Shown here piece after piece: positions 1 to 64,000 of a stretch of DNA of 64,000 bases. The number at the start of each line of letters is the position of its first letter. The stretch's first letter is position 1. The stretch comes from Thermocoleostomius sinensis A174 (lineage in GTDB: Bacteria; Cyanobacteriota; Cyanobacteriia; Elainellales; Elainellaceae). The stretch covers positions 496,001 through 560,000 of the forward strand of contig NZ_CP113797.1 of NCBI RefSeq assembly GCF_026802175.1, written 5' to 3'. The notes under the pieces were generated by a model. The model worked only from the letters and a program-made list of their open reading frames with translations. It was not told the origin of the DNA and ran no database searches. The position numbers and the translations under genes were made by a program.

Positions 1-2040
1 AGCATCGCCGCTGTTGAGCAACTGTTCAGCCAACTCTTGGGTCATGTAGCGATACATGGTGCTTTTCAGGCGCTTTTCATCGCTGATATCATCCATCACC
101 ACCAGCGCTCCGGATATCTGCTGCTCATCGTTGGCATCGGCAATGGTGTTAATCGATAAGTTAATGCTATGCTGTTCTCCATTAAAAGCTTGCAGCGTCT
201 GATCGGGGTAGTATTGCTGACGATTGCGATCGTCCTGCGCTCGCAACGCCATTTCAAACCAGCGGGGAAAATCGCCCTTCTCTAGTTGAATCAATTCAAC
301 CACCGCTTTGCCTTCGATCACATCCCTTGCATCTAGTCCTAAAAGTTCCCTAGCGCTTTCGTTCGCGGCAATGATTTTTCCATCTTTATCGGTGGAAATG
401 ACACCATTGGACAGCGATCGCAAAATATCGCGCTGCATCTGCTCTTGCTGCTTTACGGTGGCAAACAGTTTAGCGTTTTGCAGGGCAACACCAGCTTGAA
501 TGTTGAAGGCTTTCATGAATTCCAAGTCAGCGCGGTTGAAGCTGGCTCGCCAACAGTCGGGCGCTTCTGGGTAGGTTTCGGGATTGTAGGGCAGATGATC
601 GCCTTGCTTCTTTTTGTTAATTAGTTGAGTGACAGCAATTAGCTCTTTATCAGCATTAAAGATGGGCATACACAACATGCTGCATGTGCGGTAGCCCGTT
701 TTTTTGTCAGTTTCCTTAGCCGTATCGGAATTAGGATGATTGTAGAGGTCAAACGGAATCAGCAGCGGTTGCTCGGATTGTACCACCTGTCCGGCAAAGC
801 CTGCTTCCATTGGAATGCGAATTTCTTGCAATGTGCCGTTGATGGGCAATTTTGTCCAAAGCTGATGCCGATCGCGATCCACCAACCACAGGGTACTGCG
901 ATCGGCCTGCATCAGTTCTTTGGCTTCGTCCATCACCATTTTCAGAGTTTCCTCTAGGTCGAGGCTGCTCTGGCTCAGAGCTTTCGTGGCTTTCATCAGA
1001 GCCGAGGCGGCCCGCTGCTGTTGTGTAGCTTGATAGAACGATCGCGATGATTCCAAAATGAGCCGAATTGAAGGCGCAAAATCCCAAAAAAGCTGTTCAT
1101 CTGTTGCTGTAAAGCCTTGTAAATCGATTTTTTGCTCTAGGGGTGCATGGGGATCATGGTTTGGTTTGAGTTTGTTAATTAACTGCACCACCGCCACAAG
1201 CTTGTTGTCTTCGGCTCCGGTTTCACCCCGCTTCTCGCTCAATAGCGGCATGGTCAGCATCGTATAGGTGCGGTAGTGATTCTTCTTATCGAGTTCCTGC
1301 GCAGCTTTCGATCGCGGATCGGCATAGAAATCATAGGGAATATTGACGGCTTGTTTGGTGGTAGCCACTGCACCCGCAATGCCGACGTTTTTTGGAACCC
1401 GCAGTTCCAAATTATTGCCGCGTTCGTCTTTAGCCACGATCGACCAAAGCTCATCTTTTTCTTCATCTAAAATAAATATTGTGGTGCGATCGGCATTGAG
1501 AAGTTCGCCCGTTTTCAGGGTGATCGATCGCAGCATTTCATCCAAAATGGCATCAAATTTCTGTGAACTCAGAGCATCATCCAGCATGGACAGCGTCTGG
1601 TTCACCACCTCTAGCTTACCTTCTACCGAGGTGACGACTTGCTTGAACGTATCCTGTTTGAGAGGGGCGAGAAACGAGGAAAACGAGCCTTTTGCAGTGG
1701 TCAACGCACTCGAAGTAGCAGGAGAGTCACTAGTCTCTGTGGAGTTGAGATGGACAGCACCATTGTCTAACCGTGCTGGTTCCGCCTGATTCAACCCACT
1801 CTCATCTAACGTAGATATCGCCGGGGCAACCCCTGAATTATTCGCATGAACCGTCACATCAATCACCTGACCTGTTATAGATGCAATACCTGCTTTGATG
1901 CGCTGGATGGTCATTCCCATGACAGGCTCATGGTTGGCACTGTGGCTGATACTGTTGTCGCTGATACTGTTGTCAATGTCAGCCGCTAGAGTTCTAGCCA
2001 AATCCTGAGAAAAAGGAGATGAAGAGGGAACAGCGTTCAT
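1..2040 (-). CDS. GAF-GAF-PAS adenylate/guanylate cyclase, 3' end outside window
   Basis: Signalling enzyme of the cyanobacterial CyaB type, expected to make cAMP. The frame stays open from an ATG at 2040 to the window edge (680 codons), so the catalytic domain is cut off. A polar N-terminus of about 150 residues is followed by GAF1 (about 150-330), GAF2 (about 345-520) and a PAS domain (about 525-645). The last visible residues (MTQELAEQLLNSGDA) are the usual lead-in to a class III cyclase domain. GAF1 has the cyclic-nucleotide NKFDE signature (INK, then FTATDE); in GAF2 the last part reads FNRADL, so the final acid is lost. The PAS contains NGVISTDKDGKIIAANE. It could instead end in another output module, but the lead-in argues for a cyclase. 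Confidence 0.8.
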   Translation of the reverse strand, partial: MNAVPSSSPFSQDLARTLAADIDNSISDNSISHSANHEPVMGMTIQRIKAGIASITGQVIDVTVHANNSGVAPAISTLDESGLNQAEPARLDNGAVHLNSTETSDSPATSSALTTAKGSFSSFLAPLKQDTFKQVVTSVEGKLEVVNQTLSMLDDALSSQKFDAILDEMLRSITLKTGELLNADRTTIFILDEEKDELWSIVAKDERGNNLELRVPKNVGIAGAVATTKQAVNIPYDFYADPRSKAAQELDKKNHYRTYTMLTMPLLSEKRGETGAEDNKLVAVVQLINKLKPNHDPHAPLEQKIDLQGFTATDEQLFWDFAPSIRLILESSRSFYQATQQQRAASALMKATKALSQSSLDLEETLKMVMDEAKELMQADRSTLWLVDRDRHQLWTKLPINGTLQEIRIPMEAGFAGQVVQSEQPLLIPFDLYNHPNSDTAKETDKKTGYRTCSMLCMPIFNADKELIAVTQLINKKKQGDHLPYNPETYPEAPDCWRASFNRADLEFMKAFNIQAGVALQNAKLFATVKQQEQMQRDILRSLSNGVISTDKDGKIIAANESARELLGLDARDVIEGKAVVELIQLEKGDFPRWFEMALRAQDDRNRQQYYPDQTLQAFNGEQHSINLSINTIADANDEQQISGALVVMDDISDEKRLKSTMYRYMTQELAEQLLNSGDA

Positions 2041-2484
2041 AGATGCGTAAACTCAGCGAGCCTCCAGGCTAATATAACTTCAAGTTCGGGGTTCACCACT
2101 AGCGCAGAAACCAGAGACAAGAAATACCCAGCCTGCTAGCCAAGATCAAACTTCATAAATGCAGCCATCCGACCTTAACTATACCTGGTTATCTCTAACC
2201 TCATAAGCAGTAGCCCATACAAAAGCGAAAGGACACCTTCATAATGCCCATTGTTGTGAGGAGAGTAGCAGGGGAAAGACTAAAGTAAGGTAGGAAAGAG
2301 AGCACTTCGTAAGGGCAGCCTTCACCCTCAATTCCTCTTCCACAGCAGGAGAAGGGGCCAGGGGATGAGGACGGAGACGGCAATCTCAAGACGAAAGTGG
2401 GATGCACTCAGCAATCTTCACCACGGCACTCAAGCAAGCTGATAGGATCGACATGGAGAGTGAAAATGGATCACTTTATAAGTC
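2041..2484. other. intergenic region between divergent genes
   Basis: This stretch separates the leftward cyclase from the rightward sufU and must hold both promoters. The only open frame (minus, about 2201-2407) is Pro/Ser/Phe-rich, resembles no protein I know and is rejected. No RNA gene or convincing hairpin is visible. Confidence 0.5.
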
Positions 2485-2958
2485 ATGCCGCTGGATAACT
2501 TACGCGATCTCTATCAACAGGTGATTTTGGAACGTTATAAAAAGCCTCGCAATCGAGGCAAAACCGATCCGATCGACCGTTACCAAAAGGGACACAATCC
2601 GTCTTGCGGCGATACGATCGAACTAACACTGAGGCTGAACCTGGAAGCAGATCGAATAGAGGAAGCCAAGTTTGAAGGCGAAGGCTGTGCGATCGCCATG
2701 GCTTCGGCAGATTTAATGGCCGATGCGCTCAAAGGCCGCACCAAACAGGAAGCCTTGGAAATGGTGCAGAAATTTCAAGCCATGATGCGGGGGGAAGCCG
2801 AATTTCCGCAAGAGTTTCGTAAACTCAATGTCATGCAAGGCGTAGCCCAGTTTCCTGTCCGGATTAAATGTGCCAATCTTTCTTGGCATACGCTCAAAGC
2901 GGCTCTTGAGCAAGAAACGACCAGCCCTCAACCCGCTGGTTTTGTCAGTAATGAGTAA
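2485..2958 (+). CDS. sufU: SufU-type Fe-S cluster assembly protein (NifU_N/IscU-like)
   Basis: Sulfur-acceptor or scaffold protein of Fe-S cluster assembly, cytoplasmic, 157 residues. The three conserved cysteines sit in NPSCGD, GEGCAIAMASADLM and RIKCANLSWHTL. The Asp after the first Cys and the spacer of about 60 residues between the second and third Cys fit SufU rather than the shorter IscU. In Bacillus, SufU receives sulfur from SufS through a zinc site made by these Cys and the Asp. No sufBCD or sufS lies nearby. The stop overlaps the first possible start of the next gene (2951), so the two may be co-transcribed. Confidence 0.88.
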   Translation: MPLDNLRDLYQQVILERYKKPRNRGKTDPIDRYQKGHNPSCGDTIELTLRLNLEADRIEEAKFEGEGCAIAMASADLMADALKGRTKQEALEMVQKFQAMMRGEAEFPQEFRKLNVMQGVAQFPVRIKCANLSWHTLKAALEQETTSPQPAGFVSNE

Positions 2959-2992
2959 ACGAACTATTTTTTCGCGTTTAGCTTTTTCCTCT

Positions 2993-3529
2993 ATGCTAAC
3001 TACCGCTGATTTTTCCACCTACGCCCAATGGGCTGGAATTGCTACGTTGGCTTTCGGTGCACTATCCGGGCTGGCATTTTTGTTGAAATGGGGGATTCGG
3101 TTTCGCCTGGTTGGTGTCACCGGATTCATGGCTGTGCTCACCGTTGGTTTATTTTCGCTAGGGCTTGTCCCATTCACGCGGACTGTGATTCCAGGGGCTG
3201 TCCGCTTCTCTACTGTATTCGACTCAGGGGCCGCCCAAGCCGTCATCGTCGTGCCGCCAACAATTACCGAATCAGAATTAACAGCAACCTTGCAGCAAGC
3301 TGCCAGCGATCTCTTCTCAATGGGACGACTGGGGCGCGGAGAAGATCAGCTCACGATTCGTGCCCGCACAGTGCTGCACCCTGAGCCAGGCGTATCTCAG
3401 CCCTTATTGTTAGGACAAATTAAACGATCGCTCTCGGTTCGAGAGGATGAAAACATGGCGATCGAACTATTTCCAGAGAATTTGGCAAAATTGCCCGTTT
3501 CACCTGCTGGAACTCCTGCTAAGCTCTGA
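2993..3529 (+). CDS. ycf51: Ycf51 family protein (DUF2518)
   Basis: Membrane protein of unknown function conserved in cyanobacteria and some plastids. Starting at ATG 2993 gives 178 residues with the family-like N-terminus MLTTADFSTYAQWAG. An in-frame ATG at 2951 would add 14 residues and overlap the sufU stop by 8 bases. Two hydrophobic helices (about 9-30 and 36-58; LAFLLKWGIRFRLVGVTGF lies between and into the second) precede a soluble C-terminal part rich in Thr, Gln and Leu. The tight spacing suggests an operon with sufU. The family call rests on recalled sequence similarity. Confidence 0.75.
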   Translation: MLTTADFSTYAQWAGIATLAFGALSGLAFLLKWGIRFRLVGVTGFMAVLTVGLFSLGLVPFTRTVIPGAVRFSTVFDSGAAQAVIVVPPTITESELTATLQQAASDLFSMGRLGRGEDQLTIRARTVLHPEPGVSQPLLLGQIKRSLSVREDENMAIELFPENLAKLPVSPAGTPAKL

Positions 3530-3592
3530 ATTCAATTCATTGAATCGCTAGGATAAATAAGTACATCCGCAGGGCATCATGCAGGCAATTCT

Positions 3593-4459
3593 ATGGAGTG
3601 GCAGGAAATTTACGGCAATTGGGTATTAGTACCTCCGCGCCCAACCGCAATCGTCCATTTTCTGGGAGGGGCGTTTGTGGCCACGGCCCCCCAAATCACC
3701 TATCGGAGTTTATTGGAATTCTTGGCTAGTCAAGGCTATGCGGTGGTGGCAACGCCGTTCTTAAATACCTTGGATCATACAACGATCGCCCAGCGGGTGA
3801 TGCGGTTGTCAAATCTGGCGTTGGACTATGTACAGGAAACCATGCTTCGTAGCCGCGCTTTACCTATCTATGGAATTGGTCACAGTATGGGCTGTAAGCT
3901 GCATTTACTGATTGGCAGCCTGTTTCCCCAAGAACGAGCCGGAAATATTCTGATTTCATTCAATAATTATCCTGCTCGTCGATCGATTCCAATGTTGGAA
4001 CAAGTATCGCAATTTTCAAAATTCACCTCCGAATTTGCCACTCAATTTGCTTCTCAATTTGGTTCTCAGTTTCCATCCCAGTTCATTCCACAGATGGTGG
4101 CTCCTAACTTTGATGTAGAGTTCACCCCGTCGCCTGAAGAAACCTATGACTTGATTACAAAGAACTATCAAGTTCAGCGTAATTTATTAATCAAATTCAC
4201 CAATGACGATATTGATCAAACTAAGTCGCTGAGCGAAGTGATGGAGCAACGCTTTCCCACGCTAACGGCGGTCAAAATTCTGAAAGGCAATCATTTGACG
4301 CCGTTGGGACAGGATGTAAATTGGCAAACGGGAACCGAGTTTTCGCCCCTCGATGCGATCGGGCAATTTGTAAAACAGGGCGTCTATCGCGATTTGAATG
4401 AATTGAAGCAGGCAGTATTGCTGTGGCTTGATCCGCTGTCAGCGTTGAAAAAACCGTGA
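3593..4459 (+). CDS. DUF1350 family alpha/beta-hydrolase-like protein
   Basis: 288 residues, beginning MEWQEIYGNWVLVPPRP and continuing with IVHFLGGAFVATAPQITY, typical of the DUF1350 family found in cyanobacteria and plastids. A nucleophile-elbow-like GIGHSMGCKL (about 98-107) suggests an alpha/beta-hydrolase fold with Ser as nucleophile; a late GNHLTPLG could supply the histidine. The substrate is unknown. Residues about 137-166 carry an odd run of Gln-Phe repeats (ATQFASQFGSQFPSQF) encoded by near-identical 12-base units, apparently a recent expansion in a lid region. No signal peptide is seen, so the protein is probably cytoplasmic or plastid-stroma-like in its homologues. Confidence 0.8.
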   Translation: MEWQEIYGNWVLVPPRPTAIVHFLGGAFVATAPQITYRSLLEFLASQGYAVVATPFLNTLDHTTIAQRVMRLSNLALDYVQETMLRSRALPIYGIGHSMGCKLHLLIGSLFPQERAGNILISFNNYPARRSIPMLEQVSQFSKFTSEFATQFASQFGSQFPSQFIPQMVAPNFDVEFTPSPEETYDLITKNYQVQRNLLIKFTNDDIDQTKSLSEVMEQRFPTLTAVKILKGNHLTPLGQDVNWQTGTEFSPLDAIGQFVKQGVYRDLNELKQAVLLWLDPLSALKKP

Positions 4460-4549
4460 TAGTCGAGGCGTACGCCTGGTGGCCCTAACGCTTTATGCCT
4501 TGATAGGATTCATCGATCGCGGCACAATACAAAGTAGAACGACCTAGTT

Positions 4550-4575
4550 TAATAATTTAGTCTAATAATTTAGTC
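4550..4575 (+). repeat. perfect 13-bp tandem duplication
   Basis: The unit TAATAATTTAGTC occurs twice head to tail, ending 23 bases before the ATG of the FAD monooxygenase gene, so it lies in the likely promoter or leader. Confidence 0.85.
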
Positions 4576-4598
4576 TGCTACTTTCGCCTTAGACCTCA

Positions 4599-5894
4599 AT
4601 GGTATCATCCGTCCAGCACTCATCCCTGACTCCTTCCCCACCCGCTCGTTCACTTTCCCAGTTTTCCCAACCCCCAACGCCCAATTCCTCATCCCTCGAC
4701 TACGATGTCACGATTGTCGGTGCTGGCATTGTTGGTCTCACTCTTGCTTGTGCCCTCCAGAACTCTGGGTTACGGGTTGCTCTAATTGAAGCGAACTCCC
4801 GCGACGCTGGGCTACAGCAGCGCCGAGCCTATGCTATTACGCTGTTATCGGGGCAAATTTTTCAGGGACTGGGCGTTTGGTCAGAGATTTTGCCAAAGAT
4901 CACAACCTTTCAGCAAATTCGTCTAGCTGATGCTGATTGTCCGATGGTTGTCAACTTGCAGCCGCAGGACGTGGGAACAGAGGAGTTGGGCTATGTGGGA
5001 GAACACCGAGTGCTGGTGGCTGCCCTGCTGAAGGCGCTAGCGAATGCTGAGAATGTCACATGGCTCTGTCCGGCTAAGTTGATTGATGCTAGCTACGGAG
5101 AGAATGCTACCTTGACTGTTTCGATCGCTGGAGAACAGCAACAGATCAAAACGAACTTGCTGGTTGCGGCCGATGGTTCTCGCTCTCCCATTCGCGAGGC
5201 GGCTGGCATTCGTACTCAGGGCTGGCAGTATTGGCAATCCTGCGTCACGGTGGTGTTACACCCAGAAAAATCTCACCAAAACATTGCTCGCGAGCACTTC
5301 TGGCCCAGCGGACCCTTTGCCACTCTACCGCTGCCTAACAACCGCTGCCAAATTGTGCTGACGGCTCCTCATGCGGAGGCCCAGCATTGGTTAGAGGTAG
5401 AGGAAGCTGAATTTTTAGCAGAACTCGATCGCCGCTATCAAGGGCAGCTAGGAAAGCTGGAATTAGAGGGGCCGCGGCGGCTGTTCCCGGTTAAGTTAAT
5501 GCAAAGCGATCGATACGTCCATCCCCGCTTGGCCTTAGTGGGGGATGCAGCCCATTGTTGCCATCCAGTCGGAGGGCAAGGCTTAAATCAAGGCATTCGC
5601 GATGCGGCAGCATTGGCAGAGGTGCTGATAACGGCTCATCAACAAGGTGAAGACTTAGGCAGCGAACGGGTGCTGCGCCGTTATGAACGCTGGCGTAAGC
5701 TAGAAAACTTGACAATTCTGGGCTTCACAGACTTTCTCGATCGGTTTTTTTCCAATCAATGGTGGCCGATCGTCGCTATACGCCGATCCGGATTGTGGAT
5801 TATGGGGCGGCTGTGGCCTCTAAGATTTTTATCCCTGAAGCTGATGACCGGCTTGAGCGGTCGTACACCAGCATTAGCTAAGCGCTCAAGCTAG
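4599..5894 (+). CDS. UbiH/COQ6-family FAD-dependent monooxygenase
   Basis: Flavin hydroxylase of the aromatic-ring type (UbiH/UbiF/VisC/COQ6), 431 residues. An FAD-binding Rossmann motif (TIVGAGIVGLTLACAL, about 38-53) and the second FAD motif (GDAAHCCHPVGGQGLNQG, about 312-329) are clear. A middle DG-type motif, LLVAADGSRSPIREAAG, is also present. In ubiquinone-making bacteria such enzymes hydroxylate the quinone ring; cyanobacteria make plastoquinone, phylloquinone and tocopherol instead, so the substrate cannot be assigned here. The first 37 residues are Ser/Pro-rich, poorly conserved-looking, and partly encoded by a heptamer repeat (4666-4693). A hairpin terminator follows at 5905. Confidence 0.85.
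   Translation: MVSSVQHSSLTPSPPARSLSQFSQPPTPNSSSLDYDVTIVGAGIVGLTLACALQNSGLRVALIEANSRDAGLQQRRAYAITLLSGQIFQGLGVWSEILPKITTFQQIRLADADCPMVVNLQPQDVGTEELGYVGEHRVLVAALLKALANAENVTWLCPAKLIDASYGENATLTVSIAGEQQQIKTNLLVAADGSRSPIREAAGIRTQGWQYWQSCVTVVLHPEKSHQNIAREHFWPSGPFATLPLPNNRCQIVLTAPHAEAQHWLEVEEAEFLAELDRRYQGQLGKLELEGPRRLFPVKLMQSDRYVHPRLALVGDAAHCCHPVGGQGLNQGIRDAAALAEVLITAHQQGEDLGSERVLRRYERWRKLENLTILGFTDFLDRFFSNQWWPIVAIRRSGLWIMGRLWPLRFLSLKLMTGLSGRTPALAKRSS
4666..4693 (+). repeat. heptamer tandem repeat inside a coding 5' end
   Basis: Four consecutive 7-base units (CCCAACC, CCCAACG, CCCAATT, CCTCATC) sit in the 5' part of the FAD monooxygenase gene and encode part of its Pro/Ser-rich N-terminal tail. They match the short tandemly repeated repetitive (STRR) sequences described from cyanobacteria. 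Confidence 0.6.
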
Positions 5895-5904
5895 GCAAGC
5901 TAGG

Positions 5905-5952
5905 AATGTTCACGAGGATTCCCTTAAGGTCAGGGCTGTGAACATTTCTTTT
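5905..5952 (+). terminator. Rho-independent-type terminator between convergent genes
   Basis: A perfect 9-bp inverted repeat, AATGTTCAC (5905-5913) and GTGAACATT (5938-5946), is followed by TCTTTT. It lies just after the FAD monooxygenase stop and before the end of the convergent peptidase gene. The 24-base loop is long, so strength is uncertain. Confidence 0.6.
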
Positions 5953-5963
5953 ACAACTGGGTT

Positions 5964-6911
5964 TCAAATTATTCCAGCAACTTCCATATGGTGGCTCATA
6001 TCCAGGGTATCGCCCATCCTTTCGCCATCATGATATGCCGCTAGCAGGACTTCACTGGTTTTGCCCCAAGCGATCGCCCCCGATGCATCAATACCGATCG
6101 CACCAAAATCGCGGTGACGCTGATAGGCTTCTTTAAAAGATTTCTCAAACGCCGCTTGCAGCGACATGCCATCGGTTACTCGTACCACAATCCGAGCCGC
6201 CAAGCACTCATCAATAATGTCTTCTCCAATCCCCGTGCAGCTAATGGCTGCCTGAGTCGTGGCATAATTTCCGGCTGGCATGGCCGAATCGCTGACTCGG
6301 CCAATGCGCTCAAACCCTTTGCCCCCAGTGGAGGTGCCAGCGGCGAGGCGACCTTCCGCATCCAGTACCACCACCCCGATCGTCCCCCGTCCAGCCTCTG
6401 CAACTAATTCCTGCTCTGCCACTACGCCTGCCATTTCTCTAGAAAAGTTGCCACGCCGCTCTTGAATCCATTCCTGTAACCGCAATTCTGTCAGCGGATC
6501 ATAAGTGGGAACTTGCAGTTCGCGCAGCAGTTCCAACGAGCCATAGTCAGAAAGGATGCGATCGTGAGAGCTTTGCAAAAACTCAGCCAGGTCGATCGGA
6601 TTTTTGGTGCGCGAGATATTAATCACCCCACTAAAGCGCTGCAATGTACCATCCATGAGCGCTGCGCTCATGCGAATTTGACCATCCGACTGTAATACCG
6701 AGCCAGTCCCGGCATTAAACCGTGAATCATCTTCTAACAGTTGACATCCACGCACAACGGCTGTTTTGGCATCGGCTCCCGCTTGCAGCAAAGCATACAC
6801 TTCTTCAATTACATACCGCAGCGATCGACGTACCGCCTCTTCTCCCCCTTTACCCTTGAGGGAACTCCCGGCACCGCCGTGAATAATCAGTTTTGGTTGA
6901 ATTTGACCCAT
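5964..6911 (-). CDS. iaaA: isoaspartyl peptidase / plant-type L-asparaginase (Ntn hydrolase)
   Basis: Autocatalytically processed N-terminal-nucleophile hydrolase that removes isoaspartyl residues from dipeptides and can hydrolyse asparagine. 315 residues, the usual length. The N-terminus LIIHGGAGS is the family start. The processing site is GRGTIGVV with Thr177 as the predicted nucleophile and new N-terminus of the beta subunit; GTSTGG follows about 20 residues later. DDSRFNAGTGSVL (about 61-73) is also typical. It is cytoplasmic, transcribed toward the FAD monooxygenase gene, and followed after 31 bases by the small DUF2256 gene upstream on the same strand. Confidence 0.92.
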   Translation of the reverse strand: MGQIQPKLIIHGGAGSSLKGKGGEEAVRRSLRYVIEEVYALLQAGADAKTAVVRGCQLLEDDSRFNAGTGSVLQSDGQIRMSAALMDGTLQRFSGVINISRTKNPIDLAEFLQSSHDRILSDYGSLELLRELQVPTYDPLTELRLQEWIQERRGNFSREMAGVVAEQELVAEAGRGTIGVVVLDAEGRLAAGTSTGGKGFERIGRVSDSAMPAGNYATTQAAISCTGIGEDIIDECLAARIVVRVTDGMSLQAAFEKSFKEAYQRHRDFGAIGIDASGAIAWGKTSEVLLAAYHDGERMGDTLDMSHHMEVAGII

Positions 6912-6942
6912 TGAGACCCTTAAAACAATTCACTTGAGACAT

Positions 6943-7131
6943 TCATTCTGGCTTATTATCCCCACGATTGGAGGACTTTGCCTCGGATCGATGACGACGA
7001 CACCGCTCTGAGCAATACTTCACATCATCCCAACAATCTTCCCATTTTTTACGCCATGTAAAGGGACGCTGACAAACAGGACAAATTTTAGTGGGCAAAT
7101 TGGATTTAGTGTATTTACGTCCGGGAGCCAT
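6943..7131 (-). CDS. DUF2256 small zinc-ribbon protein
   Basis: 62 residues with four cysteines arranged as CPVCQRPF and YCSERCRRHR around the family signature FTWRKKWEDCWDDVKYCS. Such proteins are short, basic and found in many bacteria next to unrelated genes; their function is unknown. The paired Cys suggest metal binding. It lies 31 bases upstream of the peptidase gene on the same strand and may share its transcript. Confidence 0.85.
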   Translation of the reverse strand: MAPGRKYTKSNLPTKICPVCQRPFTWRKKWEDCWDDVKYCSERCRRHRSEAKSSNRGDNKPE

Positions 7132-7316
7132 TCAAGATTCTCTTAAATCATCACGCTTTGACTGTAGCGAAGTTTGGGGAATTGAGCGATGAGAAAGGAG
7201 TAAGGTTGTGTAGCGGAGAAACAATCCAACTTGATAAAAAATATGAAGTTAACCCCTCGCACCTTCGTCGAAGGGAGTCGAAACCTGGCACAGTGCATTA
7301 ATTACTGGGGACAGCC

Positions 7317-7919
7317 TTAATGAGAATGGTAGAGTGGATCATCCCAGCCAAATGATTCCTCAACACCCGCCTCAACGCTCGATCGATCCGCCGGAGACGA
7401 GGAGATTGTCGGTGATGTCGTGGCGTCGATCGGGTAATGCGTTGCAAACGGTGTTTCTTCCTTGCCTGCATCGGGAGTTAAGCGCCCTGCCCGCCGCCCA
7501 TCCCACGCCGCCCCTCGGCGAGTCGCCTGCCTCAACGCCTGCTCGACCATGCTGGGTAAATTCTCCCATTCCAACGTATCGTTTTTCAGTAATAACCGCA
7601 GTTGATGTAACACATCGCGTAGACCGGTGACAGCTTGGGCTTGGAGGGGACTAGAATTGCGTAATGGATCGCGACTGACCGCAGCTAGAGCACGCTGTAC
7701 AGCTTGACTGATCTGGCTTTTGTAGCGATCGTTTCCCCGCTTTAGCTGATATTCTAGCCCTTGCTCACTAGTTGCATAGAGCGCCGGCAGTTGATTCAGT
7801 GCATATGCGGTTAGTTCAACTTCTTTGACATAGGAGGCAAGGCGGGGTGGAAGTAATTTAAATTGCCGCGCCACCTCTTCTTCAACCAGCAGTTCCATGA
7901 CGTTCTTGTAAATTTCCAT
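7317..7919 (-). CDS. ComFB family protein (probable c-di-GMP receptor)
   Basis: 200 residues. The N-terminal 115 form a ComFB domain: KNVMELLVEEEVARQF, LPPRLASYVKEVELTAYALN and LPALYATSEQGLEYQ, then AVQRALAAVSRDPLR. ComFB proteins were named for Bacillus late competence; cyanobacterial members (CdgR/ComFB, for example Slr1970) have been reported as c-di-GMP receptors affecting cell size or motility and competence. That role here is inferred from the family. The C-terminal 55 residues are Pro/Thr/Ser-rich, end in an acidic and aromatic tail (SFGWDDPLYHSH), and look unrelated to ComFB; they may be a partner-binding tail. Confidence 0.82.
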   Translation of the reverse strand: MEIYKNVMELLVEEEVARQFKLLPPRLASYVKEVELTAYALNQLPALYATSEQGLEYQLKRGNDRYKSQISQAVQRALAAVSRDPLRNSSPLQAQAVTGLRDVLHQLRLLLKNDTLEWENLPSMVEQALRQATRRGAAWDGRRAGRLTPDAGKEETPFATHYPIDATTSPTISSSPADRSSVEAGVEESFGWDDPLYHSH

Positions 7920-8307
7920 AGCTGTTTCCCCGTCTGCGCTTCAACTTGGTTATAGCGAACTTGGTTATAGCGTTAACAATACGGCGCTCTAAATTCAGTA
8001 TAAACACGAGTGCTCAGTATTAATTTAAACTTTGTGACAAGGATGAAACCTGAGGGACGGGGAGTGAGGAGATGGGGGAGATGGGACGCTGTTTCGATCG
8101 CTTTCTCACCTTCCTCACCGCATCCATCCTTTTCTCATCCCCTGCCACTTCAACAGTTACTACTGAGACAAATCAAGTGCTGAGTGAATTTCTGGTAAAA
8201 CCGTATTCGCTTTCCCCGTAGTATTCCCGATCATGCCCTGAAACTCTCGAAGCGATCGAGTTTTTCTAGCAATTTTGGTGATTTCTGGTGCTTAATTAAA
8301 AAATTCT
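7920..8307. other. intergenic region between comFB-like gene and ftsX
   Basis: No open frame I can support. It contains a degenerate purine-rich heptamer tract (8052-8086) and AT-rich DNA at 7960-8040 directly upstream of the ComFB gene start, where its promoter should lie. Confidence 0.5.
8052..8086 (+). repeat. degenerate G-rich heptamer tract
   Basis: Five loosely related 7-base units (GAGGGAC, GGGGAGT, GAGGAGA, TGGGGGA, GATGGGA) lie in the noncoding gap. They resemble the clearer STRR tracts elsewhere in this window. Confidence 0.4.
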
Positions 8308-9210
8308 TCAGCGCAAAGCAAAGCGCCGCACCGCTAGTAAACTACCCAATAGTCCAACTGATCCGCCCAGTCCCAACAGTGCCAAAGGCAGTAGGATCGT
8401 TTCACGCGGTGTTAGTTGCATGCCGCTGGTTAAAAATTGAATGAATTCAGGCTGCTGCAACAGCAATTCTTCGAGAAAATGCTGAACCGCACGAATCAAT
8501 CCCCAGGAAATCAACGCACCAATTAGTCCCAGCGTTAACCCTTGCAGAATAAAAGGTAGATAAATCCAGGCTGACGTAGCTCCTACAAGTTGCATTACTT
8601 CGATTTCGCGCCGACGTGCCATCACAATTAGCCGAATTGTAGTGGTGATCACAGCGATCGCGGTCAGGCTCAAAATGCCAGTGATTACTAAACTCAGCCA
8701 ATTTAAGCCTTGGTTAAGCTGAGCGATGCGCTGTACGGCTTCATCCACATATTGCACAGCGTCAACGCCCTGTAATTGTTTGAGCTTCTCCGCTAGGACG
8801 GGTACGGCCTCAGGAGAATTAGCTTTAACCTTTAGCTCGTCTACTAAAGGGTTGCCATTCAGTTGCTCGGTTGCACCTTTGATATCTGACAAGCCCATTT
8901 CTCGCGTTAAGGTATTCCACGCTTCTTCTTTCGTTACCGGCGTCACTTCGATTGCGTCTGGTAGGGCTTGCACAAACGGCTGCAAATCCTTGGATTGGAC
9001 ACCTGTCTCTAGATACACCGAAACCTCTAGCTGGCTGCCAAATTGGTTCAATAGCTTGTCAAGTTGCCAAGAGGCTTGCAAACTTATACCAAACAAAAAT
9101 AGCAGCACCGTCACGGTACTCACCGCTGCCCAATTCATCCAGCCGCCTCGCTTCAACCCGACGAGCGCCTCTCGCAGCAGATAATCGATTTTAGTCAACA
9201 GCCGTAGCAC
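8308..9210 (-). CDS. ftsX: cell-division permease-like protein FtsX
   Basis: 300-residue inner-membrane protein with the FtsX layout: a short cytoplasmic N-terminus, TM1 (about 28-48), an extracytoplasmic domain (about 55-165) and three C-terminal TM segments (about 170-295). ARRREIEVMQLVGAT (about 198-212) is the conserved cytoplasmic loop after TM2. FtsX works with the ATPase FtsE to control septal peptidoglycan hydrolysis. ftsE is not beside it, unlike in E. coli. The start at 9210 gives a normal N-terminus (MLRLLTKIDYLLREAL). Confidence 0.92.
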   Translation of the reverse strand: MLRLLTKIDYLLREALVGLKRGGWMNWAAVSTVTVLLFLFGISLQASWQLDKLLNQFGSQLEVSVYLETGVQSKDLQPFVQALPDAIEVTPVTKEEAWNTLTREMGLSDIKGATEQLNGNPLVDELKVKANSPEAVPVLAEKLKQLQGVDAVQYVDEAVQRIAQLNQGLNWLSLVITGILSLTAIAVITTTIRLIVMARRREIEVMQLVGATSAWIYLPFILQGLTLGLIGALISWGLIRAVQHFLEELLLQQPEFIQFLTSGMQLTPRETILLPLALLGLGGSVGLLGSLLAVRRFALR

Positions 9211-9235
9211 TGGGTCTTCTCCTTCCTACTCAGCT

Positions 9236-9261
9236 TTTCTGCCTACTCTTTCTGCCTACTC
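9236..9261 (+). repeat. perfect 13-bp tandem duplication
   Basis: TTTCTGCCTACTC is repeated twice without a gap, in the divergent promoter region between ftsX and def. Confidence 0.85.
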
Positions 9262-9339
9262 ATAGACGAGCACAATTAACTATCATGGAATTAAGGAAAT
9301 TTGCTTCAGCATTCACGCTAGTTTGCCACAGACGAAATT

Positions 9340-9900
9340 ATGACAGCCCAAATTTTAGTTGAGAAGAAAAAATTAAAGAATCCTCCGTTACAGTTGCACT
9401 ACTTGGGCGATCGCGTCTTACGCCAGCCTGCTAAACGCATTTCCAAGGTTGATGACGACATTCGCAAACTAGCCAAGCAGATGCTGCAAACGATGTATAG
9501 CGAGGATGGCATTGGGTTGGCGGCTCCTCAAGTGGGGGTCCACAAGCAGCTTATTGTAGTGGATACTGACCCCGATGATGCAACTACACCTGCATTGGTT
9601 TTAATTAACCCAGTGATCACCAAGTTTGGTCAGGACATGTGTGTGGTCCAAGAAGGGTGTTTGAGCATCCCTAAAGTCTATCTCGATGTCACCCGTCCTG
9701 AAACGATTGAAGTGTCATACAAGGACGAAAATGGTCGCCCTCAAAAACGCACGGCAACAGGGCTACTTTCTCGTGTAATTCAGCACGAAATTGACCACCT
9801 CAACGGTGTTATGTTTGTCGATCGGGTTGATAACACGCTGGCTATGAACCAAGAATTGGTCAAGTATGGCTTTGCCGTAGATAGCGTTAAACCTATCTAG
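9340..9900 (+). CDS. def: peptide deformylase
   Basis: Removes the formyl group from the initiator methionine of new proteins. All three family motifs are present: GIGLAAPQVG (about 59-68), EGCLSIP (about 105-111) and QHEIDHLNG (about 148-156). The Cys of motif 2 and both His of motif 3 bind the catalytic metal, and the Glu of motif 3 is the base. 186 residues, normal length; the N-terminus has a Lys-rich extension of about 15 residues as in other cyanobacterial enzymes. It is transcribed divergently from ftsX. Confidence 0.95.
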   Translation: MTAQILVEKKKLKNPPLQLHYLGDRVLRQPAKRISKVDDDIRKLAKQMLQTMYSEDGIGLAAPQVGVHKQLIVVDTDPDDATTPALVLINPVITKFGQDMCVVQEGCLSIPKVYLDVTRPETIEVSYKDENGRPQKRTATGLLSRVIQHEIDHLNGVMFVDRVDNTLAMNQELVKYGFAVDSVKPI

Positions 9901-9967
9901 CTTTGGACTGGTTGAATTTTCCATACTTCCAGGTTCAGTTGAGTGTATAGAAATTGAGGTAGCTTTT

Positions 9968-10162
9968 GTGACTCCAAAGAGTGGCGTATTGTTAGGAGGG
10001 TCTTGTGTTACCGCGATCGCTGCGGTCGGCTCGATTTTTGAGCTATCGTCTGGTCATCCTCAACTCGGAGGGGTGGTGACGGGTATAATTTTAACGCTGG
10101 CGATTCCGTTGACTGTGATTTTATTCTATGCGGCTGTTCAAGATGCGAGGGCGAATCAGTAA
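9968..10162 (+). CDS. small two-helix membrane protein, unknown function
   Basis: 64 residues starting at GTG. Two hydrophobic segments (about 7-24 and 36-57, VVTGIILTLAIPLTVILFYA) are linked by a short polar turn; the tail is QDARANQ. I do not recognise the family. It lies 67 bases after def and 60 bases before the FHA-PrsW gene on the same strand, so the three may be one unit. The membrane pattern makes it more than a chance frame, but the start is unsure and no clear ribosome site is visible. Confidence 0.55.
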   Translation: MTPKSGVLLGGSCVTAIAAVGSIFELSSGHPQLGGVVTGIILTLAIPLTVILFYAAVQDARANQ

Positions 10163-10222
10163 AGCGTCAACCTGTCGTTATCTAGGTTTTTGGTTCCTTT
10201 TTTCATTACGGCATCCTCAACG

Positions 10223-11632
10223 ATGACCGGATCAAGCCCCCGATTTGCCGTCCTACGTTTAGTTCCTCCACCCGGTGGAGCAGCCCTCTCGCTTGAGTTT
10301 TACCCGCTAATGCCGTCCACGGCCGTATTAATCGGTCGTGATCCCCGCTGTCAAATTATTCTAGACTCACAATTTTATACGGGTGTATCGCGGCAACATG
10401 CTCAGGTCGCCCCGTCATCTACTTCACCGTCAGGGTGGCAAGTTTGTGATCTCAACAGTGCTAACGGCACCTATGTCAACGATCGCCGCATCTACGGGTG
10501 TCATGCCTTGCAATGGGGGGATTGCATCACCCTGGCGCAAGAGGGACCACGATTTATTTTTGAGGTGCAGTCGATCGATGCGGTCGCGTTGTCACCCGAT
10601 GGGGATACCGTTCCAGAGCAAGCGAATTTACCCAGTCCCGCTGTTCTTTCGGGCATTCAACCACCTCACCCCAACCCAGGAACAGTTGCTCAGTCCGATG
10701 CTGTCACGTTCAGCCAACTGTTTCCTATCATTTCTACCGGTCGGGATCTGAAGCGCAAAGCTTATCTCGTTCCCGGCATGATTACGGTAGTGTTCGTGGT
10801 GCTGATGTTTGTCACCAATGGATCGCCTCAATGGTTCAATCCGCTGCTGGCTGCCTATATTGCCGGAGGAGCCTACTATTTTGTCTATCAGCTTTGCGGC
10901 AAACGCAAACCTTGGTGGGTATTGATAAGTTCGGCGCTGATGACAGCATTTTTGTTGCTGAGTCCAGTGTTGCTGATGTTTATTTTTGTGTTTCGAGGAA
11001 TTCTACCGGGCACAATTCCCGATGATCCAGCAACTGTAGGGCTTGGCGTGTTTTTCATCAATATGTTCTTCGGCGCAGGGCTGATGGAGGAGCTGCTCAA
11101 GGCGGTGCCAGTGCTGCTGGCTTATTACATTGGGCGAAAAGTGCGATCGTCTCCCCTGCGTGAACAGATTGGCGTTTGGGAACCGCTGGACGGCATTTTG
11201 TTAGGAACCGCTTCGGCAGTTGGATTTACGCTGCTGGAAACCTTGGGGCAGTATGTCCCGTCTGTTATTAGCGATGTGACGCTACAAGCTGGACCAGAAG
11301 CTGGGCAGTTGGGGCAATTATTGGGGTTGCAACTGTTAATCCCCCGGATTCTTGGCTCTATTTCTGGACATATGGCCTACAGCGGCTACTTCGGCTATTT
11401 CATTGGGTTGAGTGTCTTAAAGCCATCAAAGCGGTGGCAGATTTTGGGAATCGGCTACTTGACCGCAGCAATTCTCCACACTTTGTGGAATACAACCGGA
11501 GCCATTAACATTTTGGTACTAGCGGCCGTGGGAATGATTTCCTATGCGTTCCTGGCCGCCGCTATCCTTAAAGCGAGGGCTTTATCTCCAACCCGACGAG
11601 AGAACTTTGCGACGCGCTTAGACGTGCGCTAG
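10223..11632 (+). CDS. FHA domain fused to PrsW-family intramembrane protease
   Basis: 469 residues. The N-terminal FHA domain (about 30-115) shows IGRDPRCQIIL, VSRQHAQV and NSANGTYVNDRRI, the usual phosphothreonine-binding signature. A linker leads to a membrane region with about eight helices carrying PrsW motifs: MEELLKAVPVLL (Glu289-Glu290), EPLDGILLGTASAVGFTLLE, SGHMAYSGYFGYFIG and a late ILHTLWNTTG. In Bacillus, PrsW cleaves the anti-sigma factor RsiW. Here an FHA module would let the protease read Thr phosphorylation, which is an inference. ATG 10223 is chosen; a TTG 33 bases upstream is also in frame. A terminator hairpin lies just beyond the stop. Confidence 0.85.
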   Translation: MTGSSPRFAVLRLVPPPGGAALSLEFYPLMPSTAVLIGRDPRCQIILDSQFYTGVSRQHAQVAPSSTSPSGWQVCDLNSANGTYVNDRRIYGCHALQWGDCITLAQEGPRFIFEVQSIDAVALSPDGDTVPEQANLPSPAVLSGIQPPHPNPGTVAQSDAVTFSQLFPIISTGRDLKRKAYLVPGMITVVFVVLMFVTNGSPQWFNPLLAAYIAGGAYYFVYQLCGKRKPWWVLISSALMTAFLLLSPVLLMFIFVFRGILPGTIPDDPATVGLGVFFINMFFGAGLMEELLKAVPVLLAYYIGRKVRSSPLREQIGVWEPLDGILLGTASAVGFTLLETLGQYVPSVISDVTLQAGPEAGQLGQLLGLQLLIPRILGSISGHMAYSGYFGYFIGLSVLKPSKRWQILGIGYLTAAILHTLWNTTGAINILVLAAVGMISYAFLAAAILKARALSPTRRENFATRLDVR

Positions 11633-11660
11633 ACAATGCTCTCTGGAAAAAACTAGCAAG

Positions 11661-11687
11661 GAAAGCAGGCTACTGTTACCTGCTTTC
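11661..11687 (-). terminator. terminator hairpin between convergent genes
   Basis: A perfect 9-bp stem, GAAAGCAGG (11661-11669) and CCTGCTTTC (11679-11687), with a 9-base loop. Read leftward it is followed within a dozen bases by TTTTTT, so it best serves the minus-strand gene, whose stop codon overlaps it. It may slow rightward transcripts too. Confidence 0.65.
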
Positions 11688-12313
11688 TATGACAGATCAG
11701 TCGCGTCAGATGTGACATGGGCGAGGGCATAGCGAGCAATGGCCAAGCTGAGGCGAGCCTGTTCCACTTCTGAAAGGTTTTCCCACGCTACAGTGCGAAT
11801 CTCGTCGATCGTTGATTCCATTGTGCTGGGTTCTGGGGCACGCATCGCAAACGCCAGTGGACGGGCGAATACTTGCAGATCGTCTTCACCCCAAGTCGGC
11901 AAACAACCCTGAACGCACTGCACCAACTGCTCGGCCAGCGTCAAGTTTTTCACAGCCACTTGCTGAGCCTGCTGAGCAATATGGGTTAGTAGTTGCTTAG
12001 GAGCACGAGCAGCAAAGCGCTGATGCAGGAAGCTACTTAAGGCATCGAGACTGACAACCGGAGTTGGGGTGGTCAAGGTAGACCAAAGCTCGTCGAACCG
12101 CTGAGACAATTGGTGCCCTTGCTGCTCTAACTCATCAATTGACCAGCCCACTGCCAACATCTCTTGCTCCAAGGCGGAAAAATAAGCCTCGGCTTCAGGC
12201 TCGATCGGATTGAAGGGATACACAACAGGTTCTTCCAAAATAAATTGCAGCAACTCTAATTCAGCCTGAGCTTGAAAGGGAGGAACAAGAGAGTGATTGG
12301 GGTGGTTAGTCAT
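11687..12313 (-). CDS. conserved protein of unknown function, partner of the CHAT-FHA gene
   Basis: 208 soluble, acidic, Leu/Ala/Gln-rich residues, predicted mainly helical (for example LLQFILEEPVVYPFNP near the start, then several amphipathic helices). I do not recognise a domain. ATG 12313 is preferred because AGGAG lies just upstream; the frame could extend 16 codons further. It follows the CHAT-FHA gene by 109 bases on the same strand, so it may be co-expressed and be a substrate, regulator or partner of that protein. No membrane segment or signal peptide is seen. Confidence 0.7.
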   Translation of the reverse strand: MTNHPNHSLVPPFQAQAELELLQFILEEPVVYPFNPIEPEAEAYFSALEQEMLAVGWSIDELEQQGHQLSQRFDELWSTLTTPTPVVSLDALSSFLHQRFAARAPKQLLTHIAQQAQQVAVKNLTLAEQLVQCVQGCLPTWGEDDLQVFARPLAFAMRAPEPSTMESTIDEIRTVAWENLSEVEQARLSLAIARYALAHVTSDATDLS

Positions 12314-12422
12314 TGATACTTCTCCTCGAAACGAAGTGAACTTAACCTCATTGCTTGACATTCATAGCTACAACTGCATTCCAGCCAGTTCCGTAATTGG
12401 CTATTGTCTCTTTTTAAATTTC

Positions 12423-14054
12423 TCAGTTTTGATGTTGAGCATTTGCGCCTTCCACTACAAACTCTAGAGCTTGACTGCGCAAATCTCCAAATTTTAACTG
12501 AGTTTGCGAGACGATCGGCACTTCTTGTCGATGCACTCGAAACCAGCCCTCGCGCCCCAACACCCAAGTTCCATAGCGGGAGACATCGCGCAATAGATAG
12601 GTTGATTCGCTGCCGCCGTTCGGCGAGGTATCGCGGTAGAAAATTTCAGCATGATCCCGTGACACTTCCGGGCGTTGCAACACCACGTCATTGCGTTCGC
12701 CTCGTCCTACGCGCAAAACCCCACCCCGTACTGGCCAAACCCGGGGTGGCGTTGTCAACGAGCGCAGGTAAGCCGGGGGATTGCGCCCCAACCAACTGAC
12801 CGACGGATCGGGAATTTCGGTTACACCTTCCGCTAACGGTCGCAGCAGTTCGCCGTTGAATTCCGGGTGCATATAGAGTACAGGCAATGTCCAAGCGGGT
12901 TGATTGAAGCGATAGAGGGTCAAAAGCTGCTGGCGAGCAATGGCTACGGCTTCGTCGATCGGCGAGCGTTGGGCCAAGGCTTGAGCCAAGGCCTGAATAA
13001 AGCTGACGGCTTCATGATTGGCAATGCGATCGCGCATTCCCAGCACCGCTGGCACACCATGATGGATCAACACCTCAGCTAGGCTGCTGCGGGGAATAGC
13101 CTGCGAGCCTTGATGATCGGACTGGGCGCCCCAACAGGCGTTGAATACTGCCAGTTTCACCTGACAGCGCACCAACACCTGTGCTAATTCAGTACCATTA
13201 ATGCGGGCATCGGGGCACAAGTAGAGCAACCCTCCATCGGCGGCCGGTACACCGTGCCCTTCGTAAATCAAGACATTATAATTTCCACGTTCCAACGACG
13301 CAATTAATTCAGCGGGAGTGGGCTGAACTAAGGTCGTAACATGGCAGGGAGCTAGCATTCCAGTATAGCGCGGATCGCCCTCGGCCGCTTGTTCCAGTAG
13401 TCTCGCCAATGCGGCAGCCTCGCCTTCTAAATTGAGGCTACCTGATCCCACCAGCGATCGACTCGAGTCGGTTTCTGAGTCTTCGCCCAGCACCAGCAAA
13501 ATATTCAACGCTTGTTCAGAGCGCAGATGGGGTAGACGATCGACATCACTGGTAGTACGACTGAACAGAATTTGCTGCTTATTCAGCGATACGGCCTGTT
13601 TTGCATATTTGGATTGCATGATCTCCCAAGGCAGATCAATCAGTTCCGGATCGCGAATTTCTAGCCGCAGCCGTAACGGTCGCGATTGCCCGATAGCAAT
13701 TCCCTGACTTTGGTTAAAGCTTGTCAAAATTGGACCATCAAACAACCACTGCCAGAGATTGACTCCCAAGTGCTGCATGACGCGCCCCGTATAGTTTTTC
13801 GGTTGCCCGTCTGCTTCGGTTTCTTCCAGTGGCAAGGACGGAGAAATACTGGGCATTTCGGACAGGCGATGGGGAGCAAAGAAACTTTGCCAAAGGTGCC
13901 ATGCCTGCGTCAGTGATTCCGTCCACATACAATCGTGGTGAACATAGCCCCCCGCATAGGGAGCTTGCAACACCCAAATCGCGTAGTGTTGCGGCTCAAT
14001 GGTTTTGAGGCGATCGATAGCCAGACTTAGGCAAGGAGTATCAGACGGAGGCAT
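12423..14054 (-). CDS. CHAT-domain caspase-like protease with C-terminal FHA domain
   Basis: 543 residues. The CHAT domain (about 185-400) has the caspase-type dyad: His267 in IYEGHG and Cys307 in VFNACWG, followed by IHHGVPAVLGMRD. A C-terminal FHA domain (about 440-535) shows LRVGRGERNDVVLQ, VSRDHAEIFYRD and SRYGTWV, so it should bind phosphothreonine peptides. The N-terminal 180 residues include an immunoglobulin-like stretch (PLRLRLEIRDPELIDLPWEIM) common in front of cyanobacterial CHAT domains. CHAT proteases act in programmed proteolysis and some defence systems; here no toxin, gasdermin or nuclease gene is adjacent. Confidence 0.88.
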   Translation of the reverse strand: MPPSDTPCLSLAIDRLKTIEPQHYAIWVLQAPYAGGYVHHDCMWTESLTQAWHLWQSFFAPHRLSEMPSISPSLPLEETEADGQPKNYTGRVMQHLGVNLWQWLFDGPILTSFNQSQGIAIGQSRPLRLRLEIRDPELIDLPWEIMQSKYAKQAVSLNKQQILFSRTTSDVDRLPHLRSEQALNILLVLGEDSETDSSRSLVGSGSLNLEGEAAALARLLEQAAEGDPRYTGMLAPCHVTTLVQPTPAELIASLERGNYNVLIYEGHGVPAADGGLLYLCPDARINGTELAQVLVRCQVKLAVFNACWGAQSDHQGSQAIPRSSLAEVLIHHGVPAVLGMRDRIANHEAVSFIQALAQALAQRSPIDEAVAIARQQLLTLYRFNQPAWTLPVLYMHPEFNGELLRPLAEGVTEIPDPSVSWLGRNPPAYLRSLTTPPRVWPVRGGVLRVGRGERNDVVLQRPEVSRDHAEIFYRDTSPNGGSESTYLLRDVSRYGTWVLGREGWFRVHRQEVPIVSQTQLKFGDLRSQALEFVVEGANAQHQN

Positions 14055-14378
14055 TTATATCTTTACAAAGAGTCTAAACACACCAGCTTGCACTGATTGG
14101 GTTCATTCATATCAGTCTATCCGGTAAGCGGTGTGGGAAGTAAGGCAAAACCGAAAGGAGAGCCAGAGATAGTAGCAATTAACGGAGGACTAGGGCGTTA
14201 CGGATAGTTCAAACCAGCCAAGTAGCGAGTTGCGCTGTTTTTTCTAAACCAGCGTTAATTAACATTACAAACTACTGCCATCAACAAATCAGGCTGTGAA
14301 GTGAGCACTGCCCACTTTGCGGAAACCTATTGATTGGGTTGAGGTTTGTGGAGAAACATAAGTGAGGGAATCCTTGAG
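14055..14378. other. intergenic region
   Basis: Lies between two leftward genes (CHAT-FHA and the flavoprotein). I see no supportable gene, RNA or strong hairpin. It should contain the promoter of the CHAT-FHA gene. Confidence 0.5.
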
Positions 14379-15518
14379 TTAGGAAGTCAGTGAACGATCG
14401 ATCGTCGTTAACATATTTGCAAACAGTTGACTCGTATTTATTGTGGCACTTTCCTTAGCAGAACTTGTTGCGTTAGGAGAGGAAGTTTCTAAATAGTGAA
14501 CAGCCTGAGCCGCACAGGACATGCCCGATTGCAACGCCGCTTCTAGGTTTGCACCACCGCACCAATCCCCCCCACAAATTAAAGGCAGCGGTGCATCAGT
14601 GTGTAATAGCGGTTGAGAATAGGGGTGCGTCACAAAGGCATAGCGCCAGCGATGTATCTGTAGATCGGTGGGAACTGCTTGCCATGACAGAATCTCAGCC
14701 GCCCGCCCTAGCATCTGTTGCCCCACCGATCGCAAATCTGATGATTCCAGATGTGTATGAGCAAATGCCGCTGTGCTTTGCAAGATGACAGTCGTTTGCT
14801 GAGGCTGACGTTGTTTGCGGCTGTCAATTGCAATCCAAGCCAACTCTGCATCTTCCGAACATTCAATCGCAGGATAGAGCCAGTTCGTGTTGTCAGTATC
14901 AGCAGTAGCAAAGGTGGCGATCGTGGTCATACAAGGAGCAAACATCACCGATCGCAAGGCTGCAATGAAATCAGGGGGTAATTCCTGTGTCGCCAACGGT
15001 GCCAGCAACGCCAGGGCTTGGGGAGCCGGAATTGTCACTACCACTACTTTGGCAGGCGGTAGGGCTGGAGATGCTGACAGATTGGAGTTGAGGGATAGTT
15101 GCCAAGTGCGATCGGGCATGGGGGTGATGGCGGTAACGCGCTGATGGCGACAAATCGCAAGAGACTGTCCTAAGAATTTAGCCACCGAAGTCAACCCATC
15201 ACGAGCGGCATAACGCGGGTGGTCGTCTTCTGAAGGAACCAGATTCCCGGCTGGTGTCAGAGCATAGATTCGCTCTGTCCATACATGTAGCAACCCTAGT
15301 GCTTCCAGAGTTTGAATGAGCGATCGGGTCAGTTCGCCTTGCTCTTCGAGACAACGCACCCCATGATCGGCATGAGTTTGTGCCAACCGGCGAGTAGCCA
15401 AGCGACCGCCCAAACCCCGCGATTTTTCCACCACTAGCACGTTATAGCCCCACTGCTGCAACTGTTGGGCACAGGTTAAGCCTGCCACTCCTGCCCCAAT
15501 CACGATCACATCGATCAT
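14379..15518 (-). CDS. renalase-like FAD-dependent amine oxidase family protein
   Basis: 379 residues. N-terminal dinucleotide-binding motif VIVIGAGVAGLTCAQQL followed by VVEKSRGLGGRLATRR, the signature of renalase-like flavoproteins. A late GGDWCGGANLEAALQSG (about 317-333) is the second FAD contact. In bacteria, renalases oxidise misreduced dihydro-NAD(P) isomers; other members are of unknown use, so the substrate is not assigned. The C-terminal 45 residues are Ser/Thr-rich and look disordered. ATG 15518 matches the family start. Confidence 0.82.
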   Translation of the reverse strand: MIDVIVIGAGVAGLTCAQQLQQWGYNVLVVEKSRGLGGRLATRRLAQTHADHGVRCLEEQGELTRSLIQTLEALGLLHVWTERIYALTPAGNLVPSEDDHPRYAARDGLTSVAKFLGQSLAICRHQRVTAITPMPDRTWQLSLNSNLSASPALPPAKVVVVTIPAPQALALLAPLATQELPPDFIAALRSVMFAPCMTTIATFATADTDNTNWLYPAIECSEDAELAWIAIDSRKQRQPQQTTVILQSTAAFAHTHLESSDLRSVGQQMLGRAAEILSWQAVPTDLQIHRWRYAFVTHPYSQPLLHTDAPLPLICGGDWCGGANLEAALQSGMSCAAQAVHYLETSSPNATSSAKESATINTSQLFANMLTTIDRSLTS

Positions 15519-15723
15519 GGTTCCATTTCCTAATTTGCTAAGCGAATAGATTTGCGCAAAAACTCAACCCTAGATGATTTCACATTCTGTAGAATATTGA
15601 ACAGCAGGACACAGGTTCAACGCTGCAAACTCTATTTTTTGGTCAGAATTTTATGTAGCCAGATTGATTCTGCCCAGCTTTGACTCAGCGCTGTTGAAAT
15701 GGTAAAAGTCTAACCTTGTAGCG

Positions 15724-16578
15724 GTGGAGGCACACACATTGGACGAACTAAGAGCCGTCTTGGAACTGGCAACGGATGAGGAGTTACGACTGTTAACCGA
15801 GATTCTGTTCCGCCGCAAATTTAATCCGCTGGACTATGTTTGCACACCCGAACCTCTAAGTATTCAAAGTCAAGATCGCCAAACTTGGATTGACTCTCTG
15901 GAAGAGCGGTTTCGCTTTTTGGCGGCTGATGGAGTGACCGTGCTGTGCGGTAAAACCAATCAGGTCAGCTATCGACAAATTTTGCTGCGGGTTTGCCGCT
16001 ATCTCAAAATCCCTTACAATCAAGCGCTGACCACGGCTGAAATTGAAGCTGAAATTTTCCTGCATTTGCTCGATCGAGCGTGGCGACGGTTACCTGCGTC
16101 GGAACAACAGACCTTGACGGGCGAGTTGCAGCGGGCCTTGTCCGAGTCGGAGTTGACCAGTCATTTGCCTGTGTCTCGCTCGAGTGACCCGGTGGGACTG
16201 TTGCTGAAGGGTGGCAGTGCCTTGGCGGTTACGTCGGTGGTGCGACCGCTGATTTTGCAGTTATTGTCGCGTCAGTTTGCCATGCACGCAGCCAAGTACC
16301 AAATCACGAAGCAAGCGTTGCAAGGAGGGGCGACGATCGCCACACAAATTCAAGGACGCACCTTGCTGCACACTACCTATCGCAGTATGTCTCTTAGTGC
16401 GGCTCGGTATGGCGCCGTGCGTAGTTTATTTGCGGTGGTGGGACCGGCAATGTGGGCTTGGTTTCTTGCCGATCTAGGCTGGCGAGCGATCGCCACCAAC
16501 TATGGGCGCGTCATTCCGGTGATTTTCACCTTGGCGCAAATTCGCTTAACTCGTGCCGAGTGTTTTGGCCCGGCTTGA
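15724..16578 (+). CDS. YaaW family protein
   Basis: 284 residues starting at GTG. The segment ILLRVCRYLKIPYNQALTTA followed by EIEAEIFLHLLDRAWRRLP aligns by eye with E. coli YaaW (ubiquinol-cytochrome c chaperone-like/DUF3944 group). The N-terminus DELRAVLELATDEELRLLTEIL also fits. The second half is Ala/Gly/Leu-rich with possible membrane-associated helices (about 225-275, VGPAMWAWFLADLGWRAIA). Function is unknown. It ends 41 bases before the J-protein gene on the same strand. Confidence 0.75.
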   Translation: MEAHTLDELRAVLELATDEELRLLTEILFRRKFNPLDYVCTPEPLSIQSQDRQTWIDSLEERFRFLAADGVTVLCGKTNQVSYRQILLRVCRYLKIPYNQALTTAEIEAEIFLHLLDRAWRRLPASEQQTLTGELQRALSESELTSHLPVSRSSDPVGLLLKGGSALAVTSVVRPLILQLLSRQFAMHAAKYQITKQALQGGATIATQIQGRTLLHTTYRSMSLSAARYGAVRSLFAVVGPAMWAWFLADLGWRAIATNYGRVIPVIFTLAQIRLTRAECFGPA

Positions 16579-16619
16579 GAAAGATAAGAAAAGGAGATTT
16601 CACGCTGATTGGAGGTCGC

Positions 16620-17165
16620 ATGTCAGAGGCAAAACCCGCTCCGACATTTTACGATCTGCTGAATTTACATCCGTCTGCTTCGCCGCAGGAGATCCGCCGA
16701 TCGTACCGAGAGTTAAGCAAGCTCTACCATCCCGATACGACCGAGTTGCCCACCGCCGTAGCCACGGTGAAATTCCAACAATTAAATGAAGCCTATGCTA
16801 CCCTCAGCAGTCCCGAGCGCCGCTTTGCCTATGACCTCAAGATTGGCTATTCTCGGGTGTCAGTGATACAACCTCGGTTAGATCTGAATCGCCCGGTATC
16901 AGAGTCGCGCAAGTATCGTTCAACGGCCTACCTTGATCCCACCGATCGCCCCCTCTCCCCCGGAGAACTGTTTGCCCTGTTGATGATTGGGGTAGCGTTT
17001 TTGGCTTGTGTGGCACTGGTGATTTTCCTGAGCATCACCGGAGATGCCTCTGCGTTTGAGCCACTTCAGTCACCTCAAGATGCCATTATGTATAACTTCT
17101 CACCACCATCTACCGAGTTAGAGCTTACGCCTTCAGTTCTTGCCAAGCCAGTGCGTACCAAGTAG
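16620..17165 (+). CDS. membrane-anchored J-domain protein
   Basis: 181 residues with a J domain at 10-75: FYDLLNLHPSASPQEIRRSY, KLYHPDT (the HPD motif that stimulates DnaK) and FQQLNEAYATLSSPERRFAYD. A single TM helix follows at about 124-146 (LFALLMIGVAFLACVALVIF), with a short tail. There is no G/F-rich or zinc domain, so this is a class III co-chaperone that would recruit Hsp70 to a membrane. ATG 16620 is preceded by GGAGGT; the frame is open further upstream but overlaps the YaaW gene. Confidence 0.88.
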   Translation: MSEAKPAPTFYDLLNLHPSASPQEIRRSYRELSKLYHPDTTELPTAVATVKFQQLNEAYATLSSPERRFAYDLKIGYSRVSVIQPRLDLNRPVSESRKYRSTAYLDPTDRPLSPGELFALLMIGVAFLACVALVIFLSITGDASAFEPLQSPQDAIMYNFSPPSTELELTPSVLAKPVRTK

Positions 17166-17250
17166 GTCCTCGTCAGTCCTCTCAACGCGCTCTGCGAAAC
17201 TTGCGTAAAATAGGTAAAGCAACTGTTACTTTTCTTTATTCTCTCTTTGC

Positions 17251-17523
17251 ATGACACTTCCTCCGGCTGATACCCCGTTGTACAATCATCCCCTGCCCGA
17301 CATTGAACAGTGGTTGACTTTGAAGGGCTGTCAGCAAGACAAGGGCAATTTGCATCATTGGCACATTCAACAGTCAGACTGGGAAGCCGATCTGTGGCTA
17401 GAGATAGACTCGCTGACAGTGCGTTATCTCAAAGCAGGCGAGGGTGGGCAAGACATTCAGCGATCGTTTAAATATTCCCTCAGTCGTCAAGATTTAGAAA
17501 ACGTGATTTTCTCAGGCCCCTAA
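17251..17523 (+). CDS. DUF3143 family protein
   Basis: 90 residues, soluble. PPADTPLYNHPLPDIEQWL and the tail FKYSLSRQDLENVIFSGP are typical of this small cyanobacterial/plastid family of unknown function. In many cyanobacteria it follows a J-domain protein gene, as here, hinting at a shared role. It is followed within 20 bases by the DUF952 gene. Confidence 0.82.
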   Translation: MTLPPADTPLYNHPLPDIEQWLTLKGCQQDKGNLHHWHIQQSDWEADLWLEIDSLTVRYLKAGEGGQDIQRSFKYSLSRQDLENVIFSGP

Positions 17524-17541
17524 AACTTGTCTTCGGTATCG

Positions 17542-17904
17542 ATGCAGTCAGTCTTTCACATCACACCACAGCAAGCATGGAACGTCGCACAGGCACAAGG
17601 GCTATATCGCTGTGAGTCGCTAGACACAGAAGGGTTTATTCATTGCTCTACCCAATTGCAGGTGATACGGGTTGCTAACGCGTTCTATCGCGGACAAACA
17701 GGGCTAGTGTTGCTGCAAATTGATGCCGATCGTCTGCAAGCAGACTTGCGATACGACCCGATCGAAACGGGCGAAGCCTTTCCCCATCTTTACGGACCAC
17801 TGAACCTAGAGGCTGTGGTACAGGTGCATCCCTTTGAACCAGAAGCAGATGGCTCCTTTGAACTACCAGACACTTTAAAGCGCAACGTTAATGGGCAGCC
17901 TTAA
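17542..17904 (+). CDS. DUF952 family protein
   Basis: 120 residues from ATG 17542 (a TTG at 17527 is also in frame). The motifs VFHITPQQAW, GFIHCSTQLQVIRVAN and FPHLYGPLNLEAVV are characteristic of DUF952, a small fold related to ADP-ribosyltransferase-like or RNA 2'-phosphotransferase folds, with conserved His and Ser residues. The substrate is unknown. Closely linked to DUF3143 upstream. Confidence 0.85.
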   Translation: MQSVFHITPQQAWNVAQAQGLYRCESLDTEGFIHCSTQLQVIRVANAFYRGQTGLVLLQIDADRLQADLRYDPIETGEAFPHLYGPLNLEAVVQVHPFEPEADGSFELPDTLKRNVNGQP

Positions 17905-17968
17905 CAGGCAAAATTAGAAAGAATTAGAAAGCGATTGCTTGCTGGTAGCTGTGTTGACTGCCCTTGGA

Positions 17969-19264
17969 ATGACTATGACATTTACCGTGCGATCGATTTT
18001 TCGGTTCCTGCTTGTGATGTTGTTGAGTCTCGGACTCCTCACAGGGTGTCAACCCACCTCGCCTGTCTCTGATGGGGTGATTCACTTGACGCTTTGGCAC
18101 GGCGTGAACCCACCACCGAACCGAGATGTATTGCAACGTTTGGTCGATCAATTCAATCAAACCCATCCCACCATTCAAGTTGAGTCGCTGTATGTGGGGC
18201 AAAGCGACCAACAAATGCCCAAACTCCTTGCCAGTGTGGTAGGCAATGTACCACCTCATATGCTTTGGAATGCGCCGACACTTACTGGACAGTTGGTAGA
18301 GCTAGATGCCCTGCGAGTGCTGGATGACTGGCTAGCAGAGAGTCCACTTCGCGCAGAAATCGATCCAGCCCTGCTGGAAACAATGATTTGGGAAGGTCAC
18401 GTTTGGTCAATTCCTTTTGATGTCAATAACGTTGGGATTTTCTATCGCCCCAGTTTATTTGCAGCGGCTGGCATTACCGAGTTACCCCAAACCTGGGGAG
18501 CGTTCCGGCAAGTAGCTCGCCAACTGACTCGTCCTGAAGTAAATCAACATGGCATTCAGCTTCCTTTGGGGAAAGGCGAGTGGGCGGTGTTCACTTGGCT
18601 ACCGTTTATGTGGAGCGGTGGGGGAGAGTTGCTGACTCCAACCGATGAGGTGACGGTGTTGAATTCTGGCGCGATCGCTGCTCTACAACTGTGGCGCGAT
18701 TTGCTTGACGATGGCTCTGCGATTCTGTCCCCACCCGAACGGGGCTATGAACTCGACAAATTTTTAGAAGGGCAAGTGGCCATGCAAATCACGGGGCCAT
18801 GGACACTGGGGCAACTGCAAGCAACAGGCAAGGATTTTGCGGTGATGCCAATCCCGACTGGTATCCGACCGGCAACGAGCATCGGCGGCGAGAATTTATT
18901 CATCTTCAAAACTACACCAGAGGAAGAACGGGCCGCTTGGACATTCGCTGAATATGTCCTTAGTGAAGCCTTTCAAACCGAATGGGCGATCGGCACTGGC
19001 TATTTACCCGTTAACTTGAAATCCCGAGAAAACCCCGCTTACCTGGACTTCATTGCCCAACAGCCTGCCCTCAACGTATTTCTTCAGCAAGCACCCTACG
19101 GGCGATCGCGTCCCATTATTCCCGGCTATAACCGCATTTCCGAAAACCTAGGGCGATCGATTGAAGCTACCCTGTTGAACAAAAGCACTCCTGAAGATGC
19201 CCTTACCACGGCCCAATCACGAGTGGACTTGGCGATCGGACGAGAAAGAAGGATGCGGGAATAA
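17969..19264 (+). CDS. extracellular solute-binding lipoprotein, family 1 (sugar-type)
   Basis: Substrate-binding subunit of an ABC importer of the MalE/UgpB class. 431 residues from ATG 17969, with a lipoprotein signal sequence ending in LLTGC. The mature part begins with VIHLTLWHGVNPPPNRDVL, followed by LVDQFNQTHPTIQVESLYVG, and has MQITGPWTLGQL and EEERAAWTFAEYVLS, all family-like. No permease or ATPase gene is adjacent, so its transporter must be encoded elsewhere or shared. The ligand may be a di- or oligosaccharide or glycerol-3-phosphate. Confidence 0.88.
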   Translation: MTMTFTVRSIFRFLLVMLLSLGLLTGCQPTSPVSDGVIHLTLWHGVNPPPNRDVLQRLVDQFNQTHPTIQVESLYVGQSDQQMPKLLASVVGNVPPHMLWNAPTLTGQLVELDALRVLDDWLAESPLRAEIDPALLETMIWEGHVWSIPFDVNNVGIFYRPSLFAAAGITELPQTWGAFRQVARQLTRPEVNQHGIQLPLGKGEWAVFTWLPFMWSGGGELLTPTDEVTVLNSGAIAALQLWRDLLDDGSAILSPPERGYELDKFLEGQVAMQITGPWTLGQLQATGKDFAVMPIPTGIRPATSIGGENLFIFKTTPEEERAAWTFAEYVLSEAFQTEWAIGTGYLPVNLKSRENPAYLDFIAQQPALNVFLQQAPYGRSRPIIPGYNRISENLGRSIEATLLNKSTPEDALTTAQSRVDLAIGRERRMRE

Positions 19265-19277
19265 GGAATAGGGAGAA

Positions 19278-19303
19278 TGTAGGGTAGGTCTGTAGGGTAG
19301 GTC
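19278..19303 (+). repeat. perfect 13-bp tandem duplication
   Basis: TGTAGGGTAGGTC is present twice in direct succession just after the solute-binding-protein gene. Confidence 0.85.
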
Positions 19304-19378
19304 TTGCTGGGCGCTGCCAGCATTTATCACGGGTACATGATACTGCTTTAAACCATCTCTGCGACAGATGAGCCGCTC

Positions 19379-19406
19379 GTAAGGGCGATTCGCGATTCGC
19401 CCTTAC
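19379..19406. repeat. palindromic interspersed repeat
   Basis: A 10-bp inverted repeat, GTAAGGGCGA (19379-19388) and TCGCCCTTAC (19397-19406), encloses TTCGCGAT. It resembles small palindromes dispersed in cyanobacterial intergenic DNA. There is no T-run, so it is probably not a terminator for the upstream gene. Confidence 0.6.
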
Positions 19407-19466
19407 CCGATCTGCCACATTCTCAATTTAAATTGGTATTAGTTTTAGTTGGGAAGTTGCCAGCCG

Positions 19467-19745
19467 ATGACGCCTGAGGAAATCCGAGACTTGTTTGAGC
19501 AAACTGATCGTCGTATCGATAGAATTGCCCAGTTGCAGGAGTCCAACGCCCGGGCGATCGAGTCCAATAGTGCAGCGATTGCTCAGCTACGAGAAGATAC
19601 GCGAGTGTCGTTTGAGCGAACTATGACTGCGCTTCAAGTTGTAGCTCAAGCGGCGCAACGCAACACCGAATCGATCGATCGACTAGAGCAACTCATCGAA
19701 ATCCTAGTCCGGCGTGATCTGGAAAACGGAAATGGCGCAGGGTAG
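19467..19745 (+). CDS. small coiled-coil protein
   Basis: 92 residues, almost wholly coiled coil: heptads run from ELRDLF-like residues near the start through IAQLQESNARAIESNSAAIA to SIDRLEQLIEIL. Such short Ser/Asn/Ala/Ile-rich coiled coils are common and uncharacterised in cyanobacteria. ATG 19467 is chosen over an in-frame TTG 18 bases upstream. A related but truncated copy lies at 45634-45738. It converges on the cytosine-deaminase-like gene. Confidence 0.65.
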   Translation: MTPEEIRDLFEQTDRRIDRIAQLQESNARAIESNSAAIAQLREDTRVSFERTMTALQVVAQAAQRNTESIDRLEQLIEILVRRDLENGNGAG

Positions 19746-19780
19746 ATTCTTCTCCATTCGGCGTAAGTATCTTGCCGCCT

Positions 19781-19815
19781 CCCTAACCCCTACTCCCCAA
19801 CCCCCACTCCCCCCT
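19781..19815. repeat. heptamer repeat overlapping the codA-like 3' end
   Basis: Five 7-base units in a row (CCCTAAC, CCCTACT, CCCCAAC, CCCCACT, CCCCCCT). The last codons of the leftward cytosine-deaminase-like gene read through them, giving the tail GGVGVGE. Confidence 0.7.
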
Positions 19816-21070
19816 TCCACTGCGGTTTTGCCGGTTCGGTCGCTACTAATAGCTTGCCCTGCGAGATTACATACCGCACGAGCGATCGGTGGCGGATGGC
19901 TTCATACTTACTGTCGGCATCCAGCACAATCAAATTCGCGGGTTTGCCCACCTCAACACCATACTGATCTTCAATGTGCAAAGTTTTTGCGGCGTTCCAT
20001 GTCACCATGTTATAACAGGCGTCAATTTCACTTGTACCCGTCATTTGGCAAACATGTACTGCCATATTGGCCACGTCTAGCATATTGCCAGTCCCCAGCG
20101 AGTACCAGGGATCTTGTACACAGTCGTGCCCCAGGCTAACATTCTGTCCTTGTTGCCATAGCTCCTTCACACGAGTGACACCGCGCCGTTTTGGATAGGT
20201 ATCGGTTCGCCCTTGTAGCGTAATGTTAATTAGGGGATTGGCAATGAAATTTAGAGCGGTACGCTGCAAAAATCCCATCAGCTTAAAGGCATAGGCATTG
20301 TTGTAAGAGCCAAACGCAGTTGTGTGGCTAGCGGTGACTCGCGATCCCAAGCCCGATCGCACTGCACAGGCACAGACCACTTCTAAGAAGCGAGATTGAT
20401 CATCATCGATCTCATCACAGTGAATATCAATTAACCGATTGTATTGTTTTGCCCACTCAAAAATGCGGTGAATCGATCGCACACCATCCTCGCGGGTTAA
20501 CTCATAGTGAGGAATGCCGCCAATCGCATCCACACCCAATTTGAGTGCTTCTTCCATTAACGCTTCGTTTTCTGGCCTACTATAAATGCCATCTTGGGGA
20601 AAGGCTACCACTTGCAGCGTGATCCAATCTTTTACCTGCTCCCGAACCTCCAATAAGCCCTTGAGCGCTATTAAATTCTTTTCACTGACATCGGCATGAC
20701 TACGCACAAACAGTACTCCCTGCGTGGCTTGCTGTTGCAAGGTGGCAATGGCCCGCTGCTTCACATCCTCGATCGTCAAAGTTTGTTTCCGATCGCGCCA
20801 AATCTCAATCCCTTCAAATAGGGTGCCGCTTTGGTTCCAACGAGGCTCTCCGGCCGTCAGTGCCGAATCTAAGTGAATATGCGACTCTACAAACGGCGGA
20901 CTCACCACCTGCCCTTGCAAATCCAACTCTAACTGGGCAGACTGTTCAATTTCAGGAGCGATCGCAGCAATTTTGCCATTTGCAATTGCAATATCTACCT
21001 CTGTAGGGGCTTCGGTTGGGTGCAAGAGCTTGCCATGCCGCAACAAAATCTCATAGAACGGAGAAGACAT
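19790..21070 (-). CDS. codA: cytosine deaminase-like amidohydrolase
   Basis: 426 residues, similar to E. coli CodA along its length: SPPFVESHIHLDSALTAGEP, NQSGTLFEGIEIWRDRK, GGIPHYELTRE, DIHCDEIDDDQSRF, TASHTTAFGSYNNAY and TDTYPKRRGVTRVKE. Metal ligands (HIH, HCDE His, GHD Asp) are kept. The E. coli GHDDV motif, whose second Asp contacts the pyrimidine, reads GHDCV here, with Cys317. That may shift specificity to another cyclic amide or amine, so the symbol marks the family only. No CodB permease gene is adjacent. The C-terminal tail derives from a repeat. Confidence 0.82.
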   Translation of the reverse strand: MSSPFYEILLRHGKLLHPTEAPTEVDIAIANGKIAAIAPEIEQSAQLELDLQGQVVSPPFVESHIHLDSALTAGEPRWNQSGTLFEGIEIWRDRKQTLTIEDVKQRAIATLQQQATQGVLFVRSHADVSEKNLIALKGLLEVREQVKDWITLQVVAFPQDGIYSRPENEALMEEALKLGVDAIGGIPHYELTREDGVRSIHRIFEWAKQYNRLIDIHCDEIDDDQSRFLEVVCACAVRSGLGSRVTASHTTAFGSYNNAYAFKLMGFLQRTALNFIANPLINITLQGRTDTYPKRRGVTRVKELWQQGQNVSLGHDCVQDPWYSLGTGNMLDVANMAVHVCQMTGTSEIDACYNMVTWNAAKTLHIEDQYGVEVGKPANLIVLDADSKYEAIRHRSLVRYVISQGKLLVATEPAKPQWKGGVGVGE

Positions 21071-21307
21071 AGACCGGTTGCTAGTAAAGTCTAGCTACCA
21101 GCATACCTTCCGCCTGTAGAATCACCAAGCGAACTTAAAAAGAATGCTCGGATGGTAGTCAGGATGATATTTGCATCTTACCGATAACGTGACAACGAGC
21201 AAAATCTATTTCATCCCAGCACTCCGCAATTTTTCCATCCTGTTTCTTATGAAATTTTTGTTGTTCTCCTACTCTGTCATTGAATTACCCTAAGTCAAAT
21301 AAGAAAA

Positions 21308-21754
21308 CTATGTTCCCGATGGTTCAACCGCTTGAATACCATGCTTCTCAAGAATTTCAGGCATTTTAGCTAGATGGTTGGGTAACTCTCTAATTTTCTC
21401 TGACATTTCGATGAAAAACTCATCAATTTTACCTCCAACTGCCCATGCAAGAAACTTGACAACTTGATCAGAATTATTTTTATAGCCGTGGGGTGTTCCA
21501 GCGGGCACGTGCACAAAGTCACCAGGCTCGATCGTCAACTCTCCGCCATCCAAATACATAATCATTGAGCCTTCTAGCATATAGTAGCTTTCCTCTTCCT
21601 TGGTATGAGTATGTGGAGGAACAAAACTATTTGGAGGAACATCGACAGTCACAACTGTCATACTATTGAGAGACTGGGCAGATTTTAATTTGATACATAC
21701 CCTATCACTTAAAACTTGTAGGCTTTGACCTTCTTCGTGTTTCAACACCGTCAT
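21308..21754 (-). CDS. single cupin-domain protein
   Basis: 148 residues with a clear cupin_2 barrel: VPPHTHTKEEESYYMLEGSM (motif 1, His/His/Glu metal ligands) and PAGTPHGYKNNS (motif 2, His). ATG 21754 has GAGGAA upstream; a GTG nine codons earlier is less likely. The C-terminus is a helical tail (KIRELPNHLAKMPEILEKHG). Cupins of this type include dioxygenases, isomerases and simple binding proteins; no substrate can be given. It is flanked by unrelated divergent and convergent genes. Confidence 0.82.
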   Translation of the reverse strand: MTVLKHEEGQSLQVLSDRVCIKLKSAQSLNSMTVVTVDVPPNSFVPPHTHTKEEESYYMLEGSMIMYLDGGELTIEPGDFVHVPAGTPHGYKNNSDQVVKFLAWAVGGKIDEFFIEMSEKIRELPNHLAKMPEILEKHGIQAVEPSGT

Positions 21755-22052
21755 CTTTCCGTTCCTCACTGGATCTAACACATAGATATACGTATAACCA
21801 TTTCAATTGGATCTCGGGTTCAAAAGTAGTAACCACTCCAGCCGTATAACAACTGATATGAGTTGCTTCAAGCTGAAACCTCAACGACGCTGGGCTTGAG
21901 CCATAGTGAAAAACAGCTTATGGTCATTGCTGCAACTCGTTCTCCTAGTCAGTAACAGAGATGCGATCTATGATTTGCCTGGAGGTGCGCCGATCTTGTT
22001 TGTCTCTGTCAAAAGTTGGCACACCCCAAGAAGTCAGCATTGAGGAAAGCCC

Positions 22053-23564
22053 ATGACTGCCACTGCCCTGTCTACTAATTTTTCGGACTTAGAAGCAATT
22101 CAATCGGGCTTGCCCAACATCTGTGGTTGGGAACGGGAGATAGCCACGATCGTCAATCACCCTGACCCTATTTTCCTACCCCACACCAATCTACAACTCA
22201 CACAGATTACGGCTGGGTTTGCCTGTGCCCTGCACATGCATCAGCCCACCATTCCCTGTGGAGAGGGGGTCATCAGTCATCTTCAGTGGATGTTCGATCG
22301 CCCTCACGAGGGTGATAACCACAACGCCGGAACCTTTGCCTGGTGCTATTCCCGCATGGGCGATTTTATTCCAGAACTAGTCGGCAATGGAGCTAATCCT
22401 CGCATCATGCTGGACTATTCGGGAAATTTGCTCTGGGGGCTGTGCCAAATGCAGCGAGACGATATCCTCAACAATCTGCGGCGCTTGGCTTGCGATCATA
22501 CCTATCAACCCTATGTGGAATGGTTGGGGACGATGTGGAGTCATGCCGTTGTCCCATCCACCCCCATTCCTGACATCAAGCTGCATATACAAGCCTGGCA
22601 GCAGTTTTTTGCAGCCCTATTTGGCGTGGAGGCCTTGCGACGAGTCAAAGGTTTTTCGCCCCCAGAAATGCACCTCCCCAACCACCCCGATACATTGTAT
22701 GAATACATCAAAGCACTGAAAGAATGCGGCTATCGCTGGCTATTAGTGCAAGAACATTCGGTAGAACGGTTAGATGGCACTGGATTACATCACTCGGATA
22801 AATATGTACCCAATCGGTTGATTGCTCGTAACTCCCATGGTGAAACTCTCAGCATTACGGCACTGATCAAAACTCAAGGCTCGGATACAAAGCTAGTGGC
22901 GCAGATGCAGCCCTATCATGAAGCCAAAGGTCGATCGCCCCAGTCAATCGGAAATCTCATGGTTCCCAGTTGCGTCACTCAAATTGCCGATGGCGAGAAT
23001 GGCGGCGTCATGATGAACGAATTTCCGCGCGATTTTATGCCCGTTTGGTACGAGATCAAAAACAATGGTCGCAGCCAGAATGGGGTCGTAGGACTCAACG
23101 GCACAGAATATATTGAACTCTTAGAAGCAGCAGGTGTTAGTCTAGAACACTATCCCACATGTCAACCGATCGGGCAGCACAAAATTTGGCAGCGAGTTGA
23201 CCCCGACCACCCCACTCCCGAAGCGGTAGCCCAGACGATTGCGGAGTTGAATCAAACCGATCCACACTTTCACATGGATGGCGCGTCTTGGACTAATGAT
23301 ATTAGCTGGGTCAAGGGTTACGAAAATGTGCTGGAACCCATGAGTCAACTAAGTGCCCAATTTCATGAAAAGTATGATGCGTTGGTGCAGCAAGACCCAG
23401 CAGTAACACGACGATCGGACTATCAGGAGGCACTGCTGTATAACCTGTTGCTACAAACCAGTTGCTTTCGCTATTGGGGACAGGGCATGTGGACAGATTA
23501 CGCACGGGAACTGTATCGACGCGGCGAGGCAGTGTTGCAACGCCCACTCAATCCTTGTGCCTAG
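22053..23564 (+). CDS. glycoside hydrolase family 57 protein
   Basis: 503 residues. The GH57 start motif appears as CALHMHQPTIP after an N-terminal extension, and the fold continues with WLGTMWSHAVVPSTP, GFSPPEMHLPN (conserved Glu) and WLLVQEHSVERL. GH57 enzymes are alpha-amylases, branching enzymes, amylopullulanases or 4-alpha-glucanotransferases acting on glycogen-like glucans. The exact activity cannot be fixed from sequence by eye. No signal peptide is seen, so it is cytoplasmic. Its 3' end lies 2 bases from the convergent neighbour. Confidence 0.85.
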   Translation: MTATALSTNFSDLEAIQSGLPNICGWEREIATIVNHPDPIFLPHTNLQLTQITAGFACALHMHQPTIPCGEGVISHLQWMFDRPHEGDNHNAGTFAWCYSRMGDFIPELVGNGANPRIMLDYSGNLLWGLCQMQRDDILNNLRRLACDHTYQPYVEWLGTMWSHAVVPSTPIPDIKLHIQAWQQFFAALFGVEALRRVKGFSPPEMHLPNHPDTLYEYIKALKECGYRWLLVQEHSVERLDGTGLHHSDKYVPNRLIARNSHGETLSITALIKTQGSDTKLVAQMQPYHEAKGRSPQSIGNLMVPSCVTQIADGENGGVMMNEFPRDFMPVWYEIKNNGRSQNGVVGLNGTEYIELLEAAGVSLEHYPTCQPIGQHKIWQRVDPDHPTPEAVAQTIAELNQTDPHFHMDGASWTNDISWVKGYENVLEPMSQLSAQFHEKYDALVQQDPAVTRRSDYQEALLYNLLLQTSCFRYWGQGMWTDYARELYRRGEAVLQRPLNPCA

Positions 23565-23566
23565 AA

Positions 23567-25936
23567 TCATTGGGACTGAAACTGTTGAGTTGCGGCTGAC
23601 CAGCGCTCAATCCAATATCCTTGGACATCTCCCATGATCAAAGCCGGGCCATCTCCCAAATCAACGATCGCCTTCAGAGATGGACCCGTTGCCAAAACTC
23701 GATCGCGAAATAGAACGCGCCCTTGGTTCGACAAAATCAGCGTTTGCGGCTGCATTGCTGGACTGGTAGAAGACGATTTCATCCGGAGGGACAAAATGGC
23801 TTCTGGCTGATCATCACCTGTCAATTCCATTAGTTGCACTGACCAACCGCCAATCTGTTGCAGCAGCATTGTTGGATTGGTGGGTTCTGCTAAAAAGAGG
23901 GACTGGGCATGATGTAGTTCTTGCCACAGCATCGGTGCTAGGGTGTCTGACCAGTTTGGCTGCTGACTGAGATCAGCCACGGTGAGGCGATCGATGGGAT
24001 CTATCCAAGGCATGGTGTCCAAAGTGAGCACTAGGAAGAGAGGGCTATCAGGATTGACCGGAGGTGGATCACCCGCCGCCAAGAGCACAACGTCACTACC
24101 AACGGTGCGCAATCCTTTGACCGTAACTTGGCGAAGGTGGGGTTGCATGTTGCCTGTCCAAGCCAATAGTTGCAGCGTCGGCCGGGTGTCTAGTTGCAAC
24201 TGCGACCAAAGTTGAGTCACGAGGTTGGACTCTGTTCCTTCCTTGGAGACTAACTTCAACGATCGCCAGTCTGCTCCATCTTGAATGCCAATCGCTGAAA
24301 TTTCATACCATCCCTGATCGGCGGCGACGGTTAACGCTTGTGTGGAATCAGGACGCATCCAATCAGATGGATTGATGCTAGGTTGCCAACGAGCAGACCC
24401 AATGAGGCGATGAACAGGATCAGACATGGCAGAACCTGACTCGATAGCAGCGGAAGTGGATGCGAGCGTCTTTGCTGTGGTACTCCGCACAGAGGGGGAT
24501 AACTGTGTCGATTCCACCGTTGTCACCAGCGGATCGAGAAGAGCCAAGACGGCTGCTATGGGTCGATCGCCTTTAGTGTTAGCCTGAGCTTGTCGCCAAG
24601 CTAGGGCCGCATCGCGATCGTGCCGCAGAGCAGATAGTAAAATGCCCCAATTGAGAACGTCAGAGCCAGCCTCTTCCCGCATGGCGGCTTCTACTCGTTG
24701 CCACAATCGATCGGATGGATTTGCCAAAAGGGTAGAGATGGCGTAACCGTTGCGATGAGCATTATGCAAAACACTGAAAGCTTCTGCCCACTGCCCATCA
24801 ATTAGTAGCGCCAAAATTTGCGATCGGGGGCTGTCCCATGCTTGCTGAGCTTGTTTTCGCGTGATGTTGGCGTGAAGCGACACCAAATCCAACTGCGATT
24901 GGGCCAAATCTGACCAATCGGGATCAGTTTGTTTCGCAGTTTGCAATCGGTTCAACCCGTCCGACCACAACCCATTGCGGGCTAGCAATAACCCATTGAC
25001 ATAGCTAGCCGACTTCAAACCAGCCGCTTTAAGGTCAATAGCTTTCACTTGAATCGGCTTACCTGGAGAACTAAGGGCTGCGAATTGATAAACCTGAAAC
25101 CCTGGTTCTAATCCGATCGTTTGATTCACAAGCAACTCTGTGGGTTCTCCACCCGTCACCTGTTGCCATTGAGGAAATTGTTGAGCCGGACTTGTCCATG
25201 CCAACAGTGATTGCAGATGTCTTTGATCTGGATCATACCGAACCAGTTGCCCATACAAAACACGACTACTGCCGCGGTGCCAGTCACCGCTGAGGTGAAA
25301 CCAGATGCCCGGCAAAGGAGCCTGTCCTGTAAGGGGAGTAATTGTGTGTAAGGGCAAGCGACGAGTTGAGCCAGCACTGGCAAGATTTGCATTCACCAAC
25401 GGTGCGATGGCAACCAATTCTTCTGGCCCAGACACAAATAGGCGATCGATGAACTCAAACATCATCTCCTGTCCTGGCAACCGCAATGTTTCGGTTGGAC
25501 GATACACTCGCAGTTCTACCATCGGGCACGCCTGAATCGATCGATCGACCGCGCGACAGGTTGCCTCGGCATACAGAGGTAACAGAAAATCGTTGAAGCC
25601 AGCCGCTTGTTTAGCAAAACCTGGGAAAGTGCTGATATGGACGGGTTGTCCTACTGTCAATCCATGCGCACTCGCCTCTGCCTGTACCTCCGAAAGCGTA
25701 TGCAGATTATTTCGGGTTAGCGGTGACTGTTGCCAATCCGGCCCAAACAAATGCAGCCAACTGACTGTGCCGGGATTGACAATGAGCCGCAATCCAATCC
25801 AAATGCCTCCCAGCGTTGTCACGATCGAGCTACCCATCACGCCCCATGTCCACAGCCAAGACCAACGAGGCGATCGTCGAGGTGAATTGGTAATCAGCAG
25901 CTTAACACGCACCGGAGGTTTAGTCGCCTTCCCCAT
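23567..25936 (-). CDS. large membrane-anchored protein of unknown function
   Basis: 789 residues. A basic N-terminus (RVKLLITNSPRRSPRW) precedes one TM helix at about 30-52, then a long soluble region that should lie outside the cytoplasm. The first half has LTVGQPVHISTFPGFAKQAA and beta-rich stretches; the middle is helical with a TPR-like feel (LLLARNGLWSDGLNRLQTA); the end is beta-rich (PQTLILSNQGRVLFRD). I do not recognise a named domain. Possible role: a cell-envelope protein restricted to cyanobacteria. Confidence 0.7.
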   Translation of the reverse strand: MGKATKPPVRVKLLITNSPRRSPRWSWLWTWGVMGSSIVTTLGGIWIGLRLIVNPGTVSWLHLFGPDWQQSPLTRNNLHTLSEVQAEASAHGLTVGQPVHISTFPGFAKQAAGFNDFLLPLYAEATCRAVDRSIQACPMVELRVYRPTETLRLPGQEMMFEFIDRLFVSGPEELVAIAPLVNANLASAGSTRRLPLHTITPLTGQAPLPGIWFHLSGDWHRGSSRVLYGQLVRYDPDQRHLQSLLAWTSPAQQFPQWQQVTGGEPTELLVNQTIGLEPGFQVYQFAALSSPGKPIQVKAIDLKAAGLKSASYVNGLLLARNGLWSDGLNRLQTAKQTDPDWSDLAQSQLDLVSLHANITRKQAQQAWDSPRSQILALLIDGQWAEAFSVLHNAHRNGYAISTLLANPSDRLWQRVEAAMREEAGSDVLNWGILLSALRHDRDAALAWRQAQANTKGDRPIAAVLALLDPLVTTVESTQLSPSVRSTTAKTLASTSAAIESGSAMSDPVHRLIGSARWQPSINPSDWMRPDSTQALTVAADQGWYEISAIGIQDGADWRSLKLVSKEGTESNLVTQLWSQLQLDTRPTLQLLAWTGNMQPHLRQVTVKGLRTVGSDVVLLAAGDPPPVNPDSPLFLVLTLDTMPWIDPIDRLTVADLSQQPNWSDTLAPMLWQELHHAQSLFLAEPTNPTMLLQQIGGWSVQLMELTGDDQPEAILSLRMKSSSTSPAMQPQTLILSNQGRVLFRDRVLATGPSLKAIVDLGDGPALIMGDVQGYWIERWSAATQQFQSQ

Positions 25937-26168
25937 TGCTTACCACCTGCAAGATATGGCGCAGACAGCTTATTGTCCAGAAGTTTGAAAATTATCCTGG
26001 TTGCAACTATCGCTCCCAAATCATAAATGAATTTTTCTGGCGGCGGTCGCCTTTTTGCAACTCAGTTTGCAACTCCTGAAGATGTTGAGACCTGATGGAA
26101 ACGATTAGACTATCTGTGTATCCCTTACTTATATCCCTCAATTCTTTTCAAACATCCTTCAAGTGTCC

Positions 26169-26672
26169 ATGAAAAAAATTTTGGTCATTGGTTCGGGTGG
26201 GGCTGGCAAATCAACGCTATCTCGACAACTTGGAGAACGATTGAACTTACCAGTGATTCACCTAGACACTCACTATTGGAATGCGGGTTGGGAACCCACT
26301 CCACAAGACAAATGGCAGCAAACCGTAGAACATCTGATGAATCAGGATACTTGGATTATGGACGGAAATTATAGCGGCACAATGAACGCACGTCTTGAAG
26401 CCGCAGATACAGTGATTTTTCTAGATATGCCCCGGCTGCTTTGCCTATGGCGTGTGTTCAGACGACGTTGGCAGTATGCCGGCAAAACTCGTCCTGATAT
26501 GGCGTCAGATTGCCCAGAACAGCTAAATTGGGAGTTTTTAAGTTGGGTGTGGACATATCCTTCACGGCGGCGATCGAGCATTCTCACCCGATTAGCCACC
26601 CTTCCCCCCGACAAAACCGTCATAATCTTGCGATCGCCCGCTGAAGTTAGGCAATTTTTGCGATCGGTGTAG
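26169..26672 (+). CDS. FlaR/adenylate-kinase-like P-loop protein
   Basis: 167 residues from ATG 26169. P-loop GSGGAGKSTLSRQLGERL at the N-terminus, then LPVIHLDTHYWNAGWEPTP, WIMDGNYSGTM and a lid-like region WRVFRRRWQYAGKTRPDM. This is the pattern of proteins annotated as DNA topology modulation protein FlaR, relatives of adenylate and shikimate kinases of unknown substrate. It is cytoplasmic. A hairpin lies between it and the convergent egtD gene. Confidence 0.82.
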   Translation: MKKILVIGSGGAGKSTLSRQLGERLNLPVIHLDTHYWNAGWEPTPQDKWQQTVEHLMNQDTWIMDGNYSGTMNARLEAADTVIFLDMPRLLCLWRVFRRRWQYAGKTRPDMASDCPEQLNWEFLSWVWTYPSRRRSSILTRLATLPPDKTVIILRSPAEVRQFLRSV

Positions 26673-26695
26673 AGAGGAATTGGAAGTTAGGGATC

Positions 26696-26725
26696 AGAGA
26701 TTGAGGACATAAACACTCAATCTCT
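26696..26725. terminator. hairpin between convergent genes
   Basis: A perfect 10-bp stem, AGAGATTGAG (26696-26705) and CTCAATCTCT (26716-26725), with a 10-base loop between the FlaR-like gene and egtD. There is only a weak T-run on either side, so it may be a bidirectional pause or protect 3' ends. Confidence 0.5.
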
Positions 26726-26729
26726 TCAA

Positions 26730-26757
26730 TTCCCGACTCCCCCTCCCTACTTCCCAC
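26730..26757. repeat. heptamer tract at the egtD 3' end
   Basis: Four 7-base pyrimidine-rich units (TTCCCGA, CTCCCCC, TCCCTAC, TTCCCAC) overlap the stop region of the leftward egtD gene. Confidence 0.5.
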
Positions 26758-27733
26758 CATCAACACTCAAATAATGCACACTAAATAACTGCTCTGGATC
26801 TGTCCACACTTGATTGGGTTGTAGCCCAGCAGCCCGTGCCAAGTCTCGAAACTCCTCTAGGCTGTACTTGTAGGAATATTCCGTTCGTAGAGTTTCACCC
26901 TTCCAAAATGGAATTTCAACGTCGTCTAAATGCACTACCTGATCGATAAGGCTAACGATGTACATTTCGATGCGTCCCACCGGGTTATAGAAAGCGCGAT
27001 AGGTAAATGCATCCACATTAAAATCTGTACCTAATTCACGGTTCATCCGTGTTAGTAGATTTAGAGCAAAGGCGGCCGAGATTCCTTGACGATCGTCATA
27101 GGCCGGTTCTAGGATGGTTCGATCTTTCTTTAAATCTACTCCGATCAATAATCCACCTCTAGGTCCAAGCAACTGACCCGTCTGCTTCAGAAATTCAATC
27201 GCCGCTTCGGGTTCTAAATTACCGATCGACGAACCTGGGAAAAATCCTACTTTGCGTTTTTTGTCAATCGATGGAATATTCGGAAAATCAATCGGTTGCG
27301 TGTAGTCCGTACAAACGGCAATCGTTTCCAATAATGGGTAAGCTTCCGCTAAATTCAAACAAGATTCCTGCAAGTGTTGCTTGGAAATATCCAGTGCAAT
27401 ATATGTTTGTAAGCGTGGTATCGCGTCTAACAGAATTCGTATCTTTTGGCTACTGCCACTGCCAAACTCAATCAACACACTGTCACTAATCAAGTCTGCT
27501 ATGTCGTGAGCGTAAGTTTGTAAGATTGCCATTTCAGTCCGAGTCAAGTAATACTCATCTAAGGTACAGATTGCATCAAACAATTCTGCTCCCGATTTGT
27601 CATAGAGAAACTTCGGTGAAATGGTTTTCTGTTGTTTCATTAAACCAGTCAATGCTTCCGCTCGAAAATCATCGATTGGTGGGTGTAGATCGTACAGCTT
27701 GACGTGAGCTTTAACGTCAGTTGCTAAGGTCAT
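26747..27733 (-). CDS. egtD: L-histidine N(alpha)-methyltransferase EgtD
   Basis: Trimethylates histidine to hercynine with S-adenosylmethionine, the first step of ergothioneine synthesis. 328 residues. SPKFLYDKSGAELFDAICTL then DEYYLTRTEMAIL is the family N-terminus; VLIEFGSGSSQKIRILLDA is the SAM-binding motif; GFFPGSSIGNLEPEAAIEFL and YSYKYSLEEFRDLARAAGL are also typical. It lies 89 bases downstream of egtB on the same strand, so the pair is probably one operon. The gene's 3' end overlaps a heptamer repeat. Confidence 0.93.
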   Translation of the reverse strand: MTLATDVKAHVKLYDLHPPIDDFRAEALTGLMKQQKTISPKFLYDKSGAELFDAICTLDEYYLTRTEMAILQTYAHDIADLISDSVLIEFGSGSSQKIRILLDAIPRLQTYIALDISKQHLQESCLNLAEAYPLLETIAVCTDYTQPIDFPNIPSIDKKRKVGFFPGSSIGNLEPEAAIEFLKQTGQLLGPRGGLLIGVDLKKDRTILEPAYDDRQGISAAFALNLLTRMNRELGTDFNVDAFTYRAFYNPVGRIEMYIVSLIDQVVHLDDVEIPFWKGETLRTEYSYKYSLEEFRDLARAAGLQPNQVWTDPEQLFSVHYLSVDGGK

Positions 27734-27822
27734 AAAATCAGTCTCCGAATCAAAACAGCAACGTCATCAAAACAGTATCTTCTATTTCCTCTTCTTGTTC
27801 CTTCCTTTTCCCTACTCCAACA

Positions 27823-29109
27823 TCACTGCGCCAAGCGAATTCCGCTGAACTGCCAACGAGCAGACGGCGGAAAGAAATTGCGATAGGTAGAACGAATATG
27901 ATCGGCTGGCGTTGCGCAAGAACCGCCCCGTAGCACCATTTGATTGCACATAAATTTGCCGTTGTATTCTCCAATTGCACCTGATGCTGCCTTAAAGCCG
28001 GGATAGGGCAAGTAGGCGCTTTGCGTCCACTCCCAGACATCGCCATACAATTGATCTGGACGAGTTGATCGAGTGGCGGCGATCGGGTGAAGCTGACTGG
28101 TAGTTACACTGCTAGGGTTTAGTAAATTACCGCGAATAGGAACTTGTGCAGATGCTACTTCCCATTCAGCTTCTGTTGGCAACCGTTTTCCTGCCCATCG
28201 AGCAAACGCATCGGCTTCAAAAAAGCTGACATGACAGACTGGTTCCACTTCGTTGACAGGCTGCATTCCCATCAGCGTCATTGTCCACCACCGACCCTCA
28301 ATTTGTTCCCAATAGAGGGGCGCTTGCCACTGCTCTTTTTGTACCAGCCCCCATCCTTCTGAAAGCCAGTATTCTGCTTTTTCATACCCGCCTGCTTTCA
28401 TAAATTCCAGATATTCACCATTTGTGACCAAGTGAGCCGCAAGGTAATAATCCTGTAAATACACCTGGTGAGTTGGTCCTTCGTTGTCAAAAGCAAACCC
28501 GGTTCCAGCAAAGCCGATCGAGTACAATCCACCCGGATAATCTAACCACTTTTCTGATGTGCAATCGTTCCCTGAATGAGAAGACATCGACGCGATTTCA
28601 CGGTAAGCAGGTCGTAGTGGATTGCAGGCAAGTACATGTTTTAGATCAGTTAGCAACAATTCCTGATGTTGTTGCTCATGATGTAATCCCAACGTGATTA
28701 AGCTTTCTACAGATTCATTCCCAGATTGATCTGCAATCAGTTGTTCCATCGCCGCATCTACATAGTGCCGATATTGGTAAACCTCTTGCACGGTAGGTCG
28801 GGACAACAACCCACGATGCGGTCGAGGATGACGCTGCCCGATCGCTTCATAGTATGAATTAAACAGGAACCCATACTGAGGATGAAAAACGTTGTAATCC
28901 TTGAGATGGGGAAGGAGCAAGAACGTTTCAAAGAACCAGGTAGTATGGGCCAGATGCCACTTGGCTGGGCTAACATCGGGCATCGTTTGAATCACATAAT
29001 CTTCGATCGCCAACGGCTGACAAATCTGCTCACTGAGTTGACGTACCTGCTGATAGTGCTTTGTCAGTGATTGAGGATTAGTTTGTATCTGGGATAGAGA
29101 AGGCTTCAT
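27823..29109 (-). CDS. egtB: ergothioneine synthase-type iron enzyme EgtB
   Basis: Non-haem iron sulfoxide synthase that joins hercynine to a thiol (gamma-glutamylcysteine or cysteine). 428 residues from ATG 29109; a frame extension of 20 codons upstream is unlikely. An N-terminal DinB-like domain carries the iron ligands in KWHLAHTTWFFE and LHHEQQHQELLLTD. A C-terminal FGE-sulfatase domain shows VTNGEYLEFM, RLPTEAEWEVA, YGDVWEWTQS and VLRGGSCATP. Ergothioneine is an antioxidant; with egtD adjacent the core pathway is present. Cyanobacterial genomes often lack egtA and egtC beside the pair, as here. Confidence 0.93.
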   Translation of the reverse strand: MKPSLSQIQTNPQSLTKHYQQVRQLSEQICQPLAIEDYVIQTMPDVSPAKWHLAHTTWFFETFLLLPHLKDYNVFHPQYGFLFNSYYEAIGQRHPRPHRGLLSRPTVQEVYQYRHYVDAAMEQLIADQSGNESVESLITLGLHHEQQHQELLLTDLKHVLACNPLRPAYREIASMSSHSGNDCTSEKWLDYPGGLYSIGFAGTGFAFDNEGPTHQVYLQDYYLAAHLVTNGEYLEFMKAGGYEKAEYWLSEGWGLVQKEQWQAPLYWEQIEGRWWTMTLMGMQPVNEVEPVCHVSFFEADAFARWAGKRLPTEAEWEVASAQVPIRGNLLNPSSVTTSQLHPIAATRSTRPDQLYGDVWEWTQSAYLPYPGFKAASGAIGEYNGKFMCNQMVLRGGSCATPADHIRSTYRNFFPPSARWQFSGIRLAQ

Positions 29110-29409
29110 AATCAAAGTGTGAATGGGAGATAGGAGTTGCCCGAGCGGGTGGTGTGGAGAAATTAACAAAAAGTCAACAAATTTGTTACAAGTGAAGACT
29201 GACTAGATAGAACACAAAAGATAATACAGTGGAACCATGCTGTATCACTACAGCAGGAAATAGATAGCTGTTAAAACCGTCTTAAGGAATAGATAAAAAT
29301 TTTGAATACGGCTCCTAACAACACAGATGATATACACCGTGCCGTACTATCAAGCTCAATGAATGAGGATTTGCTGAGAGGGTGTTTGAAAAGATTTGAG
29401 GTGTCAAAT

Positions 29410-29949
29410 TTATGCCAACCGCCTCACCATAATCCGAATCATGGCAAGGTAGATCAAGGTTTCTGATGTCTCTGGTAATAATTCATAGTCTCTGACCAAC
29501 CGTCTGCATCCCATTAGCCAACCAAAAGTTCGTTCTACCACCCACCTCTTTTTGAGCAAGCTAAAGCCTTTGGTTTGCTCAGGTCGCAGTACAACTTGCA
29601 CAATCCAACGACAAACATCCATCACCCACATCAGAAAAGGGGCGCCATCGAACCCGCCGTCTACCCAAATGGTGATTAAGCGTGAAACCTTTTTCTTCAT
29701 CCGTTTGACTCGTTTGAGGACACGTTTGCCCCCTTCGCGTTCCCCCAGGTTTGCCGCACTCACAAACACCCGCAAAACCAGTCCTAACGTATCCACCGTT
29801 AAAAATCGTTTGCGTCCTGTAATCAGCTTGCCTCCATCAAAGCCAACTTGTTGATGAACTCCTGCTGCACTCTTGATGCTTTGGCTATCGATGATCGCTT
29901 CTGATGGACTAGGATAGCGTTGCGCATCGATGCGAACCCACTGGTGCAA
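29410..29949 (-). CDS. IS5-family transposase, second frame (DDE domain)
   Basis: 179 residues holding the catalytic part: [12 protein letters not shown] (first Asp), [14 protein letters not shown] (second Asp) and [14 protein letters not shown] (Glu), with the usual [20 protein letters not shown] end. The ATG at 29949 is probably not a true start: the frame reads sensibly (IHDQLHQW) just upstream, where it should join the first frame by a shift near 29960-29975. Confidence 0.88.
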
Positions 29950-30209
29950 CTGGTCATGAATGGAATCCAGGTGCCGTCCAATCGCCAGTTGCGGAAGTAC
30001 GTGTACACCGTCTGCCAGGCTGGGAAATCACCAGGTAAAGAACGCCAACGACAGCCTTCAACCAGAACATAGAGCATGGCATTGAGCACCTCCCACAGGT
30101 CAACGCTGCGAGGACGACCACCTGGCTTTGCTGCTGGAATTAATTCACTCAAAACCTCATATTGGGCGCGGGTTAGGTTACTGGGATATGCTTTACTCAT
30201 CTGACTCAC
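29823..30209 (-). CDS. IS5-family transposase, first frame (N-terminal domain)
   Basis: 128 residues. The DUF4096-type N-terminal domain is clear: [40 protein letters not shown] and [20 protein letters not shown], then WRLDGTW. After that the frame departs from transposase sequence. It overlaps the second frame by 127 bases. No A-rich slippery run is visible at the junction, so this may be a mutation rather than programmed frameshifting. Confidence 0.82.
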
Positions 30210-30397
30210 TCAGGGCTGTAGATATTTGCTATTCGCAGCCTACACTGAGTGAGCTTTTTTACGACCTTCCTGGCTTCTCAAACACCCTCTGAGAGTTCAG
30301 CGAAGAATTCCAGAAAATAGGATTGAAAGTGGATGGAGAATGGTAAGTCTTCCCACATCCGTCCGTTCGTTAAGGATGTTTATGCAGAACTATGGGG

Positions 30398-30544
30398 TCA
30401 TTCAGCTTGCTCTTTGCCTGTGAAAAGCTCACGGATTATGGAATGGAAATCTTGCTCATCTAGCCCTGGATAGACACGATCTACTGTTCGTCCATCTTCC
30501 GGTTCACCTTGTGTCTGGACGTGAACGAATAGAATGTTTACCCA
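30398..30544 (-). pseudogene. possible remnant of a short gene
   Basis: A 48-residue open stretch ending in TGA reads like real protein (VQTQGEPEDGRTVDRVYPG, then LDEQDFHSIIRELFTGKEQ). It has no start of its own; an in-frame ATG lies 7 codons upstream but is cut off by a TGA. I do not recognise the family. It is squeezed between the IS and the tetR-like gene and is best seen as a decayed gene end. Confidence 0.3.
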
Positions 30545-30589
30545 TCAGAAACTGGGCAGACTCATGCAACGTCAGTTAGCGAATCGATT

Positions 30590-31228
30590 TTACTCTCGCT
30601 GCATAGAAACAGATTTTCGATCGAGACAATCATCGCAGTTTTTTTGGTGAGCAATCCCCTCTAATAAGGAATCAATGAGTTCTTCAAGATAATTTGGGTG
30701 TTCTAGCACATCACTGGTAGAAAAAGCCATTTTCTCCATTAGCACGTGATTTGTTAACGTCCCAAGCAAGATCCGAGCCGGAACTTCAGGATTGCCTGCT
30801 CGAATTCGACCCAATTTCATTTCCTCATCGAAGAAGTCTGTCAACGCTTTTAAATCTCGTGCCAGAGGGGGTTCATCAAGCCCAACTAAAGCCGGGGACA
30901 ACAATCCTTTGGAGCGCGCCATGATAATCCTGGGCACAAATTCCCGTAAGCATTCAATCACTTGCTGTGAGAGCGCAATCAAATTTTGCTTCAAATCTCC
31001 CTGTCCAATGAGAGCGTTGAGGGTTTTAACCCACTGAGGTGAACTTGCCTCGCTCATGGCTGCGAAAAACAACTTTTCCTTGGTGGAAAATCGTTTAAAA
31101 ATCGAGCCTTCCGATACACCAGCACGACGAGCTATTTCGACCGTGGAAGCCCCAAACCCCTCTGCAAGAAACACTTCTCGAGCCGCTTCTAGAATTTGCT
31201 TATCTGTGATAATTCGCGATCGCCCCAT
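30590..31228 (-). CDS. TetR-family transcriptional regulator
   Basis: 212 residues from ATG 31228 (MGRSRIITDKQILEAAREVF); a longer frame exists upstream. The N-terminal helix-turn-helix (about 8-55) has the family pattern FGASTVEIARRAGVSEGSIF followed by KRFSTKEKLFFAAM. The C-terminal ligand domain is variable, as usual. Dimeric repressors of this kind often control the neighbouring gene, but the next gene on either side is an IS and, 1 kb away, the PBP-phosphorylase fusion. A likely promoter with TTGACA lies upstream. Confidence 0.88.
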   Translation of the reverse strand: MGRSRIITDKQILEAAREVFLAEGFGASTVEIARRAGVSEGSIFKRFSTKEKLFFAAMSEASSPQWVKTLNALIGQGDLKQNLIALSQQVIECLREFVPRIIMARSKGLLSPALVGLDEPPLARDLKALTDFFDEEMKLGRIRAGNPEVPARILLGTLTNHVLMEKMAFSTSDVLEHPNYLEELIDSLLEGIAHQKNCDDCLDRKSVSMQRE

Positions 31229-32234
31229 GATAGTATATAGCCTGTAACACACTGCAATACAATTACTTTGCAATCTTGTCAATACAACCTATGTGGGCAG
31301 TTTACCCACCTCAAATTTAGACTCAGACACAATGAAACATTAGAACTAGAGGCTATCTGTAACATGGTCGTCTAGTTGAACTTGTGGATGGTAAACATTC
31401 TGCAATTATGCAGCACGCTATATATAGCGCAAGCCATTCATAATTTCCCCACCTCGCCCCAATACCCTGACACCAACGCCAATCGAACGCTCACGAGGAA
31501 ATCTCTTGGTTCAAAACAGGCAACCGATCAACTATCCTTGTGGAAGGAAAGGAGTGCCTTCTGTATCCATATATTACTTTGTAACCCCTAAAACCCACCA
31601 TTTCTAGATCGATTTACGACTTCTTTGAACAATATTCATCAAGAAGGTGGGATCAAATCCGTAGGATTTTAAAAACTTGGTAGCAAGTAATCGGCTAGCT
31701 CGATGTCGTTCAACCTAATTTACTGAGGCTCTAACCGAAGTTTTGCGCAAGTTAATAGTGAATCCGTGTAACATCTAATACATAAAGCTGATGGCAGAAA
31801 AATAATAAAACTTTGCAAATACTACACAATCAAATTTGTGAATTTGTGCGGTTGGTTAAACACAGGGCATTTGGAGCTTGAACTAAGCTTCTGAGGACTG
31901 TGTTTTTTAAGGCATAGTCCCTCTCCAAAGCTTGGAAGCGGGAGTTAGGACGAGGGCGCAAAGGTAACTTGCACACTCAATTGGGGAGCAGGATTAGAAA
32001 CGTTGCCCATCACGTTACGTTTTTTTATCTTTGTCTTCAGACTGCACTATATCGTGTTTACACCGTCATGACTGGTTAAGAAGCAGTTGCTAATTTTCAA
32101 GAAATCGGCGAAATGTATAGGACAGGACTTCCTTTAACCGGATCTTTTTGGGAGGATTCGTGACAAAAGTTTGCATAGCGATTGCATTGGGCGACTCCAT
32201 CAGGTCCTGACGTTGATTTAGCCAATCCTGTCTT
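31229..32234. other. 1-kb noncoding region upstream of the PBP-phosphorylase gene
   Basis: The longest gene-free stretch in the window. The only frame (about 31376-31591, plus) has a composition unlike a protein and is rejected. The DNA is AT-rich around 31600-31860. A single Pho-box-like CTTTAACC occurs at 32132-32139 but without the repeated spacing a Pho box needs. It must hold the promoters of the tetR-like gene and of the fusion gene, and could hide a small RNA I cannot recognise. Confidence 0.5.
31254..31282 (-). promoter_or_regulatory. possible promoter of the tetR-like gene
   Basis: On the minus strand TTGACA (31282-31277) is followed after 17 bases by TATTGC (31259-31254), a fair -35 and weak -10, about 25 bases before the ATG. 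The direct repeat TGTATTG overlaps both elements and could be an autoregulatory site. Confidence 0.35.
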
Positions 32235-35200
32235 ATGTTTGATCAGAAAGTGCCTGTTTTGCGGAAACTTGTGTTGCTAGTTGCACTCGTTTCCCTACCT
32301 GCATCTACCTTGTTATTGCCATCTACAACCATGGCACTCGCTCAGTCCGATCGCGTGTCTCTGGTGCTGTCCGTTGATCGGGTGAATGATGCGAATAGTG
32401 GAGTCGTGCAAATTGATGGCTCTAGCAGCATGACAGCGATTAATCAATGGCTAAAGCAGCGCTATGAAGCTGATTTTCCCGGTATTGAGGTTGAGGTTGC
32501 CGCGCATGGAACGGACGCAGCCATCAAGGCACTATTAGATGGAGAGATTGATTTAGCGGCAATCGGGCGACCGCTGACCCCAGAGGAAAAAGCTGAGGGA
32601 CTGGTCGAAATTCCTATCAGCCGAGAACAGATTGCGATTCTTGTCAGCCAATCCAATCCCTTTAAGGGCAGTTTAACCCTCGATCAACTCAGCAAAATCT
32701 TTCAGGGTGAAATTGTCAATTGGGCAGAGGTCGGTGGCCCCGATGCACCCATTCGGATTATCGATCGTCCCCAAACAAGTGATACACGCCGGGCTTTTGA
32801 AGACTATTTTGAAGACTATGGTGGGTTGAAAGCAGGGGGGTTGAAAGCAGAGCGGACTCCTTCCAGACGCACGCACATGCCTCTAGAAACGGATGACACC
32901 GCTGAGATGATTCAGGCGTTAGGAACTGATGGAATTGGCTATGCCCTTGTTGACCAGGTTCGGGGCGTTGCGGGTGTCCGACTGGTTCCCATTGCTATTT
33001 TGCAAGATGTGTTGCCAGACAGTTCGCTGTACCCCTACACCTTTTCCCGCGGCTATGCCTACAAAACCGAGCTAGCTCCAGCCCTTCAATCGTTTCTGGG
33101 TTTTGCAACGACTAATCCAGGACAAGCAGCGATCGAGACGGCAAAAAACACTGAAGCCACAGCCCTGATAACAGCCTTGGCGGCGGCCACCCTCGCCCAA
33201 ACATTGCCCCAAGCCACTCCAACTACCACGTCTGCCTCCGAAGCGGCGATTGAATCAACGATCGAGTCAACGATTGAATCAACAGACGCAACATCACCTG
33301 AGGTGGAGGATCAGGTTGCAGATAGGATAGCCGCCCAACCGGAAGCCGCAGAACCACTCGCCGATCGCGTTGCTCCATTAGCTGTTTCGTCAAAAGACGA
33401 GGCAACTGAAGTAACCCAGACAACAAATACTCGCTTACAAGCAACTCGGTTAGAACCAACTGCGCAGGATACGGAAGAAACATTAGAAACATCGGCTCCA
33501 TCGCTTCAGCCCCTAGCCGAAGAATCTAAGGTAGTAATTGGTCAAGCCATGGCAGAAACTCCAGCAGTAAGTTCGGCTGAAAAGCCAGCCATGCAGGTGA
33601 TTAAACCGATTCCAACCGGACGAGTACTACCACCGGGATTGAGCCAACCGAATAACCCGCAGGGTTTTGATACGCCTGCTTCGCCGATCGTCGTAGAGAA
33701 GCCCGTACAGCTTGAGACTGATACCCCTGCCACAGGTAGCCCTAAACCAAAGCGGATTGTAGAGCGCTTAGATGATCAAGCCGATCTCGATGAAATTCGA
33801 CCCGCAGAACCGCCAGTCCTACCACCCGTTCAGACTACCACGCCAGACGCGCCGATCGCTCAACCCACTGAGCCAGTAGTAGCACCTACCGCAGAGTCAC
33901 CGCGCCGACGGACTGGGTGGTGGTTGCTGTTACCGCTAACGCTGGTTGTGTTATTGATTCGATGGCTGCAAGGTAAAAATAAACCCGCTGCTCCCGCCGC
34001 TCCGAATCCCACCCATCCCCCATCTCCGCCTCGACCTACCGCTTCAGAGGTTCCAGCCGAGGTTCCAGAGATTGTCACTGCCGAATCTTCTGCTACAACG
34101 ATCGCCGAAGCTCCGGTAGAAGTGCCGATAGCCCCCCCTGCGGAAGTGGTGTCTTCGTCAGCAGAAGTGCCCCTAGCGGAACCACCAGTCGCAGCCCCCC
34201 AATCAGATGCCGCGATGATCGACGCAACTATGGATGCAGCCGACGCGACGGTAGAAACTCCTGGCGTCGAAACACCTGAAACGCTACCGTCGGAACCACT
34301 GGTGGTCGAAATGCCGCTAGAAGCTCCAGCCGTGCCTCTGCCAGACCCAATCGTGTCAGATGTTGCAGCGGCAGACTCCATAGACGCAGAATTTATTGAA
34401 GCCGAAATCATAGAACCGCAACCCCCAGTTTCGGCAACATCGGATGAAGCGATTGAATCGGTGACGGATACGAAACCGGACACTGGGACTGGCTTTTCTG
34501 CGCCTGACCCTTCTGCCGAAACCTTCGAGCAACTCGCAGATCCTTCAATTCGACAGGTGGAACCGATCGTCCTGGAAGCTCCCATCGTTGGCAGGGCTGA
34601 CACAAACCCTACTGTCAATGCACAGCCAATTCTCAGTTCATCGATTGCCGATACCACCGCAGACAGCGTGATGACGCCTGTACCGCGTGATGACTCGGAA
34701 CCGACAGTGGAAACGTTTAAGCGCACATTTCAAGATTACTTGCGTAGCTATTGTGGACAATCTTTAGAAACGGCAACGGTGCAAGATTGTTACATGGCTT
34801 TGTCCTATGTTGTGCGCGATCGGATGATGAAGCTCAATCGCCCAGAGGTTTACTTGCAGCAGCCAGATGTCCGGATTGTGGGTGAGATTGCCGCTGAATT
34901 TATGCCCGGTCCACATTTGGCCAACAATTTGTTGAACTTGGGCTATTTAGAACCAGTGCAGCAGGCAATGCGCGAGTTGAACATTGACCTGAATGCGCTA
35001 TGTGAACAGGAAGAAGAGCCAGGACTCGGTAAAGGCGGACTTGGGCGCTTGATGGTGTGCTATCTCGATTCGCTCTCTACTGCCAATGTTCCGGCGATCG
35101 GCTATGGCATTCGCTATGAGTTCGGTATTTTTGATCAAGTCATTCAAGACGGTTGGCAAGTCGAAGTTCCCGATAGTTGGTTACGCAACGGCAACCCGTG

Positions 35201-37088
35201 GGAGCTAGAAGTTCCCGAGGGCATGGTTGAGGTCAAGTTTGGGGGAGAAACCCAAGCATATCTTGATGAGCACGGGCAATATCGGGTGCGATGGATTCCG
35301 AACGAGGTGATCACAGGCATTCCCTATGATACACCCATTCCGGGCTATCGCTCCTACACCATCAATCCTCTGCGACTATGGAAAGCGGATTCTGGTGATC
35401 TTTGCAAAGTGCTCTACCCGGTAGATGTGGAAGTTCAAGGCAAAGCTTTACGTTTAAAGCAGCAATTCTTCCTAGTTTCTTGTGCGCTACAGGATGTGTT
35501 GCGACTGCATCGACTCGGAGGCGGCTCTTTTGACACCTTGCATCAGCGGTTTGCGCTACAACTCAATGATACTGATCCAACACTGGCGGTGGCGGAATTA
35601 ATGCGCTTGCTGGTAGATGAAGGTGGATTGGCATGGGATATTGCTTGGGATGTGACTCAGAAGACGTTAGCCTATACAAATCACAGCCTCATGCCAGAAA
35701 CCTTGGACGATCGATGGACTGTGAAGGTCTTTGCGCATTTTCTTCCTCGACATTTGGAAATTATCTTTGAAATCAATCGTCGTTTCTTAGATGAAGTACG
35801 CGCCAAGTATCCGGATGATCTCGATCGCATTCAGCGAGTATCACTTATTGATGAAACTGGAGAGCGCTATATTCGCACCACTTATCTTGCCTGTGTTGGC
35901 AGCCATGCAATTAACGGAGTATCTAAGCTACATACTCAGCTTCTGGAGCAAACGATTCTACACGACTTCTACGATCTCTACCCAGAAAAATTCAGCAACA
36001 AGACAAATGGTGTGACGCCGCGCCGATTTCTGCAATTAATTAATCCACGATTGGCTTATCTAATCACTAGCGAAATTGGCGACAATTGGATTACCGATCT
36101 AGATGAATTGCAAAAGCTAGAAGGATTTGTAGATGATCCTCAGTTTCGCAATGAGTGGCAGCAGGTTAAACACGCTTGTAAATCTGATTTAGCAGATTAT
36201 ATTCAGCAGCAAACCGGAATTCAAGTCGATCCAATGTCACTGTTTGATGTACACACGATGCGGCTGCATGAATACATGCGAAAGCACTTGCAAGTGCTGC
36301 ACATTCTGACGCTGTACAATCGGATTAGAGCAAATCCAGAGCTTGACCTGACACCTCGCACCTTCATCTTTGCGGGCAAAGCTGCTCCCGATTATTTCAC
36401 GGCAAAGTTGATTATTAAACTAATTCATGCGGTTGCCGATTTGGTGAATCATGATCCAGATGTTCGCGATCGACTGAAGGTTGTCTTCTTGCCAGACTAT
36501 AATCTCAAAACAGCCCAACGCATTTACCCGGCGGCTGATCTGGCAGAATACATTTCCACCGCAGGCACAGAAGCTTGCAGTACTGGTAATATGATATTTG
36601 CCATGAATGGAGCCGTTATTATTGGAACGCTGGATGGCTCCAACATTGAACTTCGGGATGTAGTTGGTGCAGAGAACTTCTTCTGGTTTGGTTTAACCCT
36701 CCAAGAAGCAGCCAATCTGCGACATCAGGGATATACCCCGATCGACTACTATCACACGAACCCTGACCTCAACGCTGCGATTGACCTGATTGCCTCGGGT
36801 GCCCTTGCTAATGGGGACACTGACCTCTTCCAACCGCTCGTCAATCTGCTGTTATACAGCGATGAATACCTGTTGCTAGCAGATTATCAGTCCTACATCG
36901 ACTGCCAAACGCGAGTGAGTCGGATCTATCAAACTCCGGAGCACTGGTTGCGACGGTCGATTCTCAATACCGCGCGAATTGGACCTTTTTCGTCCGATCG
37001 AGCCGTTCGAGAATATTGCCAGACGATTTGGAATATTCAACCCATCTCGAAAAAGTTGCGGGAATATACAAAACCCCAAGCTGGCTGA
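32235..37088 (+). CDS. PstS-like binding domain - TM - glycogen phosphorylase-like pseudoenzyme fusion
   Basis: 1617 residues in one frame. A signal peptide ends near residue 37 (ALAQSD). A PBP domain (about 55-290) has VQIDGSSSMTAINQWLKQRY, AAIGRPLTPEEKAEG and RPQTSDTRRAF, like phosphate-binding PstS. One TM helix (about 560-578) and a linker rich in Ala, Pro, Glu and Thr (to about 820) lead to a phosphorylase fold (about 820-1605): GKGGLGRLMVCYLDS, GIRYEFGIFDQVI, TNHSLMPETL, KTNGVTPRRF, FIFAGKAAPDYF. Catalytic residues are lost: the PLP lysine is Ile1454 (EACSTGNMIFAMNG), the phosphate-site lysines are Met1342 and Met1348, and the active-site His of NDTHP is Asp1114. If the signal peptide works, the PBP is outside and the phosphorylase fold inside the cell. 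Confidence 0.88.
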   Translation: MFDQKVPVLRKLVLLVALVSLPASTLLLPSTTMALAQSDRVSLVLSVDRVNDANSGVVQIDGSSSMTAINQWLKQRYEADFPGIEVEVAAHGTDAAIKALLDGEIDLAAIGRPLTPEEKAEGLVEIPISREQIAILVSQSNPFKGSLTLDQLSKIFQGEIVNWAEVGGPDAPIRIIDRPQTSDTRRAFEDYFEDYGGLKAGGLKAERTPSRRTHMPLETDDTAEMIQALGTDGIGYALVDQVRGVAGVRLVPIAILQDVLPDSSLYPYTFSRGYAYKTELAPALQSFLGFATTNPGQAAIETAKNTEATALITALAAATLAQTLPQATPTTTSASEAAIESTIESTIESTDATSPEVEDQVADRIAAQPEAAEPLADRVAPLAVSSKDEATEVTQTTNTRLQATRLEPTAQDTEETLETSAPSLQPLAEESKVVIGQAMAETPAVSSAEKPAMQVIKPIPTGRVLPPGLSQPNNPQGFDTPASPIVVEKPVQLETDTPATGSPKPKRIVERLDDQADLDEIRPAEPPVLPPVQTTTPDAPIAQPTEPVVAPTAESPRRRTGWWLLLPLTLVVLLIRWLQGKNKPAAPAAPNPTHPPSPPRPTASEVPAEVPEIVTAESSATTIAEAPVEVPIAPPAEVVSSSAEVPLAEPPVAAPQSDAAMIDATMDAADATVETPGVETPETLPSEPLVVEMPLEAPAVPLPDPIVSDVAAADSIDAEFIEAEIIEPQPPVSATSDEAIESVTDTKPDTGTGFSAPDPSAETFEQLADPSIRQVEPIVLEAPIVGRADTNPTVNAQPILSSSIADTTADSVMTPVPRDDSEPTVETFKRTFQDYLRSYCGQSLETATVQDCYMALSYVVRDRMMKLNRPEVYLQQPDVRIVGEIAAEFMPGPHLANNLLNLGYLEPVQQAMRELNIDLNALCEQEEEPGLGKGGLGRLMVCYLDSLSTANVPAIGYGIRYEFGIFDQVIQDGWQVEVPDSWLRNGNPWELEVPEGMVEVKFGGETQAYLDEHGQYRVRWIPNEVITGIPYDTPIPGYRSYTINPLRLWKADSGDLCKVLYPVDVEVQGKALRLKQQFFLVSCALQDVLRLHRLGGGSFDTLHQRFALQLNDTDPTLAVAELMRLLVDEGGLAWDIAWDVTQKTLAYTNHSLMPETLDDRWTVKVFAHFLPRHLEIIFEINRRFLDEVRAKYPDDLDRIQRVSLIDETGERYIRTTYLACVGSHAINGVSKLHTQLLEQTILHDFYDLYPEKFSNKTNGVTPRRFLQLINPRLAYLITSEIGDNWITDLDELQKLEGFVDDPQFRNEWQQVKHACKSDLADYIQQQTGIQVDPMSLFDVHTMRLHEYMRKHLQVLHILTLYNRIRANPELDLTPRTFIFAGKAAPDYFTAKLIIKLIHAVADLVNHDPDVRDRLKVVFLPDYNLKTAQRIYPAADLAEYISTAGTEACSTGNMIFAMNGAVIIGTLDGSNIELRDVVGAENFFWFGLTLQEAANLRHQGYTPIDYYHTNPDLNAAIDLIASGALANGDTDLFQPLVNLLLYSDEYLLLADYQSYIDCQTRVSRIYQTPEHWLRRSILNTARIGPFSSDRAVREYCQTIWNIQPISKKLREYTKPQAG

Positions 37089-37154
37089 CTGAGCACATTT
37101 CGCTCCAAACTAAAAACCAATCGACATTCAATCAATCAACAGCGAGGTGACACA

Positions 37155-37550
37155 ATGGAAGGCTGCATCGTGACAGATTTAAAGGTTCATAGCAAGCGCA
37201 ACTGCTTTTTCCTAGATCCTGAGATGATGCGACGCATTCAGCAGGAAACGGCGGTGACAGCACGGCTTGACCCTGGAACCAATATCATCAAGATTCGCAG
37301 TGGTGCGTTTAACTATCGTCATGGTTCTGGAATAACAGGTGAACCGATCGTGCTGCTGTGGATTTATGGCGGCAAGGTGATGAACAAAAAGACGAATGTG
37401 GAAGTGGGGGCAACTTGGTCTACCTTGAACGGATATGACGATGCCCTGACGCTCGAGGTCTCAGAGCCTGCAACGCTGTGCGCTTTCTTCTTCGACACGT
37501 ACCTTGAAGACAACGATGGTGAAGTATTGCTATCGGTGGTGCGAATTTAG
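37155..37550 (+). CDS. stand-alone copy of the C-terminal domain of the downstream PBP-DUF4912 protein
   Basis: 131 residues, soluble, no signal peptide, with GAGGT upstream of ATG 37155. It matches residues about 844-974 of the next protein: VHSKRNCFFLDPEMMRRIQ against VHSQRNCYLLNDDRMRQIQ, and LWIYGGKVMNKKTNV with ATWSTLNGYDD against LWIQGGKVINKQTDV with ATWSTLNGYAD; both end FFDTYLxDNxGExxLSxV. I know no name for this domain; it looks beta-rich. It starts 66 bases after the phosphorylase fusion and is probably translated from the same transcript. Confidence 0.82.
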   Translation: MEGCIVTDLKVHSKRNCFFLDPEMMRRIQQETAVTARLDPGTNIIKIRSGAFNYRHGSGITGEPIVLLWIYGGKVMNKKTNVEVGATWSTLNGYDDALTLEVSEPATLCAFFFDTYLEDNDGEVLLSVVRI

Positions 37551-37713
37551 TCGATCAAATTCATTCAATCAGCATCCACTCATTCAGATACTCCATAATT
37601 GCACGATTGCAGAAGTAAGCAGGCAAAGGACTAGGCCTTTTCACTGGTTACTTCGCCGATCGTTCATTATGAGTTCACTTTTATGAGTCAGCCCCAATCA
37701 TAAGCGGTTCATA

Positions 37714-40644
37714 ATGATGATGTACCCTAAAAAAGCATTCGTTAAATTTTCGGCTGTCTTGCTGGCGCTCACAGCCACTCCTCAGCTTTTGATCACTGTG
37801 TTGGATACAGAAGCGGTTCATGCTCAGTCTTCTAGCCCTGCGCCTGCCTCGTTTCCCTTACCGGAATCACTACCTGCTGATGCCACGCTTCGAGTCGATG
37901 GATCAAGCAGTATGACTGTAATTAACGAAGCTCTGAAACGACGATTTGAAGAACGATTTGCAGACGCTAACGTTGAACTTGCGGCCAGTGGAACCCAACC
38001 AGCCCTTGAGGCACTGTTGAATGGCGATATCAACCTGGCGGCGATCGGTCGTGCTCTTACGAATGATGAGAAAGCACAAGGACTGATTGAAGTGCCAGTT
38101 AGTCGCGAAAAGATCGCCGTTATTGTGGGACCAGATAATCCGTTCAATGGCGATATCACCTTTGAACAATTTGCCCGCATTTTTCGCGGCGAAATTACCG
38201 ATTGGTCTGAGCTTGGTGGCGAACCGGGCCCGATTCGTTTTGTCGATCGTCCTGAATCGAGCGACACGCGCCAATCCTTCAGTCAGTATGACGTGTTTGA
38301 ACAAGCCCCGTTTGTCACTGGTCCGAATGCCGTTCAGGTGGCAGACGATGACACGGCAGCGGTAATCAACGAACTGGGTAGTGATGGAATTGGCTATGCC
38401 ATTGCGGATCAGGTGCTCGATCGCAATGATGTGAAAATTGTGTCAATGCACCAAACGTTGCCGGATGATCCCCGCTATCCCTTCTCACAGCCACGGGGCT
38501 ATGTGTATCGCGAAACCCCTGATCCGGTCGCCCAAGCCTTTCTGGGATTTGCCACCTCTGCTCCTGGACAGGAAGCAGTCGCCGAAGCCAGAGAAGCCGA
38601 AGCAGCGGCTGTAGATGCTGGCGTGGCGTCTCCAAGTCCCGTGGAATCACCAGCGGCAGTTGCCCCCGCTGCCCCAGTGGAACCTGCCGAAACCGAAACG
38701 GCTCAAGCTCCAGTTGCGACAGAAACCCGCGATCGGGGTGGATCAGGCTGGCTGTGGCTACTGCCCTTATTGCTGTTGGGTGGCTTATTGTGGTGGCTAC
38801 TGGGTCGTCGTCCCGCCGAAACGGCTCCTGTCGCGGCAACTGGGGCAGTGGTGCCACCTCCCCCCCTCGACGACGAGAGCCGAATTATTTTAACGCCTCG
38901 CGATTGCCGCAATGCCTATGCCTATTGGGAAGTGCCCGAGCGCCACAAAGCGCGTTTACGGGAACAAGGGGGACGCAACTTGTCGCTGCGCCTGTATGAT
39001 GTCACAGATATTGATCTCGATCGCCAGCCACCCCACAGTATGAAACAGTTCGACTGTAGGGAATCGGAACCAGATTTACATGTGCCGATTCCGGTAGACA
39101 ACCGGGATTATCTGGCAGAACTGGGCTACATGACCGATGACGGCAAGTGGTTAAGTCTAGTTCGATCGCGGCATGTGCGCGTACCTGCTTGCGTTGCTCC
39201 TGCCCCTGCCCCCAAAGTCGGAGGAGCCGCCTTGGCTGGAGGAGCGGCTGCCCTCGGAGGAGCCGCCTTGGCTGCGGCAAACCGATCAACCCCGACTCCT
39301 GCTTCTGTGGTTACGCCAGTTTCGACAGAAGGTAGCCGCATCGTGCTGACGCCGCGTAGCTCTCGTGATGCCTATGCCTATTGGGAAATGCCAGATGCAC
39401 TCAAGGCTGACTTGGCTCGTCCTGGTGGTCCCGATCTGAAGCTGCGCATTTATGATGTCACCGATATTGACTTTGACAAACAGCCCGCCCACGGTTTTCA
39501 AGAGTATGATTGCCATGATCGAGACACCGACCGCCATGTGCCCATTCCGGCGGCCGATCGCGATTACCTAGCTGAAATTGGTTATCCTAGTGCAAACGGC
39601 TGGGTGAAAATTGCCCGTTCCAACGCAGTACGAGTTCCATCGGAAATTGCCGGCAACAATGGTAATCCGATCGGGGCCGCTTTAGCTGGAGGAGCCGCAG
39701 CCGTTACCGGTCTGGCTGCCGCGACTGTGTTGCGAGACAAAACTCCCGATAAACCAGCCGAACCACCTGCGATTCAAGCCCCTACTAGCCGGATTGTGCT
39801 GAGTCCTCGCAGCGGTAAAGAGATTGTAGCCGCCTGGGATACACCCGAATCCCATAAGTCCCTGCTGAAGCAACAGGGTGGGCGCGATCTGAAGTTGCGG
39901 ATCTATGATGTCACCGACATTAACCTCGACGAGCACCACGCTCACAGCGTTCAACAATACGACTGTGATGATCAGACCACCGAAATTACCCTGCCCGTTT
40001 CACTGACCGATCGCGATTACATTGCCGAAATTGGCTATGTTACTAGTGATGGGCGGTGGTTGAAGTTGGCGCGATCGGAGTCCATTCGAGTTCCAGCCGC
40101 AGTACCCAGTACTGAATCTGCCACCAGCATTCCCACTGCCATTGGAGCAACGGCTGCAACCCTTGGCACGGTAGCCGCCATTGGCACTCCGGTAGAGCCT
40201 GTGGCGGAGCGTCCAGCAACAAATCTACCAAGCCAGTTGCCACGTTGCTCGATTCAAAACCTAGTTGTGCACAGCCAGCGCAACTGTTATTTGCTCAACG
40301 ACGATCGAATGCGGCAGATCCAGGAGCGCGTTTCTGCAACTAAAACCTTGGAACCGGGTTCTTATATCGTTCGTATTAAGGACGGGACATTTGGCTATGA
40401 CGCGAGGGGGATCGGCCAAGCCGATGAGCCATTGGTAGTGCTATGGATTCAAGGCGGTAAGGTCATCAACAAGCAAACAGATGTACCAGTGACTGCTACT
40501 TGGTCTACGTTGAATGGTTATGCAGACCTCCTCAACCTAGATGTTTTGGAAACAACTACACTGCACGCTCTATTTTTTGACACTTACTTGGACGACAACG
40601 AAGGTGAACTCACTCTGTCGATCGTGAAGTTGCCGTCGCTGTAA
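37714..40644 (+). CDS. PstS-like binding domain - TM - three DUF4912 domains - shared C-terminal domain
   Basis: 976 residues. Signal peptide to about residue 38 (AVHAQS). PBP domain (about 50-285) closely like that of the upstream fusion: RVDGSSSMTVINEALKRRF, AAIGRALTNDEKAQG, RPESSDTRQSF, GSDGIGYAIADQV. TM helix at about 345-366 (WLWLLPLLLLGGLLWWLLGR). Three DUF4912 repeats follow (about 389-491, 540-640, 692-795), each with a SRIxLxPR start, LRxYDVTDIxxD and DYxAEIGY; Ala/Gly-rich linkers separate them. The last 130 residues equal the stand-alone domain upstream. The function of DUF4912 is unknown. ATG 37714, 37717 and 37720 are alternative starts. A strong terminator follows. Confidence 0.88.
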   Translation: MMMYPKKAFVKFSAVLLALTATPQLLITVLDTEAVHAQSSSPAPASFPLPESLPADATLRVDGSSSMTVINEALKRRFEERFADANVELAASGTQPALEALLNGDINLAAIGRALTNDEKAQGLIEVPVSREKIAVIVGPDNPFNGDITFEQFARIFRGEITDWSELGGEPGPIRFVDRPESSDTRQSFSQYDVFEQAPFVTGPNAVQVADDDTAAVINELGSDGIGYAIADQVLDRNDVKIVSMHQTLPDDPRYPFSQPRGYVYRETPDPVAQAFLGFATSAPGQEAVAEAREAEAAAVDAGVASPSPVESPAAVAPAAPVEPAETETAQAPVATETRDRGGSGWLWLLPLLLLGGLLWWLLGRRPAETAPVAATGAVVPPPPLDDESRIILTPRDCRNAYAYWEVPERHKARLREQGGRNLSLRLYDVTDIDLDRQPPHSMKQFDCRESEPDLHVPIPVDNRDYLAELGYMTDDGKWLSLVRSRHVRVPACVAPAPAPKVGGAALAGGAAALGGAALAAANRSTPTPASVVTPVSTEGSRIVLTPRSSRDAYAYWEMPDALKADLARPGGPDLKLRIYDVTDIDFDKQPAHGFQEYDCHDRDTDRHVPIPAADRDYLAEIGYPSANGWVKIARSNAVRVPSEIAGNNGNPIGAALAGGAAAVTGLAAATVLRDKTPDKPAEPPAIQAPTSRIVLSPRSGKEIVAAWDTPESHKSLLKQQGGRDLKLRIYDVTDINLDEHHAHSVQQYDCDDQTTEITLPVSLTDRDYIAEIGYVTSDGRWLKLARSESIRVPAAVPSTESATSIPTAIGATAATLGTVAAIGTPVEPVAERPATNLPSQLPRCSIQNLVVHSQRNCYLLNDDRMRQIQERVSATKTLEPGSYIVRIKDGTFGYDARGIGQADEPLVVLWIQGGKVINKQTDVPVTATWSTLNGYADLLNLDVLETTTLHALFFDTYLDDNEGELTLSIVKLPSL

Positions 40645-40712
40645 GAGTTTTTACCTGAATTTGTTCATTTTTAACTTCTTGTTCATCGTTGAACAGATAC
40701 TAGACATAAGCC

Positions 40713-40760
40713 AGGAGAGAGGTGATTTTGCCTTTCTCCTCTTTTTTATTTTTTTTATTT
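40713..40760 (+). terminator. strong Rho-independent terminator
   Basis: A 10-bp stem with one G-T pair (AGGAGAGAGG 40713-40722, CCTTTCTCCT 40731-40740), an 8-base loop and then a long T-rich run (CTTTTTTATTTTTTTTATTT). It ends the PBP-DUF4912 transcript before the convergent mutM gene. Confidence 0.88.
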
Positions 40761-40807
40761 CAGATCTTGTTTCAGAGTCATTGACTCCTGACCCCAACCC
40801 ATCCGAG

Positions 40808-41659
40808 CTACTGTTGGCAAACCGGACAAAAATGTGCCGATCGCCCAGCCATCTTGATCCGCATAATTTTTGTTTTACAGATCCGGCATGCCAACCCTTC
40901 TCGATCGTAAACCCAGGCAAGCCCGGCATAGTTTCCATTCACTCCCGCCACATCTCGATAATCGCTGAAGGTGGTTCCCCTAGCCTCAATTGCCGTTTGC
41001 AACACTTGAACGATCGCTGCATGTAATCGTCTCATCTGCGCTAAATTCAGCGCTGCGCACGGGGTCTCTGGTTTAATTCCGCTGAGAAACAGTGCTTCGT
41101 CTGCATAAATATTGCCAATGCCTGCCACAATGGTTTGATCCAGCAGTGCGTTCTTAATTGGACGGTGGCGATCGCGCAATTTTCCAGCCAAATAGTCAAC
41201 AGAAAACTCTGGCGAAAACGGCTCTGGACCTAAGTGTGTCAGTCCTGACATGATGGCTTCTGGAGCATGATTAGGCGGCACAAACCACATTTGCCCAAAC
41301 GTACGCTGATCCACGAATCGTAGTTCTTGCAGTTGAGGAAAGATCAACCGCACACGACAGTGTTTTTGCAACGGGGTTGTGTTCGGCAGCCATAGCAGTT
41401 GTCCCGTCATCCGCAGATGCACCCCTAACCATCCCGCTTTCTGGTGTCCCTCTTGTTCAACTAGCTCTGCCAACAGATACTTGCCCCGCCGATGCCATTG
41501 GATCACGGTTTTACCAATAAGATTCTCTAGGAACGCCGAGGGGGGAGAGGGAAACGCAATAGTGCGATTGAGCAAGATCTCACCACTCACAATCGGCTGA
41601 TGCAGAGTGACTTGATTTAAGCCGCGTCGCACCGTTTCAACTTCTGGTAATTCGGGCAC
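40808..41659 (-). CDS. mutM: formamidopyrimidine-DNA glycosylase (Fpg/MutM)
   Basis: Base-excision repair enzyme that removes 8-oxoguanine and ring-opened purines and nicks the DNA. The catalytic N-terminal proline must follow the initiator, so the start is the GTG at 41659 (V-PELPEVETVRRGL), not the GTG three codons earlier. Lys in HRRGKYLLAEL, the helix-two-turn-helix segment with LLDQTIVAGIGNIYADEALF, and the C-terminal zinc finger (CRICKTK ... HFCPVCQQ) are all present. 283 residues, normal length. Confidence 0.93.
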   Translation of the reverse strand: MPELPEVETVRRGLNQVTLHQPIVSGEILLNRTIAFPSPPSAFLENLIGKTVIQWHRRGKYLLAELVEQEGHQKAGWLGVHLRMTGQLLWLPNTTPLQKHCRVRLIFPQLQELRFVDQRTFGQMWFVPPNHAPEAIMSGLTHLGPEPFSPEFSVDYLAGKLRDRHRPIKNALLDQTIVAGIGNIYADEALFLSGIKPETPCAALNLAQMRRLHAAIVQVLQTAIEARGTTFSDYRDVAGVNGNYAGLAWVYDREGLACRICKTKIMRIKMAGRSAHFCPVCQQ

Positions 41660-41727
41660 AGTCAACACCAGGCGACAAAACGCCCTTCAAATTTTTATCT
41701 TTCTAGCATAGAGTCCGTTACTCCACG

Positions 41728-42621
41728 TCAGCCAAAAGGCTGTTCTACAGAGACCGTGGCTGCCGGAGACGGACTGGTCGTTGTCGTTGTCGCTTGCCCC
41801 ACCGTTGTCGTCACTTCAATCCCAAATTGCTCAAAGACAACAATAGGTTCCGGGATTAGGGCATCAATCCGCCGCACAATCACCTGCCCATTCGCTAAGC
41901 TTTGCCCTTCCCGGACATACCGACTAGTCGGCTCATTTGGGGCATTGACGATCGCATAGGGAACGTTGCCAATTTGCACCACTCCTAGAACTTCGACGGC
42001 TCGGGCAAGGGTTGGTTGGGGCGGCAAGGGAGCTACAGCCGTCGGCGTGCGCGGAACTAAATTGGGAATCGGAGCTAGCCCACCTGAGCTATGACTCGTT
42101 CCATTGGTTGCTGTGGATTGTCCACCATTAGTCGATCGAGTCGCGGGTGCACTGGACACAGTCCCAGATCCAGGCGAAGTTCCCGATGGAGCCGTTGCAG
42201 TGGGCTGGGTTGCGGTAGAGGGCGTGTTCGTGGGAGAAATTTCAATTTGAACCGATGGGGTAGTAGGAACCAGTGAGAAGGGATCTGTCCGCTCTGTTTG
42301 AATGGCTTGCACCCGCTGATCTGGGTTAGTAGAAGGAATCAAATCTAAATTACTGGGCAACCGAGTCACTCGAGTTTCATCAGGTAAGGGGGCATTTAAA
42401 GGGGCATCAGGCGGTAATGCCTCAGCCGCAGGAGACTCAACCGTGGTATCACCTGGTGCCTCATCGCTGGCGGTGACATTAATCTCAGCAGATTCGTCTT
42501 CAGGAGAGGGGTCACCTTGCCCAACTAGAGAATCGCATCCACTCACTGGCAACGCCGCTATTGCCATCATTGCTGTGATTGCAACCCAACGCATTCCTCC
42601 ACCCCCATGCCGTAACTGCAT
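41728..42621 (-). CDS. probable lipoprotein with PilP/GspC-like C-terminal domain
   Basis: 297 residues. A hydrophobic N-terminus ends in a lipobox-like LPVSGC (about 25-30). A long Thr/Ser/Pro-rich, low-complexity region (about 35-200) follows. The conserved-looking C-terminal part (about 205-275), VLGVVQIGNVPYAIVNAPNE, VREGQSLANGQVIVRRI and PIVVFEQFGIEV, resembles the small beta domains of pilus or secretion proteins of the PilP/GspC kind; that match is a guess from pattern. It probably faces the periplasm. It is 43 bases from the next exported-protein gene on the same strand. Confidence 0.65.
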   Translation of the reverse strand: MQLRHGGGGMRWVAITAMMAIAALPVSGCDSLVGQGDPSPEDESAEINVTASDEAPGDTTVESPAAEALPPDAPLNAPLPDETRVTRLPSNLDLIPSTNPDQRVQAIQTERTDPFSLVPTTPSVQIEISPTNTPSTATQPTATAPSGTSPGSGTVSSAPATRSTNGGQSTATNGTSHSSGGLAPIPNLVPRTPTAVAPLPPQPTLARAVEVLGVVQIGNVPYAIVNAPNEPTSRYVREGQSLANGQVIVRRIDALIPEPIVVFEQFGIEVTTTVGQATTTTTSPSPAATVSVEQPFG

Positions 42622-42664
42622 ACAACTCCAGAATAGTGCAATTTTTTTTCTCTATGCCAAGCTG

Positions 42665-43234
42665 TCATTGCGATCGAGGCAGTGAGAAGGGAAACGTCGC
42701 CACTGGGTTCTGTTCGTCCACTGTGCCTGTTAGGGTTTCGGTATTCCCTTGAACCAGCAATGTTAAGTTAAACGGAATGGGGCCGCTACCTGCACAGCGC
42801 TGAAATAAATTCACTGCGATTGTGTACTGACCTTGCGGGGCTTGCGATGGTGGCCAAAAGATATTTTCAATGGGACTTGAGGTTGGCTCGATACAGTTTG
42901 CATTGGCATCAACATCGAGTTGCCCACCTGAACCAATCGATCGATTAAAGTACGTGACCGTATCACCGCTTGGATCAGTCACCGCGAGGTCTAAATCATC
43001 GGTCGTTGTCCACCGTAATGTAACCTGAATATCGCCGGTTCCTAACTCCGGCGAGTTTTCTGAAGACACCACCTGAGTTGGGGATGGGCAAATCTCTCCC
43101 AAATCGACCAATACTCCGTCAAAGTCAATTAAAAAACAGCCTTGATACTCCTGAGAATGGACAGGTGTGCTGCTTCGACCTAGAAGCAACAGAATTGTAG
43201 GAAGCAAGAGACTAGTTCGCAGAAGCTTTGACAT
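42665..43234 (-). CDS. secreted protein with YfaP/DUF2135-like domain
   Basis: 189 residues with a signal peptide (RTSLLLPTILLLLG ... PVHSQ). The mature part contains a beta-sandwich motif typical of YfaP-like proteins: VTLRWTTTDDLDLAVTDPSG, GGQLDVDANANC, PIENIFWPP and GQYTIAVNLFQRC. Such domains are found in exported proteins of unknown role and sometimes beside von Willebrand A domains. Two to four Cys could form disulfides. It precedes the lipoprotein gene and may share its transcript. Confidence 0.75.
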   Translation of the reverse strand: MSKLLRTSLLLPTILLLLGRSSTPVHSQEYQGCFLIDFDGVLVDLGEICPSPTQVVSSENSPELGTGDIQVTLRWTTTDDLDLAVTDPSGDTVTYFNRSIGSGGQLDVDANANCIEPTSSPIENIFWPPSQAPQGQYTIAVNLFQRCAGSGPIPFNLTLLVQGNTETLTGTVDEQNPVATFPFSLPRSQ

Positions 43235-43791
43235 GACGGCAAGGCCTAACTTAAGAGTTCTGGTAAACGAGGTGGCGGTAAAAGTAGTATCGAGGGGTAT
43301 TGAGTAAGGATTGAGCCATCAACAGGCTACCTGAGATAGAATTCCCACATTTTGGGGAGAACGATCGAATCATTATGCTCAGGCTTGAAATTAATCCATG
43401 ACCCAAACCTTCAAAGATAAAGTTTCTTGATCCATCTATCTAAAACTATAGTATGCTTGTAAGTTTTCTATCAATGTTGAGAAAAATTGGACAGCAACTC
43501 TTTACCGTCTAGAAATCTCCCCGTGAATTCAATACGAATGCAGCAAAGACAGTGCTCTTACCTAGCAACTGAGCTAGAGATTTTTTAAGAAAATAAGATT
43601 TTCCTCGCTCAAAGGCTAAAATAGTAGAAACAATTCACTTTCAACAAGGAAATTTAAGGCGCTGTTGCTTATCGTGCGGTGATTTGCTTGGTGAATTACT
43701 AGGATCGATCACTAGCATTTTCAGGATGGGTGAGCTATCGTTTTGAGGATTATTAAGCACTAAAATCGTGGCTTTCGAGGAGTCGATTAGG
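43235..43791. other. intergenic region with a tRNA-like remnant
   Basis: Divergent gap between the YfaP-like gene and the barrel-like protein gene. Apart from the tRNA-like sequence at 43512-43583 it is AT-rich and empty. A minus frame at about 43641-43880 overlaps the next gene's signal-peptide region and is not supported. Confidence 0.5.
43512..43583 (-). ncRNA. degenerate tRNA-like sequence
   Basis: On the minus strand AAATCTC and GAGATTT form a perfect 7-bp acceptor-like stem around about 57 bases. TAGCTCAGTTGCTAGGTAA followed by GAGC gives a perfect 4-bp D stem with an over-long 13-base D loop. The anticodon and T arms do not pair properly and the T-loop consensus is absent. It is best read as a tRNA pseudogene or relic. 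Confidence 0.3.
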
Positions 43792-44352
43792 ATGAATGAT
43801 TCCACTTGCTCAAAATCTTTCAGTTGGAAAACCTGCGCTTCGCGTTGTTGGTTGTTGATTAGTAGTGCTGTGCTTAGCATGGGGCTGGGATTGGCAACGG
43901 CATCTACAGCATCGGCACAAGCCGCCTATGGCAGTTACATCGGTGTGGGTGGCTCGATTGGTGTATCGGGAAGTGATTCAGGAGATGATGTCAGCGGAGG
44001 TGGTGTAATTGCTGTGCGATATCGCTTTTTAAGAGCGCCAATTTCCTTAAGAGGTCAGGTGCTCATTAGTGATTCAACCGCATTTGTGCCAACAATTTCC
44101 TACGACATTCCATTAAGCTGGCAAACAGATGCTTATCTTGGAGTTGGTGCGGCTATTCAAGATAGTAATACCAGTTCTTCTCCGGTTGGTAACCAAACGG
44201 CCTTTGTGCTGCAACCAGGAATTGATCATGTCTTTCCCGACAGCAATGTGGTTTTGTTTGGTAACGCCATTATTGCTTTTGATGCCTACAAGAATAGCAA
44301 CGATACTGCCGCTGCCATTCAAGCAGGGGTGGGGGTAAATTTCGGTCGTTAG
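43792..44352 (+). CDS. small exported beta-barrel-like protein
   Basis: 186 residues from ATG 43792 (GAGG upstream). A signal peptide (CWLLISSAVLSMGLGLATAS ending ASAQA) precedes a Gly/Ser/Val-rich region with alternating hydrophobic residues: YGSYIGVGGSIGVSG, GGGVIAVRYRFLRAP, ISLRGQVLIS and a final AIQAGVGVNFGR. The closing aromatic/Arg-rich strand and lack of Cys in the mature part fit a small outer-membrane barrel. The family is not recognised. Confidence 0.72.
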   Translation: MNDSTCSKSFSWKTCASRCWLLISSAVLSMGLGLATASTASAQAAYGSYIGVGGSIGVSGSDSGDDVSGGGVIAVRYRFLRAPISLRGQVLISDSTAFVPTISYDIPLSWQTDAYLGVGAAIQDSNTSSSPVGNQTAFVLQPGIDHVFPDSNVVLFGNAIIAFDAYKNSNDTAAAIQAGVGVNFGR

Positions 44353-44475
44353 TATTTTGGATTAACGAGTATTAACGCTTTAATTTAACCTAATGTTCCG
44401 ATCGCTAGAGGGGCTGTCATTTTCAAGTGTTTAGAGTGCTGAAGCAGGCTAATTCATGGTTGGCTCATGACAAAG

Positions 44476-45252
44476 TTAGACCGATCGGCGGTGAACCATA
44501 GTGGCAGCAGCTTGGTCTGTAGCCAGAACGACGATTTCACTAACGTTGACGTGCGGCGGGCGGGTTGTACAAAATACAACGACTTCTGCAATGTCATCTG
44601 CGGTGAGCGGTGTCGTGCTTTCGTAGACCCGTTTGGCCCGTTCTGTATCACCGTGGAAGCGCACTTGGCTGAATTCAGTTTCGACAATGCCCGGATCAAT
44701 TTCGCTAACCCGAACGGGGGTTCCTAACAAATCCATCTTTAACCCTGCCGATAGAGTACGAACTGCTGCTTTGGTAGCACAATAAACGGCTCCACCGGGA
44801 TAGGCTTGATGACCGGCGATCGAACCGATGTTAATAATGTGTCCACGTCCGCGATCGACCATGCCCGGCACGAGCAACCGAGTCATGTACAGCAGTCCTT
44901 TGATGTTGGTGTCAATCATCTCTTCCCAGTCTTGAACGCTGCCTTGATGTACCTTGTCTAGCCCTCGGCTGAGTCCAGCATTGTTGATAAGGATATCAAC
45001 CGCTTGCCATGGTTCAGGCAATGCTTTTAGAACACCTTCCACTTGCGATCGATCGCAAACATCCAGTTGAAGTGGGTAAATTTGGGTCTTAAATTCTTGC
45101 TCAAGGGTTTGAGCCAGTTGCTGGAGGCGATCGAACCGTCGAGCCGTTAGGACCAGCTTAGCCCCTGTTTGGGCAAAGGCTCTGGCACAGGCGGCTCCAA
45201 TACCACTGCTGGCGCCCGTCACTAAAACAATTTGATCTTGAATTGAAACCAT
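44476..45252 (-). CDS. short-chain dehydrogenase/reductase (YdfG-like)
   Basis: 258 residues. Classical SDR motifs: VTGASSGIGAACA (NADP-binding, with Arg in LTARRFDRL favouring NADP), INNAG, IGSIAG and the catalytic Tyr/Lys in VYCATKAAV. This is the subgroup that includes E. coli YdfG, an NADP-dependent 3-hydroxy-acid/serine dehydrogenase, so that activity is possible. Cytoplasmic, isolated between the barrel-like protein and tRNA-Leu. Confidence 0.9.
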   Translation of the reverse strand: MVSIQDQIVLVTGASSGIGAACARAFAQTGAKLVLTARRFDRLQQLAQTLEQEFKTQIYPLQLDVCDRSQVEGVLKALPEPWQAVDILINNAGLSRGLDKVHQGSVQDWEEMIDTNIKGLLYMTRLLVPGMVDRGRGHIINIGSIAGHQAYPGGAVYCATKAAVRTLSAGLKMDLLGTPVRVSEIDPGIVETEFSQVRFHGDTERAKRVYESTTPLTADDIAEVVVFCTTRPPHVNVSEIVVLATDQAAATMVHRRSV

Positions 45253-45390
45253 GTTGGAAATCTTTAAACGATGCTCAACTTAAGCTAGACGCTCGCTCAA
45301 GAAGAAATTTAACTTGTTTTGACATAAACCATCCTGAATAAGGATATAATTGTTGTCCGGTTCTCTGCAAATCGGGAGTCTATCAAATAC

Positions 45391-45474
45391 GGGGGCGTGG
45401 CGGAATGGTAGACGCTGCGGACTTAAAATCCGTTGACTGTATAAGTCGTGAGAGTTCAAGTCTCTCCGCCCCCA
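45391..45474 (+). tRNA. trnL-UAA: tRNA-Leu (anticodon UAA), intronless
   Basis: 84 nt type II tRNA. Acceptor GGGGGCG/CGCCCCC, D stem GCG/CGC, anticodon stem GCGGA/TCCGT around loop CTTAAAA (anticodon TAA), a long variable arm (TGAC...GTC), T arm GAGAG-TTCAAGT-CTCTC and discriminator A. CCA is not encoded. The group I intron found in this gene in many cyanobacteria and plastids, at the anticodon, is absent. Confidence 0.95.
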
Positions 45475-45840
45475 TTGCGAAATAGTCGCTGGACTTACTT
45501 GATTTATAGAGATCAAGCAACTTAGACGATTCAACGGATTCCAGCAGCCCTCCTTCAAGTTGACCAGCTTGAAGAGCAACGTTGATGTATGAGAGGGCAT
45601 AATGATCCTTAAATCGGTTGGAATTAATGAGTGATGACCAACGCCCCGAGTGAATCACGGCTCGATCGAATGGAAGCCACTCTCGAAACATTGGCAGTGG
45701 AGTTACGAGAAACTCGTCAACTGACTGAATCTAATTGAAAACTTTAGCTTCATATTGAACACTTTAGTTTGGTTATCCTTCAGAATTAAAAGGCACAAGA
45801 TTCAAGCCACTTACTTCTGCTTAGATTAAAGATTATTTTT
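45475..45840. other. intergenic region after tRNA-Leu
   Basis: Contains only the coiled-coil gene fragment at 45634-45738. A minus-strand frame that crosses the tRNA is a known kind of false call and is not accepted. Confidence 0.5.
45634..45738 (+). pseudogene. truncated coiled-coil protein gene
   Basis: 34 codons, MTNAPSESRLDRMEATLE then TLAVELRETRQLTESN, then TGA. This is the start of the common cyanobacterial coiled-coil family also seen at 19467-19745, but it stops where the heptads would continue (SNARAI). An alternative ATG at 45627 in another frame (MSDDQRPE) stops after 8 codons, so a frameshift near the start is likely as well. Confidence 0.5.
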
Positions 45841-46521
45841 ATGAATTCTATATTTATTTCGCTTCTACCGTATATTATTGGTAGTGCGGCCGTGCCATTG
45901 CAAATCATCATTGAACTGTTGCTACTGAAAAGTCCCGATCGAGGGCTGCTCAAGGCAATTAACTATGTGGCAGGCATGACGGTCACACGGCTATTACAGG
46001 GGTTGGTTTTTGGCTTAGTTTTTGCGGAGTCAGTGGCGTTGGCAGACAGCAGCGAGGGGAAAAATCCAATTATTTCAACGTTGCTTCTAGTGCTAGGCAT
46101 TCTTTTGTTGGTTGCCGCTTACAAAAAGTGGCAAAAGCAGACAGATCCTGATGATCCGCCTCCCAAATGGTTGACTATGCTTGACAGTGCAACCCCCTCC
46201 ACAGCATTTAAAATTGGATTCACATTACCCTTAATTGGAGTGAAATTGTGGGTGTTTACCCTCAGCGCTCTGGCTACGATCGCGGCAGCACAATTAGGAC
46301 AGCCATCTAGCACAATTGCATTTCTCTATTTTATTTTGCTTGCTGAAGCCCTATTATTATTACCAATTTTATTCCGTATCCTGCTGCCCACTCAGTCAGA
46401 AATCATTCTTTCAAACCTCTCAGATTGGTTAACTGACAACCAACGCCCGATTACAATTACTGTTTCCTTAATCTTTGGTTTATTGTTCCTACAGTCTGGT
46501 CTAAGGGGTCTACTTGCCTGA
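45841..46521 (+). CDS. GAP-family membrane protein
   Basis: 226 residues with about six TM helices. The N-terminal region (PYIIGSAAVPLQIIIELLLL), the helix-break-helix layout and the cytoplasmic loop KKWQKQTDPDDPPPKW followed by STAFKIGFTLPLIGVKLWVF match the GAP/Sap (sulfolipid-1-addressing protein-like) family. In mycobacteria relatives help export glycolipids; the role in cyanobacteria is not known. It stands alone, 100 bases after the coiled-coil fragment. Confidence 0.8.
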   Translation: MNSIFISLLPYIIGSAAVPLQIIIELLLLKSPDRGLLKAINYVAGMTVTRLLQGLVFGLVFAESVALADSSEGKNPIISTLLLVLGILLLVAAYKKWQKQTDPDDPPPKWLTMLDSATPSTAFKIGFTLPLIGVKLWVFTLSALATIAAAQLGQPSSTIAFLYFILLAEALLLLPILFRILLPTQSEIILSNLSDWLTDNQRPITITVSLIFGLLFLQSGLRGLLA

Positions 46522-46575
46522 GAATAAAAGCTCTCCTCTTAGTAGCAGGGCTAGGTTAATAGGCAGATTGGCAAT

Positions 46576-46908
46576 TTATAACCCACCAAGGCGAAGACCT
46601 AAAGCAACTAAACCAACTAGCCCAAGCAACCCGAGCGATCGACGAAAATAGTTGACTCCTTCAAACAGTTCCTGCCAAGCCCATGTAAACAACACACCAA
46701 ACGCCACTAGCTGAAGTCCTAGCTGAAGGTTGCCATCAGGAGACACCCATTGCAGCAACGTTGCCGCAACCCCAACCAAAATAGGGAGATTAGGTGGTTG
46801 AACAATCACGATGTTACCTGCGCTATCGCGAAATATACGATCGAACATCGTGGGTTGCTGCGCTTCCGTTTTTTCTAAATCGTGATCGTGATCGAGTGAA
46901 GATGACAT
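46576..46908 (-). CDS. small membrane protein, unknown family
   Basis: 110 residues from ATG 46908 (MSSSLDHDHD); longer and shorter starts are possible. After a polar acidic N-terminus come TM helices at about 42-60 (PILVGVAATLLQWV), 65-82 (LGLQLVAFGVLFTWAW) and 93-108 (LGLLGLVGLVALGLRLGG). The loop QELFEGVNYFRRSLG is polar. It resembles conserved cyanobacterial orphans but I cannot name it. It converges with the GAP-family gene. Confidence 0.65.
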   Translation of the reverse strand: MSSSLDHDHDLEKTEAQQPTMFDRIFRDSAGNIVIVQPPNLPILVGVAATLLQWVSPDGNLQLGLQLVAFGVLFTWAWQELFEGVNYFRRSLGLLGLVGLVALGLRLGGL

Positions 46909-47141
46909 CTGTCTTACCCCAATGCTACTGGGCCTACATGGTAATGCTGACTCTTGAGGCAATACCTGTACCGGACGTTAGATTCCAAGTAGACAAAGTC
47001 CAACAAAGTTGGTAAGACCGTTACCTCAGATAAATTGGTTAGAACAATCGGCCGCCTTGTATGGGGCAGCGAAGTATACTGTAGGGGCAGATATCTTACG
47101 CAGGCTGATTGAAACCAGGAATCTGCGCGGTGGAGCACGTG

Positions 47142-47582
47142 ATGGAAGAGAATTCAACCTGCTGTTTTATTCTAATTCTTGAAGAAAATCAACGTCACGC
47201 CAACTTAATTGAATCAGTGTTTACTGAAACAGGGCGTCCGTATCAATTGGCGATCGTCCGGGATGGCAGGCAAGCCATGGATTTTCTACATCAACGCGGC
47301 GAGTTCACTGATACTCCCCGTCCTCACCTAATTCTTTTAGATTTAAACTTACCTGGGAAAGATGGTCGAGAAGTATTAGCAGAAATTAAAGCAGATGCTA
47401 AGCTCAGGCGTATTCCAATCGTGGTGCTGACGGCTTGCACAGATAAAACCGATATTTTGAAAAGCTACGCGCTTCAAGGAAATTCCTATGTCATTAAAGC
47501 AGATGATTCTTGTCAGCTTGCTGCTATTGTCAAGCGCATTGAAGAATTTTGGCTAGGAATTGTTACTCTTCCGTTGGAATAA
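47142..47582 (+). CDS. single-domain response regulator (Rcp1-like)
   Basis: 146 residues from ATG 47142. Receiver domain only: LILEENQRHANLIESVF, LILLDLNLPGKDGREVLAEI (phosphoacceptor Asp), VVLTAC and SYVIKADD. The helix LKSYALQGNSYVIK and the C-terminal extension IKRIEEFW are as in Rcp1, the partner of cyanobacterial phytochrome. The usual Asp of the acidic pocket is Glu (EEN instead of EDN). Lies 470 bases before the phytochrome gene, so it may be a second partner. Confidence 0.88.
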   Translation: MEENSTCCFILILEENQRHANLIESVFTETGRPYQLAIVRDGRQAMDFLHQRGEFTDTPRPHLILLDLNLPGKDGREVLAEIKADAKLRRIPIVVLTACTDKTDILKSYALQGNSYVIKADDSCQLAAIVKRIEEFWLGIVTLPLE

Positions 47583-48050
47583 AAAGAAATTTATCAAGTT
47601 ACTAGGCGGATGACGATCGATCCATTTGTTTAGTTCATTGTCATTAGCGAGTTTGACGCTCTGATCCATAATCTGAATCAACTGATCCGGTTCACCAATT
47701 CACTTTTATTTATTTTTATTTATAAGCAGCAATCTTTAAGCAATAATTCCATAAACAGGTTTTCCTAGTTTCTGCGTTATGCTACTGACTGTGCAGGGAC
47801 AGTTAAAATATTGTTTGGTTTTTGTAGGTGTTCTTATAAGTTTGATATTGAAACAGAACTTAAGCCGCTTCATTTTATTTGAGTCAAATTAAAGTTGGGT
47901 AAAACCAGTGAAGCCAACTATTGAGTTGACTTTAGAATGTTGCTTTTCACTTCGCCAACACGGTTCATGCCAAGCACAAGCAATTGACTGTCAAACAAAT
48001 AACGTAAGAGTGTTGTCTCTACACTTTTATGCTAAACATTGGAGGAATTC
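47583..48050. other. promoter-side gap before the phytochrome gene
   Basis: No gene found. AT-rich, with no clear hairpin. GGAGG stands just before the phytochrome ATG at 48051. The length suggests an independent promoter for the phytochrome-kinase cluster. Confidence 0.5.
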
Positions 48051-50360
48051 ATGGTAGATGCTGCTTTAAAGAATGTCGATCTAACTCAGTTGAAACAACC
48101 TGCGATTCACGTCCTAACCCAAATTCAAGCACATGGAGTTTTGCTAGTTCTACAAGAGCCAGATTTGCAGATTTTGCAAGTGAGCAACAACACCTTGAGT
48201 TTGTTTGGGATTGCCCCAGATGAGATGTTGGCTTTGAGGTTAGAAGACATTCTTGATCCGTTTCAAGTCGATCGCCTTAAAGCAGGTTTAGTACATGAGA
48301 ACCTGGATCTCGTCAACCCAAGTAAAGTATGGATTCGCAAAAAAGAACGAGGTGATGATTATTTAGTGTTTGATGCAGTGTTTCATCGCAGCGCTGACGG
48401 TTTTTTAGTGTTGGAACTAGAGCCTGCATTTGCTCAAGAAAACATACCGTTTTTGAGTTTCTATCATTTGGCACGCGCGTCGATCAATCAACTAGAATCT
48501 ACATCAAACTTGCACGATTTCTGTCAAATTATTGTACAAGAAGTGCGTAAGGTGACAGGGTTCGATCGCGTCATGCTCTACAGGTTTGATGAGGACGGAC
48601 ATGGGACCGTATTGGCTGAGGAAAAGCTAGATGACATGGAGTCGTATTTTGGGCTACATTTTCCCGAATCTGACATTCCCCGCCCTGCTCGCAAACTGTT
48701 TGTCTCTAATTGGATTCGTATTATTCCTGATACACATAGTGAGTCTGTAGCGTTAACCCCTACCCTGAATCCTGCAACTCAACAGCCCACGGATCTCACT
48801 CTGTCTATTCTCCGCAGTCCGTATCCTTGCCACATTGAATATCTCCACAACATGGGAGTAGGCGCTTCGTTAACAATCTCATTAGTAAAAGATCAAAAGC
48901 TATGGGGCATAATTGCCTGCCATCATTTGACGCCGAAACATGTACCCTATGAATTGCGTAAAGCTTGCGAATTTTTAGGACGGGTGATCTTTTCTGAACT
49001 CTCTACTCGCGAGGAAACGGCTGATTATCACTACCGAGTCAAACTGGCGCATGTTCAATCGCAGTTGGTTGAATTCATGTCACAGGAAGACAGTTTTGTG
49101 AATGGATTGATTGCCCATCAACCTAATCTTTTAGATTTGACTGATGCACAGGGAGCCGCTATTTGTTTTAACGGCAATTGGACAACAGTAGGACGTACAC
49201 CACAACCGGAAGAACTGGATTTTTTAGTGCAATGGTTGGCGAAAAATGTCGATCGAGATGTGTTTTATACCGATTCGCTGCCCCAAATCTACCTCGACGC
49301 CGAAAAATACAAAGATTTGGCCAGTGGTTTATTAGCGATTCCCATTTCGAAGCGCACCTGTGTCTTGTGGTTCCGTCCCGAAGTGGTGCAAACGGTGAAC
49401 TGGGGCGGCGATCCCACTCGTGCGTTTGAACTGAAAGAAACCCAAGGCGACGTCCGGTTGTGTCCGCGTAAATCGTTTGAGTTATGGAAAGAAACGGTGC
49501 GGCTGAGGTCGTTGCCGTGGAAGCAGGTTGAGGTGAATGCGGCTTTGGAATTGCGTAAAGCGATCGTCAACATTGTGCTGCGACAGGCGGATGAATTGGC
49601 GCAACTAGCACAAGATTTGGAACGCTCTAACGCTGAGTTAAAGAAATTTGCCTATGTGGCCTCTCACGACTTGCAAGAGCCACTCAATCAGGTGGCTAAC
49701 TATGTGCAACTGCTGGAGATGCGCTATCAAGATCAACTAGACGAAGATGCCGACGAATTCATCGATTTTGCGGTAGAAGGTGTGAGCTTAATGCAAACTC
49801 TGATCGATGATGTGCTGGCCTACTCGAAGGTGGACTTGCAGGGCATTGAGTGGCAGCTAACCAATGTGGAAACAGCCCTCACTCAGGCATTGGGCAACCT
49901 GCGCGGACGCATCGCTGAAACTCAGGCGGAAATTACCCATGATCCGTTACCGACGATCGTGGCAGACGGTACACAACTGATGCAGCTTTTTCAAAACCTG
50001 ATCGGCAATGCAATCAAATTTAGAAAATTAGACCAGTCACCCAAAATTCACATCAGCGTGCAGCGGCAAGAAGAAGCGTGGCTGTTTTCGGTACAGGACA
50101 ATGGCATTGGACTCGATCCGCAGTTTGCCGATCGGATTTTTGTCATTTTCCAACGCTTGCACACTCGTGACGAATATCCAGGCACAGGCATGGGATTGGC
50201 TATTTGCAAGAAAATTGTGGAATGTCACCGGGGGCAAATGTGGGTAGAATCCCAACTTGGTCAGGGTGCAACGTTCTATTTCACGATTCCGGTAGGAGGA
50301 CGCGATCGCGATCATGCCAACGGACGCAAGCTGCAAAATTATCTTTTTGGTCGAGGATAA
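48051..50360 (+). CDS. Cph1-like phytochrome histidine kinase
   Basis: 769 residues from ATG 48051 (GGAGG upstream). Layout: PAS (about 15-110), GAF (about 125-320), PHY (about 330-510), HisKA and ATPase (about 525-765). The bilin-binding Cys260 lies in SPYPCHIEYLHNMGVG, matching Cph1 Cys259, so phycocyanobilin is the likely chromophore. The DIP motif is PESDIPRPARKL; the PHY tongue has PRKSFELWKETVR. The H-box is ASHDLQEPLNQV with His539; N and G boxes are NLIGNAIKFR and GTGMGLAI. A red/far-red sensor that should phosphorylate the adjacent regulator, whose gene overlaps its end. Confidence 0.93.
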   Translation: MVDAALKNVDLTQLKQPAIHVLTQIQAHGVLLVLQEPDLQILQVSNNTLSLFGIAPDEMLALRLEDILDPFQVDRLKAGLVHENLDLVNPSKVWIRKKERGDDYLVFDAVFHRSADGFLVLELEPAFAQENIPFLSFYHLARASINQLESTSNLHDFCQIIVQEVRKVTGFDRVMLYRFDEDGHGTVLAEEKLDDMESYFGLHFPESDIPRPARKLFVSNWIRIIPDTHSESVALTPTLNPATQQPTDLTLSILRSPYPCHIEYLHNMGVGASLTISLVKDQKLWGIIACHHLTPKHVPYELRKACEFLGRVIFSELSTREETADYHYRVKLAHVQSQLVEFMSQEDSFVNGLIAHQPNLLDLTDAQGAAICFNGNWTTVGRTPQPEELDFLVQWLAKNVDRDVFYTDSLPQIYLDAEKYKDLASGLLAIPISKRTCVLWFRPEVVQTVNWGGDPTRAFELKETQGDVRLCPRKSFELWKETVRLRSLPWKQVEVNAALELRKAIVNIVLRQADELAQLAQDLERSNAELKKFAYVASHDLQEPLNQVANYVQLLEMRYQDQLDEDADEFIDFAVEGVSLMQTLIDDVLAYSKVDLQGIEWQLTNVETALTQALGNLRGRIAETQAEITHDPLPTIVADGTQLMQLFQNLIGNAIKFRKLDQSPKIHISVQRQEEAWLFSVQDNGIGLDPQFADRIFVIFQRLHTRDEYPGTGMGLAICKKIVECHRGQMWVESQLGQGATFYFTIPVGGRDRDHANGRKLQNYLFGRG

Positions 50361-50763
50361 TCGAGGCGATATTCGTTTAATTCAAGAGGCCTTGAAAACC
50401 ACAGCCACGCTGTGCGAAATGGTGATTGCCCGTGATGGCATGGAAGCAATGGCCTATTTGCGGCAGGATGGGGAGCACCAAAACGCGGTTCGTCCAGACC
50501 TCATTCTGCTGGATTTAAACTTGCCAAAAAAAGATGGACGGGAGGTGTTAGCAGAAATCAAGGCAGATCCGCAACTTCGGCATATCCCCGTTGTTGTGTT
50601 GACCACATCGCGCAATGAGGAAGATATCCTCAAAAGCTACGATCTCCATGTCAACTGCTACATCTCTAAATCCCGCAATCTCAGTCAATTGTTCAAAATC
50701 GTGAGGGGGATTGAGAAATTTTGGTTGGAAACTGCCACCCTGCCGCCTTCCGAAGGTCGATAG
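50314..50763 (+). CDS. Rcp1-type response regulator
   Basis: 149 residues, receiver only: IIFLVEDNRGDIRLIQEAL, LILLDLNLPKKDGREVLAEI (phosphoacceptor Asp), VVVLTTS and CYISKSRNL, plus the C-terminal helix [19 protein letters not shown] of Rcp1 proteins. It overlaps the phytochrome gene by 47 bases, a sign of coupled translation. It should receive the phosphate from His539 of the phytochrome and pass it to an unknown output. Confidence 0.92.
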   Translation: MPTDASCKIIFLVEDNRGDIRLIQEALKTTATLCEMVIARDGMEAMAYLRQDGEHQNAVRPDLILLDLNLPKKDGREVLAEIKADPQLRHIPVVVLTTSRNEEDILKSYDLHVNCYISKSRNLSQLFKIVRGIEKFWLETATLPPSEGR

Positions 50764-52361
50764 ACCATACGATCGTCACGGTGTTACTGGTTGAAGATAA
50801 TCTGGCGGAAGCTCGTTTACTGCAAGAGTTTCTCAAAGGCACAGCCGTCGGACAATTTCAGTTAGTGCACAAAAAGCGCTTGCAGGAAGCCATTGCTTAC
50901 TTGACAACCGATTGGGCAGATGTAATTCTGCTGGACTTAACGCTGCCAGACAGCCAAGGTCTCGACTCTCTTGACACACTGATTGCTCAGGTTCCCAGCT
51001 TACCCATTGTAGTACTGACTAACACCAACAACGATGAATTAGCCGTAGAAGCGGTCCGTCACGGGGCCCAAGATTATTTATTCAAACGGTTGGTGAATCA
51101 AGATAACCTAGTGCGATCGGTGCGCTATGCCATTGAACGCAAACAAGCGTCGGAAGCCCTGCGCGAAGCCAATGAAGCCCTCGAAGCTCGAGTGCAAGCC
51201 CGCACTGCTGAACTAGCGGCAGCCAATCAGCAACTCATGCAACAGGCGGCTTTGCTCGATATCACTACCGATGCTATTGTCGTTACAACGTTAAACTATC
51301 GCATCTTGTTTTGGAACAAAGGCGCAGAAACCCTATACGGTTGGAACCGATCGGACGCCTTGGGGCAGTCTATGCTCGATCTTATACATTCGGCTGAAAC
51401 GTTGCCCATCGATCCATTGACACAGCACCAGTTGCTTGAAATTGGGTATTGGCAAAGCGAATTACAGCAAGTCACAAAGGATCAACAGTCAGTGTTAGTG
51501 CAAAGCCGCTGGACTCTGGTGCGCGACGAAGCCGGACAACCGCGATCGATTTTGATTGTCAATACCGATATCACCGAGAAAAAGCAACTGGAAGCCCAAT
51601 TCCTGCAAGCTCAGCGATTAGAGAGCTTAGGCACCTTGGCGAGTGGCATTGCGCACGATCTCAACAATATCCTGACACCGATTTTGGCCATTGCCAAACT
51701 GTTGCCTCTTAAGCTTCCTGACCTCAGCGAACGCAACCAGCAAATGATCAAGGCCCTGGAAAGCAGCGCTCAGCATGGCACAAACTTAGTGAAACAAATC
51801 CTGCTATTTGCCCAAGGTGGTGAAAGTGAGTGGATGCCGCTGCAACTGGAAGCTGTACTCACCGATCTAGAAATCATCATTCAACAAACTTTTCCCAGAT
51901 CGATCGACGTTCACATCCATCGTGCAACCGATCTATGGACAGTGACCGCCGATGCGACTCAGTTGCATCAGGTGTTGATGAATCTTTGCGTCAATGCCCG
52001 CGATGCCATGCCTAACGGAGGAACGTTAACCATCTCACTAGACAATTTCTACAGCAACGAAGAATTTGCTCGTAAACATTTAGATGCAAACATTGGACCC
52101 TACGTTGTACTCACGGTGAGCGACACAGGCGTTGGCATGAGTACTACAACCCTGTCTCGCATCTTTGATCCGTTTTTCACGACCAAAGAGGTGGGGAAGG
52201 GAACGGGGTTGGGGTTGTCTGCGGTGTTGGGCATTACCAAAAGCCATGGGGGCTTTGTTGCAGTGCGTAGCGATGTTGGGCAAGGCAGCGAGTTTCAGGT
52301 GTATCTGCCTGCGATCGAGGAATCTGGTGTGGGGAATCGGGAATCGGGAATGGGGGATTGA
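50721..52361 (+). CDS. hybrid receiver-PAS-histidine kinase
   Basis: An N-terminal receiver (about 20-140: [40 protein letters not shown]), a coiled coil ([20 protein letters not shown]), a PAS domain (about 180-300, [19 protein letters not shown]) and HisKA/HATPase ([17 protein letters not shown] with His, [22 protein letters not shown]). The start is unclear: a TTG at 50721 gives 546 residues, GTG 50781 gives 526. Overlaps the Rcp1 gene, so probably co-transcribed. The last residues (GNRESGMGD) come from a heptamer repeat. Confidence 0.88.
52332..52359 (+). repeat. heptamer repeat at the hybrid-kinase 3' end
   Basis: Units GGGAATC, GGGAATC, GGGAATG, GGGGATT run into the stop codon and encode the final residues of the kinase. 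Confidence 0.75.
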
Positions 52362-52518
52362 AACTCTCGCAGCAAGTCGTCGTCGCCAAGTGGGAATTTC
52401 GGCAGAAAACTGGGCAATCTTGACTAGGAAACAACAGTGGACATGCGCCGTTCAGCAACACCATTGAGTTTCTGCTCATTGATCTTTCTGCCCAGTCATC
52501 CTGTTGTCTAGAATCACC

Positions 52519-52698
52519 ATGATCGCCAAATTCAGATCGCGGCAATTTCCCATTTGGAAATTTTTGAATCAACGTCTGTTTGATCCCACCGCTCCCGTTG
52601 TTTTAGATCCTCAACGCTTCTGGCGCATGCATCAAATTCAATATCTAGAGCGGTGCTTAAACATGCGTCATCGCCCCGAAGAACACTTCCGCAGTTAG
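52519..52698 (+). CDS. small basic protein, unknown
   Basis: 59 residues from ATG 52519. Basic and aromatic (RSRQFPIWKFLNQRLFDP, FWRMHQIQYLERCLNMR), with no TM helix and one Cys. The sequence looks protein-like, but I do not recognise it. It is isolated between the kinase gene and the SWIM gene. Confidence 0.45.
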   Translation: MIAKFRSRQFPIWKFLNQRLFDPTAPVVLDPQRFWRMHQIQYLERCLNMRHRPEEHFRS

Positions 52699-52858
52699 AA
52701 CCGAGTACCATCGCCAGGTGATGTACCTGACAGAGATCTCGCTACACTAGTCATAATGAGTTATAATGGCTCGCTTGAATGACTAACGGGCAGAGGCTAT
52801 ACCTTCGCCTGATGCCTGCGGGACTGCGGCTAAGGATGCATGTATTGAATCAATAATA

Positions 52859-53689
52859 ATGACCAGTTATGATATTCAATCCAATCGTGAATGGTGGGCC
52901 CAGCGCTGGGTAGACGTGTTGGAGTCTTTTGGCTGGCGGCGGCGGCTGGAACGTGCTCGCAACTATGCACGGCAAGGCAATGTGCTGCAAATTGAATTTA
53001 AAGGCGCGAAAGTATCGGCATTGGTGCAAGGAACAGCCCCGGAACCGTACAAGGTTTCCCTTTCTCTCGATCCATTTAACGAGGAACAGTGGCAATATGT
53101 GATTGAATCCATGTCAGAACGAGCCATTTTTTCGGCCAAATTGCTAGCAGGGGAAATGCCGCAAAACATTGAAGAAGTGTTTACTGCTAATGGGTTGAGC
53201 CTGTTCCCACTGACGAAATTTGACATTCATAGCCGTTGCTCTTGTCCTGATCCGGCAAATCCTTGTAAGCATATTGGAGCGGTCTATTATCTGTTGGGTG
53301 ATCGCTTCAGTGAAGATCCGTTTGTGTTGTTTCAGTTACGGGGTCGCACGAAAGAGCAAATCATCACGGCGTTGCGACAAATGCGCAGCGTACCCCAAGA
53401 GGATACGATCGCTGACGACGCACCCGAAACCGCTACACCTACGTCGATCGATTTGCACAAGTTTTGGCACTACGATAGCCAATTAGAGCCATCGCTGGTT
53501 GTAATTACCCCACCCCCTGGCAATGAGACTGTTTTAGATGTACTGGGGCCTCCTTTTAAGACTGAAACCAGCGGTGGTCAAGGCGCAATCGTCGCTCAGT
53601 TGGTGCAAGAACACCTCAAATCGATTTACGCTCAAGTGAGCCAGCAAGCTGTACTGGCAGCTATGGCTACTGGCAGTCAGGAGGGGTAG
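52859..53689 (+). CDS. SWIM zinc-finger protein
   Basis: 276 residues. The SWIM motif SRCSCPDPANPCKHIGAVYY (about 127-146) follows the CxCx(n)CxH pattern. The N-terminal part begins NREWWAQRWVDVLESFGWRR, and a conserved RLERARNYARQGNVLQIEF leads into a beta-rich region. Such proteins often accompany SNF2-type helicases and may bind DNA or protein; none is adjacent here. The C-terminal third is variable with a low-complexity linker (DDAPETATPTSIDL). Confidence 0.85.
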   Translation: MTSYDIQSNREWWAQRWVDVLESFGWRRRLERARNYARQGNVLQIEFKGAKVSALVQGTAPEPYKVSLSLDPFNEEQWQYVIESMSERAIFSAKLLAGEMPQNIEEVFTANGLSLFPLTKFDIHSRCSCPDPANPCKHIGAVYYLLGDRFSEDPFVLFQLRGRTKEQIITALRQMRSVPQEDTIADDAPETATPTSIDLHKFWHYDSQLEPSLVVITPPPGNETVLDVLGPPFKTETSGGQGAIVAQLVQEHLKSIYAQVSQQAVLAAMATGSQEG

Positions 53690-53690
53690 G

Positions 53691-53718
53691 AGGAATCGGG
53701 AGTAGGGAGTAGGGAATA
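53691..53718 (+). repeat. heptamer repeat after the SWIM gene
   Basis: Units AGGAATC, GGGAGTA, GGGAGTA, GGGAATA in immediate succession just after the stop codon. Confidence 0.65.
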
Positions 53719-53895
53719 ATACATTAGGTGACTGTTTTGCCCTTACCTCCCAAATCCAGCGAAGGGGGTAGTTTAGATCCATTCTGGCTTCTTTCTCCCA
53801 CCAGTATGCGCATCATGCACCCACTTCAGGCTTCAGTGACTTGAGGCTGTCTTCACTAACTCAGCCGTTGTCCTGGAAGGAATATTTGGTGCAGG

Positions 53896-56547
53896 TTATA
53901 GTTTTGGAGCACTTGTTTCGCTAGTAATGGCTCCTCGTACCAGGATCACGGTGCGGTGGCTTTGACTGGCGATCGCTTCTGGAATGTTGCCGCTAATCAC
54001 TTGTCGCAATAAGCTTTCACGACTAGCTCCCAGCATGATGACATCACACTGTTCGGCTTGAGCTAGCTGCAACACTGCGTCGGGAATGGGTTTACCCCAC
54101 AGTGGCTTGAGTCCGATCGGATAATCTAGGCTGGTACTCAATCGTTGCACTAGCTGTTGCAATGGTTGCAGATCGGCAAACGAAGGTTTTGTCTCGAATA
54201 CCTGACACACTTGCACTTCTGGTGAGGCGCTCAGCGTCAGCAGGGAGGGTAATAATTGCAAGCCTTCTAAGGCATTGGGTCCACCTGCTACAGGAACTAG
54301 CCAGCGATCGAAGCTGGGATTGGGCTCTAGCTTCACCAACACCACTTCACAGTCCGCTTGCCGAATTACGGTATCTACGATCGTGCCAAAGACTCGACCA
54401 GGGGTACTGGTTTTGCCTTCCCAGCCCATCAACACTAGGTCAACATGGCGGTCTTTTACCGTTTCTAGCATGGCATAGGCGGCATCATGCGCCACACGAA
54501 TCTGTGTGTGAATAGGAAGGTCATATTCCCGCCCAATGTGTTCGGCTCGTTTCAGTAAGCGGCGGCTGTTGGTGGTGCGTACAAAGGTTTCAGCCGGGGG
54601 ATTACCACGGGGAATGGTGATAACGGTTAAGCACTCGAGTTCATAATTGCGATCGCGGGCGATGGCGGCGGCCAGTTGCAAGAGTTGGGGGGCCGTTTGA
54701 GGATTGCTGAGGGGAACCAGCAAGCGCCCTCGGCCAGTGGCGGGCGATCGGGTTTGATACACGACATACGACGGTTCGGCTTGGGGTCCCCATTTGGTTT
54801 CGGCTGTCACCTGATCGGCTTCTGCTCGAATAATGTCCGCACGGGTAATAATGCCTACCAGCTTCTGGCCTTCGGTGACGGGTAAACGGCTGAGTTTGAA
54901 GCGGTTCAGCAAGTACAACACATGAGTCAATGGATCAGTTGGGGCAACGGTGACAGGTTGCGGCGTCATGATATCACCCAAAGTGATTTCGTCTTTGTTA
55001 GTAGGGCGGCGGGAAGGATCGGCGAGGTCAGTTTGCGTGACAATGCCCACGAGTTTGCCGGCATCAACCACTGGAAAGCCACGATGGTGCGATCGGGAAA
55101 AAGCTTGCGTTGCTTCACTCAGGGTCATGCCGCTAGAGAGGGTTTCTACTCGGCGCTGCATCAAATCGGCGGCGGTCAATTCCGACCACGGGCCACCTGC
55201 CTCTTGATATTTCTCTAGATGAATGCCGTTGAGTGCCAGCAGTCGAGTGTAGAGCGACCCACTCACCAACCGATCGCTAATGAGATAAGCCGTCACCGAG
55301 CCAATCATCAGCGGCAAGACTAAATTGAAATCCATCGTAATTTCAAACACAATGACGATCGCCGTGATTGGCCCGCGCGCCACCGCACTGAAAAATGCAC
55401 CCATTCCTGCTAAAGCATAGGTTGTGGGTGAACTTACCCCTGGGTCAACGCCCAAAGGAATCCCTACACTCGTTTCCAATGTCTGAGCCGCATACCCGGT
55501 CAGGTATCCTAAGGCTGAACCCAAAATCAGCGACGGTGCAAACAGTCCGCCGGGTGCACCAGATCCATAAGCAACCAACGTCAGGACAAATTTCACCACA
55601 AAAACGAGCAAAATTACGAGCCAGCTTGATTCGCCCCCAATCACCATCTCCCGCAACCCAGCATTATCTCGAAACGTAGCGGGCAGAAAAGCAATCACCA
55701 AACCAGAAATGAGTCCAGCTAATCCCACCTTCCAAGGCAACCGCAACTGCAACACCCGCCGATTGAATGCCAAGCTGACAAAAATGCCCCGATTAAACAG
55801 CGCTCCCAGTAGCCCCGCCAGTAACCCTAGCACTAAGAAAAAGGGAATATCTTGCAGCGACGCATTGGCCCGGGACGAGAGGATTTGCAGATTGAGACTT
55901 AGCCCTTGCCCGCCCAATAACCGCGACACTACGGCTCCGACAAATGAGGCGAGAATGGCCGTGCCTAGCGTTAACTCCGAGAAGTCGTGCAAAAATTCTT
56001 CGACAACAAACAAAATACCGGCGATCGGCGCGTTGAATCCAGCCGCCAAACCAGCTGCGGCTCCGGCTGCGATCAGTTGACGACGATGTTCTGGCGAGGT
56101 GGGAATCCATTGGCTTAATTGAGCGGCCAGAGCGGCCCCAATTTGCACGGTCGGGCCTTGCCGTCCTAGGTTCAATCCAGCCGCTACTGTCAGAATAACG
56201 CTGATCAGTTTGACAACTGCCACCCGTAAATTGAGGGCAAGGGGGACACCGGCCAGGGCTGCTTTAACCTGAGGAATGCCGCTGCCAGCCGCTTCAGGAG
56301 CCAGTCGCTCAGTTAACCATCCGGCTACAAATCCACCCGTTAGCCCGATCGCAGGCAACACAAGCCAAGCAGGATAGAGATACGAGAAATACACGCGCCA
56401 TCCACCTAACCAGCCCACCCCCTGCTTGAGTAAAACCGCTGCCAAACCGGAAACGACTCCGATGACGCAGGCTTCAAAAATGGCTGTTTTTTTTGACCCA
56501 ACCCGAAACAAGTACCGAAATTGTCTGGGAACCGCGCTATGCCACAT
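53896..56547 (-). CDS. ClC chloride channel/transporter with CBS pair and two Usp domains
   Basis: 883 residues. The ClC core (about 20-440) has GSGIPQVKAAL, LGRQGPTVQIGAA and APGGLFAPSLILG. The gating glutamate of GREGP is Gln130 here (codon CAA, 56158-56160). The core is followed by two CBS domains (about 460-575), then two universal-stress domains (about 605-735, VVLMGWEGKTSTPGRVFGTI, and about 740-870, DVIMLGASRESLLRQVISG). ClC proteins move chloride, by exchange with H+ or as channels; the Gln suggests altered H+ coupling. Membrane protein, transcribed away from the next gene. Confidence 0.9.
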   Translation of the reverse strand: MWHSAVPRQFRYLFRVGSKKTAIFEACVIGVVSGLAAVLLKQGVGWLGGWRVYFSYLYPAWLVLPAIGLTGGFVAGWLTERLAPEAAGSGIPQVKAALAGVPLALNLRVAVVKLISVILTVAAGLNLGRQGPTVQIGAALAAQLSQWIPTSPEHRRQLIAAGAAAGLAAGFNAPIAGILFVVEEFLHDFSELTLGTAILASFVGAVVSRLLGGQGLSLNLQILSSRANASLQDIPFFLVLGLLAGLLGALFNRGIFVSLAFNRRVLQLRLPWKVGLAGLISGLVIAFLPATFRDNAGLREMVIGGESSWLVILLVFVVKFVLTLVAYGSGAPGGLFAPSLILGSALGYLTGYAAQTLETSVGIPLGVDPGVSSPTTYALAGMGAFFSAVARGPITAIVIVFEITMDFNLVLPLMIGSVTAYLISDRLVSGSLYTRLLALNGIHLEKYQEAGGPWSELTAADLMQRRVETLSSGMTLSEATQAFSRSHHRGFPVVDAGKLVGIVTQTDLADPSRRPTNKDEITLGDIMTPQPVTVAPTDPLTHVLYLLNRFKLSRLPVTEGQKLVGIITRADIIRAEADQVTAETKWGPQAEPSYVVYQTRSPATGRGRLLVPLSNPQTAPQLLQLAAAIARDRNYELECLTVITIPRGNPPAETFVRTTNSRRLLKRAEHIGREYDLPIHTQIRVAHDAAYAMLETVKDRHVDLVLMGWEGKTSTPGRVFGTIVDTVIRQADCEVVLVKLEPNPSFDRWLVPVAGGPNALEGLQLLPSLLTLSASPEVQVCQVFETKPSFADLQPLQQLVQRLSTSLDYPIGLKPLWGKPIPDAVLQLAQAEQCDVIMLGASRESLLRQVISGNIPEAIASQSHRTVILVRGAITSETSAPKL

Positions 56548-56837
56548 GACGTAATGGTTTCATGATGAGTGATGCCACCTCAACTCCTTCCTTTTATTAA
56601 GATAGGGTGGTTTCCGAGTCAAGGGAGAATGCTTAGAATACCCTTTGAACACTGATCGGATTGATCCGAACGATCGCCCCATCGAAATCTTGAGAGAATG
56701 GTTCACAAGTTTTAACTAAATCTAAAATTTAGTCAGGCAAAATCCGTAGCGATCTGAAATGGAGCGGTAATTTAAATGAACCAATAAATAGCCAAACCCG
56801 GCTCTGAAGCTGATAGTTTTAGCAAGACAGACGTGGT

Positions 56838-59207
56838 GTGATAGTGAAACAACGATTAATAAAGCGATCGGATTTAGCTCAGGAGCATCAGGAGCATCAA
56901 GCGGTCTCGCCTTTTGTTTCCTGGATACAGTGGCTGAACCCGTGGCATCAAGGACAGATGTCCACCGCTCCGGTAGACACCTCATCTAATCAGGGAGAGC
57001 ACAGCATTCAGTCAGTGGCGCAAATTCGGACTTCTAGGGCAGCCGACTCGACAACAGACTCATCGTCTCTCCCGCTGTCAGAGCACGTTTTAGAAACTTC
57101 TGCCCCGCCCGATCCGCCCGATCCGGGTAAGCCTCCTCAGTCATGGCGTTGGACACTCATCTGTCTTGCCGCCTTGGGAGTGATCAGCGGGATGGGGGCA
57201 GCCGCCCTACTGTGGTTGATTAGTTTGCCGCCTGCCCCAGAATGCAAAGAATCGGTCCGTCCCAGCCTGGATATGGAGTTGCTTTATTGTGCGCAACAGT
57301 CGATTCAAGCGGGAGGGTTGCCAGAACTGATTGCAGGACTAGCGCTGCTCAAACAGTGGTCGCCAGATGACCCTCTGTATGCCGAAACCGAGAAACTGGC
57401 CGAGGAGTGGTCAAAACAAGTGCTGACGATCGCTCGAAACAAAGTCGCTAATAGTGATTTAGAAGGGGCACTAGCAGCCGTTAGCCACATTCCTCGAACT
57501 ACCCCGGTGTATGAAGAGGCTCAAACCTTCGCCAAGTATTGGAAACAGCAGTGGCAAGACGGAGAAACCATCGACGCTAAAGCTCAGGAAGCGCTGAAAA
57601 ACCAGGATTGGACACGAGTATCTGAACTCATTGCCGCGATGGCTGATTTGTCTAATGCCTATTGGAATACGACTCGGGCTAATGCTCTGGCTCAACAGCT
57701 TGGGGCTGAAAAACAAGCCCGACAGGTGTTGGCCCGGGCCCGCAACGTAGCCGCAGGCGGTCGTCCCGAACAGTTAGGGGAGGCAATCGAGGTTGCGCAA
57801 ACCATTTCTCACGAGACGCATACTTGGCAAACCGTGCGACAAGACCTGCGAATGTGGAGCCAAACCCTGTTATCAATCGGATTACAACGCTGGGAGGCTG
57901 GCGATCGCTTAGGGGCAGTCACGGCTTTGAAAGCGGGGCCTGATTCAACAACCATTCCAGAACTTCAGGATTTAGCTGGCTTCAGTCAAGCTTATCAGTT
58001 ATTGCATCAAAGCTTGCCTAGTCAGCAACCTTCTGCCAGTTGGTTTCCATCACTGGCTCAAGTATGGAAGATGCTAGAAGCAAAATCGGCTCTAGAACAA
58101 GTGAAGCCGGATAGCCCCTTCTATGCCCAAGCTCAAGCGGCCCAGCAAACCCTAGAAGCCCAATTAGACGATAGCATTCAGCTTTACTACGCCACCTTGT
58201 CGGCTCGATTAGGGCAGCACTCTACGCTGGCATTGGCAATCGAACAAGCGCAACAGATCGCACCCGATCGCCCTCGTCGGATTCAAGCACAAACGCTGAT
58301 TGCCTATTGGCGAGACGAGATTGAACGGATTGAAGACCAGCCTTACTTAGATACAGCGATCGCCTTGGCACAGCCAGGCGAAATTTCTGATCTCCAGGCT
58401 GCCATTGCTGAAGCAAGCCGCATTCTTCAGGGGCGATCGCTGCGCAATGAAGCCCAAGGACGAATTGCAACTTGGCAAACTCAGATTGAAACCCTGGAAG
58501 ATCAGCCAATTCTTGATCGGGCCCGATCGTTGGCGAGTGACGGTCAACTGGGGGCAGCGATTGAAACCGCTGCAACGATTCGAGCGGGTCGTGCCTTGTA
58601 CGCATCAGCCCAGGCTGCCATTTATGATTGGGAGACCCAGTTGATTCGAGAAAGTCAGTTGGCCATCGATCGGCCAATTCTCGATCGAGCTAAATCCTTG
58701 GCTGCCAGTGGCGACTTGTCTGGGGCTATTCGGGTAGCCTCTCAAATTGGCACAGGGCGAGTGCTATCGGGTGAGGCTCAAGCCCTGATAGCTGACTGGG
58801 AATATCAACTTCGTCCACCCCAACAAGACCTTCGTGTGGATGAATCAACCGACAAAGAAGACCTGGAAGACCTGGAAGACGGCAAAGCCATCGAGGTTGA
58901 TGAAGGACTAATCCGCACCCTGCCTCCTAATCTTCGCAGCACACCATCCCAACCCACTCCCTTTGGTTCCCCTACCCTCGAGCGTTCACCTGTCCCCTCC
59001 TTGGTGGCTCCGCCCCAACCCTCTCCATCAGCCCCAGTCTCTCCAATTCTTCCTGGTTTGGTAGCCCCGGACGTAGTGCCGTCACCGTCCCAACCCACTC
59101 CTGTCGAATCTCCGCTGTTTGTGCCAGAGAACCTACCCTCGTTTCCAGCCGATTCTTCTGTCGATGGCGACTCCGATGAACAGTATGATGAGAACTCACA
59201 AGAGTAG
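56838..59207 (+). CDS. membrane-anchored helical-repeat protein
   Basis: 789 residues starting at GTG 56838 (GTG 56844 also possible). Polar N-terminus, TM helix at about 110-131 (LICLAALGVISGMGAAALLW), then tandem helical repeats to about 660 built on patterns such as ILDRARSLASDGQLGAAIET and ILDRAKSLAASGDLSGAIRV, with RALYASAQAAIYDWE-like second helices, TPR-like. The tail is acidic then Pro/Ser-rich. Probably a scaffold facing the periplasm or cytoplasm. It is 36 bases from the receiver-DUF3685 gene, suggesting a joint role. Confidence 0.72.
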   Translation: MIVKQRLIKRSDLAQEHQEHQAVSPFVSWIQWLNPWHQGQMSTAPVDTSSNQGEHSIQSVAQIRTSRAADSTTDSSSLPLSEHVLETSAPPDPPDPGKPPQSWRWTLICLAALGVISGMGAAALLWLISLPPAPECKESVRPSLDMELLYCAQQSIQAGGLPELIAGLALLKQWSPDDPLYAETEKLAEEWSKQVLTIARNKVANSDLEGALAAVSHIPRTTPVYEEAQTFAKYWKQQWQDGETIDAKAQEALKNQDWTRVSELIAAMADLSNAYWNTTRANALAQQLGAEKQARQVLARARNVAAGGRPEQLGEAIEVAQTISHETHTWQTVRQDLRMWSQTLLSIGLQRWEAGDRLGAVTALKAGPDSTTIPELQDLAGFSQAYQLLHQSLPSQQPSASWFPSLAQVWKMLEAKSALEQVKPDSPFYAQAQAAQQTLEAQLDDSIQLYYATLSARLGQHSTLALAIEQAQQIAPDRPRRIQAQTLIAYWRDEIERIEDQPYLDTAIALAQPGEISDLQAAIAEASRILQGRSLRNEAQGRIATWQTQIETLEDQPILDRARSLASDGQLGAAIETAATIRAGRALYASAQAAIYDWETQLIRESQLAIDRPILDRAKSLAASGDLSGAIRVASQIGTGRVLSGEAQALIADWEYQLRPPQQDLRVDESTDKEDLEDLEDGKAIEVDEGLIRTLPPNLRSTPSQPTPFGSPTLERSPVPSLVAPPQPSPSAPVSPILPGLVAPDVVPSPSQPTPVESPLFVPENLPSFPADSSVDGDSDEQYDENSQE

Positions 59208-59243
59208 AATCAAGCCATCTATCCTGCTGTATTAAAGCCCACC

Positions 59244-61127
59244 ATGACGCCCGCTGCCGATCGCCGCTCCTTTCAACTTGTGCTTGTTGACGAAGACCCA
59301 CTGTTTCGATCGGGGCTGCGCATTTGTTTAGAGGACACGGCTGAGTTACAGGTAGTCGCCGAAGCTGAAACGGGAGCCGAAGCTCTCCAACTTTTGGACA
59401 CCTTCGCTAACCGCGCGATCGAGCCAACCGATTATTTGGAGCCGCCAAGCCGCATTGATCTGGTAATTATCGATCTAGAACTAGGACGCCGTACTCGAGA
59501 CGCTATACAGGGGTTAGACTTATGCCGCCGCATTCGCGTTCAATATCCCGATGTAGCTGTGCTGTTGCTGAGCGCTGTTCCCGAACCCATTATGCTGGCT
59601 GCTGCCCAACGAGTTGGAGCCAATGGCTATTGTGCGCGTAATTTGGAAGCTAATGAACTGATTGCCATCATTCGTCGCGTCGCAACTGGTCAATCCTATT
59701 GGATGCGTCTCGATCGATCCTCTACGCCCTCTGCTTCCCCTGCCACCGCCCCTCTGACCACGCCGTCTGCTTCCCCCTCCCGATCGCGTCGCCCTTGGCT
59801 GCGCTTTCGCCGCAATTTGCGCATTTCTGGTCTTCAACAAATTGAGACGGCTCTGGCTGAGACAGCCGCTCAACTGCGCAGCTTAGATCTGTCTGATTTG
59901 GATCGAGCGCTCCTGGCAGGCCGTCGGCGAGAACTGTTAACCGCCCGCTGGTTGGTGAAGCGGTTCTTGGCAACACCCGCCTTAGATGCGGCTCTAGGAG
60001 AACAGCCGCAGGAAACCAATCGCTCAGCGACAGCCACTCGTGAACTACCCGTTCAATCGGAAACAGAATCGACAACGTTCCAGGCTACAGGGTCGATGGC
60101 GCCTTCCAGTGCTGCCTCGTCGTCTGCCCTAGCGCCTCCATCCATGACTTCATCGAGCTTGATGCCCCAAGCAGACCGTGACGTTCGATCGATTTTGTTT
60201 GATGCCATTTCTGCCAAGTTACAACTGAGTTTGACCAATGGCACCGAAACCCCCCTAGAAATCGATATTTTGCGGGAAGATAAAAAGCGGGAATTGTTTT
60301 ACCTGGTGTTGCGCAAACTGGAGGATTTGCTGGATGAATTACGCTTTTCGCAAGTAGACGCCGAGCAATTAGCCTCGAAACGATCGCTGCTGTTGCTAGA
60401 TCTGTGGCAAGCTGTGGTAATCGACTTTTTTGGGAAATACTCTACCCTGACGGTTGATGGATTTGAAGTTGAAATCGTAGACGAAATTTTGCAGGATATG
60501 TCGATTGTTCAGACGGAGATTCTAGACAAAATTCCGTCCGTGGTGAATCTGTTTCAACATCTGCTGTTTCAATCGCCACTTATGGTAGATGGTACCCCCT
60601 ATCCACCCGGAAACCCAGCATCACTGGCGCGGGCGGAATGGTTACTTGAAAACCTGATGATTCAAGTAGCCAATGCGGTGATCCAGCCATTGCTGAATCG
60701 GTTTGCCAATGTGGAGGCCATTAAACAGAGCTTGTACAATCGACGATTGCTTTCAAGTCGTGAAATTGAGCGGTTTCGCAACAATTTATCTTGGAAATAC
60801 CGCTTAGAAAAGTACGTTCGCGAACCCACAAATATTTTTGAAAGCCGCTATTCACTATTTGTACTGGCGGGACGAGGGATCAAGAAAACCAGCATCTATG
60901 CGCCACGACATCAAGAATTGCAACAACTATCGGGAGTCCCCATGCTAGTCACAATGGTTCTAGAAACGCGAGATGCGGTGGCCCCACGGGTGCGATCGGT
61001 GATATCGTTTATGGGCAACGGGGTCATTTATGTGCTGACCGAAGTCATTGGCCGGGGAATTGGGTTAGTAGGGCGAGGAGTCATTAAAGGCATTGGCAGT
61101 GTTTGGCAAGATGGACGGTTTAGATAA
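59244..61127 (+). CDS. receiver plus DUF3685 (Ycf55-like) protein
   Basis: 627 residues. A response-regulator receiver (about 5-155) has LVLVDEDPLFRSGLRICLED, VIIDLEL (phosphoacceptor Asp) and VLLLSAVP. After a Ser/Thr/Pro linker the DUF3685/Ycf55-like region (about 190-627) contains AISAKLQLSLTNGTETPLEI, DILREDKKRELFYLVLRKLE and NLMIQVANAVIQPLLNRF. No DNA-binding domain is seen, so the output is unknown. It ends 13 bases before a convergent small membrane-protein gene. Confidence 0.85.
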   Translation: MTPAADRRSFQLVLVDEDPLFRSGLRICLEDTAELQVVAEAETGAEALQLLDTFANRAIEPTDYLEPPSRIDLVIIDLELGRRTRDAIQGLDLCRRIRVQYPDVAVLLLSAVPEPIMLAAAQRVGANGYCARNLEANELIAIIRRVATGQSYWMRLDRSSTPSASPATAPLTTPSASPSRSRRPWLRFRRNLRISGLQQIETALAETAAQLRSLDLSDLDRALLAGRRRELLTARWLVKRFLATPALDAALGEQPQETNRSATATRELPVQSETESTTFQATGSMAPSSAASSSALAPPSMTSSSLMPQADRDVRSILFDAISAKLQLSLTNGTETPLEIDILREDKKRELFYLVLRKLEDLLDELRFSQVDAEQLASKRSLLLLDLWQAVVIDFFGKYSTLTVDGFEVEIVDEILQDMSIVQTEILDKIPSVVNLFQHLLFQSPLMVDGTPYPPGNPASLARAEWLLENLMIQVANAVIQPLLNRFANVEAIKQSLYNRRLLSSREIERFRNNLSWKYRLEKYVREPTNIFESRYSLFVLAGRGIKKTSIYAPRHQELQQLSGVPMLVTMVLETRDAVAPRVRSVISFMGNGVIYVLTEVIGRGIGLVGRGVIKGIGSVWQDGRFR

Positions 61128-61140
61128 ATCAGCACTAATC

Positions 61141-61434
61141 TTAGGGGCGACGCAAATTTTGGTAACGATAGAAAGTATAGGCATCGAACAGCATTCCAAC
61201 CAAGCTTCCAGTAGTACTAATGACAACTACCCCAGCCAAGGCGCTGCCGCTGCCGAAGATCGACAAAAAGTGAAGAACCTGTTCAATGCCAACCGTGCCA
61301 ACCACTTCCAACTGTGGAAAATGCCCTACGGTAAAGAGGGTAGCTAGAATGATGCCGATAAACAAAACTGGCGTCAGAAAGCTGAAAATGCCAGTAATGA
61401 GAAGGGAACGCAATAAACTAGGCAGAATGCTCAT
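61141..61434 (-). CDS. small membrane protein, conserved type
   Basis: 97 residues from ATG 61434 (MSILPSLLRSLL); TTG starts upstream are possible. Two TM helices, about 12-35 (TGIFSFLTPVLFIGIILATL) and 55-85 (VLHFLSIFGSGSALAGVVVI), then DAYTFYRYQNLRRP. The pattern of a short loop before a basic tail is common in cyanobacterial orphan membrane proteins. Convergent with the DUF3685 gene. Function unknown. Confidence 0.68.
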   Translation of the reverse strand: MSILPSLLRSLLITGIFSFLTPVLFIGIILATLFTVGHFPQLEVVGTVGIEQVLHFLSIFGSGSALAGVVVISTTGSLVGMLFDAYTFYRYQNLRRP

Positions 61435-61660
61435 AAGAGACAGACGCTCCAACAAGGACGCTCCAACAAAATGAACTAGAAATGAACTAAAGCTGTAGGG
61501 AGTATTTTAGGTTCTTAGACTGCCATTTCCTAAGATAAAGGTCGATCGTAGACAACCAGCAGGGATGTCAGAAATCTTAAATTTTAATTAAAAACCTTTT
61601 TGAAGACCTATGAATTACCCTGAGAAAATCTGACCTTTTTGTAGCAATAGGACGTTAGGA

Positions 61661-62461
61661 TTGAGCCGAACTTCTAGGCCATCTAGTTTTCGTCGATGGA
61701 GTCAACGACTACTTGCCGCTATCTTGCTAGGTGGTCAAGTTGTTGTTCACCTGCTGCGAGGCAAAATTCACCGGCGCAACACAATGGAACAACTGGCGAT
61801 CGTGGGTCCTGAATCTCTGCTAATTGTGTTGGTGACAGCCTTGTTTATGGGCATGGTGTTCACCATTCAGGTGTCGCGAGAATTTATTAAATTTGGTGCG
61901 AGTTCTGCTATTGGCGGTGTCTTGGCCATTTCCCTAGCCCGTGAAATGGCTCCATTAATTACCGCTGTGGTCATTGCAGGTCGAGTGGGGTCGGGCTTTG
62001 CGGCTGAAATTGGCACAATGCAAGTAACGGAACAAATTGATGCCCTGTACATGCTAAAAAGCGACCCGATCGATTACTTAGTTATTCCTCGCGTCTTGGC
62101 TTGCGGATTAATGCTGCCCATCTTGTCGCTTTTGTCATTCATGACCGGAGTCGCAGGTGGCTTGCTAATCGCCAACGGCTTATTTGACATTTCTCAGCGA
62201 ATTTTTCTAGATTCTGCCCGCAATTTGCTATCACTTTGGGACTTAATCAGCGGGTTGGTTAAAGCCGGGGTCTTTGGTGTGCTGATTGCCATTATTGGCT
62301 CTAGTTGGGGGTTAACAACCACAGGTGGAGCGAAAGGAGTTGGGCAATCTACAACTACAGCCGTTGTCACCACCCTACTAGCCATTTTTATCGCCAACTT
62401 TTTTCTGTCCTGGCTGATGTTCCAGGGGCCGATCGGTGCAGAATTTCAGCAGCTTCAGTAA
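61661..62461 (+). CDS. MlaE-family ABC transporter permease
   Basis: 266 residues starting at TTG 61661. The family motifs FTIQVSREFIKFGA, LAREMAPLITAVVIAGRVGS and FAAEIGTMQVTEQIDAL are typical of MlaE/TGD1 permeases that move phospholipids between membranes. In cyanobacteria the partner ATPase and MCE-domain protein are usually encoded elsewhere, as seems the case here. About five TM helices. Followed by DUF3119 and DUF3086 genes, a conserved gene row in cyanobacteria. Confidence 0.88.
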   Translation: MSRTSRPSSFRRWSQRLLAAILLGGQVVVHLLRGKIHRRNTMEQLAIVGPESLLIVLVTALFMGMVFTIQVSREFIKFGASSAIGGVLAISLAREMAPLITAVVIAGRVGSGFAAEIGTMQVTEQIDALYMLKSDPIDYLVIPRVLACGLMLPILSLLSFMTGVAGGLLIANGLFDISQRIFLDSARNLLSLWDLISGLVKAGVFGVLIAIIGSSWGLTTTGGAKGVGQSTTTAVVTTLLAIFIANFFLSWLMFQGPIGAEFQQLQ

Positions 62462-62589
62462 TGATTGAAGTTAGGAGATGATTGGAGTTAGGAATTAAGG
62501 GTTGAAGATTGAAACTTGAGGGAAATGGGTGACGGGAGAGATGAATTTGAACCTGGCGCATCTACTCATCCACTCTTATCCTTTATTTC

Positions 62590-62629
62590 GCATTCCGCAT
62601 TCCGCATCCCGCACCCCGCACCCCGCATC
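62590..62629 (+). repeat. heptamer repeat between mlaE-like and DUF3119 genes
   Basis: Units GCATTCC, GCATTCC, GCATCCC, GCACCCC, GCACCCC and a partial GCATC run without gaps, the clearest STRR-type tract in the window. Confidence 0.85.
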
Positions 62630-62690
62630 TTTAAAATAGAGGTATTCTGGATCTCAGATTTTGTGAAGTTTTACAACGAGGAGCATCCGA

Positions 62691-63089
62691 GTGACACCAA
62701 CTTCTACAAGCTCTCCCAACCCGAACTTAACCGGAACAGTTCAATTGACTCCTTTTTATGCCATTCCGATCGCCCTAGTTGTATTAGCCATTCCGCTGAT
62801 TTTCGTTCAGCCTTGGATAGCCGGACTGGTAGCCCTATTTGGCTTGTTTCTCCTGTTTCAAACCGCAACCCTGCGCTTGCAATTTACTGATACCGATCTC
62901 GATCTCTATCGAGGAGAAACCTTGCTGCGACGGTTTCCGTACCAAGACTGGCTTAATTGGCAAATTTTTTGGTCAAATCTACCAATTTTGTTTTACTTTC
63001 GAGAAGTAAAAAGCATTCACTTTCTGCCGATTTTGTTCGATCCGAAAACCCTACAAGCCTGTTTAGAACAACGATGTCCTAAACCTTAG
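62691..63089 (+). CDS. DUF3119 family protein
   Basis: 132 residues from GTG 62691 with GAGGAG just upstream. Two hydrophobic segments (about 24-60: FYAIPIALVVLAIPLIFV, then GLVALFGLFLLFQTATL) precede LQFTDTDLDLYRGETLLRRF and PILFYFREVKSIHFLPILFD, diagnostic for DUF3119. Function unknown; found after the MlaE-like gene in cyanobacteria, so a link to envelope lipid transport is plausible. Confidence 0.85.
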   Translation: MTPTSTSSPNPNLTGTVQLTPFYAIPIALVVLAIPLIFVQPWIAGLVALFGLFLLFQTATLRLQFTDTDLDLYRGETLLRRFPYQDWLNWQIFWSNLPILFYFREVKSIHFLPILFDPKTLQACLEQRCPKP

Positions 63090-63179
63090 CCCTGCCTTAG
63101 ACACAGATCTTCCTCTACCCGGTTCCTTGCCTGTCGTTGGCGAACCATGCCATCCTAAAAACGCTATATTTCCTGTCCT

Positions 63180-64000
63180 ATGAATTCAGATGAGTCGTTT
63201 AGCCCAGAATCTACTCCTGAGCGGTTGCGCCAAAGCGGTAACTTTGAGTCTGCGGGGGCTGTGTCAAATTTGAGTAGTCAGGCAGAAGCCAGTACGACGG
63301 GGTTTAGCACTGCCTCGGAGACAGTCAACGATTTGGAACAGCGGGTGGCAGATCTGCGGCAACAAGAGCGGGCCCTACGACAGGAGATTTCGTCGTTGCA
63401 AGCCGCCTACACCACCATGCTGCAAAAACAGATTGCCGAGGCTCAACAAGCGATCGGGCAAGTGGTTCAAGAGGGGCTAGCAGAGCTAGAACAACGAAAG
63501 CAAACGCTTCAGTTAAGTGTGGAACAACTAGAGCGTCGCCAAGAACGGATTCGCAACGAAATGCGTACCACTTTTGCTGGGTCTTCACAGGATTTAGCAA
63601 TTCGGGTACAGGGCTTCAAGGACTACTTGGTAGGAAGCCTACAAGATCTAGCCGCCGCTGCCGAACAATTGCAACTCGTTCCCGCCACCACAGAACCATC
63701 CCGCACACCAGCAACCAGTGCAGCGTCCCCCATAGAAAACCCAGACGTAGAAGAGACAACCCCTATTCCCCGGTTTGCCGAACAAAGTTTTCAAGATCAG
63801 ACGAAACGGATTCGGCGATTGCTAGATCAGTATCGCTCGACTCCCGATTACTATGGCCCACCTTGGCAACTGCGCCGCACCTTCGAGCCGATTCATGCTG
63901 AACGGGTATCTAACTGGTTTTTTACCCAAGGTGGACGTGGTGCATTGCGCACAATGGGATCGCGCTTACAGAATATTTTGATCGCCTCGGCCGTGATTTC
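63180..64000 (+). CDS. DUF3086 domain protein, 3' end outside window
   Basis: 273 codons visible from ATG 63180. A long coiled coil (about 45-130: VNDLEQRVADLRQQERALRQ ... QLEQ-like heptads) is followed by a Pro/Thr linker. The DUF3086 part then begins: QSFQDQTKRIRRLLDQYRST, YYGPPWQLRRTFEPIHAERV and WFFTQGGRGALRTMGSRLQN. The frame is open at the window edge. The family is cyanobacterial and of unknown function. Confidence 0.88.
   Translation, partial: MNSDESFSPESTPERLRQSGNFESAGAVSNLSSQAEASTTGFSTASETVNDLEQRVADLRQQERALRQEISSLQAAYTTMLQKQIAEAQQAIGQVVQEGLAELEQRKQTLQLSVEQLERRQERIRNEMRTTFAGSSQDLAIRVQGFKDYLVGSLQDLAAAAEQLQLVPATTEPSRTPATSAASPIENPDVEETTPIPRFAEQSFQDQTKRIRRLLDQYRSTPDYYGPPWQLRRTFEPIHAERVSNWFFTQGGRGALRTMGSRLQNILIASAVI

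Follow-up and report, generated by a model that had tools for sequence, protein, structure and literature searches.

A binding-protein domain joined through one transmembrane helix to a degenerate glycogen phosphorylase in Thermocoleostomius sinensis and other cyanobacteria

The locus described here raises the question of what a periplasmic binding protein (PBP) and a glycogen phosphorylase (GP) can do together in a single chain. We have studied it in Thermocoleostomius sinensis A174, in a stretch of 64,000 nt which we call the window (contig NZ_CP113797.1, positions 496,001–560,000).

Architecture of the fusion protein

The fusion is encoded by an open reading frame of 1617 codons in positions 32,235–37,088 of the forward strand, with no internal stop. 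The original prediction had described a signal peptide, a PstS-like domain, a transmembrane (TM) helix, a linker and a full phosphorylase, and the domain models agree with it: Pfam PBP_like_2 matches residues 54–293 (E 1.4e-33), so that the N-terminal domain is indeed PBP-like; Pfam Phosphorylase gives a total of 955 bits (E 2.8e-287) and TIGR02093 has one continuous match in residues 825–1601 (1003 bits). The linker rich in Ala, Pro and Glu, predicted at about 240 residues, measures about 248 (16% Pro, 15% Ala, 10% Glu). A further linker, which was absent from that description, lies between the PBP and the TM helix (Table 1).

The TM helix is the hydrophobicity peak between the PBP and the GP, and a hydrophobic segment separates both domains in every fusion which is complete across that stretch. 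Basic residues are more frequent after the helix than before it, which fits a cytosolic GP; we infer that the PBP is outside and the GP in the cytosol. A long antisense reading frame covers the linker (33,860–34,726, reverse strand); it is probably an effect of composition.

The genome is one closed contig of 5.81 Mb and the same domain order is found in genomes which have been assembled separately. The join is therefore real, due neither to chance nor to an artefact of assembly, which is ruled out.

Table 1. Features of the fusion gene and of the two genes which follow it, in window positions
Feature	Residues	Position	Strand	Basis or remark
Signal peptide of the fusion	1–36	32235..32342	+	Direct reading: hydrophobic core, AxA motif; likely cut after ALA
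PstS-like PBP domain	54–300	32394..33134	+	Pfam PBP_like_2; phmmer to Sll0540
Extracytoplasmic linker 1	about 259 residues	33135..33911	+	Length in relatives 39–259
Single TM helix	560–578	33912..33968	+	Hydropathy
Linker 2, Ala/Pro/Glu-rich	about 248 residues	33969..34709	+	
Pseudo-glycogen phosphorylase domain (predicted)	826–1617	34710..37088	+	Alignment: catalytic residues and tower segment missing
P3, orphan beta protein	131 aa	37155..37550	+	No Pfam family; AF2 pLDDT 90
Second PBP-TM protein: signal peptide, PBP, TM, three DUF4912, C-terminal P3 domain	976 aa	37714..40644	+	
Terminator-like stem-loop		40713..40740	+	Consensus match only; after the third gene

Residues of the phosphorylase and of the binding domain

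We have compared 15 fusion GP domains with 41 active cyanobacterial GPs, which include the two intact paralogues of the genome of the window. Residues are given in rabbit GP numbering, checked against a PDB alignment. The fusion domains are about 55–63% identical to the active GPs over most of their length, and they fully keep 139 of the 284 columns which are invariant in the active enzymes.

The losses concern catalysis. The lysine which binds pyridoxal phosphate (PLP) as a Schiff base, K680, is present in all 41 active GPs and is replaced by I, M or A in all 15 fusions (Ile1454 in the window). In every fusion H341 is aligned with D (Asp1114), K568 is missing (Met1342) and N133 is K or R (Lys933), while the three residues are kept in the 41 active GPs. 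K568 belongs to the phosphate site together with R569 and K574. In the window K574 is also replaced (Met1348); R569, which the 41 active GPs keep, is retained there and lost in 13 of the 15 fusions. A deletion is common to all fusions: the motifs RLW and VLYP are separated by 33 residues in active GPs and by 9–10 in the fusions. The 23–24 residues removed correspond approximately to rabbit residues 248–273, a segment which comprises the 250s loop and the greater part of the tower helix and is kept in 41/41 active GPs; in the window the deletion is found near residue 1053. The tower helix packs between the subunits of GP dimers.

The sugar site has a different fate: in a set of residues chosen post hoc, E88, L136, D339, H377, N484, E672 and A673 are retained in 15/15 fusions. 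The exceptions are S674 and G675, which vary, N284, which is lost, and T378, which is Ser in all fusions.

Since the PLP lysine and the phosphate-site lysine are missing in every fusion, phosphorolysis is not expected: judging from its residues, the domain is a pseudoenzyme. The original prediction had an inner domain which uses inorganic phosphate, and this does not hold, as K680 and K568 are lost throughout. It implied an active membrane-bound phosphorylase which would tie the breakdown of glycogen to phosphate outside the cell. The full-length GT35 fold would agree with such an enzyme, but the missing catalytic residues (K680, K568, H341) lead us to reject it and the altered phosphate loop of the PBP, described below, also speaks against it; we consider it highly improbable. 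The domain has in common with the glycogen or alpha-glucan phosphorylases (GT35, PF00343, TIGR02093) the whole fold and most sugar-site residues; it differs from them by the absence of the PLP lysine, the phosphate site and the tower segment, and by its attachment to the membrane behind a PBP.

Two more degenerate GPs are found in the same genome. One is also of a membrane type (L005/L050, G000:C1:31109-35992, reading frame 3413–6511 of L050), with an N-terminal TM helix, an acidic linker and a GP fold without PLP lysine. The other one is a standalone protein of 803 aa, also without this lysine (L004/L051, G000:C1:95910-100487).

The best solved relative of the fusion PBP is Synechocystis Sll0540 (PDB 9l8j, E 1.3e-49 in phmmer). 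The fold and most anion-site motifs are common to Sll0540 and other PstS-type proteins (PDB 4gd5, PBP_like_2), including the Arg, Ser and Thr of the phosphate loop RxxxSGT. These are free transporter subunits, whereas the tethered PBPs are followed by a TM helix and a cytosolic domain, and have Asp or Glu in place of the Gly of the loop: it reads [R/H]xxxS[D/E]T in 48/48 of them, with M for T in one case. The loop of the fusion of the window is SDT. Gly occupies this place in Sll0540 and PstS 4gd5, and likewise in four standalone PBPs from the genome of the window.

The SGT loop of PstS binds phosphate. An acidic side chain in a loop of this type makes it doubtful, on sequence grounds, that plain phosphate is bound, and with the loop altered to SDT or SET in all 48 tethered members phosphate sensing is unproven. 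No Pho-box was found near the fusion gene; seven degenerate matches in the window are not clearly above chance. Among the 20 longer reading frames of the window, which we scanned, none could be recognised as a pst gene, either for a permease or for an ATPase. A transmembrane link between external phosphate, or another anion, and glycogen metabolism had been proposed for this protein: the loop and the negative searches for a Pho-box and for pst genes weaken its phosphate half, while its glycogen half is supported, as discussed in the next section. The PBP may bind a different anion or ligand.

Distribution, partner genes and neighbourhoods

Among 40 relatives searched, seven genomes from the family of the window, besides its own, encode this chain. 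In an evenly drawn sample of 390 cyanobacterial genomes, fusion-type phosphorylases are present in 16, the one of the window included: 12 belong to its family and four to a second family. A single chain with PBP, TM helix, linker and dead GP is found in several genera of cyanobacteria. Intact fusions are found in Pegethrix bostrychoides GSE-TBD4-15B (L111), Leptolyngbya sp. FACHB-8 (L128), the filamentous cyanobacterium LEGE 07170 (L129), Synechococcales cyanobacterium C42_A2020_086 (L082) and cyanobacteria J069 (L117) and RM1_2_2 (L121). Two others, in G262 and G309, are cut by contig ends.

A quick tree groups the 15 fusion GP domains in a single clade (SH-aLRT 98), to which neither the active GPs nor five further degenerate GPs belong. 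Three pairs of relatives give dN/dS values of 0.098, 0.087 and 0.149 for the GP domain; two of the same pairs give similar values for the PBP, 0.078 and 0.103, and the linker evolves faster than both domains. Between the window and its nearest relative dS is saturated and gives no ratio. Judged by these values of about 0.09–0.15, the fusion family is under purifying selection, and the low values of the GP indicate that the dead domain is maintained in the clade.

Some copies are damaged. The fusion of G239 is broken by a stop, those of G108 and G279 have internal stops and G108 also has a shortened PBP (L141, 7256–11437, for G239 and L135, 6902–10561, for G108). The stop in G239 and the shortened PBP in G108 suggest a recent loss of the fusion in some lineages. 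One might take these three cases to mean that the gene is a decaying or chimeric sequence without function, or an artefact, but this is scarcely credible given a closed genome, a domain order conserved in many genomes and a dN/dS near 0.1 in relatives.

The fusion gene is the first of a cassette: it is followed by P3 and by a second PBP-TM protein which carries DUF4912 and P3 domains. The stem-loop after the third gene is a possible end of the cassette, by its match to a consensus. The same order is repeated in G013, G007, G024 and G174, with variations elsewhere. The pair of P3 and PBP-DUF4912 genes is far more widespread than the fusion: we have found 53 loci with P3 (L082–L134), most of them with the pair, and P3 domains occur alone, doubled or at the C-terminus of PBP-DUF4912 proteins. 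The genome of the window has four proteins with a PBP and a TM helix, namely the fusion and three which carry DUF4912. Two of these three are encoded outside the window, in L160 (7964–11881) and L159 (8132–11020). In L162 (7059–8669) a DUF4912 domain is fused to a Rho_N domain.

The cassette protein and its homologues share with the fusion the signal peptide, a PBP with the SDT loop, the TM helix and the cassette; they end in DUF4912 repeats and P3, whereas the fusion ends in a phosphorylase. The AF2 models show a confident beta fold for P3, for which Foldseek finds no match under 1e-3 and VIA-align reaches a Z of 6.5 at best, with beta folds which are unrelated. For DUF4912 the model is a sandwich of the FN3 type (Foldseek 1.1e-4, Z 9.7), a resemblance from which no function can be read.

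This wider family, with its FN3-like repeats and mostly without a phosphorylase neighbour, is what favours the main alternative to the reading which we prefer below: a scaffold which binds no sugar, in which the GP fold serves as a platform for protein interactions when PBP-TM proteins and P3 are assembled in the cell envelope or the thylakoids. The invariant sugar-site residues argue against a pure scaffold, as do the carbohydrate neighbours found in two lineages, and we consider it unlikely.

These neighbours are clearest in Leptolyngbya sp. FACHB-8 (L045), where a single strand contains phosphoketolase, a D-2-hydroxyacid (lactate-type) dehydrogenase, the fusion, P3 and the second PBP protein, and beyond them glucose-6-phosphate isomerase, an active GlgP and a phosphoglycerate-mutase-like gene. 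The phosphoketolase–dehydrogenase–fusion part is repeated in L046, of the same genus. In the second family (L139) the genes after the fusion encode transaldolase and acetate kinase; this transaldolase, which adjoins the fusion (10287–11468), has a C-terminal EF hand. Such genes belong to dark or fermentative sugar breakdown. The GP fold, and the presence in these neighbourhoods of genes for phosphoketolase, lactate dehydrogenase, glucose-6-phosphate isomerase, an active GlgP, transaldolase and acetate kinase, support a link of the fusion with glycogen metabolism, as originally predicted.

The linkage is seen in these two lineages only; the fusion of the window has no carbohydrate-catabolism neighbours among the 20 reading frames scanned, and the phosphoketolase of this genome is located elsewhere. 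Upstream of the TetR gene which adjoins the fusion there is an insertion sequence with a two-frame DDE transposase (29,410–30,209). In positions 26,747–29,169 we find side by side a histidine-specific methyltransferase and a DinB/FGE-sulfatase gene, a pair of the ergothioneine type (EgtD/EgtB).

The neighbourhood of L045, with an active GlgP two genes beyond the cassette, and the two intact GPs in the genome of the window could also mean that the dead GP regulates an active one directly, for instance as a heterodimer or by competition for glycogen ends, under the control of the external PBP. The tower segment is deleted in 15/15 fusions, which argues against a canonical GP heterodimer, and such regulation seems rather improbable.

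A possible role at the membrane

The reading which we prefer, at roughly even chances, is that the fusion is a membrane-anchored, non-catalytic receptor or tether for alpha-glucans and not an enzyme. An extracytoplasmic PBP would be followed by a single TM helix and then, on the cytosolic side, by a long flexible linker and a dead GP fold which probably still binds alpha-glucan chains. The GP fold would keep glycogen ends at the membrane, or enzymes which degrade glycogen, and this tethering might be modulated when the outside PBP binds a ligand or an envelope partner. The fusion would work with the P3 and PBP-TM-DUF4912 proteins encoded beside it.

Several observations favour such a tether: its recurrence in two families as a single clade apart from the active GPs; the loss of catalytic residues and tower together with seven sugar-site residues kept in 15/15 fusions; a dN/dS of the GP like that of the PBP, with faster linkers; the conserved cassette order; the neighbourhoods of L045 and L139 and the basic residues after the TM helix. 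Against it count the exceptions in the sugar site and a neighbourhood link found in two lineages and not in the window. The second cassette protein has no phosphorylase, so that glycogen may not be what the cassette genes have in common.

Receptors with a PBP domain and a TM helix exist, such as histidine kinases which carry a periplasmic binding domain. They have in common with the fusion a binding domain outside, a single TM helix and a candidate effector inside; in the fusion the latter is an inactive phosphorylase, instead of a kinase, cyclase or chemoreceptor domain. Pseudoenzymes are also found in plant starch metabolism, such as BAM4 and SS5. Like these, the fusion contains a glucan-enzyme homologue which is catalytically dead yet maintained by selection; the papers searched give no phosphorylase as an example of such a pseudoenzyme, and none which is tied to a receptor-like outside domain. 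The open-access papers searched describe neither this fusion architecture, in agreement with the statement in the original prediction that no protein with this domain order had been described, nor a function for DUF4912, nor a pseudo-phosphorylase, nor any membrane-bound or catalytically dead glycogen phosphorylase. The parts come from known families, while their combination and the inactive state appear to be new.

It is a tentative possibility that these proteins represent a new class of bacterial TM receptors, in which a dead GP serves as glucan sensor and lets an outside binding domain control the glycogen store, with P3 and DUF4912 proteins as dedicated partners. The fusion also draws attention to uncharacterised PBP-TM proteins with DUF4912 and P3, a family which extends across filamentous cyanobacteria. 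A conserved receptor-like protein with a dead glucan enzyme behind an outside binding domain would connect the environment of cyanobacteria directly with their carbon store, and would allow the conversion of an enzyme into a sensor to be put to the test.
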